Part shown: piece after piece, positions 1 to 64,000 of the stretch
How positions within the stretch are numbered: the first letter of the stretch is position 1
Layout: the number at the start of each line of letters is the position of its first letter
Assembly (NCBI GenBank): GCA_902623255.1
Contig: CACNSY010000008.1
Location: 28,637 to 92,636 of the forward strand
Length of the DNA stretch: 64,000 nucleotides
Source: an uncultured Alphaproteobacteria bacterium
GTDB taxonomy: Bacteria > Pseudomonadota > Alphaproteobacteria > HIMB59 > GCA-002718135
Reading direction: 5' to 3'
Translations under genes and position numbers: made by a program
The notes under the pieces: model-generated
Databases searched by the model: none
What the model saw: only the letters and a program-made list of their open reading frames with translations
Told to the model about the DNA's origin: nothing

Positions 1-805
1 CAGGTTTACCAACATACACAGTTCTGGATAAGGCACAGTGATAACGATGTTTCACACCACCTAATTCAATAATTGTTCCTTCATTATTTTCAAATTTTTT
101 ATCACTAGGAGTTAAGTGTGATGCTGATGCTGATCTCCCACTTGCAAGTATTATACCTAAACCTGAATATTCTCCTCCAATTTGTGTTGAATCATTTCCA
201 GCAATGAGAGTATTTTGAATTTTTCCTGCAACTGTACTTTGTTTTACACCTTCTTTTATTGAAGCAAATGCTGTTGTCATTCCTGCTTTCACAAGTGTGC
301 CAGCATCTTTCATAAATTTTATTTCATTTTCAGATTTTACATATCTTACCCAATTAATTAGAAGATGTGCATTAATAAATTTAGCATTCGTTAAATTATC
401 TTTTAATCTCCTATGATTTTCTGCAGTATAATAATAGCTATCCATTTCGACGCCAATATTTTTACTTGACCAATTTTTGTCTTTAAATAATTTAACTACA
501 TAATCATATGGATGTAATGGTGGTGATTGAATAAGTCGCTCAGGATAACCAAATATATTTTCTTCATTTAAAAAAGTTGTAATCCTTGCACCATTCGAAT
601 CTTGCTTTCTTCCAAACCAAAATGGTTGATCTTCATCTATAGAAATTATTACTCCTTGTGGAACATAAAATGACCATCCATCATAGCCAGTTAGATAATT
701 CATATTAGAGGGATCAGTAGTTAATAGAATATCAACACCTCTTTTATTCATAGACTGTTTTACTTTTGCAATTCTTGAATTAAATTCTTCTTGTGAAAAA
801 ATCAT
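1..805 (-). CDS. doeA: Ectoine hydrolase DoeA/EutD-like, M24 family (partial, C-terminus outside window)
   Basis: Manual translation from ATG at 805: MIFSQEEFNSRIAKVKQSMNKRGVDILLTTDPSNMNYLTGYDGWSFYVPQGVIISIDEDQPFWFGRKQDSNGARITTFL..., matching the remembered DoeA N-terminal pattern (TDPxNMNxLTGYDGWSFYV, GRxQDxNGARxTT). Open to the window edge and not in the ORF track. Confidence 0.85.
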   Translation of the reverse strand, partial: MIFSQEEFNSRIAKVKQSMNKRGVDILLTTDPSNMNYLTGYDGWSFYVPQGVIISIDEDQPFWFGRKQDSNGARITTFLNEENIFGYPERLIQSPPLHPYDYVVKLFKDKNWSSKNIGVEMDSYYYTAENHRRLKDNLTNAKFINAHLLINWVRYVKSENEIKFMKDAGTLVKAGMTTAFASIKEGVKQSTVAGKIQNTLIAGNDSTQIGGEYSGLGIILASGRSASASHLTPSDKKFENNEGTIIELGGVKHRYHCALSRTVYVGKP

Positions 806-824
806 AATTTTTTAGATAATCTCT

Positions 825-1388
825 TTATCTCTCTAATACTTCATATCCAAACTGATCTGCTGTTTCAAGAAGGATCTCCCAAATTGATAAGGCAAAACCT
901 CTTGGTATATATAAACAGTAATTATTAGAGGATATTTTAAATAACTTAACACTGACATGATGAATGGCTGTGCTAGCAGAAGATAAATCTGGAAAATTCC
1001 TAGGTCTTAAATCAATTGGAAGATGTCTATTTAAAAATAATGATGAATTATCTCCTGATATTTCAATACCTGTGAAAGCATGAGACATGTCTAAAATTGT
1101 TGCGATTTGCTCACTTATTTCAATTTCTTTATTAAATAGCCACCATTTCAAAGGTTCCATTCTCCATAATGATTTATTTTCAAATATTATCCCTTTATTA
1201 AAACTAGGAATATTTTTAATTTTTAGTTCTTTTGATAGTAAATTATTCATTTCATCAATTTTGTCAGGCCAACAGGCAATTTGCAAAATTTCTAAACTTT
1301 TTAATTCTTTAAATGTTAGAGATTGTTTGTCGCTTGATGAATATTTTCCAACCTTATAAATTGTTTCTAGTGCAGAATGTCTATGCAT
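825..1388 (-). CDS. soxG: Sarcosine oxidase gamma subunit
   Basis: ORF 825..1412; likely start MHRHSALE at 1388, overlapping the soxA end. Position after soxBDA and SoxG-like tail (STAIHHVSVKLFKISSNNYCLYIPRGFALSIWEILLETADQFGYEV). Confidence 0.85.
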   Translation of the reverse strand: MHRHSALETIYKVGKYSSSDKQSLTFKELKSLEILQIACWPDKIDEMNNLLSKELKIKNIPSFNKGIIFENKSLWRMEPLKWWLFNKEIEISEQIATILDMSHAFTGIEISGDNSSLFLNRHLPIDLRPRNFPDLSSASTAIHHVSVKLFKISSNNYCLYIPRGFALSIWEILLETADQFGYEVLER

Positions 1389-4338
1389 ACATTCGTTCTC
1401 CTTTAGGATCAATCATATGTGGTGAAACAACTTTTAAATTCATTTGTTTATTTCTTACAGGATCTGCCCCAACTAAATTGGTATCTTTCCATTTATCTAA
1501 ACCACCTTTGACAAAACCTAATCCAATCCAATGTCCAAGTTCAGGAGAATAAGTAACTGAGGTAATTCTTCCGATACCCTGTCCTTTAATATTATTTTTT
1601 TCACAGACAATAGTTCCAGCATTAAAAGTTTCTTTTAAGTTTGTTGGAAAGAAACCTACTAGAATTTCTCGATCATTATTTTTTAATACTCCTCGTTTTC
1701 TCATTGCGCTTCCAATATATGATTTTTTTGTAGAAGCCATTTTGCTTAAACCTGCATCATCAATTGTTACCCTTCCATCAAGCTCAGCGGCTGTTACATG
1801 ACCTTTTTCAACTCTAAGTGCACCTAAAGCTTCTAATCCATATAAACATCCATCATATTTTTTTGCATTTTCCCAAATTAGGTCCATCATTGTATTAGCA
1901 AAATCTGATTTGACATAAACTTCAAAAGCTAATTCACCTGAAAAACTAATTCTTGCAATTCTACAAGGAATATTACCTTTAAGAAATGTTGAAGTAACAC
2001 CCATAAAAGGTAAGTTATTATTAGTTACAACCAAAGAATCATCGACACAATTATTGAGAACTTCTCTAGATTTAGGTCCTGCAACTGATACGCCTGCCCA
2101 TTGTTCAGAAACACTAGTCACATTAACATTAAGATCTGTCCATCTAGTTTGAAGTAATTCTTCTAACCATGACATCACTTTTGCAGCTTCACCTGTAGAC
2201 GTCGTCATAAAATATTCATTTTCTGCTAATCTCCAAGATGTACCATCATCCATTACAATACCGTCATCACGCAACATGATACCGTATCTAGCTTTTCCAA
2301 CTTGTAGTTTTGAAAAACTATTCGAATAAATTCTATTTAAAAATTCAGTAGAGTCTGGTCCTTGAATAGCAATTTTGCCTAATGATGTTATATCACAAAT
2401 TCCAACTGTTTTTCTTACTGTTGATGCTTCTCTTATATAAGAGTCACTTAAAGTTTCATTTTCTTTGGGATAATACCAAGGTCTTTGATACAATCCAACT
2501 TCAATCATTTTTGCACCATGATCAATATTCCATTGATGCATTGGTGTTACTCTTAACGGCCTAAAATGTTTTCCAACATTTCTTCCGCTTAAGGCACCTA
2601 TAGATACAGGAGTATAAGGAGGCCTGAAAACAGTAGTCCCAACTTCTGGAATTTCTTTATTTAAAAGTTCAGCCATTAAAGATAATCCAATGATATTTCC
2701 CATTTTTCCTTGATCGTTTGCCATACCTAAAGTTGTGTATCTTTTAAGATGCTCTACCGAAATGAAACCTTCACGATGCGCGAGTCTTACGTCATCTGTC
2801 GTTACATCATGTTGATAATCTACAAAACTTTTTGATCTAGATTTTTTATATTTTACTTCATACAGTGGTTGTATGGGATTTTTCCATCCACCAGGTTTTG
2901 GGAAAAAATAATTTGTTTTAGAAATACCTAAACGGTTCAACGCATCAGTAGTTCCTGCTATCCCAGAAGCAATACAATCATTTTTATTCCATAAACCTCT
3001 AGAAGAACCTACCATTGTAATATTTTCTTTTTTGTCACTTGGTAAAAAACAAGCATTGTTATAATCCCATTTAGGCTTTACGCCTCTGTGAGATAACAAA
3101 TGTACAGCAGGTGACCAGCCACCTGATAATAGAACCTGATCACAATCTATAGTTTCAGATTTATTAATAGTTTCACTTTTTGATATATCTAAACTATGAA
3201 TTTTTTTTGAACCATTAATATTATAAGGTACATACCCTTTTCTAATTTCAAAACTTTTATTTGTCTCAATTTCAAAATTAGTTCGTGAATCAAGAACAGT
3301 TACATTGGCCCCAGCTTCTGATAATTGATTTGCTGTTTCATAAACAGAATCATTATTTGTAGCTATCACAATTCTTTTTCCGGTGAGTACACCATATCTA
3401 TTCAAATAATGCTTTGATGCATTTACAGTCATTACACCAGGAATATCATTATTATTAAATGCAATGTGTCTTTCAATTGCTCCAGCACCAACAATTATAT
3501 GCTTTGCTCTAATGGTCCAAAATCTTTGGCGTGGAATGTTTACATTTGGTGCTGATATATGGTCTGTTACTCTCTCTAATAAACCAACAACGCAATTATC
3601 ATATAATCCGAATGCAGTAGTTCTAGTCATTATTTTTATGCCTAGATTTTCAAGTTGATTTTTAATTTGTGAGTTATCAAAATCATTTTCTGCAAGTTGA
3701 TTTCCTCCAATAAGACTATCTTGCTCAACTAAAATAACATCTAATTTTTTTTCTGCTGCCTCTATTGCTGCTGCAACACCAGCAGGTCCTGATCCTACAA
3801 CAATTAAATCACAAAAATCATGAGCATGCTCATAAGTATCTGGATCAGGTAAACCAGAAGCACTTCCCATTCCCGCAGCTTTTCTAATAAACTTTTCAAA
3901 AAACATCCATATGGCTGTTCCTTTACCCCATTCAAGTGGAGGTATTCCCATGAAAGTTTTATAATAAAAACCAGCTGCAAAAAATCTACCTAAGTAATTA
4001 TTTATTCCCGCTAGATCAAAATTTACGTTTGGAAATGCATTTTGACCACTTGCTTCCAAACCATTATATAATTCTTGTGTTGTTGCTCTTACATTCGGAT
4101 CTCTTCTATCTTTTGAACCAATTGTAACTAAGGCGCCGGATTCCTCGACTCCACTAGAAAATATTCCTCTTGGTCTATGATATTTAAAACTTCTTCCAAC
4201 TATACCGATATTATTTGCTAGTAATGCCGATGCTAGTGTATCTCCTTCAAAGCCTTTGTAATTTTTTTTATCCCAACTAAAGGATAAAATTTTATCTCTA
4301 TTAATTTTTCCATAGTTATCTATTCTTCTTGTCTTCAT
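1381..4338 (-). CDS. soxA: Sarcosine oxidase alpha subunit (heterotetrameric)
   Basis: 985 aa; FAD-binding VVGSGPAGVAAAIEAAEKKLDVILVEQ, C-terminal GcvT-like aminomethyltransferase domain; soxBDAG order. Confidence 0.95.
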   Translation of the reverse strand: MKTRRIDNYGKINRDKILSFSWDKKNYKGFEGDTLASALLANNIGIVGRSFKYHRPRGIFSSGVEESGALVTIGSKDRRDPNVRATTQELYNGLEASGQNAFPNVNFDLAGINNYLGRFFAAGFYYKTFMGIPPLEWGKGTAIWMFFEKFIRKAAGMGSASGLPDPDTYEHAHDFCDLIVVGSGPAGVAAAIEAAEKKLDVILVEQDSLIGGNQLAENDFDNSQIKNQLENLGIKIMTRTTAFGLYDNCVVGLLERVTDHISAPNVNIPRQRFWTIRAKHIIVGAGAIERHIAFNNNDIPGVMTVNASKHYLNRYGVLTGKRIVIATNNDSVYETANQLSEAGANVTVLDSRTNFEIETNKSFEIRKGYVPYNINGSKKIHSLDISKSETINKSETIDCDQVLLSGGWSPAVHLLSHRGVKPKWDYNNACFLPSDKKENITMVGSSRGLWNKNDCIASGIAGTTDALNRLGISKTNYFFPKPGGWKNPIQPLYEVKYKKSRSKSFVDYQHDVTTDDVRLAHREGFISVEHLKRYTTLGMANDQGKMGNIIGLSLMAELLNKEIPEVGTTVFRPPYTPVSIGALSGRNVGKHFRPLRVTPMHQWNIDHGAKMIEVGLYQRPWYYPKENETLSDSYIREASTVRKTVGICDITSLGKIAIQGPDSTEFLNRIYSNSFSKLQVGKARYGIMLRDDGIVMDDGTSWRLAENEYFMTTSTGEAAKVMSWLEELLQTRWTDLNVNVTSVSEQWAGVSVAGPKSREVLNNCVDDSLVVTNNNLPFMGVTSTFLKGNIPCRIARISFSGELAFEVYVKSDFANTMMDLIWENAKKYDGCLYGLEALGALRVEKGHVTAAELDGRVTIDDAGLSKMASTKKSYIGSAMRKRGVLKNNDREILVGFFPTNLKETFNAGTIVCEKNNIKGQGIGRITSVTYSPELGHWIGLGFVKGGLDKWKDTNLVGADPVRNKQMNLKVVSPHMIDPKGERMYA

Positions 4339-4619
4339 TTATTATTTTCTACAACCTTCTGTAAATCCGGATGGCATGGTTTGACACTTTTTATTTCATG
4401 AGTGACAGTAGAACGTTCAACTACCAACCACATTCTACATCCATTAGAATGATGCCATGTTTCAAATTGAAAACCTTTTATATTTTTTCTGAAAAATATA
4501 GCTTCAGTCCATTCTTTCTCTGATGCATCTAACGAAGGATAATTGATTGTTGCATCTCCTCCATAACTAAATTCACTATGATCTCTTTCACCACAATAAG
4601 GACAATTGATTCTAATCAT
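4335..4619 (-). CDS. soxD: Sarcosine oxidase delta subunit
   Basis: 94 aa; MIRINCPYCGERDHSEFSYGGDA...; between soxB and soxA. Confidence 0.95.
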   Translation of the reverse strand: MIRINCPYCGERDHSEFSYGGDATINYPSLDASEKEWTEAIFFRKNIKGFQFETWHHSNGCRMWLVVERSTVTHEIKSVKPCHPDLQKVVENNK

Positions 4620-5885
4620 TTAACCGTGCAATTTTGGATCAGGTCCTGCGCCACGTTCATCAATATTGATACCTTTTTCAAATCTTTCTAAATTATGATT
4701 TTGTACGTAGTTATGCGGGTTTTCATTTGCAATTAAGTCGGCAAAATACCAACCTGATGCAGGACTAGCTTTGAAACCACCATAGTTCCAACCAGCATTT
4801 AAATAGAGATTAGATATTGGCGTTTTACAAATAAAAAATGATCCGTCCATTGTCATGTCCATAACACCTGCCCAATGACGAAGTAATCTTATTCTTCCAA
4901 GTGAAGGAAATATTGCCATGGCCGCTTCGGCAACATCTTGAACCATAGGAAGATTTCCTCTTTGAGCATATGATTTATACCAGTCAAGATCACCACCAAA
5001 CACCATGCTTCCTTTATCTGACTGCGATATATAGAAATGCGCACCACCTACGCCATAAACAACAACCTGGTCTAGAAGTGGTTTAACAGCCTCAGATACA
5101 AATGCTTGTAGTTTATGGGATTCAATTGGCAGGTTACCTAATTCTGCCATTTGCCATAATACTGAAGTATTGCCTGCAACAGCAAATCCTATTTTCTTTC
5201 CTTTTATAATTCCTCTTGAAGTTTGAATACTTTCAATATTTCCATTCTTTCTTGTAAAACCTGTAACTTCACAATTTTGAAGAATGTCTACACCTAATGT
5301 ATCTGCAGCCCTTGCATAACCCCATGCAACTGCATCGTGTCTTGCATTACCTGCTCTTTTTTGAACTGCAGCTCCAAGTATTGGAAATCTAGAATTATGA
5401 TAATTTAAATGTGGAATTTTTTTCTTTAAAGTTTTTAAATCCCAAAGTTCTGCATCAGTTCCATGGAGTCGCATAATATTATAAATCCGTGAAACTGAAT
5501 CTTTAGCACCAGGGCTATGAAATAACGAGACATGAGCTCGTTGGCTAAACATTACATTATAATTTAATTCATGACTTAAATTTTCCCATAACTTTAAAGA
5601 ATGTTCATAAAATTCGTGATTGCCTGGCATCATATAATTTGATCTTACAATAGTTGTATTACGTCCAGCGTTTCCTCCACCAATCCAGCCTTTTTCTAAG
5701 ACAGCTACATTTTTTATATTATGATTCTTTGCTAAATAATATGCCGTGGCAAGACCGTGTAGACCTCCCCCAATTATTACAACATCATAACTATTTTTTG
5801 GTTCTGGATCACGCCATTGTCTAGTCCAATAAGACTGACCATTTAAACCGTTTTTAATTACATTCCAGGCATTAAATTTTGTCAT
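4620..5885 (-). CDS. soxB: Sarcosine oxidase beta subunit
   Basis: 421 aa; YDVVIIGGGLHGLATAYYLAKNH FAD motif; GWNYGGFKASPASGWYFADLIA. Confidence 0.95.
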   Translation of the reverse strand: MTKFNAWNVIKNGLNGQSYWTRQWRDPEPKNSYDVVIIGGGLHGLATAYYLAKNHNIKNVAVLEKGWIGGGNAGRNTTIVRSNYMMPGNHEFYEHSLKLWENLSHELNYNVMFSQRAHVSLFHSPGAKDSVSRIYNIMRLHGTDAELWDLKTLKKKIPHLNYHNSRFPILGAAVQKRAGNARHDAVAWGYARAADTLGVDILQNCEVTGFTRKNGNIESIQTSRGIIKGKKIGFAVAGNTSVLWQMAELGNLPIESHKLQAFVSEAVKPLLDQVVVYGVGGAHFYISQSDKGSMVFGGDLDWYKSYAQRGNLPMVQDVAEAAMAIFPSLGRIRLLRHWAGVMDMTMDGSFFICKTPISNLYLNAGWNYGGFKASPASGWYFADLIANENPHNYVQNHNLERFEKGINIDERGAGPDPKLHG

Positions 5886-5961
5886 TTGTTTTATTAATTA
5901 TTAGAATAGTTGATGAAAGTAAAATGAATTAACTTGCCATGCTAGTGTTATTTAATCACAG

Positions 5962-6987
5962 TTAACTTGATGAATCTGGCCATGTGTCATTTAATCTATA
6001 ACCTTCTGGAAAAGGATCATCCTTATCGATATATAAAATTTGTTTTCCAGTAATAAATGCACTACCTGTTATTTTTGGAATAATACAATTTTTGTTATTA
6101 ATTGTAATTTCCTTTTCAATACTTGCTTTAAATGTAGATCCTATAATAGACTTTGATATAAATTCTTCATTTATTTGTATTTCATTTTTTTCTCTCATTA
6201 CTGCTAATCTTGCTGAAGTGCCTGTACCACAAGGTGAGCGATCAAGTTTTCCAGGTCGTATAACAACTGTATTTAATCCTGTAAGTAATGATTGATTATT
6301 TTTTTTTAAAGGTTCAATAAATTGGCAAAAGGAAAGATAATCTAATCCTTTAATAGTAGGATGTTCAAATCCTATAGATGCGTTTGCTTCTTTCAATAAT
6401 TCTTTGGCAACATTTACAAATTTATTTGCATTCTTTGGTTCAATTTTAAGATTAAAATCACTAGCATTACAAATTAAAAAACTGTCACCTCCAAAAGCGG
6501 TACTTACTTTAATTGTGCCATAATTTTTAGTCTTTAAATCTACATCTATTTTATCTGCAAAGCAGGCAAGATTAGTTAAAGTGACACTTTTAACTTTCTT
6601 ATTTTCACAATCAGCAACAACTTTTATTAAACCACCGGGAGCTTCAAGTGTAAGCATGCTTTTAGGATATTTCATTTGAACAATATTTTTTTCTAATAAG
6701 ACTGTTGTTACACAAATTGCATTTGATCCGCTCATGGGAGGATTATCTTCTGGTTCCATAATTACAAATCCAGCATCTGCATTTTTATTTGAAGGTTCTA
6801 AAATAATATTACAATGTTTAAAGACCCCTCCTCGAGGTTCATTTAAAAAAAAATTTCTCCATTTTTTATCTAAAAAAAGTTTTTTAGAAGCTTCCTCAGG
6901 TGAATTAAACTTCAAACCTTTAATTCCAATTACGACATCCCCAATTTCACCACAGCAATGTGTGTTAAATACTGTGATTTCATCCAT
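5962..6987 (-). CDS. Proline racemase / hydroxyproline epimerase / trans-3-hydroxyproline dehydratase family protein (Ser/Cys type)
   Basis: 341 aa; PPMSGSNAICVTTVLL (Ser at first catalytic position) and DRSPCGTGTSARLAVM (Cys at second). Confidence 0.9.
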   Translation of the reverse strand: MDEITVFNTHCCGEIGDVVIGIKGLKFNSPEEASKKLFLDKKWRNFFLNEPRGGVFKHCNIILEPSNKNADAGFVIMEPEDNPPMSGSNAICVTTVLLEKNIVQMKYPKSMLTLEAPGGLIKVVADCENKKVKSVTLTNLACFADKIDVDLKTKNYGTIKVSTAFGGDSFLICNASDFNLKIEPKNANKFVNVAKELLKEANASIGFEHPTIKGLDYLSFCQFIEPLKKNNQSLLTGLNTVVIRPGKLDRSPCGTGTSARLAVMREKNEIQINEEFISKSIIGSTFKASIEKEITINNKNCIIPKITGSAFITGKQILYIDKDDPFPEGYRLNDTWPDSSS

Positions 6988-8137
6988 GTGGAATTATTAG
7001 ATCATCAATATTTTTAGAATGATGTGTAATTTGTTCGTATCCATCTTTTGTTATAATAAAGCTATCACCAACTTGTGATCTAAAATTATTTGCACTTGCC
7101 CCGCCATCAACAGCAAATACCATTCCAGGCTCAAGAACTGTTTTGTTCCCAACTACTAATTGTGGTTCCTCTAAAAAGCTAAAGCCTGTACCTCTTCCAC
7201 ATCGAAATGTAGGATAAGGGTATCCCTCAGACTGTATAGTATCTGCATAAGCAGCATGAACTTCTTCAGCTGTTACTCCAGGACCAAGAATTTCAAGAGC
7301 AGCTTTTTGAGATTTAACTGCAGTCTCAAAAGCTTTTATTTGTTCATCTGATTGAATTTCTTCTACCCAAAATATTCTGTCAAAACCTAATTTAAACCTA
7401 TGAAAATTTGTAGAACCACAATAACATACAAATACGGGATCACCTTTTTGTATAATTTTGGTCGAAGCGCGATGGTGAGTTTTAGGTAAATCATGACCCG
7501 ATGTCATAACAGGCAAAAAATGAATATTTGGAGACATATTGATATTATCAGGATAAAATTCTTTTAAAAGATCTGCTGCTTTTCTTGTTCCAGCTTGTGA
7601 TTGTGCAAGTGCAACCTCATACTCAGGAACATTATGGCCAATTGTTTTTTTTGCTGCCTCCATCATAGCCATACCAACTTCGCCGGCATGCCGAGCTATA
7701 TTCAATTCATGATTAGATTTAATCATTCTTATATTATCTATTAATTTGGTTAAATCCCCAGGATGATCTTGAAGTAATTCGTCTAAATAACTTTTAACCA
7801 TTGGATTGATTTTAAATTTTTCAATAAAAATATTTTTATGCTGATTAATAATTTGAGGTAATAATTCTCTCCATTCATTTCCAATACCATCATTCCATGT
7901 TTCGACTGTATCCACAGGGCAATCATCTGGTACTAATAAAACATCAAGAAGAGGTGTAATTAAGTAAGTTTTATGATCATTTGAAACAACTAAAAGTGTT
8001 GGTCGAAAAAAATCCATATGAAGGAAGTCATGATATCCTGTAAAATAATAAATAGAGTCATCATCTGTTATAATTGAGAGATCAATATTATTCTCAGACA
8101 TTTTTTTCTTAAGTTTATTTAAATTTTCAGAAAACAT
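6980..8137 (-). CDS. M24 (pita-bread fold) creatinase/ectoine-hydrolase-like protein
   Basis: 385 aa; creatinase-like NIARHAGEVGMAMMEAA...VPEYEVALAQSQAGTRKAAD; canonical metal ligand motifs substituted. Confidence 0.8.
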   Translation of the reverse strand: MFSENLNKLKKKMSENNIDLSIITDDDSIYYFTGYHDFLHMDFFRPTLLVVSNDHKTYLITPLLDVLLVPDDCPVDTVETWNDGIGNEWRELLPQIINQHKNIFIEKFKINPMVKSYLDELLQDHPGDLTKLIDNIRMIKSNHELNIARHAGEVGMAMMEAAKKTIGHNVPEYEVALAQSQAGTRKAADLLKEFYPDNINMSPNIHFLPVMTSGHDLPKTHHRASTKIIQKGDPVFVCYCGSTNFHRFKLGFDRIFWVEEIQSDEQIKAFETAVKSQKAALEILGPGVTAEEVHAAYADTIQSEGYPYPTFRCGRGTGFSFLEEPQLVVGNKTVLEPGMVFAVDGGASANNFRSQVGDSFIITKDGYEQITHHSKNIDDLIIPHG

Positions 8138-9292
8138 TTATTTTAATTGTTGTTCTACTAATTCAGTCCAATATGAAGAACCTACGACTAATAATTCGTC
8201 ATTAAAATCATAATTATCAGCATGTAAAGGTCTGGAATGCTGCTCTGATGTACCGTTACCCATTAAAACAAAGCAGCCAGGTTTTTCATTTGCCATTACT
8301 GAAAAATCTTCTGAGAATAAACGTGGTTCAATATCACCATTACATTTATCGTTTCCAAGCAATGAAACTGCAGCTTTTGTTGCAGACTCAGTTTGGTTTT
8401 TTGAATTAAAAGTTATAGGACAGGTTGTTTCATATTTAACACTACCATTAACACCATGTGCATTGCAAATGCCCTCAACAATTTGTAACATTTTTGATGC
8501 AATTTTTTCATTTGTTTCTTTTGATAAAGCTCTTGCATCACCAGTCATTTTTACCATACCCGGCAGAACGTTTTTTTTACCATCGGTTATAAATTCAGTA
8601 ATAGAAACTATACCATTATCTGCTGGATTTAATTTCCTAGAGACTATCGATTGAAGTGCTACTGCTATTTGAGAACCGACAGTTATTGCATCAACGCCCA
8701 TATGAGGTAATGCAGCATGCCCACCTTTAGCTTTTATTTCAATTTCAAATAAATTTTCACTTGCTGTGATTGCTCCTTTTCTAGTGCCAAATGTTCCAAT
8801 TTCCATGTTAGGAATATTGTGCATAGCGTAAACTTCATCAATTTTAAATTTATCAAACAAGCCCTCATCTATCATTGTTCTTGCACCAAAAGTATTTTCT
8901 TCATCAGGTTGAAAAATAAAATATACTGTGCCGTTAAAGTTACCTTTTTCTGATAAATATTTTGCTGCTCCTAATAACATAGTAGTGTGACCGTCATGTC
9001 CACATGCATGCATTCTATTATCAAACTTAGACTTATAACTAAACTCATTAGTTTCGTGTATAGGGAGAGCATCCATATCTGCTCTTATACCAATTGATTT
9101 CGAACTATTTCCTTTTTTTAAAATTCCAACTACTCCAGTCCTGGCAATACCAGAATGCACTTCTATTCCAAAATCTTTTAAAAGAGTTGAAACTTTTGCT
9201 GAAGCATATTCTTCTTCAAAACTAATTTGTGGGTGCATATGTAGATCATGACGCCATTCTACTAATTGGTTATGTAATGACTGTGTTTTCAT
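8138..9292 (-). CDS. M20 family amidohydrolase (hippurate / N-acyl-amino-acid hydrolase-like)
   Basis: 384 aa; WRHDLHMHPQISFEE, GIRADMDALPI, HACGHDGHTTMLLGAA, FQPDEE. Confidence 0.93.
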   Translation of the reverse strand: MKTQSLHNQLVEWRHDLHMHPQISFEEEYASAKVSTLLKDFGIEVHSGIARTGVVGILKKGNSSKSIGIRADMDALPIHETNEFSYKSKFDNRMHACGHDGHTTMLLGAAKYLSEKGNFNGTVYFIFQPDEENTFGARTMIDEGLFDKFKIDEVYAMHNIPNMEIGTFGTRKGAITASENLFEIEIKAKGGHAALPHMGVDAITVGSQIAVALQSIVSRKLNPADNGIVSITEFITDGKKNVLPGMVKMTGDARALSKETNEKIASKMLQIVEGICNAHGVNGSVKYETTCPITFNSKNQTESATKAAVSLLGNDKCNGDIEPRLFSEDFSVMANEKPGCFVLMGNGTSEQHSRPLHADNYDFNDELLVVGSSYWTELVEQQLK

Positions 9293-9295
9293 AAC

Positions 9296-10738
9296 CTACA
9301 TACTATTAAATTCTTTAATTTTATTGTCTAGAGAAAGCATATAATCATAATGTGAATTCCAAAATTTTTGATCTTTTCTTTTTTCAAATTCTTCAAGACT
9401 AACACCTTGTTGCTCTACCCAAGTAAAGTATCCTAAATTAAATATTCTTTTCTTATCCATGTGAGAGAGTTCAAGCATATTATCAGTGGATATTCCTGAT
9501 AAGTATTGTCCAAATAATTCAGCACAAACTATTTCATCATAATTATTATTAAAATCAGCAATGGTCTTGTTTAACTCTGACATATATAAATCTGCACCAT
9601 CAGTAGCAACCGTTATAATTGCGTCATCACTATTTAAATCCATATATTTAGCTAGTTTTATTGATGCCAATATATTTGCTATTGCTGAGAAACCAAATTC
9701 AGGAAGTCGAGAAACAAAACCAGGGTCAAAATTTTTTTTCTTAATCAAAAAATTTTTTCCTATTTCAGTATTAAAAATCATATTTAAATTATTGGTAGCT
9801 TGATCAGAAACATCGACAACAAAATCTGTATTCATTACATTATGAATAAGAGGAACATGTTTGTCACCAATTCCTTGTATATTATGTTCACCATAACCTC
9901 CGTGAAGTAATGTTGGACACTCCAAAGCTTCAACAACTGCAATCTTCGTCTGTAATTTATCTTTCAGATAATCTCCTGCTGCTAGAGTACCGCTTGATCC
10001 TGAAGCACTTACGTAAAACCTAGGCGTTAAATTACTGCTACCTTTAACTCTAAGAAATGATTTTTCAAAAGATGGGCCAGTTACAGAACGATGAATACCG
10101 TAATTATAATACTCATCAAATTGATTTATTATATCATTTTGACTATCTTTTTTTAATTCATTACAAGCATCGTAGATTTCTTTAACATTACTTTCTGTGC
10201 CTTTTGTCTTTATGATATTTTTTTTATCTTCAACCCAATTATTCAACCATTCAAATCTCTCATTACTCATTCCTTCAGGAAGTATTGCAATACTATTAAG
10301 ACCCATTATCCGAGATATTGCCACTCCACCCCTACAATAATTTCCAGTAGAAGGCCAAACTGCTTTATGTTTTTCATAATCAAAAGTGCCATTTAATATT
10401 CTTGGAAGCAAACAACCATAAGCTGCCAAAACTTTATGAGCTGTTATTAAGGGAAAATATCGTCCCATATTTACAATTATCTTTGCCTTAACACCTGTGA
10501 ATTCTGTTGGTAGCACAATATATTCAGGCTCATTTCCAAAACCTGATTGATCTCTTTTATTAAACCAATGAACTCGAAAAAGGTTAAGAGGATTGATATC
10601 ATTATTATTAATTTTTTTTAGAGAATTTTTAATATCGTCATTAATAATTTGAGGATCTTGAAGTTCACTTATACTAGGTAAGACGACTCCTTTTGATTTG
10701 AAATAGTCAGACGTTTTTTTTACTATTGCTTGACTCAT
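9296..10738 (-). CDS. PLP-dependent enzyme of the cysteine synthase / threonine dehydratase fold, substrate unknown
   Basis: 480 aa; KHKAVWPSTGNYCRGGVAISRIMGLNSIAILPEGMSNERFEW, ASGSSGTLAAGDYLKDKL. Confidence 0.75.
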   Translation of the reverse strand: MSQAIVKKTSDYFKSKGVVLPSISELQDPQIINDDIKNSLKKINNNDINPLNLFRVHWFNKRDQSGFGNEPEYIVLPTEFTGVKAKIIVNMGRYFPLITAHKVLAAYGCLLPRILNGTFDYEKHKAVWPSTGNYCRGGVAISRIMGLNSIAILPEGMSNERFEWLNNWVEDKKNIIKTKGTESNVKEIYDACNELKKDSQNDIINQFDEYYNYGIHRSVTGPSFEKSFLRVKGSSNLTPRFYVSASGSSGTLAAGDYLKDKLQTKIAVVEALECPTLLHGGYGEHNIQGIGDKHVPLIHNVMNTDFVVDVSDQATNNLNMIFNTEIGKNFLIKKKNFDPGFVSRLPEFGFSAIANILASIKLAKYMDLNSDDAIITVATDGADLYMSELNKTIADFNNNYDEIVCAELFGQYLSGISTDNMLELSHMDKKRIFNLGYFTWVEQQGVSLEEFEKRKDQKFWNSHYDYMLSLDNKIKEFNSM

Positions 10739-10741
10739 AAA

Positions 10742-11716
10742 TTAAATATTGATGCCTAAATTATTTTTTTTACAAAGATTATAAGCAAATCTAGCTATTG
10801 CAGTATCTTGTACACCAGTTCCTGTCAAATCACATATCGTTATATCTTCTTTATTTTTTCTTCCTAAACTTGGATCGTTAATTATATCGCCGAGTTCATT
10901 AAATTTTTCTTTGGAAGAAATTATTTTTTGTTTTAAAGCATGATGTAATTCACCCAAAATACTTGTTTGTAATTGATTATCAGGCACATATTGATCGCAA
11001 TGTTTTAACATATAAGGATCTAATTCATTTTTTTGTTCTGCATCTGATCCCATTGCTGTTATGTGAGTTCCTTTATTTATCCAATCAAATTCCAAAAGCG
11101 GTTTTTTACTTGGAGTCGTTGTAACAATTATTTCTGATAAGCTTGCCAATTCTTTGCAAGAAGAAGCTATATACAAATCTATATCTAAATTTTTGAAACT
11201 TTCTATTAATTGGTTCGCTTTTGTCTCATCTCTTGCCCAGACTATAATTTTATTTATTTTTCTAACTAACATTATTGCTTGAAGTTGTAATTTGGCTTGA
11301 ATTCCAGCCCCGATAATACCGACAGAATTAGCATTTTGATTTGATAAGTATTTTGTAGCTATTGCTCCTGCTATAGCTGTTCTAGTATCTGTAAGATAAC
11401 CTTCATCCAATAAAACAGATTTTACAACTCCAGTCTTTGAATCTAATAAAACCATCAGTCCATTACTAGATGGCAAACCAAGTTTTGGATTATCGAAAAA
11501 ACCTGAAGCAATTTTTATTGCAAAACTATCAAGACCCTCAACGTATGCAGCTTTAACATCTGATTCACCATGATATTTTTCAATATCAATTCTCATTATA
11601 GGCGGCATCATTACCAATCCCTTTGATAAACTTATGAAAGCCTCCTCTATTATTGTTATGAGATTTTTATTCAAATTTACATGTTGAATAATATCATTTT
11701 TATTAAGGATGAGCAT
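10742..11716 (-). CDS. eutC: Ornithine cyclodeaminase / mu-crystallin family, EutC-like
   Basis: 324 aa; DVKAAYVEGLDSFAIKIASGFFDNPKLGLPSSNGLMVLLDSKTGVVKSVLLDEGYLTDTRTAIAGA; adjacent to eutB- and eutA-like genes. Confidence 0.8.
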   Translation of the reverse strand: MLILNKNDIIQHVNLNKNLITIIEEAFISLSKGLVMMPPIMRIDIEKYHGESDVKAAYVEGLDSFAIKIASGFFDNPKLGLPSSNGLMVLLDSKTGVVKSVLLDEGYLTDTRTAIAGAIATKYLSNQNANSVGIIGAGIQAKLQLQAIMLVRKINKIIVWARDETKANQLIESFKNLDIDLYIASSCKELASLSEIIVTTTPSKKPLLEFDWINKGTHITAMGSDAEQKNELDPYMLKHCDQYVPDNQLQTSILGELHHALKQKIISSKEKFNELGDIINDPSLGRKNKEDITICDLTGTGVQDTAIARFAYNLCKKNNLGINI

Positions 11717-12665
11717 GGCTTAAAACTTTGTTAAATAGTTCCGAGTCAATATTTCCACCACAAATTAAACAAATTATATTTTTTCCTAAGTGCGATGTTA
11801 GTTTTTCTTTAACAACCATAACACTTGTTGCTGCAGCACCTTCAGATACAATTTTATGTTCTAAAAAATTTATTCTAATCCCTTCAGCTATTTTTTCTTC
11901 ACTTACTAAAACAAAATCATCAACATATTGTTGTACAATATTAAATGTAAATTTATTATCTAAACCAATACTACCTCCTAAACAATCGGCTAAAGTTTCA
12001 GTTTCCTCTACATCAACAGGTCTGCCTTCTTTTAGACTTTCATACATTGAAGGGCCTCTTTCCATAGATACAGCGATAATTTTTGTGTCAGGTTTTTGAA
12101 GTTTTATAGCCTGAGCAATTCCAGATATAAGACCACCTCCAGATGTTGGTATTATTACAGTATCAACTTCAGGAAATTCATTAAGCATTTCAAGGCCGAC
12201 TGTACCTTGACCAATAATAATATCTTCATCATCAAAAGGATGAATTAATGGGATATTTTTTTCTTTCGCAATTTGTTTAGCATACAAATCTGCTTCATCA
12301 CTATTCTTTCCAATAATTTCTACTTTAGCTCCTAATTTTTCAATAGCCTCTTTTCTATATTCTGGTACCATTGAAGACATATATATTGTTGATTGAATGC
12401 CCAATACTTTTGAAGCATAAGCAACGCCTTTGCCATGATTGCCTGTAGAAACTGCAATGACTCCTTTGTTTTTGTCATCTTCACTTAAAGAAAGAAGTTT
12501 ATTAACAGCGCCTCTTAACTTAAATGAACCAGTGATTTGAAAATTTTCTAACTTTAGTTTTACTGTAGTATTTTTTGATAAGAAATTAGAATTAATTAAT
12601 GGTGTATAATTAACATAAGGTAAAATTTTCTTATGTGCATCTTGTATTTGTTGAAGTGTAATCAA
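11703..12665 (-). CDS. eutB: Threonine/serine dehydratase family, hydroxyectoine-utilization dehydratase EutB-like
   Basis: 320 aa; KLENFQITGSFKLRGAVNKL (PLP Lys), STGNHGKGVAYASK, SGGGLISGIA; synteny with eutA/eutC. Confidence 0.8.
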   Translation of the reverse strand: MITLQQIQDAHKKILPYVNYTPLINSNFLSKNTTVKLKLENFQITGSFKLRGAVNKLLSLSEDDKNKGVIAVSTGNHGKGVAYASKVLGIQSTIYMSSMVPEYRKEAIEKLGAKVEIIGKNSDEADLYAKQIAKEKNIPLIHPFDDEDIIIGQGTVGLEMLNEFPEVDTVIIPTSGGGLISGIAQAIKLQKPDTKIIAVSMERGPSMYESLKEGRPVDVEETETLADCLGGSIGLDNKFTFNIVQQYVDDFVLVSEEKIAEGIRINFLEHKIVSEGAAATSVMVVKEKLTSHLGKNIICLICGGNIDSELFNKVLSHAHP

Positions 12666-12677
12666 TTTAAACCCTAT

Positions 12678-13433
12678 TTAATGTAATTTAAATAGTTTAC
12701 CAAAACCATCAATTTTTTGATTAATATTAGATAATCTTAATGAATCCCAAATAATAGCTTGATTACTTGAAATGATATCTGTGCTTAATTTTGACTCTAA
12801 TGTTTCGATAATATCAATTACTTTTAATGCAGTACAAGAAACAAAAATACTATCAACATCTGTTAAATTAATTGAAGAAATTGTTTGCATTAAACTTTCA
12901 TGAGTAACTTTAGCAATTTCCGAATCATAATTTAAATTAAACGAACTAAATGATTTAATTTCAAATCCACTATCAATTAAATATTTGTAAACTTTAACAT
13001 TAACATCTTTTGGATAAGGAGTAAGAACAGCAATTTTTTTATGGTTTAACAATTTAAGTGCTTTGACAGCTGCTGTAATAGGTGTCGTAATTAAAGCATC
13101 AGGTTTAGCCTTGAAAATTTCAGATCTTATTCTTTTTTCACCAATTTCAATAGTACCCGAAGTACATCCATACGCTACAACTTGTATTTTTTCATTGGGT
13201 AGTATTTGGTTTGTTGTTTCTGTAAGATGATCAGCCATCCTCATATAATTTTCATGAGTTAGAGGATTTAAAAAAGGTATCCTATTAAAAAACAGATCAA
13301 CTGGTAAATTATGGCAAATTTTTCTAAAATCCTGCTCTATAGTAAAATCCGTTGATAGTGTAATTATACCAATTCTAGAAAAGCTTGTGTCATGTAAATT
13401 GGCTTTAAAATTATTTTGATTAAAACTACCCAT
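12678..13433 (-). CDS. eutA: Asp/Glu racemase / maleate isomerase superfamily, EutA-like
   Basis: 251 aa; AYGCTSGTIEIGEKRI and FVSCTALKVIDIIETLE paired Cys motifs; adjacent to eutB/eutC. Confidence 0.8.
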   Translation of the reverse strand: MGSFNQNNFKANLHDTSFSRIGIITLSTDFTIEQDFRKICHNLPVDLFFNRIPFLNPLTHENYMRMADHLTETTNQILPNEKIQVVAYGCTSGTIEIGEKRIRSEIFKAKPDALITTPITAAVKALKLLNHKKIAVLTPYPKDVNVKVYKYLIDSGFEIKSFSSFNLNYDSEIAKVTHESLMQTISSINLTDVDSIFVSCTALKVIDIIETLESKLSTDIISSNQAIIWDSLRLSNINQKIDGFGKLFKLH

Positions 13434-14536
13434 TATTGATTTGGAAAATAATCCTCACACTCACCCTCTCTATGAACATCAGTAGTGGCACAATGTAGAC
13501 TACCCCCAAATGCATAAACGTCTCTAAAAGGAACTGGAATAACCTCCAATCCAAAACTTTCCATTTGTTTAATCATTTTTTCTTCCGTTGCTTCGACACA
13601 TATAGTTTTGGGATCAATTATCAAAACATTCATTGACAACCAGATTGATGAATAACACATAGGTGGTGGACTATTATGAATAGAAGGTGCTGCTTCATGA
13701 ATTTCCCATTTATTATCATCGAAAATTTTTCTTTGCTCTGATGATATTTTTCTATTTGGATTAATTATTATAACTCCTGGTTTAATGGGAGTAAAACATG
13801 CATCAATGTGAGTTGGAATTAAATCACCTGGTAAATTAATTTGATGAACACGATGATTTGGATAATGTCTTCTTAACCAATCTAAACCACTTAAATTTGA
13901 TGTAAAATTGTTATGATAAAAAAGATCTTTTCCAAAACGTAAAATTTCTGCTGCATCAAAAAGTGGTTCTTTTTCTGTCAATATCATGTCTCTATTTTCG
14001 ATTTTTTTATATCGTTCTTCTTCTGTTATACCTTCATGAAGATAATTAGACTTATAAGATTGATTTGTTAATCTTGGTTTAGGTGCCGACTCCCATCTCA
14101 TATTTTTATCTTCTGAATAATATTTTTCAAGTAGTGGCCTATAAGCAAGGTACTCAAACCATCTACATCTGTAAGACATGGGCGCCTCTAGCATTTCATT
14201 TCCTACAGTAAGAATAACATCTCTTGGAGGCATACAACCAAACATACCATCATTAGACCAATCGGGTGTCTCGATACTCTGAGAAAAATCAATAGGTGTT
14301 GGTCTATCAACTTTTATATTTAGGGAATTTAATATTTTAACAAAGTTTTCTAATTGTATATTTGCTTTATCAATTGACTCTTTTGAACGTGGTCCGTGAG
14401 ATCCTGCCATACCACTATTTTTACTAATTTTTGGTTCAAGCGCTGGTTCCATTGGAGGTATGTTGGCATTTTCAACTGCTCCAACTATAACATGCTTTAA
14501 TGGATCCCATTCATTCCAAGAATTAACTATTGTCAT
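13433..14536 (-). CDS. Amidinotransferase, L-arginine:glycine amidinotransferase (AGAT)-like
   Basis: 367 aa; LFDAAEILRFGKDLFYHNNFTSNLSGLDWLRRHYP, PTHIDACFTPIKPGVIIINP, SSIWLSMNVLIIDPK, GGSLHCATTDVHREG: Asp/His/Cys motifs as in AGAT. Confidence 0.85.
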   Translation of the reverse strand: MTIVNSWNEWDPLKHVIVGAVENANIPPMEPALEPKISKNSGMAGSHGPRSKESIDKANIQLENFVKILNSLNIKVDRPTPIDFSQSIETPDWSNDGMFGCMPPRDVILTVGNEMLEAPMSYRCRWFEYLAYRPLLEKYYSEDKNMRWESAPKPRLTNQSYKSNYLHEGITEEERYKKIENRDMILTEKEPLFDAAEILRFGKDLFYHNNFTSNLSGLDWLRRHYPNHRVHQINLPGDLIPTHIDACFTPIKPGVIIINPNRKISSEQRKIFDDNKWEIHEAAPSIHNSPPPMCYSSIWLSMNVLIIDPKTICVEATEEKMIKQMESFGLEVIPVPFRDVYAFGGSLHCATTDVHREGECEDYFPNQ

Positions 14537-14579
14537 TATATTTTCCTTAATTTAAAACTATGCATTATAATTAAAACTT

Positions 14580-16031
14580 ATGGAATTAAATAACAAATCA
14601 CTCTTTAAACAAAAATGTTTTATAAATGGGGAATGGGTTGGTAGTTCTTCAGGAGAAACTCTTGAGGTAAATAATCCAGCATCTCTTGAAATTATTGGCA
14701 ACGTCCCAAAATGTTCACTTTTAGAAACTAAAAAAGCTGTAGATGATGCAAATACTGCTTTCCAAACTTGGAAAGAAACTACTGCTAAAGAAAGATCAGT
14801 TATTCTTAAAAAATGGGGGGAGCTAATTACAGAAAATGCAGATGATTTAGCTAAAATCATGACTATTGAGCAAGGTAAACCTCTAGCTGAAGCAAAGGGT
14901 GAAATACTAATGGGTGCTTCATATATTGAATTCTATGCTGAAGAAGCAAAAAGAGTTTATGGTGACATAGTTCCTGATCCAAGACCTGGAAAAAGAATTG
15001 TAATAATTAAACAACCTGTTGGTGTTGTTGGAGCAATAACTCCATGGAATTTTCCAAATTCAATGATAACAAGAAAATGTGCAGCCGCTTTAGCAGTTGG
15101 TTGTACTACTGTTGTTAAACCAGCAAGCCAAACACCCTATTCAGCATTAGCTGTAGCAGTACTTGCTAAGGAAGCTGGTTTTCCAGATGGTGTATTTAAT
15201 GTAATAACTGGATCGGCAAGTGAAATTGGTAAAGAGCTAACAAGCAACCCTATTGTTAGAAAAATTTCTTTTACTGGATCTACGGAGGTTGGAAAAATAC
15301 TTTTAGAGCAAAGTGCCTCAACAGTAAAAAAAGTTTCTATGGAACTTGGTGGCCACGCACCATTTATTGTTTTTGATGATGCAGATATGGATGAAGCTGT
15401 TGCAGGAGCTCTTCAAAGTAAATTTAGAAATAGTGGTCAAACATGTATTTGTTCAAATAGAATATTTGTGCATGAAAATATTTATGATGAATTCCTGGAA
15501 AAATTTACAAATGAAGTCGGTAAAATAACAGTTGGTAATGGACTTGAAGATGGAATTACATCTGGTCCTTTAATTGATCAATCCTCTTTAGAAAAAGTAG
15601 TTGATCATGTACAAGACGCAGTTAATACGGGAGCTAAAATAGCAATTGGTGGAGATGTGCATTCGCTTGGAGGAAATTTTTATCAACCAACTGTTCTCTC
15701 TAATGTATCTACAAAGGCAAAGATAACTTTTGAAGAAACATTTGGACCTGTTGCTCCTCTTTATAAATTTTCCACTGATGATGAAGTGATTAAAATGGCT
15801 AATGATACTCCTTATGGATTAGCTTCATATTTCTATTCAAGAGACATAGGAAGAATTTGGAGAGTTGCCGAAGCACTTGAATATGGAATTGTATCTATTA
15901 ACAATGGACTACCAACAATTGCAGAAGTTCCTTTTGGAGGTGTAAAAGAATCAGGAATGGGAAGAGAAGGTTCTCGATATGGACTTGATGATTATTTAAC
16001 TATAAAATATATTTCAATGGGCGGTATTTAA
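14580..16031 (+). CDS. gabD: NAD(P)-dependent aldehyde dehydrogenase, succinate-semialdehyde dehydrogenase-like
   Basis: 483 aa; ITPWNFPNSMITRKCAAALAVGCTTVVKPA, SMELGGHAPFIVFDDAD, NSGQTCICSNRIFV. Confidence 0.85.
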   Translation: MELNNKSLFKQKCFINGEWVGSSSGETLEVNNPASLEIIGNVPKCSLLETKKAVDDANTAFQTWKETTAKERSVILKKWGELITENADDLAKIMTIEQGKPLAEAKGEILMGASYIEFYAEEAKRVYGDIVPDPRPGKRIVIIKQPVGVVGAITPWNFPNSMITRKCAAALAVGCTTVVKPASQTPYSALAVAVLAKEAGFPDGVFNVITGSASEIGKELTSNPIVRKISFTGSTEVGKILLEQSASTVKKVSMELGGHAPFIVFDDADMDEAVAGALQSKFRNSGQTCICSNRIFVHENIYDEFLEKFTNEVGKITVGNGLEDGITSGPLIDQSSLEKVVDHVQDAVNTGAKIAIGGDVHSLGGNFYQPTVLSNVSTKAKITFEETFGPVAPLYKFSTDDEVIKMANDTPYGLASYFYSRDIGRIWRVAEALEYGIVSINNGLPTIAEVPFGGVKESGMGREGSRYGLDDYLTIKYISMGGI

Positions 16032-16918
16032 GAAAGCCAAGCAGCTCCTCTTACACCACTTGAATCCCCATAAACATTTTTAACAACTTTAGTTTCTAGC
16101 GTATCAGTAAAAACATATTTTTTTAGAGTATCATTTATATTTTCATAAATAAAATCTATATTGGACATACCACCACCCAAAACTATTACATCTGGATCAA
16201 GGATATTACATACAACAGATAAACCTCTAGCTAAATGATCAATATATTGATTTAGTGCAAAAATACTGTCTTCTTCATTATTAATAAAACCCTCTAATAT
16301 TTGATGTGAATTATAATTTTTATTGAAACGCAAGTTATAAGCCGATGAAAATCCTGGGCCAGAAATGTAAGTTTCCAAACAACCATTTTTACCACAATAA
16401 CATTTTTTTACATATTTTTTTTCTTCTTCAGTTCTACCTGGCAGCACTATATGACCCCATTCCCCGCTTATACTATTTCGCCCTCTTAAAACTTTTTGAT
16501 TAATGCTAATACCACCACCAACACCTGTTCCGATGATTACTCCAAAAACAACTTGATAACCTTTACCTGCTCCATCTACTGCTTCAGATAGTGTGAAACA
16601 ATTAGCATCATTTTCTATATTAATATTTCTATTAAGAATTTTATCCAAATCTTGCTTAAATGGCTTGCCATTTAACCATATAGAATTAGCATTTTTAATT
16701 AAAGCTGTATCATTTGATATGGCCCCTGGCATTCCCATACCAACAGATTCTGCTTTGCCATGATTATCTTCAAAATGATTTATAATGGAGAGTATTCCAT
16801 TAATTGTTCCATCATAATTTTTTTCAGTATTAATTCTTTTTCTATCTATTTCAGTTCCATTTGGATCTAATAGAATACCCTCAGTTTTGGTACCGCCTAC
16901 ATCAATACCTATTTTCAT
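16028..16918 (-). CDS. ROK family sugar kinase (fructokinase / N-acetylglucosamine kinase-like)
   Basis: 296 aa; MKIGIDVGGTKTEGILLD, CYCGKNGCLETYISGPG zinc motif. Confidence 0.88.
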   Translation of the reverse strand: MKIGIDVGGTKTEGILLDPNGTEIDRKRINTEKNYDGTINGILSIINHFEDNHGKAESVGMGMPGAISNDTALIKNANSIWLNGKPFKQDLDKILNRNINIENDANCFTLSEAVDGAGKGYQVVFGVIIGTGVGGGISINQKVLRGRNSISGEWGHIVLPGRTEEEKKYVKKCYCGKNGCLETYISGPGFSSAYNLRFNKNYNSHQILEGFINNEEDSIFALNQYIDHLARGLSVVCNILDPDVIVLGGGMSNIDFIYENINDTLKKYVFTDTLETKVVKNVYGDSSGVRGAAWLS

Positions 16919-16924
16919 TAATTA

Positions 16925-17491
16925 TTATTTTGTAATAATTTTGTGTAAAGTTGGGATCAAAGCAACTGCTAATGCAATTTTAAACAATTCACTTGGAATA
17001 AATGGTAAAAGACCAGCAGCTACTGCTTTTTCGAAACCAATAATATAACCAAGATAGATGATACCAAATGAAAATATAATAGCAGAACCAATTAGTAGAG
17101 ATACTGTAGCTTTAAAATATGTTTTGCTAAAACCTAAATTTGCTAAATAACTTATAACAATGGATGCAAATAACATACCATAAAGATATCCTGCCGTTGG
17201 TCCAACTAAATAAGCAACTCCGCCACCGGCTGCAAAAACAGGAAGTCCTATGGCTCCTTGAAAAAGGTAAAAAGCAACTGTAGCAAAAGATAATCTTACA
17301 CTATATGTCATTCCTATTAAGAATATGACAAACGTCTGCATTGTCATTGGCACTGGCCAAAATGGTACTTGAACTTTAGCAGAAATCGCTAATAAAATTG
17401 AACCAAATAACATCAATGTTATTATAAGAAAATTTGAATTTATATTTTCAAAATTTTTTAGTTTGTGTATTAAAATTCTATTTTCGTGCAT
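16925..17491 (-). CDS. bioY: Biotin transporter BioY (S component)
   Basis: 188 aa; KVQVPFWPVPMTMQTFVIFLIGMTYSVRLSFATVAFYLFQGAIGLPVFAAGGG, VGPTAGYLYG. Confidence 0.93.
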   Translation of the reverse strand: MHENRILIHKLKNFENINSNFLIITLMLFGSILLAISAKVQVPFWPVPMTMQTFVIFLIGMTYSVRLSFATVAFYLFQGAIGLPVFAAGGGVAYLVGPTAGYLYGMLFASIVISYLANLGFSKTYFKATVSLLIGSAIIFSFGIIYLGYIIGFEKAVAAGLLPFIPSELFKIALAVALIPTLHKIITK

Positions 17492-17514
17492 ATGTTTTCC
17501 TTTAAAAATTATAA

Positions 17515-18453
17515 TTAAACTAATTTATATTTTGCTTCAAGCTTATCCCAAAAATCTTTCTCTAATTTTACATTGTTTAATGCATTAATTTGCTTCAATC
17601 CTGTAGGTGAAGTTACGTTTATTTCTGTTAGATAATTTCCAATTATATCAATTCCAACAAAAAAGAGATTATGTTCTTTTAGTTTTGGTCCTAAATTTTT
17701 GATAATTTCTTGGTCCCTATAAACTAGGCCAGTTTTACTTGCCTTACCACCAGCATGAAAATTTGCCTTTAAATTACCTTCTTGCGGTATTCTGGCAACT
17801 GAACCAAAATATTCACCATCGAAAAAAATAATTCTCCTGTCACCATGCTCTATCTCATTGATAAATTTTTGAACCATTATAGGCAAGTGTAAATATTCCT
17901 CTAATATTTTGGAATTGAAATTAGTTTTATCAAATCTATGTATACCCTCTCCTCCATTACCATAAAGTGGTTTGGTTATAATATCTTCTTCTTTATCTAA
18001 AAATTCTTCAATAATTTTTAAATCTTTTGTTACCAAAGTGGGTGGCATAAATTCTTTAAAATTAAATGTAAATAATTTTTCAGTAGAATTTCTAACTGCT
18101 GTTGGATCATTTACAACAATTGTTGAAGATGGAAGTAAGTCCAAAATATAAGTCGATGTAATATAATTCATATCAAAAGGAGGGTCCTGTCTTAAAAAGA
18201 CAAATTGAAAATCCTCTAATTTGGCAATTATTTTATTAGATTTAAAATTAAAATAATTTTTTTCGTCTAACTGTAACTCTAAATAATATCCAGATGCTTG
18301 AATAGTATTTTCTTTAATGAATAAATCTTTTGGATTGTAATAAAAAATATCATAACCTCTTTCTTGTGCCTCATAACCTATTAAAAAAGATGTATCGAAT
18401 TCATAATCAATCGTTTCAATATTATCCATTTGGATTGATATACTTTTTTTCAT
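17515..18453 (-). CDS. gshB: Glutathione synthetase
   Basis: 312 aa; FVFLRQDPPFDMNYI, VVNDPTAVRNSTEKLFTFNF, KPLYGNGGEGIHRF, INVTSPTGLKQIN. Confidence 0.95.
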   Translation of the reverse strand: MKKSISIQMDNIETIDYEFDTSFLIGYEAQERGYDIFYYNPKDLFIKENTIQASGYYLELQLDEKNYFNFKSNKIIAKLEDFQFVFLRQDPPFDMNYITSTYILDLLPSSTIVVNDPTAVRNSTEKLFTFNFKEFMPPTLVTKDLKIIEEFLDKEEDIITKPLYGNGGEGIHRFDKTNFNSKILEEYLHLPIMVQKFINEIEHGDRRIIFFDGEYFGSVARIPQEGNLKANFHAGGKASKTGLVYRDQEIIKNLGPKLKEHNLFFVGIDIIGNYLTEINVTSPTGLKQINALNNVKLEKDFWDKLEAKYKLV

Positions 18454-19793
18454 TAGAAAATTTCTTCCTCATATATTTTTTTAATATTTTTTTTCCATTT
18501 ACCATTATATTTATTAATTAATAAATCAGCTGGTGAATGACCATTTGATAGATTTTGTTCTAAATCTTTTAAATAAAATGTTTCGTTATATTTTTCATTT
18601 TTTACTAGAATATTTCTTTTATCTAAACCTGATTTTGAAATTTCAAACAATTTTTGAGCAATATCTAAAAGATTACTATTTTTGAATTTTGTTTGTAAAC
18701 CTTCTAGTGGGGCTAAATTATTTATTAAATTTCTATCATTTTGAGTCCAACCTTCAACAATTTCATTTGTTTTATCAATAGCTTCATCATTGTATAAAAT
18801 ACCAATCCAAAAAGCAGGTTGAGAACATATTAAATCCCATGAACATGCGTCCATAGAACGAATTTCTAGAAATTGCTTTAATCTAACTTGAGGAAATAGA
18901 GTTGATAAATGGTTTACCCAATCTTCTATAGTAGGTTCAATGTTTAAATCTTTAGAAATATTATTTTTCATAAAATCTCTAAAAGTATAATTGGTCATAT
19001 TTATATATTTATGATTTTTAATTACAAAATACATTGGTACATCTAGAGCATACTCCGCATATTTTTCAAAATTAAAATCTTTATTAAAAACAAATGGCAA
19101 TAAACCCGTTCTATCTTTGTCTGTATGATGCCAAAAATGAGATCTTAAACTTTTATATTTTGAAACTTCTTTTTGGTCAAAAGGTGAGTTAGCAAATATT
19201 GCAGTTGCTATACCTTCAAGATTTAACATTAATCGATACTTAGTAATCATATCTTCTTCAGAATGATAATCCAAATTTACTTGGTTTGTACATGTACGTT
19301 TCATCATATGATGACCAAGAGTACCAACTTTAGGCATATATTTTTTCATTATGGAATATCTTTGTTTTGGCATCCAAGGAAAATCATCTAGAGATAAACT
19401 TGGCTCAACGCCTAATCCTAATAATACAAAGCCAAATTCTTCACCAATATCTTTTAATTCCTTTAAATGTCTATTAGTTTCAGTACAGGTTTGATGGATA
19501 TTTTTTAATTGCGCTCCAGATAATTCAATCTGACCACCTGGTTCTAAAGTTATACTTTCACCAAATCTTTCTAAGGCAATTATTGTAGTATGTTTATCAT
19601 CATACTTTGGTTTCCATCCCTTATCTACAAATTTTAAAAGAATTTCTTTTATACCATTGGGCTCTTCATAAGATAGTTGATGTAAATTTTCTTTTTTTAG
19701 TACAAATTTCTCGTGTTCTACTCCTATGCGTAAATCATTCTTATTTTTGATTCCTTTATAAAAGTAGTCTATTAGATCATTTTTTTTAAGCAT
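18453..19793 (-). CDS. gshA: Glutamate-cysteine ligase (plant/alphaproteobacterial type)
   Basis: 446 aa; RIGVEHEKFVL, ITLEPGGQIELSGAQL, MKRTCTNQVNLDY, EIRSMDA. Confidence 0.95.
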   Translation of the reverse strand: MLKKNDLIDYFYKGIKNKNDLRIGVEHEKFVLKKENLHQLSYEEPNGIKEILLKFVDKGWKPKYDDKHTTIIALERFGESITLEPGGQIELSGAQLKNIHQTCTETNRHLKELKDIGEEFGFVLLGLGVEPSLSLDDFPWMPKQRYSIMKKYMPKVGTLGHHMMKRTCTNQVNLDYHSEEDMITKYRLMLNLEGIATAIFANSPFDQKEVSKYKSLRSHFWHHTDKDRTGLLPFVFNKDFNFEKYAEYALDVPMYFVIKNHKYINMTNYTFRDFMKNNISKDLNIEPTIEDWVNHLSTLFPQVRLKQFLEIRSMDACSWDLICSQPAFWIGILYNDEAIDKTNEIVEGWTQNDRNLINNLAPLEGLQTKFKNSNLLDIAQKLFEISKSGLDKRNILVKNEKYNETFYLKDLEQNLSNGHSPADLLINKYNGKWKKNIKKIYEEEIF

Positions 19794-19816
19794 TGTTTTA
19801 TCTTAAATAGGCCCTA

Positions 19817-21184
19817 TCATATTAAAAATAAAGTTGCTAATCCAAGAAAAGAAAGAAATCCAAATACATCTGTTATTGTAGTCAAAATTACTGCAGATGC
19901 TAAAGCAGGATCAATTTTTAGCTTATCTAAAACTAGTGGAATTGCAATTCCTGAAAAACCAGCGATTAGTAAGTTTAGTATCATAGCAAGACCTATTATT
20001 AAACCCAACATTAAACTTTCAAACCAATAAATAGAGATTAAAGATATTATGATAGCGAAAATAACTCCATTTAAAACACCAATTAAAGTTTCTTTGGTTA
20101 TTATTTTTATTGCATTACTAGTAGTTAGTTCTTTAACTGCAATAGCTCTGACTGCAACAGTTAAGGTTTGAGTACCAGCGTTAGCGCCCATAGAAGCTAC
20201 TATTGGCATTAATATAGCTAGAGCAACTACTTTTTCTATTGCAGCTTCAAACAAACCTATAACTATTGAAGCTACAACAGCTGTCATTAAATTTACTATT
20301 AACCATGAAATTCTTGATTTTGTTGTACTAATAACTGATTCATACAAATCGGTATGATCTACTCCTCCAAGCTTTAAAATATCTTCTTCTCTTTCTTCTT
20401 CAATAACTTCGACAACATCATCAACTGTAATCGAGCCAATAATTTTTTTTTGATCGTTAATAACAGGAGCACTTACCAATCCATATTTATTAAATAATAG
20501 AGCTACATCTTCTTGATCTGTATTTACATCAATTAATCTTAATTCTTTATTTATTATTGAATTTAATTCTATTTCTCTTTTTGATCCCATTAATCTTCCT
20601 AATGGAACTATCCCTTTTACTTCTTTATTTTTATTTATTAAATAAATGTCGTAGAAATCATCTGGTAAATTACCTTTATTGTTTCTCAAATAATCAATTG
20701 CTTGACCAACATTCCATAATTGATCGATAGTAACAAATTGTCTTTGCATTAATCTTCCAGCGGAATCTTCGGGGTAATTTAAACCTTCTTCAACTAAAGT
20801 TCTTTCTTCTTTGTCTAAGTTTTCTAAAAAAATATTTTGATTTTCTTCTTCTAAATCTTCTGCTAAATCTACAGCATCATCTATGTCTAAACTTTTTGCG
20901 TTATTAGCTAACTGTTTTATATCTAAAGTTTCAATTATCTCTTCTCTAAGACTATCATTTAAATAAGTTAAGATTTCAGGATCAAAATTTTTATCAATTA
21001 TATTAAGAAGACTTAATCTTAAAACTGGGTCTAAATTTTGAAGAATTTCTGCTATGTCTGCATTATGCAGATCTTTTAAAATAGATAAAATGTTATCATA
21101 TTTATAATTTTCTAGATAATCAGTTACTAATCGAATTGATTTATTAGAATTGTAATCGTCTTTTTTAATTATTATTTCTTCCAT
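19817..21184 (-). CDS. mgtE: Magnesium transporter MgtE
   Basis: Tandem CBS region and TM domain (MPIVASMGANAGTQTLTVAVRA). The ORF-track start at 21220 runs into tRNA-Leu; Met13 (MEEIIIKK) at 21184 is the likely start. Confidence 0.95.
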   Translation of the reverse strand: MEEIIIKKDDYNSNKSIRLVTDYLENYKYDNILSILKDLHNADIAEILQNLDPVLRLSLLNIIDKNFDPEILTYLNDSLREEIIETLDIKQLANNAKSLDIDDAVDLAEDLEEENQNIFLENLDKEERTLVEEGLNYPEDSAGRLMQRQFVTIDQLWNVGQAIDYLRNNKGNLPDDFYDIYLINKNKEVKGIVPLGRLMGSKREIELNSIINKELRLIDVNTDQEDVALLFNKYGLVSAPVINDQKKIIGSITVDDVVEVIEEEREEDILKLGGVDHTDLYESVISTTKSRISWLIVNLMTAVVASIVIGLFEAAIEKVVALAILMPIVASMGANAGTQTLTVAVRAIAVKELTTSNAIKIITKETLIGVLNGVIFAIIISLISIYWFESLMLGLIIGLAMILNLLIAGFSGIAIPLVLDKLKIDPALASAVILTTITDVFGFLSFLGLATLFLI

Positions 21185-21190
21185 ATTAAT

Positions 21191-21277
21191 TGGTGCGGCT
21201 GAGAAGACTTGAACTTCCACAGGATAAATCCCACAGCGACCTCAACGCTGCGCGTATACCAATTCCGCCACAGCCGC
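21191..21277 (-). tRNA. tRNA-Leu (GAG)
   Basis: Reverse complement GCGGCTG...CAGCGTTGAGGTCGCTG...GGTTCAAGTC-type T arm (AAGTTCAAGTCTT)...CAGCCGCACCA; long variable arm; encoded CCA. Confidence 0.93.
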
Positions 21278-21328
21278 ATATATAGTAGAATTAAATATCA
21301 GATAGGATATTAACTATCAATAAAGTAT

Positions 21329-21985
21329 ATGAATGACATGAATCAGATTGAAATTAAAATATCTAATGAAGAAGTAAGTTATATTGAGTCGATGTTGTTT
21401 ATGGAGTCCAAAGTAAGAGAAATAAGTAAAAATCATTCAAAAGAATTACTTTGGTTTCTTAGTCATAATCATATCTTTACCCAAGGAACAAGTGCTTCAA
21501 ATGAGGAGATATTAAATCCAAATGTTATAGAAGTTTTAAAGACAAATCGTGGTGGCAAGACAACTTATCATGGACCTGGACAAAGAATTGTTTATTTTAT
21601 GTTAAACTTAAACAATAAAAAAAAAGATATAAGAAAGTTTATTTCTGTAATTGAAAATTCTGTTATTGATTTTTTAAAAAATTATAATGTTGAGGCAAGA
21701 GCATTTAAAGATAGAGTAGGTATTTGGGTAATTAAGAATAACAAAGTAACATTTGATAAAGAAAAAAAGATTGGGGCTATTGGTCTTAGAGTAAAAAAAT
21801 GGGTAACATATCATGGAATGAGTTTTAATATTAATCCTAATTTAGAATATTATAAATTTATTCACTCATGTGGTTTAAAAGAATATTCAAATACTTCATT
21901 GTATGAATTAGGAATAAACATAGATCAAAATGAATTTGATGAAGGTTTTAAAAAAATTTTTTTAAAAAAATTAAAATCTATTTAA
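21329..21985 (+). CDS. lipB: Lipoyl(octanoyl) transferase
   Basis: 218 aa; NRGGKTTYHGPGQRIVYFML, KIGAIGLRVKKWVTYHGMSFNINPNL. Confidence 0.95.
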   Translation: MNDMNQIEIKISNEEVSYIESMLFMESKVREISKNHSKELLWFLSHNHIFTQGTSASNEEILNPNVIEVLKTNRGGKTTYHGPGQRIVYFMLNLNNKKKDIRKFISVIENSVIDFLKNYNVEARAFKDRVGIWVIKNNKVTFDKEKKIGAIGLRVKKWVTYHGMSFNINPNLEYYKFIHSCGLKEYSNTSLYELGINIDQNEFDEGFKKIFLKKLKSI

Positions 21986-22885
21986 TTCTTTTTCTAAATT
22001 TTCTTTAAATTTTAATTTATTTTTTTTAATAAAAGTAAGAAAATAATTGGGTAATTCTGAAATAAAACTAAATTTTTCTTCATTGATTGTAAATTTTAGA
22101 GCAAAGGCATGTAACATTAGTCTTTCATTATTGTATTTAGAATTGATATTATATTTTTGATCACCTATTATTGAGCAACCAAGATGTTTAGAAACTTTTC
22201 TTAATTGATGAGTTTTACCAGTTTCAGGATTATACAAAATTTGTGTTATATTATTTTTATTACCAATAACACAGTAGTTAGTTATAGTTTTTTCAATTTC
22301 TTGATTTTTATTTTTTATATTTAAAAAAACCTTAGAATTTTTATTTTTAGGACTTCCCTCACATAGAGCAATATAAAACTTCGTAATTAGTTTTTGCTTA
22401 AAGAGTGTAGAAAAAAATCTTGCGTATTTTAAATTTTTCGAGATCAAAAGTAGGCCTGATGTCTCTTTATCAAGTCTATGAACGAGTCTGTAATCGGAGT
22501 TAATATTTTTGATTATATGGTCAATTGAAACATTTACCTTACTGCCTCCTTGTGTTGCAATCTCAGCCCACTTATTCATAACTAAAAAATCGTTATTTTG
22601 AAAAATAATTGATTTGTTAAACTTTTTTAGATCATTATCTGAAATTTTAATATTTTTTTTATAAACTATTTTATTTTTATAAAGTTCTTCATGGAAATTT
22701 AATATTATTAAACTATCATTTAATTTGACTACATAATTTGCTTTTGTCCGAGAGTTATTAATTAAAATATTTTTCTTTCTTATATTTTTTTCAATAAAAC
22801 TTTGTGTAAGAGAGGTAAATAGGTTCTTTAAATACTTATCGAGCCTAACTTCATAATCTTTTTTAATATTAATTTTTTTAATCAA
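21971..22885 (-). CDS. RluC/RluD family 23S rRNA pseudouridine synthase
   Basis: 304 aa; S4-like N-terminus, YRLVHRLDKETSGLLLISKN, GKTHQLRKVSKHLGCSIIGDQKY. Confidence 0.93.
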   Translation of the reverse strand: MIKKINIKKDYEVRLDKYLKNLFTSLTQSFIEKNIRKKNILINNSRTKANYVVKLNDSLIILNFHEELYKNKIVYKKNIKISDNDLKKFNKSIIFQNNDFLVMNKWAEIATQGGSKVNVSIDHIIKNINSDYRLVHRLDKETSGLLLISKNLKYARFFSTLFKQKLITKFYIALCEGSPKNKNSKVFLNIKNKNQEIEKTITNYCVIGNKNNITQILYNPETGKTHQLRKVSKHLGCSIIGDQKYNINSKYNNERLMLHAFALKFTINEEKFSFISELPNYFLTFIKKNKLKFKENLEKELNRF

Positions 22886-22886
22886 A

Positions 22887-23255
22887 TTAAAACTTGTTAA
22901 CTAACATTCCTAAGTATGCAAATAAAATACAGAGGAATATTGAAATAGAAATATATATAAATGCTATTAAGATTTTTTTAGAAATAATTAAATTTACAAC
23001 TTCAAAAGAAAATGCTGAAAAAGTAGTAAAAGATCCAAGTAAACCTATTATTAAAAAAAATTTAACAAAATTATCATTAATATTTTTTGAGAAATCTGAA
23101 GTTATAAGATATCCAATCAAAAAAGAGCCTATAATATTTACTGTAAGAGTTCCATAAATGCTGGAGATAAACAAAGTTTTGCTTAAGTTTGTTAAAAAAT
23201 ATCTTAATATCGCTCCAGTTGCTCCACCAGTAGCTACTAGTATTATATTAATCAA
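22887..23255 (-). CDS. crcB: Fluoride channel CrcB/Fluc
   Basis: 122 aa; GGATGAILRYFLT, GTLTVNIIGSFLIGYL, GLLGSFTTFSAFSFE. Confidence 0.95.
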   Translation of the reverse strand: MINIILVATGGATGAILRYFLTNLSKTLFISSIYGTLTVNIIGSFLIGYLITSDFSKNINDNFVKFFLIIGLLGSFTTFSAFSFEVVNLIISKKILIAFIYISISIFLCILFAYLGMLVNKF

Positions 23256-23261
23256 TATTTT

Positions 23262-23699
23262 TTATACTTGAGGTTGTGGATCTACTTCTTCAGTAGATTT
23301 TTTTTCAATTACTGGACCGCTATCCTGCCCTTTAGCATTTTCATCTCTATCAACAAATTCTATAATTGCAGTTGGAGCATTATCACCAAATCTATTTCCA
23401 AGTTTTACTATACGAGTGTATCCACCACTCCTTTTTTCATATCTAGAAGCAAGTACATTAAAGACTTTTTTAGACATTTTTTGATCTTGTAAAATAGAAA
23501 CTGCTTTTCTTCTTGAAAGTAAATCTCCTTTTTTTCCTAAAGTTACGATTTTTTCTACGAATCTTTTAAGCTCCTTTGCTTTAGCTAAAGTAGTAGTAAT
23601 TTGTTCATGTTTGATAAGAGCATTTGACATATTCATGAACATAGCTTTCCTATGTGAGCTAGTTTTATTTAGTTTTTTGTTTTTGATGTTATGCTTCAT
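23262..23699 (-). CDS. rplQ: 50S ribosomal protein L17
   Basis: [42 protein letters not shown]. Confidence 0.97.
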
Positions 23700-23704
23700 G
23701 ATGT

Positions 23705-24728
23705 TTATTTATTAAAAGGATCCTCATACTTTTTAGCAAGTTCGTCGATATTATCTGGAGGCCAATCAGGAACTGACATGCCAAGATTAAGTTCCATTTG
23801 CTGTAGAACTTCTTTAATCTCGTTAAGCGACTTTCTTCCAAAATTTGGAGTTCTTAGCATTTCTGATTCAGATTTTTGGACTAAATCACCTATATAGATG
23901 ATGTTATCATTTTTAAGACAATTAGCTGATCTTACAGAAAGTTCAAGTTCCTCAACTTTTTTAAGCAGGTTAGAATTAAATGATAATGCTTCTACTTGAG
24001 ATTGATCAGGTAGTACTTCAGGTTCATCAAAATTAATGAATGGTTGAAGTTGATCTTGTAATATTCTTGCAGCTAGAGCTATAGCGTCATCTGGTGTAAT
24101 TGCTCCATTAGTTTCAACCTCAAAAACTAGCTTATCAAAATCAGTTACCTGCCCAACTCTACTATTTTTCAATTTTATAAGAGGCTTTAACTACAGGACT
24201 AAACATTGCATCTAATTTAATTTCTCCAATTACTTTATTTTCATCTTCAGCAACTTCAGCAGAAACGTATCCTTTACCTGTCTCAACATTAGCTTCAATT
24301 TCAAGATCAGCATTAGAATCAAGAGTCATGATTAATTGATCAGGGTTCATAATTTCTGTTTCAGAGTCAGTTTCAAAATTTCCAGCTCTCAATTCTCCAG
24401 ATCCAGTAGATTTTAAATACATTTTTTTTAAACCAGGTGAATGAACTTTTACTGCTACTGATTTCAAATTAAGAAGTATATCTGTTAGATCCTCTTTTAC
24501 ACCCTGAATAGTTGAAAACTCGTGAACCACACCTTTGATCTTAACTGAAGTAATAGCTGCCCCCTGTAAAGAGGAAAGTAATATTCTTCTAATGGAATTT
24601 CCTAATGTTAGGCCAAAACCCCTTTCTAGAGGCTCAGCGGTTAATTTACCAATTCTACCATTGTTTTCATCTACATTAACTTCCATTTTTGTCGGTTTAA
24701 TTAATTCACTCCAGTTTTTTTGTAACAC
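23705..24728 (-). pseudogene. rpoA: RNA polymerase alpha subunit, split by an apparent +1 frameshift (NTD ORF 24162..24728; CTD ORF 23705..24172)
   Basis: The NTD ORF ends ...VKASYKIEK*; the CTD ORF continues (L)[41 protein letters not shown]. Removing one A from the AAAAA run (minus strand; + coordinates 24165..24169) restores KIENSRVGQ. Confidence 0.9.
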
Positions 24729-24743
24729 TTATATGCTCCTTTT

Positions 24744-25124
24744 TTAAACTCTTCTTCTTTTTCTTGGTCTGCATCCATTATGAGGAATTGGTGTTACATC
24801 TTTTATTGAGGTAATCACGTAGCCTATAGATTGCAAAGATCTAAGAGCTGACTCTCTACCTGAGCCTGGTCCAGATACCTCAACCTTAAGATTTTTTAAA
24901 CCAAATTCTTTTACCTTATTACCTACATCTTCAGCAGCTATTTGTGCAGCATATGGTGTAGATTTTCTTGAACCTTTGAAGCCTTTATGACCTGATGAAG
25001 ACCATGCCAATGCATTACCTTTTTCATCTGTTATAGTAATGATAGTGTTATTAAATGAAGAAACGATATGTGCAACACCAGATGATAATTTTTTTTTAAT
25101 TTTTGATTTTTTTTTCTCTGCCAT
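24744..25124 (-). CDS. rpsK: 30S ribosomal protein S11
   Basis: [37 protein letters not shown]...[11 protein letters not shown]; start trimmed from 25157. Confidence 0.97.
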
Positions 25125-25125
25125 T

Positions 25126-25506
25126 TTATCCTTTAGTAACTTTTTTCTTTCCAGCAATTGCTACAGCTTTACCTTTTCTTGTTCTAGCATTAGTATGGGT
25201 TCTTTGACCTCTAACAGGTAATTTTTTTCGATGGCGAAGACCTCTATAACATCCAAGATCATTAAGTCTTTTAATATCTAATGAAACTTTCCTTCTTAGA
25301 TCACCCTCAACAGAATAATCTTTATCTATTAAATCTCTAATTTTATTAACTTCTTCCTCATTTAGCTCGCTAACTCGTTTAGTTAAGTCAATTGAAGCAT
25401 CTTTACATATATCTAAAGCTATTTTTTTTCCAATCCCATATATGTATGTTAAAGCGATATTTACTTTCTTGTTGGTAGGAATATTAACGCCTGAAATTCT
25501 AGCCAT
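25126..25506 (-). CDS. rpsM: 30S ribosomal protein S13
   Basis: [26 protein letters not shown]...[13 protein letters not shown]. Confidence 0.97.
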
Positions 25507-25593
25507 AGTGAAATCCAAAAAAAATGAATGAGGGTGAATACATGATAATTGTAGGATTAGTCAAGAAAAGATATATGGGATTTTGGCTGTATT

Positions 25594-26166
25594 TCATGTT
25601 TTTTTTAAAATTTGTTTAATTTTTTGCGTTATTTCTTCAATTTTTGAAGATCCATCAATTTCATAAAAAATTCGAGAGTAATTATCTTTGTAGAGCTTGG
25701 ATACTTTTTTTGTAGAATTGATATATTCGTTATATCTAGTTTCTATAACGTCGATTTTATCATCTTCTCTGCTTTCCTCAGATGATCTTTTTAATATTCT
25801 ATTTTTTAAAAATTTAAAATCTAGATTGATATTAAAAATATAGTCTATTGAATTTGAATTTTCTGATAGATAATTATCAAGATATTTTGCTTGATCTAAT
25901 GTTCTTGGATAACCATCTAAGATAAAGCCACCATTAGCTTCAATTTTCAATCTGGCAGAAACAATTGAGTTTAAAATTTCATCAGAAACCAAATTACCTG
26001 AAGACATTATTGATCTTAACTCACTTGCAAGATCATCTTTATCAAGTAATTTCTTTCTTAATATATCTCCAGTTGAGAGATGTGGTACATTTAATAGATT
26101 AGAAATTATTTTAGCTTGAGTACCTTTTCCTGCCCCAGGAGGGCCAAAAAAAATTATATTAAACAA
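25594..26166 (-). CDS. adk: Adenylate kinase
   Basis: FFGPPGAGKGTQAKII, FILDGYPRTLDQAKYLD. Confidence 0.96.
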   Translation of the reverse strand: MFNIIFFGPPGAGKGTQAKIISNLLNVPHLSTGDILRKKLLDKDDLASELRSIMSSGNLVSDEILNSIVSARLKIEANGGFILDGYPRTLDQAKYLDNYLSENSNSIDYIFNINLDFKFLKNRILKRSSEESREDDKIDVIETRYNEYINSTKKVSKLYKDNYSRIFYEIDGSSKIEEITQKIKQILKKT

Positions 26167-26167
26167 T

Positions 26168-27508
26168 TTATCTTCTACCTTTTAACTTAGTTTTTTTAAG
26201 TAATCCCTCATACTGATGTTGAAAAAGATGTGATTGTACTTGAGTAATAAAGTCGATCATAACTACAACAACAATTAATAGTGCTGTACCTCCAAGGTAA
26301 AACGGGATTGATGTTCTAGATAATAAAAATTCTGGAAGTAATGCAACAAATGTTAAATAAATTGTTCCAATAGTTGTCAATCTAATCAATACAAATTCAA
26401 TGTATTTTGCAGTATTTTCTCCTGGTCTAATCCCAGGAATGAAACCTCCGTACTTTCTTAAATTTTCAGCTTGTTCGTCTGGATTAAATACTATTGATGT
26501 ATAAAAAAATCCAAAAAATATTATCATTGCTGCATAGAGTGCTAAATAAAGAGGCTGTCCCCTTCCTAAATAACTAGAAATCAAAATAAAAATATCACTA
26601 GAAGATCCTGCTCCAAATCCTGACATGGTGTTGGGAAGAAGAAGAATAGAAGAAGCAAAAATTACTGGGATTACTCCTGCAGTATTTATTTTTAAAGGAA
26701 GGTGTGAACTTTGACCTCCATAGATTTTATTTCCAACTTGTCTTTTTGGATATTGAACTGGAAGTCGTCTTTGAGCTTTTTCTATAAAGACTATGAAAAT
26801 TATTAATAAAAGTACTAAAATTAATATTCCTAATATAAAAGCAATACTTAATTCACCAGTTCTACCCAACTGTAAAGTACTAACAAAGGCACTAGGTAAA
26901 TTAGCAATAATTCCTGCTGTTATAATTAAAGAAATTCCATTCCCAACACCTCTAGATGAAATTTGTTCACCTAGCCACATTAGAAAAACTGTTCCTCCAA
27001 CTAGTGTTATAACTGTTGTTAATCTAAAAAATAAACCAGGTTCAAAAACTATATTACCATATGTTGTTTGCATAGATTCTAAACCAATTGAAACACCATA
27101 TCCTTGTACAGCAGCAATAATAACAGTTACGTATCTTGTAACTTGTAATAATTGTCTTCTGCCTTTTGAGCCTTGTTCTTTAAGAGACTTTAGATATGGT
27201 ATTGCAGATTGCATTAGAGTCATAATTATTGATGAGGATATATAAGGCATTACACCTAGTGCAAAAATTCCCATTCTTCCTAATGCACCTCCAGAAAATG
27301 TGTCAAAGATTCCTAATATTCCTGAAGATTGTTGTTCAAAAAATTGCTGCAAAGCTAATGGGTTAATTCCAGGTATTGGTAAAAAGGTTCCCAAACGAAA
27401 AATAATTAATGCTCCTAAAGTAAACAAAAGTCTCTGTCTTAATTCTGTAGCTTTGCCTAAAGCTCCAAAATTTAAGTTATTTGCTAATCTGTCTGCAGCT
27501 GTTGCCAT
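26168..27508 (-). CDS. secY: Preprotein translocase subunit SecY
   Basis: 446 aa multi-TM; GIFDTFSGGALGRMGIFALGVMPYISSSIIMTLM. Confidence 0.97.
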   Translation of the reverse strand: MATAADRLANNLNFGALGKATELRQRLLFTLGALIIFRLGTFLPIPGINPLALQQFFEQQSSGILGIFDTFSGGALGRMGIFALGVMPYISSSIIMTLMQSAIPYLKSLKEQGSKGRRQLLQVTRYVTVIIAAVQGYGVSIGLESMQTTYGNIVFEPGLFFRLTTVITLVGGTVFLMWLGEQISSRGVGNGISLIITAGIIANLPSAFVSTLQLGRTGELSIAFILGILILVLLLIIFIVFIEKAQRRLPVQYPKRQVGNKIYGGQSSHLPLKINTAGVIPVIFASSILLLPNTMSGFGAGSSSDIFILISSYLGRGQPLYLALYAAMIIFFGFFYTSIVFNPDEQAENLRKYGGFIPGIRPGENTAKYIEFVLIRLTTIGTIYLTFVALLPEFLLSRTSIPFYLGGTALLIVVVVMIDFITQVQSHLFQHQYEGLLKKTKLKGRR

Positions 27509-27967
27509 TTATTTCTTTGTTAATTTAATCTTTCCACCTAATTTTTCTAAAACTTCAATTGCTTTTTTTGATGCATAAGAAATTTCTAAATTAGTTGCTT
27601 TTTCTAATTGTCCAACATTTAATAGCTTAAGATTGCCCTTAGTTTTTTTGAAAATTTTTTTTTCAAATAGCTCGGCTTCTTTAATTAAATTAGAGTCTAG
27701 GTCGTACTTTTTAATTATGTTATTAATAATATTAAAATTAATATTTTGAACTTTAGTTTTAAATGGATTTTTAAAACCTCTTTTTGGTAGACGACGGTAT
27801 ATTGGCATTTGTCCACCTTCAAAACCATTAATAGATACTCCTGATCTTGATTTTTGTCCTTTTACACCTCTACCTGATGTTTTTCCAAGGCCTGAACCAG
27901 ATCCTCTACCTCTCCTTTTATTTTTTTTACTTGAGATTAATGTTGATTTTAATTCATTTATTTTCAT
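27509..27967 (-). CDS. rplO: 50S ribosomal protein L15
   Basis: [40 protein letters not shown]. Confidence 0.97.
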
Positions 27968-27969
27968 AT

Positions 27970-28479
27970 TTAACCAATCTTACTATTAGTAATATCTGTA
28001 ATTTTTTTTGATCTTTTTGCAGCAACTGATTTTGGAGATTCAGATATTTTAAAAGCGTTCAAAGTTGCTTTTAGCATATTATGAGGGTTAGAAGTACCAG
28101 TTGATTTAGCAACAACATCTTTTATACCAATAGACTCGAATAAAGCTCTCATTGGGCCACCTGCAATAATTCCAGTACCTGGCGCAGCTGCCCTGAGAAT
28201 TACTTTTCCTGCTCCAAACCTACCAACAACATCATGGTGAATAGTTCTATTTTCTTTCAAATGAACTCTTATCATTTTTGACTTAGCATTTTCAGTAGCT
28301 TTTCTAACTGCTTCGGGAACTTCTTTTGCTTTACCAGTGCCTATACCAACTCTACCTTTATTATCACCAACTATCATAATAGCAGCAAAACCAAATCTTC
28401 TTCCCCCCTTTACAACTTTAGCTACTCTATTTATTGTCACTAAATGTTCATGCAATTCATTTTTATCATTTTCAAACAT
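27970..28479 (-). CDS. rpsE: 30S ribosomal protein S5
   Basis: [51 protein letters not shown]. Confidence 0.97.
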
Positions 28480-28487
28480 AATTACCT

Positions 28488-28820
28488 CTAAAAATTAAGA
28501 CCCTCTGATCTAGCAGCATCTGCTAAGATTTTTATTAAACCATGATATTTATATTTACCTCTATCGAATGCAACCTTATCAATACCTTTTGCAATTATTT
28601 TTTTTGCAATATTTTTTCCTATAATTTCAGCCATTTCTTTTCTTTGTAAATTTTTATCTCTTATTGATTTTTCAAGAGATGAAGCACTTGCTAGTGTAAC
28701 ACCATTATTATCATCAATCAGTTGCACATAAATGTGATTGTTTGACCTAAAAACAGTAAGTCTATTTCTACTAGACACACTTTTGGTTTTATATCTAACT
28801 CTTTGTTTTCTATTTTTCAT
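28488..28820 (-). CDS. rplR: 50S ribosomal protein L18
   Basis: [40 protein letters not shown]. Confidence 0.96.
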
Positions 28821-28823
28821 TTA

Positions 28824-29354
28824 TTATTTCTTTTTTCCTTCTTTTCTGAATATATATTCATCAATATATTTAACTCCCTTACCTTTAAAAGGCTCAGGCT
28901 TTCTAAATGATCTAATTTTAGCTGCAGCTGCACCAAGTTTTTCTTTATTTATGCTAGTTAGCTTAATTAAATTTTGTTTAGGACATTCAATTTTTACATC
29001 CGTGGGAATATCAAAGTTAATGTCATGACTGAAACCAAGCTCTAATTTTAGTTTTGAACCAGAAACACTTGCTCTATAACCTGTTCCATTTAATTCTAAT
29101 GTTTTAGTAAAACCATTTGTAACACCATCTATCGTATTAGCTACAATTGCTCTTGTTGTTCCCCAGTTTGGATCATTAGTATTTTCGTTAATAGGTATAA
29201 CTTTGATCTCTTCTTCTTTAATATCAATACTAAATTTTGAATTAATAGGAATTTGCAAATTTCCAAGTTTTCCCTTAACTGAAAAAATACCTTCACTAAA
29301 AGTACATTCAATATCTTTTGAAATTCTAATTGGATTTTTAGCAATTCTTGACAT
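28824..29354 (-). CDS. rplF: 50S ribosomal protein L6
   Basis: LELNGTGYRASV, PEPFKGKGVKY. Confidence 0.97.
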   Translation of the reverse strand: MSRIAKNPIRISKDIECTFSEGIFSVKGKLGNLQIPINSKFSIDIKEEEIKVIPINENTNDPNWGTTRAIVANTIDGVTNGFTKTLELNGTGYRASVSGSKLKLELGFSHDINFDIPTDVKIECPKQNLIKLTSINKEKLGAAAAKIRSFRKPEPFKGKGVKYIDEYIFRKEGKKK

Positions 29355-29752
29355 TAAAATACCTCACACAATACTTCACCACCAACATTATTTTTCTTAG
29401 CTTCATGATCTGACATAACTCCTTTTGGGGTTGACAATATTGATATTCCTAAACCACCATATGGCTTACTGAGTTCTTTAATTTTAGAATATTTTCTAAT
29501 TCCAGGTTTTGAAATTCTTTTAATTTTTTTTATTACAGGACTTCCATTATAATATTTTAATTCAATTTTTATAGAATCAACTCCTTTTCTTTCTTCTATA
29601 TTTTTAAAATCTCTAATATAACCCTCGTGTTTAAGAACACTTAAAACATTCATATTTAATTTTGATTTAAGACAAGATGTTGATACTTTATTTGCTTGAT
29701 GAGCATTTTTTATTCTTGCTAACATATCTGAAAGTGAATCATTAAAAGCCAT
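29354..29752 (-). CDS. rpsH: 30S ribosomal protein S8
   Basis: MAFNDSLSDMLARIKNAHQ, GLGISILSTPKGVMSDHEAKKNNVGGEVLCEVF. Confidence 0.96.
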   Translation of the reverse strand: MAFNDSLSDMLARIKNAHQANKVSTSCLKSKLNMNVLSVLKHEGYIRDFKNIEERKGVDSIKIELKYYNGSPVIKKIKRISKPGIRKYSKIKELSKPYGGLGISILSTPKGVMSDHEAKKNNVGGEVLCEVF

Positions 29753-29760
29753 AATACCCC

Positions 29761-30066
29761 CTACCAACTTGACTTAACAACTCCTGGTAAATCACCAGAC
29801 ATTGAAAGTTCACGAAGTTTAATTCTAGATAAACCAAATTTTCTATAATTTCCTCTTGGTCTTCCAGTAATTTCACATCTATTTCTATGCCTTATTGCTG
29901 ATCCATTTCTTGGAAGATCATTTAATTTATTTTGATAAGAAATTCTTTCCTCTAAAGTAATATTCTTATTTTTTATTTTAGACTTTAAACTCTCTCTTTT
30001 GGATTTATACTTTTGTACTAATTTTTGCCTAAATAAATTTTTTTTAATTGAACTAAGTTTTGCCAT
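29761..30066 (-). CDS. rpsN: 30S ribosomal protein S14
   Basis: [41 protein letters not shown] (zinc-free type). Confidence 0.96.
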
Positions 30067-30074
30067 TTTTCTCC

Positions 30075-30626
30075 TTAATTAATCTTATTTTGTTTGAAAG
30101 GCATATTAAAACTTTTTAATAGCTCTATAGCCTCATTATTATTTTTTGCAGAAGTACATATTGTAATATCCATACCTCTTATTTTTTCTACTTTATCAAA
30201 ATTTATTTCTGGAAAAATAACATGTTCTTTAATACCCATTGAAAAATTTCCATTTCCATCAAAGCTTTTGGTATTTAATCCTCTAAAATCTCTAATCCTA
30301 GGTATAGCAATATTTACAAGCCTATCAAGAAACTCATACATTATTTTGTTCCTTAGTGTTACTTTTACACCTAGAGGCATACCTGATCTTATTTTAAAAC
30401 CTGAAATTGCCTTTTTTGCATTTGTTTTAATTGCTTTTTGACCTGAAATAAGTGACAGGTCAGCGATTGCTTTATCAATTAATTTAGAGTCATCTTTAGC
30501 TTCTCCAACTCCCATATTCAAAATAATTTTTTTTAACTTTGGAACTTCAAATGTATTTTTTAGACCAAGTTTAGATTTCAAATCGTGTTTAATTTGATTA
30601 TTGTATTCTTCTAATAATCTACTCAT
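30075..30626 (-). CDS. rplE: 50S ribosomal protein L5
   Basis: [37 protein letters not shown]. Confidence 0.96.
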
Positions 30627-30941
30627 TTAAATTTCCTTACCAGAGGATTTATTAAATCTGATTTTTTTATTTTTATCAAATTTGTAACCAATTCTTATTC
30701 CTTTTTTTAATTCTGGATCATAAAAAGATAGATTTGAAATATGTATAGGCATTTCTTTATCTATTATCCCGCCTGGTTGATTGTTATCAGGCTTTTGATT
30801 TTTTTTAACACGATTTATTTCTGAAACAATTGCTTTCATTTGCTTAGGAATCATCTTAACAATTTTTCCAGTCTTACCTTTATCTTTTCCTGCAAGAACA
30901 ATCACTTCATCACCTTTTTTTAATTTGAATTTATTGTTCAT
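30627..30941 (-). CDS. rplX: 50S ribosomal protein L24
   Basis: KKGDEVIVLAGKDKGKTGKI (KOW). Confidence 0.96.
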   Translation of the reverse strand: MNNKFKLKKGDEVIVLAGKDKGKTGKIVKMIPKQMKAIVSEINRVKKNQKPDNNQPGGIIDKEMPIHISNLSFYDPELKKGIRIGYKFDKNKKIRFNKSSGKEI

Positions 30942-31309
30942 TAAATTACCTCTGGAGCTAAACTAATAATTTTCATAAATTTTTTACTTCTTAATTCTCT
31001 TGTTACTGGACCAAATATTCTTGTAGCAATTGGCTCCTCTTGCTTATCTAACAACACAGCAGCATTCTTATCAAATCTAATTGCACTACCATCAGATCTT
31101 TTAAAATCTTTAGATGTTCTAACAATAACTGCTTTATAAACATCACCTTTTTTTACCTTAGCTCTTGGTAAAGCATCCTTAATGGAAACCACGATAATAT
31201 CTCCAATAGAAGCAGATCTTCTTTTTGACCCTCCTAAGACCTTAATACATTGGATTTTTCTTGCTCCAGAATTATCTGCAACAAAAAGTTTTGATTGCAT
31301 TTGAATCAT
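30941..31309 (-). CDS. rplN: 50S ribosomal protein L14
   Basis: [27 protein letters not shown]. Confidence 0.97.
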
Positions 31310-31551
31310 TTATTTTCTCCAGTATTCGAAATTACTTTCCATTTTTTTAATTTTGAAATGGGTTTAGATTCTACAATAAAGACTGTGTCACCAACATTAA
31401 ACTCATTATTTTCATCATGAGCATGATATTTTTTTGTTTGCCTAATTATTTTCTTATAAAGTTTATGTTTTATTCTTCTTGTAACATCTACTGTTATAGT
31501 TTTATTTGAATTAGAAGAAACTACTTTACCAGATAAAATTCTTTTAGGCAT
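31306..31551 (-). CDS. rpsQ: 30S ribosomal protein S17
   Basis: [36 protein letters not shown]. Confidence 0.95.
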
Positions 31552-31738
31552 TTTTCTCTCCATTTATGTTTGCTAATTTTGTTTTAAGCCTTGCTATCTG
31601 TTTTTTTGCATCTTTTATCTTAGATGTTTTTTCAAGTTGACCAGAAGACTTCTGAAAATTTAAATTTAAAATAGACTTCTTCAAATTTAAAATTTCGTCT
31701 TGAATTTTTTTATCATTTATATTTGTTTTTTTATTCAT
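31544..31738 (-). CDS. rpmC: 50S ribosomal protein L29
   Basis: Position in the S10 operon and [11 protein letters not shown] motif; N-terminus divergent. Confidence 0.85.
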
Positions 31739-32154
31739 TAAATATTTCTCTCAACAAACTTACATTTAATCGGAAGCTTAGCGGCAGCAAGTGTCATTGC
31801 TTTTTTAGCATCATTTATGCTTACGCCATCAACTTCAAACATTATTCTACCAGGCTTAACTCTACAGGCCCAATATTCAATTGACCCCTTGCCTTTGCCC
31901 ATTCTAACTTCCGCAGGCTTTTTAGATACTGGAACATCTGGAAAGATTCTAATCCACATTCTTCCAGCTCTTTTTAAATATCTGGTTATTGCTTTTCTCG
32001 CAGCTTCAATTTGTCTAGAGGTGACTCTTTCTGGTTCAATGGCTTTTAAACCATAGCTACCATAATTTAGAGCATAATTACCCTTAGATAAACCGTGTAT
32101 TCTGCCTTTAAATTGTTTTCTATATTTAGTTTTTTTAGGAGATAACATGTTCAT
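31738..32154 (-). CDS. rplP: 50S ribosomal protein L16
   Basis: [63 protein letters not shown]. Confidence 0.97.
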
Positions 32155-32831
32155 TATCTTACACTCCCTTGATCAATCTGTTTTTTTTCACTTGCATAAG
32201 GATCCTTAGATAAAATTTCTCCTTTATTAATCCAAACTTTTATTCCACAAATTCCATAAGTTGTTTCAGCTTCAGCAGTAGAATAATCAATATCTCCCCT
32301 TAATGTGTGTAGAGGCACACTACCTTCGTGATATTTTTCTGTTCTAGCTATTTCAGCTCCGCCCAATCTTCCACTACAAACAACTTTTACGCCCTTTGCT
32401 CCTAATCTCATTGCTGATTGTACAGCTTTTTTCATTGCTCTCCTAAATGATATTCTTTTTTCAAGTTGAGAGGCAATGTTCTCAGCAACTAACTTAGCTT
32501 CAACTTCAGGTTTTCTTACTTCCTTAATATCTAAAAATACCTCAAGTTTTGACATTTTTGAAAGATCATTTTTTAAAGTTTCAATATCAGCACCTTTTTT
32601 ACCAATAATTATACCTGGTCTAGAACTATAAATAGAAAGTCTTAATTTTTTTGCAGCTCTTTCTATATTAATTTTAGAGATACTTGCATTTTTTAACTTT
32701 TTCTCAACATAGTTTTTGATTTTCAAATCTTGGTGTAACAGTTTTGTATATTCATTTTTAGAAAACCATCTTGATGACCAAGTTTTATTGATTCCAAGTC
32801 TAATACCGTAAGGGTTAACTTTTTGTCCCAT
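32154..32831 (-). CDS. rpsC: 30S ribosomal protein S3
   Basis: [41 protein letters not shown]. Confidence 0.97.
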
Positions 32832-33199
32832 TATTTTTTTTCCTTTTTTATTTCTGATCTTTCTTCTACAACAATTGTTACTTTACTAAATGGTTTAATA
32901 ATTGAAGCCGCTCGACCTTTAGCTCGAGGTCTCCATCTTTTCATTCTTAAACTTTTACCTACAAAAGCTTCTTTTACAAAAAGTTTATCAATATCTAATT
33001 GCTTATTGTTTTCTGCGTTTGCAACAGCCGCATTTAACACTTTCAAAACACTTCTTGATACTCTTTTAGACGAAAATTGTAGTTGATTAATTGCTGCGTT
33101 AACTCTCATATTTACTATACTATTTATAAGTAATGATAACTTTGATGGGCTAATTCTAACCATATTATCTTTTGCAATTGCCGTAAGGTTCTGATTCAT
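32831..33199 (-). CDS. rplV: 50S ribosomal protein L22
   Basis: [15 protein letters not shown]..., [29 protein letters not shown]. Confidence 0.96.
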
Positions 33200-33477
33200 T
33201 TTTGTTCTGCTTTTTTATCGGCAGCTGTATGCCCCTTGAATGTTCTTGTTGGTGAAAATTCTCCTAATTTATGACCAACCATTTGCTCATTAATTGTTAC
33301 GGGAACAAATTTTTGACCATTATATACACCAAATGTAAGACCAACAAATTGCGGAAGAATAGTTGACCTTCTAGACCAAGTTTTTAAAACTTCTTTTCTG
33401 CCACTTTGAGATAATTTTTCAGCCTTTTTAATTAAAGTAATATCTACAAATGGCCCTTTCCAAGTTGATCTAGTCAT
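33196..33477 (-). CDS. rpsS: 30S ribosomal protein S19
   Basis: [35 protein letters not shown]. Confidence 0.97.
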
Positions 33478-34298
33478 TATTTTTTCTTCCTTCTAATTAT
33501 AAACTTATCTGTTTTTTTATTGTTCCTTGTTTTTTTTCCTTTTGTAGAAACTCCCCATGGAGTTACTGGGTCTCTACCACCGGAAGTACGACCTTCTCCA
33601 CCACCGTGGGGATGATCAACTGGATTCATAACAACACCTCTTACTTTTGGTCTAAATCCTAGATATCTTTTTCTTCCAGCTTTACCTAATTTAATATTTT
33701 TTTGATCAGGGTTTGATACCTCCCCGATAGTGGCTCTACAATTCTTGTCTATATGTCTTATTTCACCAGAAATTAATTTAATCTGAACATATGGCTGTTC
33801 CTTGGAAACAATTTGTGCAGAAGACCCGGCAGATCGAATTAATTGTGCTCCAGCACCAGGTTTAAGTTCTATATTATGTATATTAGTTCCAACTGGTATA
33901 TTATTTACAGGTAGACAGTTACCATTTTTAATAGGGACATTTTCACCAGAGATAATTTTTTCTCCTATTTTTATATTTTTTGGAGAAATAATATAATTAT
34001 GCTCACCGTCATCATATCTAATTAAAGATATAAAAGCTGATCTATTTGGATCATATTCATTTCTTATAACTTCAGCTAAAATATCAGTCTTAGATCTTTT
34101 AAAATCAATTAACCTATATTTTCTCTTTACGCCTCCACCCATTCTTCTAGAAGTAATTCTGCCTTGATTATTTCTCCCTCCAGTGGAGTGTATTTTTCTC
34201 AATAAGGATTTATGAGGTTTTTCTTTAGACAGTTCTTTTTTTGAAACTAATACTGTACCTCTTAATCCTGGAGTAATTGGTTTAAATTTTAAAAGCAT
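33477..34298 (-). CDS. rplB: 50S ribosomal protein L2
   Basis: [58 protein letters not shown]. Confidence 0.98.
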
Positions 34299-34615
34299 TA
34301 TTTAATCTCCAATGAAGAATCAATTGTGTTACCTTCATCTAATGTTACTATAGCTCTTTTAGTATCTTTTCTAAAACCATATTGACCCTTAAATGTTTTG
34401 CCCTTACCTCTTAATATTGAGGTGTTTACCTTGTTAACCTTTACTTTGAATATTACTTCAATAGCGCTTTTAATATCAGCACTATTTGAATGTTTAGATA
34501 CTACAAAAGAGTATTGATTAAATTGTTGCAAGTTTGTAGATTTTTCGGTTGTAATTGGCTTTTTAATTATATCATAAGCTCGTTCAATAGATATTTTTTG
34601 TTTGTTATTTTTCAT
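34298..34615 (-). CDS. rplW: 50S ribosomal protein L23
   Basis: [47 protein letters not shown]. Confidence 0.95.
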
Positions 34616-35235
34616 GAAAGCCTCTTAGTTATTTCATCAATAGATTTCTTTTCAAAAAATATTTTATCAAATGTAATTAAATCTTTAACATTAATACCCT
34701 TTTGATTCAAAATTGATACTTTAGGTATATTTGATGAGGCTAATTTAAAATTTTTATCAATTCCATTTTCTGAATAAATAAATAAAGCTGATTTATAATC
34801 AAATTGTTTAAGATTAGAACTTAATTCTTTTGTTTTAAAATTTTTAATTTCAAAAGTGTCAATAATCACAACTTTATCATCAGTAACTTTTGTTGATAAA
34901 GCAGATTTCAAAGCTAATTTTTTTTCTTTTTTATTTAAATTAAAAGAATGATCTCTATTTACTGGACCCATTGATACAGCTCCCCCTCTAAAATTAGGTG
35001 GTTTGTTACTACCTTGTCTTGCATTACCTGTACCTTTTTGAGAGAAGGGTTTTTTACTTCTGCCACTTACTTCTGATCGAGTTTTTGTCTTATGTGAACC
35101 TTGTCTTGATTTTGCATTTTGGTATCTAATATATTGATGAATTAAATCTGGAAGTGTTTTTATACCAAAAATATTTGAATCAAGATCTATATTTCCTACT
35201 GTTTTATTTTCAAGATTTAAAATTGATTTTTTCAT
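34612..35235 (-). CDS. rplD: 50S ribosomal protein L4
   Basis: RQGSHKTKTRSEVSGRSKKPFSQKGTGNARQGSNKPPNFRGGAVSMGP. Confidence 0.97.
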   Translation of the reverse strand: MKKSILNLENKTVGNIDLDSNIFGIKTLPDLIHQYIRYQNAKSRQGSHKTKTRSEVSGRSKKPFSQKGTGNARQGSNKPPNFRGGAVSMGPVNRDHSFNLNKKEKKLALKSALSTKVTDDKVVIIDTFEIKNFKTKELSSNLKQFDYKSALFIYSENGIDKNFKLASSNIPKVSILNQKGINVKDLITFDKIFFEKKSIDEITKRLS

Positions 35236-35880
35236 TTATGTTCTCTTAACAGAATCTTTTAGATAAATGATTGAATTTTTTTTACCCGGTACTGAGCCCT
35301 TCACTAATATAAGATTTTTATCATTATCTATTTGAATTATTCTTAAGTTTTGCTTAGTGACCATTTTGTTACCCATTCTGCCCGCCATCTTTTTTCCTTT
35401 GAAGACTCTTCCGGGATCCTGGTTTTGACCAGTAGATCCATGTGAACGGTGAGATATAGAAACACCATGAGATGCTCTAAGCCCTCCAAAATTATGCCTT
35501 TTCATAACACCAGCAAAACCCTTTCCAATTGAAAAACTACTAGCATCAATAAATTGATCTACCTTAAAATGATCTACATTAAGTATTGTTCCAACTTCTA
35601 GGATATTCTTATTGTCGACTTTGAATTCTTTAACAATTTTTTTTGGATTGATATTAATTGAAGAAAACATTTTTCTTTGTGGTTTTTTTATATTTGAAAT
35701 ATCTTTTTCAGTATCTATTGAAGTAAGTTGCACGGCATTATATCCATCTTTATCAATAGTTTTAACTTTAGCTACAATACATTCATCAACCTTCAAGACA
35801 GTAACATGTGAGTTGCTACCATCTTCATGGTAAAATGAACTGTTTCCAATTTTTGTTGCTATTAAACCAGGTCTAGGCAT
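35236..35880 (-). CDS. rplC: 50S ribosomal protein L3
   Basis: MPRPGLIATKIGNSSFY..., GHRSHGSTGQ-type motif SHRSHGSTGQNQDPGRVFKGKKMAGRMGN; start trimmed from 35898. Confidence 0.97.
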   Translation of the reverse strand: MPRPGLIATKIGNSSFYHEDGSNSHVTVLKVDECIVAKVKTIDKDGYNAVQLTSIDTEKDISNIKKPQRKMFSSININPKKIVKEFKVDNKNILEVGTILNVDHFKVDQFIDASSFSIGKGFAGVMKRHNFGGLRASHGVSISHRSHGSTGQNQDPGRVFKGKKMAGRMGNKMVTKQNLRIIQIDNDKNLILVKGSVPGKKNSIIYLKDSVKRT

Positions 35881-35881
35881 A

Positions 35882-36190
35882 TCAAATCTTAATATCAACC
35901 TCTACCCCGGCAGATAAATCTAGCTTCATTAAGGCATCTACCGTTTGAGGTGTTGGGTCTATAATATCTAATAGACGGTTATGTGTTCTTATTTCAAGCT
36001 GATCCCTACTTTTTTTGTCTATATGAGGAGATTTATTAACTGTAAATCTTTCAAATCTAGTAGGCAGTGGAATAGGGCCTTTAACTTTGGCTCCCGTTCT
36101 TTTTGCAGTATTAATAATATCTTGAGTGCTACTATCAAGAAGAGAGTTATCAAAACCTCTTAGTCTTATTCTAATATTTTGGTTTTCCAT
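35882..36190 (-). CDS. rpsJ: 30S ribosomal protein S10
   Basis: [40 protein letters not shown]. Confidence 0.97.
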
Positions 36191-38268
36191 TATGCTAATT
36201 TTGCCTTTACTTCTTCTGCTACATTTGAAGGAACTTCCTCATAATGATCAAATTGCATTGTATAATTTGCTCTACCCTGAGACAGGGATCGAAGATTATT
36301 TACATAACCAAACATATTTGCAAGCGGAACCATTGCGTCTACGACATTCGCATTACCTCTTGTTGACATCTCTTGTACCTGACCTCTTCTACTATTAAGG
36401 TCACCAATAACATCACCCATATACTCTTCTGGTGTAACAACTTCTACTTTCATCATAGGCTCTAATAGTACAGGACGAGCTTTAGAAATACCTTCTCTAA
36501 AAGCAGCTCTTGCTGCAATTTCAAATGCAAGAACACTTGAATCAACGTCATGATATGCGCCATCGTATAAAGTTGCTTTAAAATCTATACATGGAAAACC
36601 TGCAATAACTCCTGTTTGTTGTTGTGCAATTAGACCTTTTTCAACTCCAGGAATATGTTCTGTAGGAATATTTCCACCTTTAATTTGGTTAATGAATTCG
36701 TAGCCACTACCTGGTTGTCCAGGTTCAAATTTAATTTTAACTCTAGCAAACTGACCTGCCCCACCTGATTGTTTTTTGTGAGTATAATCAACATCAAAAG
36801 AACTTGAAATGGTTTCTCTATATGCAACTTGTGGAGCTCCAACGTTTGCCTCTACCTTAAATTCTCTTTTCATTCTATCAACAAGAATCTCAAGGTGAAG
36901 CTCTCCCATTCCTTTAATAATAGTTTGCCCACTTTCGTGATCAGTTGTTACTCTAAAACTTGGGTCTTCCTGTGCTAATCTTCCTAAGGCTTGACCCATT
37001 TTTTCATGATCAACTTTTGTTTTAGGCTCAACAGCAACTTCAATAACGGGATCAGGAAAATCCATTCTTTCTAAAACTATTGGTTTATCAGAAGCACATA
37101 AAGTTTCACCAGTTGTTACGTCTTTTAAACCTACTAAAGCTACAATATCTCCTGCATTTGCAGTTTTTATTTCTTCTCTGTTATTTGCATGCATTAGAAG
37201 CATTCTACCTATATTTTCTTTTTTACTAGAATTTGAGTTCAAAACTGTATCTTTGGTATTAATTGAGCCTGAGTAAATTCTAGCAAATGTTAAACTACCA
37301 ACAAATGGGTCTGTCATAATTTTAAAAGCTAAAGCACTAAAAGGTTCAGTGTCATCGCATTTTCTAGTCAATTCTTTTGTATCATCGTTGATGTCCACTC
37401 CTTTTACATTCCCTACATCTGTTGGAGATGGCATGTAATCTATGACAGCATCCAAAAGGGGTTGCACACCTTTGTTTTTAAAAGCTGAACCTGTTAAAAC
37501 TGGTACAAACGATCCTCTTAACGTGCCTTTTCTAATACAAGATTTTAATTCATCAATGGTAGGTTCTTTACCTTCTAAGTATGTTTCCATTATTGAATCA
37601 TCTTCTTCGACAGCCTTTTCAATTAGCTTTAATCTATATTCAGAGGATTGATCTTTTAAATCTTCAGGAATTTCTACAATATCAAATTTAGCACCTAAGC
37701 TCTCATCTTGCCAAATAACTGCCTTATTAGAAACCAAGTCTACAACACCTTTAAGATCACTCTCAATACCGATTGGTAGCTGAGTAACTAGAGGGTATGA
37801 ACCTAAACGTTCTGTAATCATGTCAACACACATGAAGAAATTAGCTCCGGTTCTATCAAGTTTATTAACAAAACACATACGAGGTACTTTATATTTATCA
37901 GCCTGTCTCCATACTGTTTCAGATTGCGGCTCAACTCCGGCAACACCATCGAATACAGCAACCGCTCCGTCTAAAACTTTTAAGGATCGCTCAACTTCAA
38001 TAGTAAAATCAACGTGACCTGGTGTATCTATTATATTTATACGATGATCTTTCCAAAAACACGTAGTAGCGGCAGAAGTAATTGTTATACCTCTCTCTTG
38101 TTCTTGCTCCATCCAATCCATTGTTGCAGCACCATCATGAACCTCTCCAATTTTATGAGATTTACCTGTATAATATAAGATTCTTTCAGTTGTAGTTGTT
38201 TTACCGGCATCAATATGTGCCATTATGCCTATGTTTCTATATTTAGATAATGGATGTGATCTTGACAT
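36190..38268 (-). CDS. fusA: Elongation factor G
   Basis: [58 protein letters not shown]. Confidence 0.98.
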
Positions 38269-38274
38269 ATACTA

Positions 38275-38745
38275 TTACCATCTAAAGTGTGAAAAAGCTC
38301 TATTTGCATCAGCCATTTTATGAGTCTCTTCTCTTTTTTTTACAGCGTTACCTTTATTGTTAAATGCATCGATAATTTCATTAGCTACTCTTTCAATCAT
38401 TGTTTTTTCGTTTCTTTTCACAGCTGAGTCTACAATCCATTTCATGGCAAGTGTCTGGGCTCTTTTTGGTCTAACTTCCATAGGGACCTGATAAGTTGCT
38501 CCGCCTACTCTTCTTGATCTAACTTCCAATGAAGGTTTTACATTATTTAGCGCTTCATGAAAAAAATCAATTGGTGGTTTATCAGTTTTTTTAGATACAA
38601 AATCAAATGCACCATATACTATCTTTTCAGAAGTAGATTTCTTTCCATCCATCATAATTCTATTCATAAACTTAGCTAAAACGAGATCCTTATATTTATG
38701 ATCAGGTAATATAGTTCTTTTCTCTGCTGCTCTTCTTCTAGACAT
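38275..38745 (-). CDS. rpsG: 30S ribosomal protein S7
   Basis: [37 protein letters not shown]. Confidence 0.98.
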
Positions 38746-38747
38746 AT

Positions 38748-39119
38748 TTATTTTGGACGTTTAGCTCCATAAAGGGATCTTCTTTGTTTTCTTGATGACA
38801 CTCCCTGAGTATCGAGAGTACCCCTTAGAATATGGTACCTTACGCCCGGTAAATCTTTAACTCTTCCACCTCTAATCAAGACGACAGAGTGTTCTTGTAA
38901 ATTATGTCCTTCACCTGGAATATATGCTGAAACTTCTTGTCCATTTGTAAGTTTAACTCTAGCTACTTTTCTTAAAGCTGAGTTTGGTTTTTTGGGAGTG
39001 GTTGTATAAACCCTTGTACAAACTCCACGTTTTTGTGGACTTTTGTCTAATGCTGGAACCTTGTTTCTTTTTCGGACGGCAGATCTACCTTTCCTTACAA
39101 GTTGATTAATAGTTGGCAT
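38748..39119 (-). CDS. rpsL: 30S ribosomal protein S12
   Basis: [12 protein letters not shown]...[58 protein letters not shown]. Confidence 0.98.
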
Positions 39120-39177
39120 ATTATCCTTTAGTTAAGTGTTTGGATTTTACTCCACGACCTTTAACAAATCGTAGGGG

Positions 39178-39206
39178 TCTTTATTAAGTGATTACAATAA
39201 AGTCAA
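39178..39206 (-). promoter_or_regulatory. Candidate sigma-70 promoter for the rpsL-rpsG-fusA-S10/spc/alpha super-operon
   Basis: Minus strand: TTGACT - 17 nt - TAAAGA, about 60 nt upstream of the rpsL ATG in the rpoC-rpsL gap. The -10 match is weak. Confidence 0.4.
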
Positions 39207-39227
39207 GCAGATATAATAAAAAAATGT

Positions 39228-42200
39228 CTAGTTTTCTATATTTTCAGCGTCTTTTTTGCCTATTATTTCTTTATCTCTCTCAGATGCTATATTTTCGTAA
39301 TCAGATGTCATTTTTCCAGTCCCAGCAGGTATGAGCCTACCTACAATTACATTTTCTTTGAGTCCATTTAATGTATCAACTTTACCCAAAGTAGCAGCAT
39401 CAGTTAACACCTTAGTTGTTTCTTGAAACGAGGCTGCAGATATAAATGAATTTGTTTGTAAACTTGCTTTTGTTATTCCAAGTAATACAGGCTCATATAT
39501 GATTTGTTTTTTGCCATCATTTTCCAAAATTTTGTTAATATTTATAAGATCTCTTTTTTGAATTTGTTCTCCTGCAATCAGATTTGAATCACCAGGATCC
39601 TTTATAAGAACTTTTTGTAACATTTGTCTTGCAATAGTCTCTATGTGTTTATCATTAATATACACCCCTTGTAATTTGTATACTGATTGCACCTCTCTTA
39701 CAAGGTATCTGGCCAATTGTTCAATTCCAAGAATTCTCAGTATATCATGAGGCACAGGAGTTCCTTCAACAAGAATGTCTCCCTTTTTAACAAAATCTCC
39801 CTCTTGTACATTAAGATATTTTGATCTTGGGATTAAAAGTTCAAAAGATTCATTTTCATCAATTGAGGTAATAATAACTCTTCTTTTATTCTTATAATCT
39901 TTACCAAATGAAATTTTACCATCTATTTCACACATAATTGCAGGATCTTTTGGTTTTCTTGCTTCGAATAACTCAGCAACTCTAGGTAACCCACCTGTTA
40001 TATCTTTCGTTTTAGATGATTCTTTAGGAATTCTAGCAATAACTTGACCAGCAAAAACTTCCTGACCATCCTCAACACTTAAAATTGAATCTATTGACAT
40101 AGGATAGTTTGAAAAATTTATATCATCAGAAGTTTCTTGAGATAATTTATCAACTATATTTATGGCAGGTTTAAAATTTTTACTTTTCTGATTTTGACTC
40201 CAATCAATAACAATTTTACTAGAAATACCAGTGGTATCGTCGATAGACTCTCTAAAAGATACACCCTGTTTTAGATCAAGATATTTTACATACCCATTCT
40301 TTTCTGCAATTATTGGAAGAGTATATGGATCCCATTCAGCAAGAACTTGATTATTTTTAACATTTTCTTTATCGTTTACAAGAAGCTTAGAACCAAATGG
40401 AATGTTTGAAGAATATTTCTCTTCATTTTGATCAACTATCTTAACTTTACCATTCCTAGTTAATACAATTTTATTTTTAAACTTGTCTTCAATAATTTTT
40501 ACATTTTCTAATTTAACAGTTCCTTGAACTGGAGATGTAGCATTAGACTGTTCAACTGATGAGCTGGCCGCACCTCCAATGTGAAATGTTCTCATAGTCA
40601 ATTGAGTTCCAGGTTCACCGATTGATTGAGCTGCAATTATACCCACAGCTTCTCCGACGTTAACAGGTGTTCCTCTTGCCAAATCTCTACCATAGCAAAC
40701 AGTACATATTCCATCTTCTGTTTCACAAGTTAGAACTGATCTTATTTTTAAAGATCTTAAGCCTAATTTAGATATAGGATCTAAATGTTTTTCTGAAATA
40801 ATCTCACCAGCGCTTACAATAGTTTGATTATTTTCATCTAAAATATTTTCAACAGGAGTTCTTCCAAGTATCCTCTCTATTAATGGAGATGTTATGTTCC
40901 CAGATTCTACAATTTCTTCAACAGTTACCCCATTGTTTGTTTTACAATCTATTTCACGAATAACAGCATCTTGTGCTACATCAACTAATCTCCTAGTTAA
41001 ATAACCACTACTCGCAGTTTTTAATGCTGTATCTGCAAGACCCTTTCTCGCACCATGTGTTGAAGTAAAGTATTCTAGAACTGAAAGACCTTCTTTAAAA
41101 TTTGATTTAATTGGATTTTCAATTATTTCACCAGATGGCTTAGCCATTAAACCTCTCATACCTGATAACTGTTTTAATTGTGCAGCTGAGCCTCTAGCTC
41201 CAGAATGTGCCATCATGTATACGGAGTTTATAGGTTGATCATCGGAAGGTGTAGATATTACATCTAGCATTTTATCTGCAACTTTATTTGTGCATTCAGA
41301 CCATGCATCTACTACTTTATTATATTTTTCACCCTGAGTAATTAATCCATCTTGATATTGATTTTCATATTCTTGTACTTTTAATTGAGTATCATTTAAA
41401 AGATCATTTTTATCTTTTGGAATAATAAGATCGTCTTTGCCAAAAGAAATTCCAGCTATTGCCGCATACTTAAAACCAATTTGCATTATGTGATCTGCAA
41501 ATAAAACGGTTTGTTTTTGTCCGCAAAATCTATAGACTGTATCAATAATGTTACTTACTTCTTTTTTAGTCAGAACTTTATTAATCATTTCATAGTTTAT
41601 GTTTTCATTATTAGGTAATATATTGCCTAAAATCATTCTACCTGGAGTGGTTTGAATATTTTTTAATTGACCTTCATATGTTTTTATTCTTGCATTTATT
41701 TTTGAATGTAGGCTCACATATCCATTTTCTAATGCTTTAAGTATTTCATTTAAATCTACAAAGCTTCTACCTTCGCCGGGTTGTTTATCTCTTATTATAG
41801 AAAGATAATAAATTCCAAGAACTATGTCCTGAGATGGGACTATTATTGGTTTACCACTTGATGGTGATAAAATATTGTTAGTACTCATCATTAGCACTCT
41901 TGCCTCAAGCTGAGCTTCCAAACTTAAAGGTACGTGCACGGCCATTTGATCACCATCAAAGTCGGCATTAAAAGCAGTACATACTAAAGGATGAAGTTGG
42001 ATAGATTTACCTTCTATTAAAATTGGTTCAAATGCCTGTATACCCAATCTATGTAAAGTAGGTGCTCTATTTAATAGTACCGGATGCTCCCTTATGACTT
42101 CATCAAGAATATCCCAAACTCTAGGATCTTCTTTTTCTACAAGTTTCTTTGCAGCTTTTATTGTATTTGCCCATCCATAAATATCAAGTTTATGAAATAT

Positions 42201-43346
42201 AAATGGCTTGAAAAGTTCAAGTGCCATTTTCTTAGGAATGCCGCATTGATGGAGTTTTAGATTAGGTCCTACAACAATTACTGATCTACCTGAGTAATCA
42301 ACTCTTTTACCAAGAAGATTTTGTCTAAATCTTCCTTGTTTACCTTTCAGCATATCAGATAAAGATTTAAGAGGTCTTTTATTTGTTGAAGTAATTACTC
42401 TGCCTCTTCTTCCATTATCAAATAATGCATCAACAGACTCTTGTAGCATCCTCTTTTCATTTCTAATAATTATATCTGGAGCCCTCAAATCAATTAATCT
42501 TTTTAGTCTATTGTTTCTATTAATAACTCTTCTATACAAATCGTTTAAATCACTAGTTGCGAACCTACCTCCATCCAAAGGTACTAATGGTCTTAATTCA
42601 GGAGGAATTACTGGTAGTACCCTCATGATCATCCATTCGGGCTTATTTTTTGATATAATAAATGACTCTACAAGTTTAAGTCTTTTAGTAATTTTGGTTT
42701 TTTTTAATTCAGACTTAGTCTCAGTAAGGTCAATCTTTAATTGATTATAATCCGCTTCGAGATCGATACTGAGGAGCATTTGTTCAATAGCCTCTGCTCC
42801 AATTGCTGCACTAAATGAATCTTCGCCATATTCATCTTGATAATCAATATATTGCTCTTCAGATATAATTTCACCTTTTTTTAAATCGGTTAATCCAGGT
42901 TCAACAACAATAAATTGCTCAAAATATAGAACTTTCTCAAGATTTTTTATTGTCATATCTAGAAGTGTGGCAATTCTGCTAGGCAAAGATTTCATAAACC
43001 AAATGTGAGATACTGGAGCTGCTAATTCAATATGCCCCATTCTATCTCTTCTTACTTTTGAAAGAGTAACTTCTACGCCACATTTTTCACAAATTATTCC
43101 TCTAAACTTCATTCTTTTATATTTACCGCAGAGACATTCATAATCTTTAACAGGACCAAAAATTCTAGAGCAGAATAATCCATCTTTCTCTGGTTTAAAT
43201 GTTCTATAGTTAATTGTTTCTGGTTTTTTAATTTCACCAAAAGACCAAGATCTTATATCATCTGGACTAGCAATAGAAATTTTTAGGCTATTAAAATTTT
43301 GAACACCCTGGTTTTGATTAAATATATTTGTTAGTTCTTTATTCAT
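39228..43346 (-). CDS. rpoC: RNA polymerase beta' subunit
   Basis: 1372 aa; [40 protein letters not shown]. Confidence 0.98.
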
Positions 43347-46300
43347 TTGATCCTATTAAGTTAGTTAAGTTATTTTCTTTTAAATTTTCCTTGAAATCAA
43401 GATTTAATCCAAGAGAACGTAATTCTTTAACCATAACATTGAAAGATTCAGGAGTGCCAGATTCAAAATTATTATCTCCCTTAACAATTGATTCATAAAC
43501 TTTGGTTCTACCTGCAACATCGTCTGATTTTATAGTTAAAATTTCTTGAAGTGTATAGGCTGCACCGTAAGCTTCTAAAGCCCACACTTCCATCTCACCA
43601 AATCTTTGTCCTCCGAACTGCGCTTTACCTCCAAGTGGTTGCTGAGTAACCAAACTGTAAGGACCTATTGATCTAGCATGAATTTTTTCATCAACAAGGT
43701 GGTGGAGCTTTAACATATACATATATCCTACTGTTACAGGTCTCTCAAATTTTTGACCAGTAATACCATCATACAAAGTTTCCTGACCAGTGCCTGATAC
43801 CCCGGATTTAGATAATAAATCTGTTATATCTTTTTCTTTAGCTCCATCAAAAACAGGAGTTGCAAATGGAATACCATCTTTCAGGTTATTGCCTAATTCC
43901 AATATTTCATCATCATTCATATTTTTAATGATTTTTTGGTGACTTTCTAAATCATAAATGTCTAATAACTTTTTTCTAAGATCATTGGTTTGACCTTCCG
44001 TTTGTATTTTCTTTATCATTTGATTGACTTGTCTTCCTAATGACGCGGAGGCCCATCCCAAATGTGTTTCTAAGATTTGTCCTATGTTCATTCTGCTAGG
44101 GACACCTAATGGGTTTAATACAATATCAACGGGAGTGCCATCTTCAAGATATGGCATATCTTCAACAGGACAAATTTTAGAGATTACTCCTTTATTTCCA
44201 TGTCTTCCTGCCATTTTATCTCCAGGTTGTAATTTACGTTTAACAGAGATAAATACTTTGATTAATTTTAAAACACCCGGAAGAAGTTCATCTCCACTTT
44301 GTATTTTGTCAATTTTATTTTCAAATTTCTGATTTATATTACCAAGTTGATTTTCATAATTTTTAACTAGTAATTCTATTTGATTATTTTTTTTCTCATC
44401 TGCAATATTAATTTTTAATAAATCATTAAGTGATAAATTTTCAATTTGATCATATTGTATTTGAGAATTTTTAGTAAAAATATCAATTCCAGATATAAAG
44501 GTTTGATTATTAAGTAGTTCTCGAAGATGGTTACCAAAACTTTTTTCTAATATTTTTAATTCATCATCTCTGTCTCTAGCAATTACTTCAATTTGATTAT
44601 TTTCTATGCTTATAGCTCTCTCATCTTTCTCTATTCCTCTTCTAGAAAAAACTCTAATTTCAACAACTGTCCCTTTAACACCAGGAGGAACTCTTAAGCT
44701 TGTATCTTTAACATCAGCTGCTTTTTCTCCAAATATTGCTCTAAGTAACTTTTCTTCTGGAGTCATTGGAGATTCTCCCTTTGGAGTAACTTTTCCTACC
44801 AATATATCACCAGAACTAACTTCAGCTCCGACATAAACAATTCCTGTTTCATCAAGATTTACAAGCATTTCCTCACTAGCATTTGGAATATCTCTAGTTA
44901 TTTCTTCAGGTCCTAGTTTTGTATCTCTAGACATTACTTCAAACTCTTCAACATGAATTGAAGTGAATACATCGTCTTGAACAACTTTCTCAGAGATTAA
45001 AATAGAATCCTCAAAATTATAACCATTCCAGGGCATGAATGCAGCAAGCACATTTCTTCCTAACGCAAGTTCACCTAAATCAGTTGCTGGACCATCAGCT
45101 ATAACCTGATTTTTTAGAACCTTATCTCCAACATTAACAAGTGGACGTTGTGTTATACATGTATTTTGATTAGATCTCTGAAATTTAGCTAAATTATAAA
45201 TATCAATTTTGTTCAATGTCTTATCACTTTTATCAGTTATTCTAATAACTATCCTATTTGCATCAAGTTGATCAACTATTCCTTCTCTTTTTGCTACAAC
45301 AGTTGAACCACTATCATTTGCAACCGTATACTCCATTCCTGTACCAACTAATGGAGCTTTTGGTTTAATTAATGGGACAGCCTGCCTCATCATATTTGAA
45401 CCCATTAAAGCTCTATTTGCATCATCATTTTCTAAAAAAGGAATAAGAGAAGAAGCAACTGATACTAGCTGTTGTGGAGAAACATCCATCAAATCAATGG
45501 CATCAATATCAACGTTAATAAATTCTCCATTTTTTCTGCAGCTTACAATCTGATTTTCGAATTTACCTTTAGAATTTATTTCTGCATTTGCTTGCGCTAT
45601 TACAAAATCTTCCTCATCAATTGCACTCAAATATATTACTTTATTTGTTACTTTTCCTGATTCAACGATTCTATAAGGAGTTTCAATAAAGCCATATTTA
45701 TTAATCCTAGAATAAGATGCCAAACTATTAATTAACCCAATGTTAGCTCCTTCGGGTGTTTCAATTGGACAAATTCTACCATAGTGAGTTTGATGAACAT
45801 CTCTAACTTCAAATCCAGCTCTTTCTCTGTTTAATCCCCCTGGACCTAAGGCAGATACCCTTCTTTTGTGTGTTATTTCACTTAAAGGATTTGTTTGATC
45901 CATGAATTGACTAAGTTGACTTAGTCCAAAGAATTCTTTTATTGATGCTACGACAGGTTTTGCATTAACTATATCTTGGGGCATTATATTATCAACTTCG
46001 AGAGAACTTAATCTTTCTTTAATAGCTCTATCCATCTTTAATAAGCCAATTCTGTATTGATTCTCTAAAAGCTCTCCAACTGATCTAACTCTTCTATTGG
46101 CCAAATGATCAATATCATCAATTTCACCTTTACCATCTATTAGATTATGCATATGTCTAACAACATCAATAATATCACTTTTATCCAAGACTCTCTGATC
46201 AATTGATGTATTTTTTTTGAACTTAGCATTTATTTTTAATCTACCTACGGATGATAAATCATATCTATCCGAGTTAAAGAAAAGGTTGTTAAAAAGATTT

Positions 46301-47544
46301 TCTGCAGTTTCAATAGTAGGTGGTTCTCCTGGTCTTAATATTTTAAATATTTCAAATAAAGCCTCTTCTCTAGATCTTGCTTTATCAGACTGCAAAGTAT
46401 TTCTAATGTAAGATCCAATTTCGATATTATCCGCTTTAAGAATATCAATCTTATTTAATTTATTTTCAGTTAAAAATTCTATAAAAACATCATCAATTTC
46501 ATAACCAGCTTCAAAGAAAATCTTTCCAGTTTTTTCGTCAATTATATCTGAGGAAGTAAATAAACCTAAAAGAGATTCTTCGCTAATAGTAACATTTGAA
46601 ATATTTTTCTTTTTTAAATCATTAAGTATCTTTTGATTAACTTTTGTACCTTTAGAAACTAAAATTTTACCATTGTTTGAATCAAGTAAATCAAAATTTA
46701 AGATCTTTGCTTTAAAAAATGAAAGATCCTCTTTAAATGACCATCCATAATTATTTTTTTTGTAAACAATATTATCGTAAAAAAGTGATAATATTTCTTC
46801 ACTAGTCATTCCTAAAATTCTCTTAGGATCAGGTTCTATCTTTTTATTTTGACATTCTTTAATGTAACTTTCAGATGAATTACTGAGAAGAGATTTGAAC
46901 AAAGTTGTAACTGGAAATTTTCTTTTTCTATCAATTCTTGCATGAATATTGTTCTTTGCATCATGCTCAAAGTCTAACCAAGAACCTCGATAAGGTATAA
47001 TTCTTGCATTAAAAAGATATTTTCCACTTGTATGAGTATTTCCATAATCATGATCAAAAAATACTCCAGGTGATCTATGCATTTGACTGACAACAACTCT
47101 TTCTGTTCCATTCACAACAAATGTTGCATTTTTTGTCATGAGTGGGATATCGCCCATGTATACTTCTTGTTCTTTAATATCTCTTACTGATTTTGTTCCT
47201 GCAATTTCGTCAATATCCCAAATAATTAATCTAAAGTTTACAAGTAATGGAGTTCCATACGTCATTCCTCTTTGTGAACATTCTTCAACATCATATTTTG
47301 GTACACCAAGATTATAGCTTACATAATCTACAGTAGCTCTTTCTGTGTAATCATGAATTGGAAAAACAGATTTGAAAATTGAGTGCAAACCAGTATTTTC
47401 TCTTTTTTCAGGATCAGTTCTAAGTTGTAAAAAATTATCGAATGATCTTTTTTGAACTTCTACTAAGTTTGGTAAAGATGTTACAAGAGGTATTTTTCCA
47501 AAAGATTTTCTTATTTTTTTCAAATTAATATGGTCTAAACTCAC
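43339..47544 (-). CDS. rpoB: RNA polymerase beta subunit
   Basis: RpoB motifs ([46 protein letters not shown]). The ORF-track start is TTG at 47571; GTG at 47544 preceded by GAAGGAG is the likelier start. Confidence 0.97.
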
Positions 47545-47575
47545 TTTAACTCCTTCATTTACTCTTTTCAAAAAA

Positions 47576-47601
47576 ATATAGGCCTTATAAAAGGCCTATA
47601 T
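47576..47601 (-). terminator. Rho-independent terminator/attenuator between rplL and rpoB
   Basis: Perfect inverted repeat TATAGGCCTT-N4-AAGGCCTATA (47577-47586 / 47591-47600), followed on the minus strand by TATATTTTTTT. Confidence 0.85.
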
Positions 47602-47602
47602 A

Positions 47603-47980
47603 TTATTTTAATGAAACCTTTGCACCTGCTGCTTCTAATGCTTTTTTCATTTCTTCAGCTTCTTCCTTTTTAACCCCTTGTTTAAGTGGTTTTGGTGCAC
47701 CTTCAACCAAATCTTTTGCTTCTTTTAAGCCAAGACCGGTAATGGTTCTCACTTCTTTAATAACAGCAATTTTATTAGATCCAGATTCAGATAGTTCGAT
47801 ATCAAATTCTGTTTTCTCTTCTGCAGCAGCTTCTCCACCACCTGCAGCTGGAGCTGCAGCAACTGCAACTGGTGCAGCAGCGGATACGCCCCATTTTTCT
47901 TCAAGCAATTTACTTAACTCAGCTGCTTCAAGAACAGTTAGAGAAGAAAGATCTTCAACAATTTTATTCAAATCAGCCAT
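47603..47980 (-). CDS. rplL: 50S ribosomal protein L7/L12
   Basis: Ala/Gly-rich hinge; [71 protein letters not shown]. Confidence 0.98.
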
Positions 47981-47998
47981 TTATTTCTCCTTATTTAC

Positions 47999-48520
47999 CT
48001 AGTTCGACTCTTGTTTATTGCTACTGTTAGAACTAATTAATCTTGCAATTTGTGCTCCAGGTTCAGCTGTAATTGAAGCTATCTTTTGAGCAGGTGCCGA
48101 AATTAGTCCTATTATTTTTCCTCTTAACTCATCTAAAGAAGGTAATTTTGCAAGAAAATCAATTTTTTCTTTATCAATTTTCTCTCCATTATAACCTCCA
48201 CCAATAATTTTAAATTTTTCAAATTTTTTCTCAAAGCTAACTGCTACTTTTGCTGGTGCTACTGCATCATCAGAGTAAGCAATTGCTGTTGGACCTTTGA
48301 AAAGCTCAGAAATATCTTTAAATTGAGTTTCAGATATAGCAAGTTTAGTGAGTCTGTTCTTAGTTACTTTAAATTTTGCTCCATTATCTCTCATTTCTTT
48401 TCTAAGTTGCTCTGTTTCATTAACTGTTAGCCCAGAATATTCAGCCACAATTAAAGAAGTAGCATTTGAAAAGTCTTCTTTGAGATTACTTACAAAATCT
48501 TTTTTTTCAGAACGTTTCAC
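47999..48520 (-). CDS. rplJ: 50S ribosomal protein L10
   Basis: VKRSEKKDFVSNLKEDFSNATSLIVAEYSGLTVNETEQLRKEMRDNGAKFKVTKNRL. Likely GTG start at 48520 with upstream GAGG; the ORF track began at 48556. Confidence 0.93.
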   Translation of the reverse strand: MKRSEKKDFVSNLKEDFSNATSLIVAEYSGLTVNETEQLRKEMRDNGAKFKVTKNRLTKLAISETQFKDISELFKGPTAIAYSDDAVAPAKVAVSFEKKFEKFKIIGGGYNGEKIDKEKIDFLAKLPSLDELRGKIIGLISAPAQKIASITAEPGAQIARLISSNSSNKQESN

Positions 48521-48568
48521 GTCAACCTCGGTTTTAATTGGATCCAAAAGATCCAATATTAGCTAAAA

Positions 48569-48589
48569 TTAGTTTGCCCACCAAACTAA
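48569..48589 (-). terminator. Candidate attenuator hairpin in the rplJ leader
   Basis: Minus strand TTAGTTTGgtggGCAAACTAA followed by TTTTAG, between the L10-leader stem and rplJ. Confidence 0.6.
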
Positions 48590-48596
48590 CTTAAAG

Positions 48597-48674
48597 CCTG
48601 TCAAGAAGCAAATCAATGACTCGCTTCAGTCTATGCAGGAAATTAAGCTCAAGGCTCCTGCAGTCTTTGACAGG
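48597..48674 (-). promoter_or_regulatory. L10 leader (ribosomal protein L10-L12 autoregulatory RNA)
   Basis: Minus strand CCTGTCAA AGACTGCAGGAGCC...CCTGCATAGACTGAAGCGAG...CTTGACAGG: closing stem CCTGTCAA/TTGACAGG, inner CTGCAGGA/TCCTGCA; located between rplA and rplJ. Confidence 0.8.
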
Positions 48675-48703
48675 TGATGATCAAAGATCATCTTTTGGAT
48701 TAA

Positions 48704-49393
48704 TTAACGCAAGCTCGCTTGGTTAATATTTAATCCAACTCCCATAGTTGAAGCTATGGTAACCTTTTTTATAAAAGAACCCTTAACAGCGTCAGGTTTA
48801 CTTTTACTAACTGAAGAATAAAATGTTTTAATATTTTCTAACAAATCTTCTTCGCTAAAATCTAGTTTGCCAACACCAGCATGAACGATACCAGATTTAT
48901 CATTTTTGAATTTGACTTGACCTGACTTAGCATCTTTTACTGATTGAGAAATTTCATTTGTTACAGTACCAAGCTTAGGGTTTGGCATTAGTCCTTTTGG
49001 ACCAAGTATTTTTGCTACTTTACCTAATTTAGGCATCATATCTGGAGTCGCAATTAAAACATCAAATTCTATTTTTGATTTAGAAATTGTTTCAATCAAA
49101 TCATCACTCCCTACCAAATCGGCACCATTACTTTTTGCATCTTTTTGTTTGTCATCATTTGCAATTACTGCGACTTTTACAGTTTTTCCTGTTCCATTAG
49201 GAAGATTTACGACACCCTTAATATTTTGATCAGTTTTGTTGCTATCAATTCCTAAGTTGATAGAAATATCAATAGTTTCTTTAAACTTAACGAAAGATTT
49301 TTCTTTTAGAATTTTAATGGCTTCTAGCGGTTCGTAAGTCTTTGAAGTGTCAAAATTATTTAACATTTGTTTTCTATTTTTTGTTATTTTCAT
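48704..49393 (-). CDS. rplA: 50S ribosomal protein L1
   Basis: 229 aa; DVLIATPDMMPKLGKVAKILGPKGLMPNPKLGTVT. Confidence 0.98.
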   Translation of the reverse strand: MKITKNRKQMLNNFDTSKTYEPLEAIKILKEKSFVKFKETIDISINLGIDSNKTDQNIKGVVNLPNGTGKTVKVAVIANDDKQKDAKSNGADLVGSDDLIETISKSKIEFDVLIATPDMMPKLGKVAKILGPKGLMPNPKLGTVTNEISQSVKDAKSGQVKFKNDKSGIVHAGVGKLDFSEEDLLENIKTFYSSVSKSKPDAVKGSFIKKVTIASTMGVGLNINQASLR

Positions 49394-49821
49394 TAACCAA
49401 CTACCTCCATACCCATTGAAACGGCAGAACCTTTAACCATGTTCATTGCCCCATCTAGATCAATGGCATTTAAATCTTGCATTTTTTCTTTGGCAATTTT
49501 TTCAATATCTTGCATTGAGACTTTACCTACTAATGATCTTCCAGGAGTTGAGTTTCCTTTTTTTATTTTTGCTGCTTTTTTAAGATAAAAACTTACTGGT
49601 GGTAATTTTGTCGTAAAATCAAAGCTTCTATCTTTGTATGCTGTTATAATAACTGGAATTGGCGCACCTTTTTCTAAATCTTTTGTTTTATCATTAAATG
49701 CTTTACAAAAATCCATTATATTCAACCCTCTTTGTCCAAGGGCAGGACCAACGGGAGGTGAAGGGTTAGCTCCTCCAGCAGGAATTTGTAATTTAATCAA
49801 ACCTAAAATTTCTTTAGCCAT
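49393..49821 (-). CDS. rplK: 50S ribosomal protein L11
   Basis: [35 protein letters not shown]. Confidence 0.98.
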
Positions 49822-49823
49822 AG

Positions 49824-50357
49824 TTATACCTTTTCTACCTGAGAATATTCTAAATCAACAGGTGTTGATCTTCCAAAAATTGAAACAGCTACTCTTAATC
49901 TTGCTTTATCTTCATCTATTTGTTCGACCTCTCCATTAAATGATGCAAAGGGTCCATCAATTACTTTTACTTGTTCTCCAACATCATACATTATAGCAGG
50001 TCTAGATTTTTCTACACCATCAATAACTTGTTCAGATATTCTTTTTGCTTCAGCGTTACTAATAGGAACTGGTTTACCTTTATTTCCTAGAAAGCCACTT
50101 AGCTTTGGAGTTGTTTTAATAATATGCCAAGTGTCATCATTTAAACTCATTTTAATAAGAATATATCCAGGAAATATTTTTCTTTCTGTATTGACCCTTA
50201 CACCTCTTTTTACTTCAACAATATTTTGAACGGGGACAGATATTTCTTCTATATGTTCTTTAACTCCAAGTTTTGTTGCTTGGTCTAGGATGCTGTCAGC
50301 AACTTTTTTTTCATAACCTGAATAGGCATGAAGAACGTACCATCTTGCTTTATTCAT
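49824..50357 (-). CDS. nusG: Transcription termination/antitermination protein NusG
   Basis: [52 protein letters not shown]. Confidence 0.98.
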
Positions 50358-50572
50358 TAAAAACCTGAACCTATTTCAATTATTTTTCTTATTGAAAAAG
50401 ACCATATTTGATCGGTTAAAAGAAAAAATAATGAAAATAATATTATCAATAATATGACTATTGCAGAGGAAATAAAAGTATCTCTCCTTTGAGGCCAGGT
50501 TACTTTTTGTAATTCTTGTCTAACTTGTCTTACAAAAAGAGCTGGTGATGTTTTCTTTTTTTCAATATTCAT
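50357..50572 (-). CDS. secE: Preprotein translocase subunit SecE
   Basis: 71 aa single-TM; FVRQVRQELQKVTWPQRRDTFISSAIVILL. Confidence 0.95.
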   Translation of the reverse strand: MNIEKKKTSPALFVRQVRQELQKVTWPQRRDTFISSAIVILLIILFSLFFLLTDQIWSFSIRKIIEIGSGF

Positions 50573-50586
50573 ATTTTCGTTTCTCT

Positions 50587-50662
50587 TGGCAGGAGTGGCA
50601 GGACTTGAACCCGCAGCCCCCGGTTTTGGAGACCGGTGCTCTACCAGTTGAGCTACACTCCT
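50587..50662 (-). tRNA. tRNA-Trp (CCA)
   Basis: Reverse complement AGGAGTGTAGCTCAACTGGTAGAGCACCGGTCTCCAAAACCGGGGGCTGCGGGTTCAAGTCCTGCCACTCCTGCCA. Confidence 0.96.
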
Positions 50663-50699
50663 AATAAGTAATGGCTAACTGATAGAGCGGTCTCTAAAA

Positions 50700-51890
50700 C
50701 TATTCAATAATTTCAGCAACAACTCCAGCGCCAACTGTTCTTCCACCCTCTCTGATTGCAAATTTTAAACCTTTATCCATTGCAATTGGAGACAAAAGAG
50801 TAACTTCCATAGCAATATTATCACCAGGCATTACCATTTCGGTTCCTTCTGGTAATTTAATTGTTCCAGTCACATCAGTTGTTCTAAAGTAGAATTGAGG
50901 TCTGTAGTTTGAAAAGAATGGTGTATGTCTTCCACCCTCTTCTTTTTTTAATACATATGCTTCAGCTTTAAATTTTGTATGTGGTTTTATTGAGCCTGGT
51001 TTTGCTAATACTTGACCACGTTCAACTTCTTCTCTTTTTGTTCCACGAAGAAGAACACCAACGTTATCTCCAGCTTCACCAGAATCTAAAAGTTTTCTAA
51101 ACATCTCAACTCCAGTACAAGTAGTTTTTTGAGGTTCTCTTATTCCTAGGATCTCGATTTCCTCTCCAACTTTAACTTGACCTTGTTCAATTCTTCCAGT
51201 TACAACCGTACCTCTACCAGAAATTGAAAAGACATCTTCAACTGGCATTAAGAAAGGCTGATCTACAGGTCGGCTAGGTTGTGGTATATGTTCATCAACT
51301 GCTTTCATTAATTCCATAATTGAATTTTTTCCAATTTCATCATCTCTACCTTCAAGAGCTGCTAAAGCTGAACCCTTAATGATTGGGATAGTATCACCTG
51401 GGAATTCATATGAAGTAAGAAGTTCTCTAATTTCCATTTCAACTAGATCAATTAATTCTTTGTCATCTACTTGATCAACTTTGTTCATGTATACTACAAG
51501 AGCAGGCACGCCTACCTGTCTAGCTAAAAGTATGTGTTCTCTTGTTTGAGGCATTGGTCCGTCAGCTGCATTAACAACTAAGATACCTCCGTCCATTTGA
51601 GCAGCACCAGTGATCATGTTTTTTACATAATCGGCGTGTCCAGGACAGTCAACGTGTGCATAGTGTCTTGCTTCAGTTTCATATTCAACGTGTGCAGTTG
51701 AAATAGTTATTCCACGCTCTCTCTCTTCAGGTGCTTTGTCAATGTTTGCATAATCTGTAAATTCTGCTCCACCTGTCTCTGCTAATATTTTTGTTATAGC
51801 AGCGGTTAATGTTGTTTTTCCATGGTCAACGTGACCAACAGTTCCTATGTTACAATGCGGTTTGTTTCTTTCGAATTTTGCTTTAGCCAT
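50700..51890 (-). CDS. tuf: Elongation factor Tu
   Basis: [34 protein letters not shown]... Confidence 0.98.
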
Positions 51891-51916
51891 TTTTTTACCC
51901 CAATAATATTTTGTTA

Positions 51917-51990
51917 TGGAGCGGGTGAAGGGAATCGAACCCTCGTAGCCAGCTTGGAAGGCTGGAGCTTTACCACTAAGCTACACCCGC
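51917..51990 (-). tRNA. tRNA-Gly (TCC)
   Basis: Reverse complement GCGGGTGTAGCTTAGTGGTAAAGCTCCAGCCTTCCAAGCTGGCTACGAGGGTTCGATTCCCTTCACCCGCTCCA. Confidence 0.96.
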
Positions 51991-52048
51991 AACTAAACTG
52001 ACTGCTTCACACACTCACTTTAATGCTTTCATCCCATTACCTCCATAA

Positions 52049-52134
52049 TGGTGGAGGGGGTAGGATTCGAACCTACGTACGCTCACGCGGGCGGATTTAC
52101 AGTCCGCTGCCTTTAACCACTCGACCACCCCTCC
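52049..52134 (-). tRNA. tRNA-Tyr (GTA)
   Basis: Reverse complement GGAGGGGTGGTCGAGTGGTTAAAGGCAGCGGACTGTAAATCCGC...GGTTCGAATCCTACCCCCTCCACCA; long variable arm. Confidence 0.96.
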
Positions 52135-52304
52135 GTTTGAAGAAATTGGCCAATACTAATAAATTAGCATATATGTCAATCTAAAACAGCAGCTTCACCT
52201 TTGCAAAATACGTATACTCGTAAAAGCAACGGCCTTTTAGACAAAAAATGCCTTTTTGTACATATCTAGATTGTATTAATTAGACAAATCTGTGATATTA
52301 AATC

Positions 52305-53066
52305 ATGAGAAAGTTTAGAAATAATAAATCTAATAAAAACCAAGGAATTCAGACAATTTTTGGTCAACATTCTGTTAAGGCAGCCCTTCAAAATGATAAA
52401 AGAGAGAATATTGAGCTAGTAATTAGTAAAAATCAGAAAAATTTTGCCAAAAAATATGAATCTAATACACAAAAAATTACCATTCTTCCTCAAAATGAAT
52501 TCATAAGAAGATTTGGAAATGAAAACACAACGCAGGGAGTAGTTCTAAAAACAAAAGAGCTTACTTGGCCAGGTTTAGAAGAATTTGTAAAAGTAGAAAG
52601 TAAAAAATCAAAATCAGTAATATTAATTTTAGATCAAGTAACTGACCCTCAAAATATTGGCTCAATAATGAGATCATGTGCATTATTTGATTGTGCAGGA
52701 ATTATAGTTGGCAAAGATAATTCACCAGAACTGACTTCATCACTTTATAAATCAGCTTCTGGTGCTGCAGAAATTGTAAATTATATTAGAGTGACAAATA
52801 TTAGAAGAGCTATTTCTTTTCTTAAAAAAAATAATTATTGGATTTATGGCTTTGACAGTTCGAAAAATCAAAATTCAAAATTAAATTTTTCACAAAAATC
52901 AGTATTAGTTTTTGGCTCTGAAGGAAAAGGTATTAGAGAATTAGTAAAAAAGGAATGTGATGAAATAATTCAGATAAAAATGAAAAATAATTTAAAATTC
53001 GAAATTGATAGTTTGAATGTTTCTAATGCAACATCGATTGCTTTATATCAGTTTTACTCAACTTAA
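52305..53066 (+). CDS. rlmB: 23S rRNA (guanosine-2'-O-)-methyltransferase RlmB / SpoU (TrmH) family
   Basis: 253 aa; IFGQHSVKAALQN, ILDQVTDPQNIGSIMRSCALFDCAGIIV, VFGSEGKGIRELVKKECDEIIQIKM, SLNVSNATSIALYQF. Confidence 0.93.
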   Translation: MRKFRNNKSNKNQGIQTIFGQHSVKAALQNDKRENIELVISKNQKNFAKKYESNTQKITILPQNEFIRRFGNENTTQGVVLKTKELTWPGLEEFVKVESKKSKSVILILDQVTDPQNIGSIMRSCALFDCAGIIVGKDNSPELTSSLYKSASGAAEIVNYIRVTNIRRAISFLKKNNYWIYGFDSSKNQNSKLNFSQKSVLVFGSEGKGIRELVKKECDEIIQIKMKNNLKFEIDSLNVSNATSIALYQFYST

Positions 53067-53077
53067 TACTATTAAGG

Positions 53078-53153
<76 letters not shown>

Positions 53154-53203
53154 ATCAATTTTGCATTTATATTAAATTATAAATTCGACAAGAATTTTAT
53201 AAA

Positions 53204-53325
53204 TTAAATCCCAGGAATATAAGGAACTCCATCACCTTTTACTCTTTCGTTTAATTCACTTAATGTAGAGCATGCTGAGATTGGACTAAATACAAGAAAT
53301 AAAATTATTAATGTTTTTTAATCAT
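53204..53325 (-). pseudogene. Small lipoprotein ORF with apparent 1-nt deletion in its poly-A
   Basis: Minus strand ATGATTAAAAAACATTAATAA...; one extra A gives M-I-K-K-T-L-I-I-L-F-L-V-F-S-P-I-S-A-C-STLSELNERVKGDGVPYIPGI*, a clean lipobox signal peptide. ATG is 7 nt after the fdhA stop. Confidence 0.5.
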
Positions 53326-53332
53326 TAAATAT

Positions 53333-56086
53333 TTATAGCTTCTCAATTTTTGCAGCACAATATTTAAATTCAGGAATTTTTCCATATGGATCTAAAGCTG
53401 GATTAGTTAAAAGATTAGCGGCAGACTCATTATAACAAAATGGAATAAATATGACTCCATCAGGAATAGCCCTATCTTGCCTTACTCTGATATCTATTGA
53501 GCCTCTTCTAGTTGTGACTTTTATTTTATCACCAGCTTTCATATTATTTTTAATTATATCTTTAGGTGATATTGAAACCGAAGGTTCTGGTTCAATGGCA
53601 TCTAAATTTGATGCCTTTCTAGTCATAGCTCCAGTATGCCAATGCTCTAATTGCCTTCCTGTGGTTAGTATCATCGCAAATTCTTTATCAGGAACTTCAT
53701 CTGGTGCAGTAACACTAGCTGGAACAAATTTACCTTTACCATTTTCGTTTGGAAACTTATCACCAAAAACAATTTCATCTCCTGGTGTAGTTGGAGACTT
53801 ACTTGGATAAGTTACAGAGTTTTCATTTTCTAATCTTTCCCAAGATATATTGTTTAATGAAGGCATTGTTAGTGACATTTCTTCATAAATTTCTTTTGGA
53901 TGTTTATATTTCCAATTTAAACCCATTCTTTTTCCAAGTTCGTTTGTTATCCACCAATCTTCTTTAGCTTGACCTGGAGAGAGTAAAGCTTTTCTTCCCA
54001 TCTGTACTTGTCTATTAGTATTAGTAACTGTTCCATTTTTTTCAGGCCATGCTGAAGCTGGGAAAATAACATCCGCATATGTAGCTGTTTCGGTTAAAAA
54101 AATATCTTGAACAACTAAATGCTCTAACATTTGTAGAGCTTCTCTTGCATGATTAAGATCAGGATCAGACATTGCTGGATTTTCACCAAGTATATACATA
54201 CCTTTAATTGTATTCTCGTGAATAGCATCCATAATTTCAACAACAGTTAGACCTTTTTTATCATCTAAAGAAGTGTTCCAAAGTTTTTCAAAAAAATCTT
54301 TATTATTATCTTTATCAACTAATTGGTAATCAGGATACATCATTGGTATAAGACCAGCATCAGACGCTCCTTGAACATTATTTTGTCCTCTTAAAGGATG
54401 TAAACCAGATCCTCTTTTTCCAACATTCCCTGTCATTAAAGCTAGAGAAATTAAACATCTAGCGTTGTCGGTACCATGTGTGTGTTGAGAAATCCCCATC
54501 CCCCAAAAAATTATTCCTTTATTTGTATTGGCATATAAGCGTGCTACTTCTCTTATAAGTTCTGGATCGATACCTGTTTCGTTTTCCATTATATCAGGTG
54601 AATAATTCATTAAATGTTTTCTTAATTTTTCAAATCCTTCAGTTTGTTTTTTAATATATTCGGAATTAAATAAATTTTCTTCGACAATAACATTCATTAT
54701 TGAGTTTAAGAGAGCAACGTCAGATCCTGGTTTAAATTGCAACATATGAGTTGCATGTTTTTTTAATGAGTGACCTCTAGGATCCATCACAATTAATTTA
54801 GAACCCTTTTTAGCAGCATTCTTAAAAAAAGTTGCTGCAACAGGATGATTTTCAGTAGGATTTGCTCCAATGACTATTATGACATCAGAATTTTCAACTT
54901 CATAGAATGGAGCAGTAACAGCTCCTGAACCAATAGTTTCTAATAAAGCAGCTACAGAAGACGCATGACAAAGTCTTGTACAATGATCAACATTATTTGT
55001 ATTAAAACCAGTTCTGATTAATTTTTGAAATAAATAAGCTTCTTCATTTGAACATTTAGCTGATCCAAAACCTGCAAGATTACTTTTACCATTTCTTTGT
55101 TTATTAAGTTTTAAAAATCCTTGTGCAGCATAATCTAGAGCTTCATCCCAGGATGCTTCTCTAAAATATTCATGAATATTTGAAAAATTAATACTTGGGT
55201 GTAAGTCTTTTTGTTTATCTTTAATTCTAATTAATGGCTTTGTAAGTCTTTCTGGATTATTTACATAATCAAAACCAAACCTTCCTTTTACACATAATCT
55301 ATTCTTGTTTGCGGGACCATCAACACCATTAACGTATTTAATTTTGTTATCTTTTACATTGTATTCTATCTGACAACCCACACCACAATAAGGACAAACG
55401 CTATCAATTTTTTTATCTACCTTACTATGGCCTACACCATCTTTATCTACAATGGATGCTGGCATTAATGCTCCAGTTGGACAAGCCTGTACACATTCGC
55501 CACATGCCACACATGTGCTATCACCCATTGGATCATCAAAATCGAATACAATTTTAGAATTTTCTCCTCGATATGCCATTCCGATGACATCGTTGACCTG
55601 AACTTCTCTACATGCCCTTACACAAAGATTACATTGGATGCATGCATCTAGATTTACAGCCATACTTGGATGAGAAACATCTGCCTGACATGAAGTTTTT
55701 TTTGGAAATCTACTTTCTTTAACTTCAACTTTATCTATCCATTTCCAAAAGTCAGAATTATTATCATGAGCAATTTCTTTTTTTGGCTGGTCTGCTAGGA
55801 GTAATTCAAAAACTAACTCTCTAGATTTTTTAGCCTTTTCTGAAGAAGTTTTTACCTTCATACCATCAGTTGGTTTTCTAATACAGGAAGCTGCCAACAC
55901 ACGCTCTCCTTCAATTTCAACCATACATGCTCTACAATTTCCATCTGCTCTATAGCCAGGTTTATCGGAATAACATAAATGTGGGATTTCTGTTCCAAGT
56001 CTATTTGCAACTTGCCAAATAGTTTCATCAGCATTTGCTTCAACTAAATTTTCGTTTAAATAAAATTTTGTTTTCTGTTTAGTCAT
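53333..56086 (-). CDS. fdhA: NAD-dependent formate dehydrogenase alpha (catalytic Mo/W) subunit
   Basis: 917 aa; N-terminal 2Fe-2S domain, ferredoxin-like CIQCNLCVRAC and CVACGECVQACPTGAL, VCPYCGVGCQIEY, CTRLCHASS (Cys active site). Confidence 0.95.
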   Translation of the reverse strand: MTKQKTKFYLNENLVEANADETIWQVANRLGTEIPHLCYSDKPGYRADGNCRACMVEIEGERVLAASCIRKPTDGMKVKTSSEKAKKSRELVFELLLADQPKKEIAHDNNSDFWKWIDKVEVKESRFPKKTSCQADVSHPSMAVNLDACIQCNLCVRACREVQVNDVIGMAYRGENSKIVFDFDDPMGDSTCVACGECVQACPTGALMPASIVDKDGVGHSKVDKKIDSVCPYCGVGCQIEYNVKDNKIKYVNGVDGPANKNRLCVKGRFGFDYVNNPERLTKPLIRIKDKQKDLHPSINFSNIHEYFREASWDEALDYAAQGFLKLNKQRNGKSNLAGFGSAKCSNEEAYLFQKLIRTGFNTNNVDHCTRLCHASSVAALLETIGSGAVTAPFYEVENSDVIIVIGANPTENHPVAATFFKNAAKKGSKLIVMDPRGHSLKKHATHMLQFKPGSDVALLNSIMNVIVEENLFNSEYIKKQTEGFEKLRKHLMNYSPDIMENETGIDPELIREVARLYANTNKGIIFWGMGISQHTHGTDNARCLISLALMTGNVGKRGSGLHPLRGQNNVQGASDAGLIPMMYPDYQLVDKDNNKDFFEKLWNTSLDDKKGLTVVEIMDAIHENTIKGMYILGENPAMSDPDLNHAREALQMLEHLVVQDIFLTETATYADVIFPASAWPEKNGTVTNTNRQVQMGRKALLSPGQAKEDWWITNELGKRMGLNWKYKHPKEIYEEMSLTMPSLNNISWERLENENSVTYPSKSPTTPGDEIVFGDKFPNENGKGKFVPASVTAPDEVPDKEFAMILTTGRQLEHWHTGAMTRKASNLDAIEPEPSVSISPKDIIKNNMKAGDKIKVTTRRGSIDIRVRQDRAIPDGVIFIPFCYNESAANLLTNPALDPYGKIPEFKYCAAKIEKL

Positions 56087-57782
56087 AAGTTATTTCATTG
56101 CTAAAATATTTTAAAACTGAATTTAATGGGTTTGTTGCAGCTTGTCCTAAACCACATATCGATGCTTGAGCCATAACTTCACTTAAATCTTTTAATTTTT
56201 CCTTGTTCCAATTTTTTTCTTGCATTAATTTTACAGTTTTCTCCGTACCAGAACGGCATGGTGTGCATTGACCACAACTTTCCTCTTCAAAAAATTTTAG
56301 TAAATTAAGTGCAACATTTTTCATATTATCATGATCAGATAATACAACTACTGCAGCTGAGCCTAAAAAACATCCAGCATCCATTAATTCTTTCGATCCA
56401 TAATCGAGTGGAATATCATTCATAGTAGCGGGTAGGATACCACCAGATGCACCTCCCGGAAGATATCCTTTAAAAGTATGTCCATCTGCCATACCATCAC
56501 AATACTCATCAATTAATTGTTGAATTGTTATACCGGCTGGGGCAACTTTTACCCCTGGGCTCTTTACTCTTCCAGATACTGAAAAACTATGAAAACCCTT
56601 ATTTCCATTGGACCCCTTTTCAGCAAACCACTTTGGGCCTTTTTCAATTATATCTCTTACCCAAAAAAGAGTTTCTAAATTATTTGTTAAAGTAGGACAT
56701 CCAAATAAACCAATTTCAGCCACATAAGGCGGTCTATGCCTTGGCAATCCTCTCTTGCCTTCAATACTTTCTATCATTGCTGACTCTTCTCCACAAATAT
56801 AGGCTCCCGCCCCTCTTCTCACTATGAAAAAGTCTTTTGGAATTATTTCTTCTTCTTCCATTTTATTTATTTCATCAAGTAAAATTTTTATAACTGTTGG
56901 ATATTCATCTCTCATATAAATATAAACTTTTTGAGCATTTATGAAATAGGAGGCAATTAAAGCTCCTTCTAAAAATCTATGTGGATCACTTTCTAAATAT
57001 GACCTATCTTTAAATGTTCCTGGTTCACCTTCATCACCATTAACAGCAACATATTTTTTACCATTGTAATTTGAAACAATTTCCCATTTTTTTCCTGTAG
57101 GAAATCCAGCACCACCCTTACCTTTCAATCCACTTTCATTTAATGAATCTAAAACTTGTTTTTTTGAAATCACACCATTTTTTATTTTGTACGCAATTTC
57201 ATAACCACCATTTTTTTTATAAGAAGATAAATTTATATAATCTGGAATGAAGGGGTCAAAATTTTTTTCATCAATTATTTTTTTTACTTTATCAAAATTA
57301 GCCACATCAACATAATTTTTTCCTACGCAGACAGTAGGAGCAACATTGCATCTTCCCATGCATGGACCAGGTACGACTTTTATATTTTTATTCTCTAATT
57401 TTTTTATATCTTGAAGTAATTTGTGTGCGCCAAATAATTCACAAGTCAAACTTTCACAAACCCTTACAACATTCACTCGGTTATAATCTTTACTATCTTT
57501 AACAATATTAAAGTGAGCATAAAAAGTTGCAACTTCATAAATTTCAGAAAGTGGTAAGTTAATAATAGTTGATAAAGCTACCAGATGCTTATCGTACAAA
57601 ACACCAAATTTATCTTGTAATATATGCAAATATTCTATTAATTCGTCTCGCTTAAATATTAATCCTGAAAACAATTTAGAAACTTCATCTAAATATTTAT
57701 CTTCGACTTGTCTTCCTTTTGGAGTCCAACGTCTTTTCTTCTTTTTTAAAGAAGTTTCTGTTTGAGAAACAAATTTATCCAT
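56079..57782 (-). CDS. fdhB: Formate dehydrogenase beta subunit, NuoE-NuoF-type fusion
   Basis: 567 aa; N-terminal 24-kDa thioredoxin-like Fe-S (CESLTCELFGA...CMGRCNVAPTVCVG), then 51-kDa domain (GLKGKGGAGFPTGKKW, VAVNGDEGEPGTFKDR, ESCGQCTPCRSGT). Confidence 0.95.
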   Translation of the reverse strand: MDKFVSQTETSLKKKKRRWTPKGRQVEDKYLDEVSKLFSGLIFKRDELIEYLHILQDKFGVLYDKHLVALSTIINLPLSEIYEVATFYAHFNIVKDSKDYNRVNVVRVCESLTCELFGAHKLLQDIKKLENKNIKVVPGPCMGRCNVAPTVCVGKNYVDVANFDKVKKIIDEKNFDPFIPDYINLSSYKKNGGYEIAYKIKNGVISKKQVLDSLNESGLKGKGGAGFPTGKKWEIVSNYNGKKYVAVNGDEGEPGTFKDRSYLESDPHRFLEGALIASYFINAQKVYIYMRDEYPTVIKILLDEINKMEEEEIIPKDFFIVRRGAGAYICGEESAMIESIEGKRGLPRHRPPYVAEIGLFGCPTLTNNLETLFWVRDIIEKGPKWFAEKGSNGNKGFHSFSVSGRVKSPGVKVAPAGITIQQLIDEYCDGMADGHTFKGYLPGGASGGILPATMNDIPLDYGSKELMDAGCFLGSAAVVVLSDHDNMKNVALNLLKFFEEESCGQCTPCRSGTEKTVKLMQEKNWNKEKLKDLSEVMAQASICGLGQAATNPLNSVLKYFSNEITYD

Positions 57783-57822
57783 TCCAATTAATATTATACT
57801 ATATATTAAGTATCAGAAAACT

Positions 57823-58074
57823 ATGAAAGATTCAGTTGAAAATGAAGAATTAGTTCTTGATACTAGTGGTACAGAATGTCCTATACCAGTGCTTAAAGCT
57901 AGAAAACTTGCTTCAGAATTAAACAAAGATACAATTATTAAAATTATTGCAACTGATCCTTTGGCTGAAGCAGACTTTAAACATTATTGTGATCAGTCTA
58001 ACTATGAATATTTAAGTTGTGAAAAAATAAAAGATAAAATTGTAATTCGTTATAGATTTAAAATTAAAAATTAA
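57823..58074 (+). CDS. tusA: TusA/SirA family sulfur-carrier protein
   Basis: 83 aa; LDTSGTECPIPVLKARKLASEL (CPxP motif). Confidence 0.88.
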   Translation: MKDSVENEELVLDTSGTECPIPVLKARKLASELNKDTIIKIIATDPLAEADFKHYCDQSNYEYLSCEKIKDKIVIRYRFKIKN

Positions 58075-59285
58075 AATAGACTTTCATAATTATAAAAATC
58101 AAATATATCTCCATTGTTTATTTGAGAAACATTTTCATCAATTTCAATTATACCATCTGAATAGGATATAGAACTAATCATACCAGAACCTTGTTTAGGA
58201 AATTTATTTGCAATATTTTTATTATTTATAGTTTCTTTATTTACACGTAACCACTCCATTCTTTTTGTTTTTTTCTTCATAGAAAAATTTGCTGTAATTT
58301 TACTTGAAGATGGGAGCTTAAAATTTCCACCAGATAGTTTTTCTATTAATGGTTTTACTAACATTGCATATAATAATTGAACAGAAACTGGATTACCTGG
58401 TAAGCAAATTATGTAGCACTTATTTATTTTTCCAACTGCAATTGGTCTTCCTGGTTTTATTGCTGCTCTCCAAAAATATATCTTACCTAATTCAGATAAA
58501 ACTTTAATTAAATGATCTTCATCACCAACAGATGCACCACCAGCAGTTATTATTACATTGAATTTTTTTGAAGTATTAAAAATTTTATTTTTAATAGATT
58601 TAAAATTATCTTTGAGATTTCCACAATATTTTTTTTCTATAAAATTTTTATCAAGTAAATTATTTAAACTATAATAATTTGAATTATTAATTTCAGAATT
58701 TTTTAAATTTTTAGTTGGTTTTCGTAATTCATTACCACTTGTAAAGAAACCAATTTTAATTTTTTTAAATACTTTTATTTTACTAATACCAGTAGCAGCA
58801 ATTAAATTTATATTTTGTTGATTTAATTTAGACCCCTTTTCCAATATTTTTTGGTTTTTCTTTATATCTTCACCCTTTAATCTATAATTATCTCCAAATT
58901 TTGGAATTTTAATTAAATGAATTTTATTTCCTTTCTTGTATGTATTTTCCTGCATAACTATTGTTGATGAATTCATGGGCATTTTTGCACCAGTAAAAAT
59001 TCTTACTGCTTCACCAGGTTTTACTTTTATATTTTTGTTATCTCCGGCAGCTATTCGTCTGTTACAAAAAAAAATTTTTTTTGTTTTTAAATCTGCTGTT
59101 AAAATAGCATAACCGTCTACAGCAGAATTATTAAAAGGAGGTAAATTAATTTTACTTTTTATATTTTCATAAAGAAATCTATCCTCTGAATTTTCTAAAT
59201 TAATTTTTTCAGAGTTAAAAATTACAACCTTTTGTTTTTTAAATAAATTGATAATTTGTTTTTTGGTTAGTGGTGATTTATTCAT
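58071..59285 (-). CDS. moeA: Molybdopterin molybdenumtransferase MoeA
   Basis: 404 aa; PPFNNSAVDGYAI, VRIFTGAKMP, TAGGASVGDEDHL, KPGRPIAVGK, LPGNPVSVQLLY. Confidence 0.95.
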   Translation of the reverse strand: MNKSPLTKKQIINLFKKQKVVIFNSEKINLENSEDRFLYENIKSKINLPPFNNSAVDGYAILTADLKTKKIFFCNRRIAAGDNKNIKVKPGEAVRIFTGAKMPMNSSTIVMQENTYKKGNKIHLIKIPKFGDNYRLKGEDIKKNQKILEKGSKLNQQNINLIAATGISKIKVFKKIKIGFFTSGNELRKPTKNLKNSEINNSNYYSLNNLLDKNFIEKKYCGNLKDNFKSIKNKIFNTSKKFNVIITAGGASVGDEDHLIKVLSELGKIYFWRAAIKPGRPIAVGKINKCYIICLPGNPVSVQLLYAMLVKPLIEKLSGGNFKLPSSSKITANFSMKKKTKRMEWLRVNKETINNKNIANKFPKQGSGMISSISYSDGIIEIDENVSQINNGDIFDFYNYESLF

Positions 59286-59767
59286 TAAAATTCTCTCAAA
59301 ATAAAATCAACTATATTATCAATTTCATCATTCTTAAAAATTCTTAAGTTAGTTTCAATTTTATTATTTGTAATAATGGCTTTTATATTTTTAATTTTTC
59401 TAAATAAGTAACTATCATTATCGTTTTTAATTATTTCAATTTTTGGGTGATTTTCATTTTTAAACCCTTCCACTATTACAATATCAACTTCTGAAAGTTG
59501 ATTAATTAATTCATGCAATGTTTTTTCTTTTGAATTATTTAGTTCTGATATTTTAACCCATCGCTTCGATGAACTAACTATTACTTGAGAAGATCCCGCT
59601 AATCTATGCTTAAAGCTATCTGTATTCTCATGATCTATATCAAATTCGTGATGTGCATGTTTAATTGAAGCAACACGAAAATTTTTAGAGCTAAGTTTAT
59701 TAATAATTTTAGTTGCAATAGTTGTTTTCCCTGAGTCCTTCCAACCAACAATTCCTATTATTTTCAT
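59285..59767 (-). CDS. mobB: Molybdopterin-guanine dinucleotide biosynthesis protein MobB
   Basis: IIGIVGWKDSGKTTIATKII, VASIKHAHHEFDIDHENTDSFKHRLAGSSQVIVSS, VIVEGFK. Confidence 0.95.
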   Translation of the reverse strand: MKIIGIVGWKDSGKTTIATKIINKLSSKNFRVASIKHAHHEFDIDHENTDSFKHRLAGSSQVIVSSSKRWVKISELNNSKEKTLHELINQLSEVDIVIVEGFKNENHPKIEIIKNDNDSYLFRKIKNIKAIITNNKIETNLRIFKNDEIDNIVDFILREF

Positions 59768-60456
59768 TTAATAGATCTATTATTTAATAAATATACAAGA
59801 GAGTAAATAATTATTGTTATTGATATTAAAACTAAACCTAATGCCATAGCGTATTCTAAATTTCCCATTCTAGTTTCTAAAGATATAGCAGTTGTCATTA
59901 CTCGAGTATAATGATCAATATTACCACCCACAATCATAACTGCACCAACTTCTGAAATTGCTCTTCCAAATGCAGATAATAATGTTGTTATCAATAAAAA
60001 ATAACTATGGTTAAATAAAAGTTTTACAGAACCCCAAAAAGGGATATTTAAGGATCTTATCTGATCTTTAAATTCAAACCAATTTTTAGAAAATATCTCA
60101 TGAGATAATGAAGCAATTATTGGAAAAATTATTATAGTTTGAGCAATAATCATCGCAGAAGGTGTGTATAGAAGCTGTAAGATACCCAAAGGTCCGCCAG
60201 AAGCAAAAATAAAATAAACAATTAAACCAACTACAACTGGAGGAATTCCCATCAATGAGTTTATAATTATTAAAATAAATTTTTTGAAATAAAAATTATA
60301 AATTGCAAAATAATACCCTACTATAAATCCTAATAATGATGCAATAATTAGGGCAGTAAAACTTACAAATAATGATAAAAGTATTATGTCCCATAGTTCA
60401 TTATCTAAAGTAATAATTAATAGTATGGAATTTGTGAAAATTTCTAATATGTTCAT
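59764..60456 (-). CDS. ABC transporter permease, tungstate TupB-like
   Basis: 230 aa multi-TM; NSLMGIPPVVVGLIVYFIFASGGPLGILQLLYTPSAMIIAQTIIIFPI, AFGRAISEVGAVMIVGGNI. Confidence 0.8.
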   Translation of the reverse strand: MNILEIFTNSILLIITLDNELWDIILLSLFVSFTALIIASLLGFIVGYYFAIYNFYFKKFILIIINSLMGIPPVVVGLIVYFIFASGGPLGILQLLYTPSAMIIAQTIIIFPIIASLSHEIFSKNWFEFKDQIRSLNIPFWGSVKLLFNHSYFLLITTLLSAFGRAISEVGAVMIVGGNIDHYTRVMTTAISLETRMGNLEYAMALGLVLISITIIIYSLVYLLNNRSIK

Positions 60457-60482
60457 TTAAATTATTAGTTTAATTACAACAT

Positions 60483-61301
60483 ATGGCAAAAAAAGAGAAA
60501 TATTTAGTCTCACCTGATATTAATAATAAAACCTTAATTACAAAACTAAATGGTTTTGATGAGAAAGGGAATAAAATAATTTCTAAAGTTATTAATGAAA
60601 AAGCTCTTACAATTTTTCTTAATAATCAAGAGATAGTAACGCTAATGTCTATAAGTGATCATCCAAAATATCTTGCAGTTGGGTATTTATTAAATCAAAA
60701 TATGCTTAAAAAAAATGATATAATTACAAAAGTTGAAATTGATAAAGATTTAGGTGTGGTTGTTGTAAGAACAAAACGTAAAACAAATTATGAAAATAAA
60801 TTAAGAAAGAAAATAACAACTAGTGGTTGTGCAATAGGCACGGTATTTGGAGATATATATGCGGAAATAAAAAAATCAAAATTAAAATCCAAAAAGAAAA
60901 TTAAACATAAATGGATTTATGAAATTTCAAAAAAAATTACATTAACACCGAGCTTATATTTAGAAACAGGAGCAATACATGGTTGTGCCATTATTCATAA
61001 TAATAAACCATTGATTTATATGGAAGATGTAGGAAGACATAATGCTGTAGATAAAATTGCTGGTTTTATGTTTTTAAAAAAAATTAGCTCTTCAAATAAA
61101 ATTTTTTACACTACAGGAAGACTAACTAGTGAAATGGTTATTAAAACTATAAAAATGGGTATTCCAATATTAATTTCTAGATCAGGATTCACAGCATGGG
61201 GTGTAGAGCTGGCGAGAGGCTCAAATTTAACACTTATTGGACGAGCAAAGGGAAAAAAATATTTAGCACTTTCTGGAGAACATAGAATTGACCATAATTA
61301 A
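60483..61301 (+). CDS. fdhD: Formate dehydrogenase accessory sulfurtransferase FdhD
   Basis: 272 aa; VGYLLNQ, TSGCAIGTVFG, TGAIHGCAIIHNNKPLIYMEDVGRHNAVDKIAGF, TTGRLTSEMVIK. Confidence 0.95.
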   Translation: MAKKEKYLVSPDINNKTLITKLNGFDEKGNKIISKVINEKALTIFLNNQEIVTLMSISDHPKYLAVGYLLNQNMLKKNDIITKVEIDKDLGVVVVRTKRKTNYENKLRKKITTSGCAIGTVFGDIYAEIKKSKLKSKKKIKHKWIYEISKKITLTPSLYLETGAIHGCAIIHNNKPLIYMEDVGRHNAVDKIAGFMFLKKISSSNKIFYTTGRLTSEMVIKTIKMGIPILISRSGFTAWGVELARGSNLTLIGRAKGKKYLALSGEHRIDHN

Positions 61302-61890
61302 CAAAAAAATTTTGTTTGCCATACTTGCTGGAGGTCAGTCAAAAAGATTTGGAGGTGGATTTAAAGCTTTTGCTAAAATAAATGGAATTACAATCTTAGA
61401 CAAAATAATAAACAAGCTTAAAAAATATAATAATGAAATAATAATAAATGCTAATGACTTGAAAAATTTTAAGAAAATTAATTATCCAATAATTGAAGAT
61501 AGATTCAAAGGTTTTGTAGGACCTTTAGCAGGAATTCATACATCTATGTTATGGGCTAAAGAAAATTACACAAACAAAGAATGGGTTTTTACTGTTCCAA
61601 GTGACACCCCATTTTTACCAGATAATCTTTTAGACAAGTTTTTAGAGGCATATGATGAAAATATAAAAATATTGATTGCTAGATCAAATAGTAGACATCA
61701 TCCTGTAATAGCAATGTGGCATATATCGTTAATAAATAGTTTAGAAAATGAATTAAAATTAAAAAATAGTAAAATTATGTTTTGGGTTAAAAAACACAAA
61801 TATAAATTTGTTGAATTCGATAAAAGCCAAGAAAAGAATTTTTTCAATGTTAATACTCAAGAAGAATGGAATACTGCAAAAAATATCTAA
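61288..61890 (+). CDS. mobA: Molybdenum cofactor guanylyltransferase MobA
   Basis: 200 aa; FAILAGGQSKRFGGGFKAF, FVGPLAGIHTSM, TVPSDTPFLP. Confidence 0.95.
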   Translation: MTIINKKILFAILAGGQSKRFGGGFKAFAKINGITILDKIINKLKKYNNEIIINANDLKNFKKINYPIIEDRFKGFVGPLAGIHTSMLWAKENYTNKEWVFTVPSDTPFLPDNLLDKFLEAYDENIKILIARSNSRHHPVIAMWHISLINSLENELKLKNSKIMFWVKKHKYKFVEFDKSQEKNFFNVNTQEEWNTAKNI

Positions 61891-61941
61891 GTTTAATATA
61901 AATATGTAAAAAATATTTTTTTTGTATAAAGAATATTTTAA

Positions 61942-63036
61942 ATGGTTAGCTCAATATATAAAATATTCCCAGGAATTATCTTTTGTTTAGTAATTGCTTA
62001 TTCAGGTATATACTTAAGTGATTTTATCGGAAAAGAAATTTTAAATTTAAAAAAAAGTCCAATATCACCAATAATGCTATCAATAATATTTGGTCTTTTG
62101 ATAGGAAATATATTTCAAATTAATAATTTTTTATTAGAAGGAATTAAGTTTTCTTTAAAATTTATTCTAAGATTAGGAATAATATGTCTTGGAATTAGAC
62201 TTGGACTTTTAGATATTTTTAAAGTTGGAATAGTTGGAATACCTCTAATCGTTGCTTGTATTATTATATCAATCTTGGTTGTAAATTATTTGTGCAGGTT
62301 ATTAAATGTTTCTTCAAAAATGGGATCATTAATTGCAGTTGGGACAAGTATTTGTGGAGCATCCGCAATTGTAGCAACTAGTCCTGCAATTAATGCTGAT
62401 AAAGAAGAGGTTGCTTATGCCATAGCTAATATTACAATTTTTGGAATAATTGCAATGTTCCTCTATCCATTTATGGCCTATTATCTTTTTAGTGGAGATG
62501 AGTTAGCATCAGGATTATTTCTTGGAACTTCAATACATGAAACAGCTCAAGTTGCTGGTGCTGGATTGATATATGCAGAGCAATTCAACTCACCAAAAAC
62601 TATGGATATAGCAACGATTACAAAATTAGTAAGAAATGTCAGCATGATAATCGTCATTCCTACAATAAGCTATATGTATCTAAGAAATAATATTGGTGAA
62701 AATAATACCAAACCATCAATAATATCTATGTTTCCAATTTTCATAATTGGTTTTATTCTTATGGGTATTATAAGATCAATTGGAGATTATGGAATTCAAA
62801 ATAGTAATTTAGCTTTTGAAATATTAACGAATAATAACTGGCAATTAATCATCAATATTATTAAATCTATCGCTGAGTATTCTTTAGCAATAGCAATGGC
62901 AGCTGTTGGCATAAGTACAAATTTAGTTTCTTTAAAAAGCTTAGGTATAAGACCATTTTATGTTGGTTTTTCTGCAGCTTGTTGTGTTGGAATTGTTAGT
63001 TATATCGGAATCATAGTACTAAATAATTTTATATAA
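61942..63036 (+). CDS. YeiH-like putative sulfate/sulfite exporter membrane protein (PSE family)
   Basis: 364 aa; LGIICLGIRLGLLDI, GTSICGASAIVATSPAINADKEEVAYAIANITIFG, GTSIHETAQVAGAGLIY. Confidence 0.9.
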   Translation: MVSSIYKIFPGIIFCLVIAYSGIYLSDFIGKEILNLKKSPISPIMLSIIFGLLIGNIFQINNFLLEGIKFSLKFILRLGIICLGIRLGLLDIFKVGIVGIPLIVACIIISILVVNYLCRLLNVSSKMGSLIAVGTSICGASAIVATSPAINADKEEVAYAIANITIFGIIAMFLYPFMAYYLFSGDELASGLFLGTSIHETAQVAGAGLIYAEQFNSPKTMDIATITKLVRNVSMIIVIPTISYMYLRNNIGENNTKPSIISMFPIFIIGFILMGIIRSIGDYGIQNSNLAFEILTNNNWQLIINIIKSIAEYSLAIAMAAVGISTNLVSLKSLGIRPFYVGFSAACCVGIVSYIGIIVLNNFI

Positions 63037-63099
63037 TTTTCTAAAATAAATATAATTTGTACTTATTAAGTAATAATTATATAAAATTTATAAAAAAAC

Positions 63100-64000
63100 A
63101 TGTCAATTTACCTTCCAATAGCTGAAATGAACGTCAATATTTTTCTCATTATCTTTATTGGTATGAGTATAGGAATACTTTCAGGAATTTTTGGTGTTGG
63201 TGGTGGATTTTTAATGACACCACTATTAATTTTTTTAGGCATACCTCCAGTTGTAGCTGTTGGTTCTGAAGCTCCGCATGTTTTAGCAACTTCAGTTTCA
63301 GGTTTTATTGCTCACTGGAGAAAAAGAAATGTTGATATAAAGATGGGTATATTCCTTTTGATAGGAGGTTTGATTGGTTCCACAGTTGGTGTAAATATTT
63401 TCAGTTATCTAAAAAACTTTGGGCAAATAGACTTAGTTATTCAGTTATTATTTCTTTTCTTTTTAGGTTTTATTGGTTTTAGTATGGCTTTTGAAAGCGC
63501 AAGAACTACAATTAAACAATATAGAGCAAGAAATACTAAAAGAACAAAACTGCATCAACATTCTTGGTTTCATGGACTTCCATTCAAAGTGCGCTTTCAT
63601 AGATCAAAACTTTATATAAGTGCAATACCACCTGTACTGATAGGATTCGCAGTTGGAGTAATGTCCGCAATGATGGGAGTTGGAGGAGGATTTATAATGA
63701 TACCTGCAATGGTATACATACTTGGAATGCCAACAAGTATAGTAGTTGGGACATCTTTATTTCAAATCATATTTGTTACCGCTAATGCAACATTCTTTCA
63801 ATCCTACATAAATTATAATGTAGATATTGTGCTGTCTGCACTAATGATATTTGGAGGAGTAATTGGTGCACAAATTGGTGTAATTTTTGGGTCTAAATTA
63901 AAAGCAGAATATTTGAGGGGTATTTTGGCTATATTAGTATTGGGTGTCTGTGGTAAAATTTTTACAGATCTAGTTTTAAGACCTAATGATTTATTTTCAT
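63100..64000 (+). CDS. TauE/SafE family permease (partial, runs off window)
   Basis: Manual translation from ATG at 63100: MSIYLPIAEMNVNIFLIIFIGMSIGILSGIFGVGGGFLMTPLLIFLGIPPVVAVGSEAPHVLATSVSG... and second repeat VMSAMMGVGGGFIMIPAMVYILGMPTSIVVGTSLFQ. Not in the ORF track. Confidence 0.93.
   Translation, partial: MSIYLPIAEMNVNIFLIIFIGMSIGILSGIFGVGGGFLMTPLLIFLGIPPVVAVGSEAPHVLATSVSGFIAHWRKRNVDIKMGIFLLIGGLIGSTVGVNIFSYLKNFGQIDLVIQLLFLFFLGFIGFSMAFESARTTIKQYRARNTKRTKLHQHSWFHGLPFKVRFHRSKLYISAIPPVLIGFAVGVMSAMMGVGGGFIMIPAMVYILGMPTSIVVGTSLFQIIFVTANATFFQSYINYNVDIVLSALMIFGGVIGAQIGVIFGSKLKAEYLRGILAILVLGVCGKIFTDLVLRPNDLFS

Follow-up and report, generated by a model that had tools for sequence, protein, structure and literature searches.

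Creatinase uses the M24 fold without a metal: His232 is the base, Glu262 and Glu358 contact the guanidinium group, and Arg64 and Arg335 contact the carboxylate. Loss of the metal ligands is also known from M24 pseudoenzymes. One such protein comes from Leishmania (PMC3888471). Among ectoine-degrading systems, in which the M24-fold hydrolase EutD is paired with the deacylase EutE, a 2026 survey described clusters with two eutD homologs and no eutE, and Bacillaceae clusters with an extra eutD homolog, abgB and no eutE (PMC13188858).

The protein analyzed here is encoded as a single intact ORF of 385 amino acids on the minus strand, at positions 6980–8137 of the window (the whole stretch of 64,000 nucleotides that was analyzed), in a 1.47 Mb genome assigned to the SAR11 group. 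An earlier note had recognized an M24 protein at this position, and profile searches bear this out: both domains of the fold are present, with Peptidase_M24 (PF00557) scoring 84.7 bits against a gathering cut-off of 23 and Creatinase_N (PF01321) scoring 61.4 bits against 22. No NCBIfam model reaches its cut-off (best score 84.5 bits, cut-off 630). Since the models that come closest are those for peptidases and ectoine hydrolase, it would be misleading to annotate the protein as a metallopeptidase. Near-identical copies occur in many SAR11 genomes, and a match at E ≤ 1e-20 was found in 78 of the 162 genomes of the order, many of the remaining genomes being incomplete. SAR11-type M24 genes that are 99% identical also lie on short contigs (L012 and L013) assigned to Trichodesmium and Verrucomicrobiales MAGs, probably through mis-binning.

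Our MAFFT alignment comprised 31 subfamily A proteins (close homologs, 51–100% identical to the target), 24 subfamily B proteins (more distant, about 33–43%), 30 EutD-family proteins, creatinase 1CHM (the sequence used is identical to 1CHM across residues 2–402) and three other M24 proteins from the same genome. As had been proposed from a manual alignment, the five M24 ligands D, D, H, E and E are replaced in the target, by C238 (FVCYCG), G251 (LGFDRIF), R315 (GRGTGF), D344 (AVDGG) and G357 (QVGDS). These replacements are found without exception in 31/31 subfamily A and 24/24 subfamily B proteins, and none of the 55 homologs carries the five ligands of the M24 metallopeptidases (prolidase, APP and MetAP). 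The three other M24 proteins of the genome have Asp at positions 1 and 2, His at position 3 and Glu at position 4, with Glu at position 5 in two of the three. Eleven key residues are invariant across both subfamilies (R45, H221, C238, C240, G251, D253, R254, R315, D344, G357 and D358) and all are kept in 47/47 full-length SAR11 copies, where the gene is under strong purifying selection (dN/dS 0.04–0.07). Because the replaced residues are identical in every A, B and SAR11 protein and dN/dS is this low, neither chance nor decay accounts for them; judged from these sequences, loss of the metal site is real and has become fixed in a separate M24 clade that is under selection. The protein could be a non-catalytic M24 scaffold or a regulatory protein, as M24 pseudoenzymes have likewise lost their metal ligands, although fixation of all the replaced positions across genomes and invariance of the catalytic-type His, acids and Arg make this very improbable.

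The residues that line the creatinase pocket fare differently from the metal ligands. Creatinase R64, H232, E262, E358 and D377 align with R45, H221, D253, D344 and D358 of the target in 55/55 homologs. The earlier note had placed the His of KTHHRAS at His232, and it is the first His of this motif, H221, that aligns there; the acids it had assigned to Glu262 and Glu358 also fall into place, as D253 of FDR and D344 of AVDGG, and are acidic residues but not Glu. R45, which the earlier note did not mention, aligns with Arg64, a ligand of the substrate carboxylate in creatinase, and sits in an FGRP motif common to creatinase and most A and B members (FFRP in the target itself). HHalign matched the target to creatinase with E 9.2e-34 and 26% identity, its columns for R45, H221 and D253 agreeing with those of MAFFT, and to the SAR11 EutD homolog more weakly (E 2e-22). 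By these alignments, the pocket of the target is creatinase-like. The position of creatinase Arg335 is a gap in all 55 homologs (MAFFT), and an AlphaFold model, built from a shallow alignment, reached a pLDDT of 33.9.

The CxC formed by C238 and C240, likewise not remarked on in the earlier note, is also invariant in 55/55 homologs, and C238 falls exactly at former metal ligand 1. It is conceivable that the two cysteines, perhaps with H221 or D344, bind another metal or provide a nucleophile. However, the Cys of 1CHM at the adjacent position (C250) is absent from creatinase 7YTO, so a Cys near the old ligand 1 is not by itself catalytic, and we consider a new metal or thiol site improbable.

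A maximum-likelihood tree recovers three clades with 100% support each: subfamilies A and B together, the EutD proteins (among them the SAR11 homolog) and the creatinases. The deep branching order among the three has 49% support. The target is thus outside the creatinase clade, and since metal prolidases score about as well against its profile as creatinase does (159 versus 150 bits), its overall ancestry does not indicate a creatinase origin. Nor does it belong to the EutD/DoeA family, scoring 54.6 bits on TIGR02993 (cut-off 613) and 55.3 on NF038259 (cut-off 575). The signature of that family, an invariant Glu at the D1 position and Tyr at the His position, is absent, these positions being Cys and Arg, as is the EutD catalytic-site pattern (Glu, Pro/Ala, Tyr, Met/Ile, Thr/Ser; MAFFT). 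In the 30 EutD-family proteins the His is kept, but metal position 1 is Glu, R64 is replaced by Val and E358 by Met or Ile. Given its separate clade and its low NCBIfam scores, we class the target as neither creatinase nor EutD.

The gene lies in a 12-gene operon on the minus strand that runs from position 14536 to 825. The first gene (13433–14536) encodes a 367-amino-acid protein with no NCBIfam match and only a weak Pfam match that is a homolog of human L-arginine:glycine amidinotransferase (AGAT; 1JDX, E = 1.8e-77) and of SxtG (3.1e-66); its catalytic Asp, His and Cys are conserved, at what we take to be Asp254, His303 and Cys407 of AGAT, counting positions on the alignment. It is followed by a EutA-like protein of the Asp/Glu-racemase superfamily (12678–13433; TIGR02990, 213.2 bits, cut-off 318), a EutB-like PLP dehydratase (11703–12665; 379.4 bits, cut-off 413) and a EutC-like protein of the OCD/mu-crystallin family (10742–11716), which scores 452.9 bits on PRK08291 (cut-off 408) and 414.0 on EutC (cut-off 471.65). 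The EutC-like protein is closest to imine reductases, with alanine dehydrogenase and pyrroline-2-carboxylate reductase as PDB matches; we considered and rejected ornithine cyclodeaminase, as none was matched at the threshold used. A 480-amino-acid PLP-fold protein, a distant relative of cysteine synthase (9296–10738), comes next; SAR11 operons with coverage of this position retain it. Directly before the target is an M20D amidohydrolase of 384 amino acids (8138–9292; TIGR01891, 319.7 bits, cut-off 153.75), which scores 312.2 bits on DoeB2, below the cut-off of 550, and whose nearest solved relatives are YxeP, IAA-amino acid hydrolase and N-acyl-glutamine aminoacylase.

The target is followed by a proline-racemase-family (ProR) protein (5962–6987; PF05544, 324.6 bits; T3LHypDht, 413.1 bits, cut-off 550) that is dehydratase-like, with the Ser in motif 1 (MSGS) and the Cys in SPCGTG expected for a dehydratase-type member. 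In several relatives (e.g., L136 and L138), an LDH2-family reductase gene adjoins the ProR gene. The remaining genes encode a SoxB-family FAD oxidoreductase (4620–5885; TIGR01373, 606.5 bits, cut-off 529.45), a SoxD-like delta subunit (4340–4619; TIGR01374, 104.5 bits, cut-off 116.5), a SoxA-family alpha subunit with a GcvT-like folate domain (1381–4338; TIGR01372, 1170.3 bits, cut-off 1164) and a SoxG-like gamma subunit, assigned from a weak match and its position (825–1412; PF04268, E = 0.089). After SoxG comes a EutD/DoeA homolog that is cut by the window edge (5′ part at 1–805, minus strand; TIGR02993, 462 bits, cut-off 613; 6TWK, E = 8.1e-109); the whole gene is G000:C8:28266–29441.

Other SAR11 genera keep the order of the operon, although in a few ProR is missing or has moved, and the flanking genes vary; where SAR11 loci reach that far, the M20 gene adjoins the M24 gene. 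Few cells on Earth are as abundant as those of SAR11, and their genomes are small, so retention of 12 genes across genera suggests that the operon handles a compound of genuine significance in seawater. A PotABCD-like ABC transporter lies to the left of the SAR11 cluster in L006; homologs adjoin EutD-like genes in L221, L224 and L227, which include genomes of family f24 (described below), and a further homolog lies near the B-type M24 gene of L185.

The AGAT homolog makes amidino chemistry plausible and keeps a guanidino reading alive; among the full texts searched, no paper on SAR11 and amidinotransferase was found. One possibility is that the target is a true analogue of creatinase or guanidinoacetate hydrolase that releases urea from a guanidino acid, with AGAT making or exchanging the amidino group and Sox oxidizing the N-methyl product. 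The conserved pocket residues, including the Arg64 equivalent, and the presence of an AGAT homolog with its catalytic triad and of Sox genes in the same operon are all consistent with this. So is, as weak support, the distribution of AGAT in family f24 (an alphaproteobacterial family, sampled with 199 genomes, that looks like Rhodobacteraceae), where it is present in 18/30 carriers of A- or B-type M24 genes versus 19/169 others (p 2.5e-8, ignoring kinship). However, AGAT is not linked to the M24 gene in these genomes, and the association is not reproduced class-wide, since only one non-SAR11 carrier in a 289-genome sample (G184, a 37% match) holds AGAT. The clade is separate from creatinase, and urea release would have no need of the amidase that is the conserved partner. 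As the earlier note had stated, soxB is two genes away, with ProR the one gene between. Its suggestion that the enzyme releases sarcosine from a creatine-like compound is not established: the genome has a second, canonical soxA on contig 7 that scores 1326 bits, the cluster Sox is a more divergent copy (1170 bits) that need not be the sarcosine oxidase of the cell, and the partner conserved beyond SAR11 is an amidase instead of Sox. Conversion of creatine to sarcosine is therefore possible but not favored, and we regard a creatinase analogue as unlikely.

It is also possible that the target is a second (hydroxy)ectoine hydrolase, with the EutD-like protein opening one compound, the target opening a related ring or isomer and M20 replacing EutE. 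The EutA-, EutB- and EutC-like genes and the EutD homolog argue for such a role, as does a related SAR11 operon (L138) in which EhuA, B, C and D, all four over equivalog cut-offs, lie between EutC and the PLP gene. (A BisC/TorA-like S/N-oxide reductase gene occupies the same interval, L138:1421–6828.) No EutE match was found in the 11 SAR11 genomes tested, so M20, for which DoeB2 is a leading sub-threshold match, may stand in for EutE if the substrate is ectoine-like, and the reported clusters with more than one eutD homolog and no eutE (PMC13188858) are consistent with this. Outside SAR11, however, A-type M24 genes are mostly not placed with ectoine genes, the EutD catalytic-site pattern is not shared, and the association of EutD with A-type genes in family f24 is not significant (15/18 versus 128/199 overall, p 0.06, ignoring kinship). 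We rejected as evidence the co-occurrence of EutD with the M24 gene in 26/29 genomes versus 17/142 class-wide, because the family f24 background is already 128/199. Overall, a second ectoine hydrolase seems unlikely as well. The proposal of the earlier note that the target might be a EutD-like hydrolase with a new substrate fits better than sarcosine release, although the target does not belong to the EutD family.

Partner amidases also occur beyond SAR11. In non-SAR11 loci, genes were called by an ORF heuristic and not from annotation. Of 19 loci with a subfamily A M24 gene, 11 have an M20 amidohydrolase adjacent or nearby, and the other 8 have no M20 nearby. Subfamily B genes lie next to or near a CN-hydrolase in 11/15 loci and an amidase-signature enzyme in 3/15 (14/15 together). 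An adjacent amide-hydrolyzing partner, the hydrolase-deacylase arrangement of EutD and EutE, is thus found in SAR11, in 11/19 A loci and in 14/15 B loci. The remaining neighbors (PDH genes, phosphoglucomutase, RtcB, DnaB) vary by genome and are mostly not conserved, although EutA-like genes recur beside M24 in L079, L082, L192 and L185. In L192 (11116–13457), the gene beside M20 encodes a diaminopropionate ammonia-lyase (469.7 bits against a cut-off of 276), and M24 and the EutA-like gene lie alongside, a single hint that there may be a diaminopropionate-type product. The loss and fixation of the ligand residues, the conservation of the operon and the pairing with amidases of three unrelated folds are direct observations, and the presence of three such folds beside one M24 clade suggests that the M24 product is an amide, as for EutD with EutE.

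Our preferred reading, which we hold with moderate confidence, is that the target hydrolyzes amidine/guanidine C-N bonds independently of metal, using the M24 ("pita-bread") fold and a creatinase-like pocket, and feeds a partner amidase. The identity of the residues is observed; from analogy with creatinase, we infer their roles, the chemistry and the product. R45 probably binds the carboxylate of the substrate; D253 and D344 would hold a positively charged amidinium or guanidinium group, whose carbon would be attacked by water that H221 activates. The neighboring M20D probably then cleaves the product, an amide or N-acyl amino acid, in a division of labor like that of EutD and EutE. In SAR11, the M24-M20 pair may be one step in the processing of an ectoine-like or guanidino-type compound by the operon; the substrate is probably nitrogen-rich, with an ectoine-like ring and a guanidino acid among the candidates. 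The class of chemistry put forward in the earlier note is supported, given the missing metal ligands, the creatinase-like pocket residues and the EutD-like operon logic. Against this hydrolase reading are the gap at Arg335, the replacement of both creatinase Glu by Asp and the 8/19 A loci without M20. A more ambitious version, in which marine Alphaproteobacteria widely carry a third kind of metal-free M24 hydrolase whose two invariant cysteines are catalytic (as thiol nucleophile or rebuilt thiolate site) in a SAR11 amidine/guanidino pathway, is doubtful. If the hydrolase reading is correct, the M24 fold would have a third route to metal-free function, and the reading would single out genes to test for a step in marine nitrogen cycling.

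Compared with known M24 systems, the target resembles creatinase 1CHM in its pocket: both have the fold without the metal ligands, both keep His232 and Arg64, and both are acidic at the Glu262 and Glu358 positions. It differs in having Asp at both acids, no Arg335 loop, a CxC and a His-to-Arg replacement, and in belonging to a separate clade at 26% identity. With EutD/DoeA (6TWK), it shares the M24 fold without metal ligands (in the present alignment), a deacylase gene alongside and, in SAR11, EutA-, EutB- and EutC-like neighbors. It is set apart by its score of 54.6 bits on TIGR02993 (cut-off 613), its own clade, the absence of Glu at the D1 site and its R45, where EutD has Val. Prolidase and aminopeptidase P (PepQ, M24B) have the same two-domain fold and a similar profile score, but the target lacks all five of their metal ligands.
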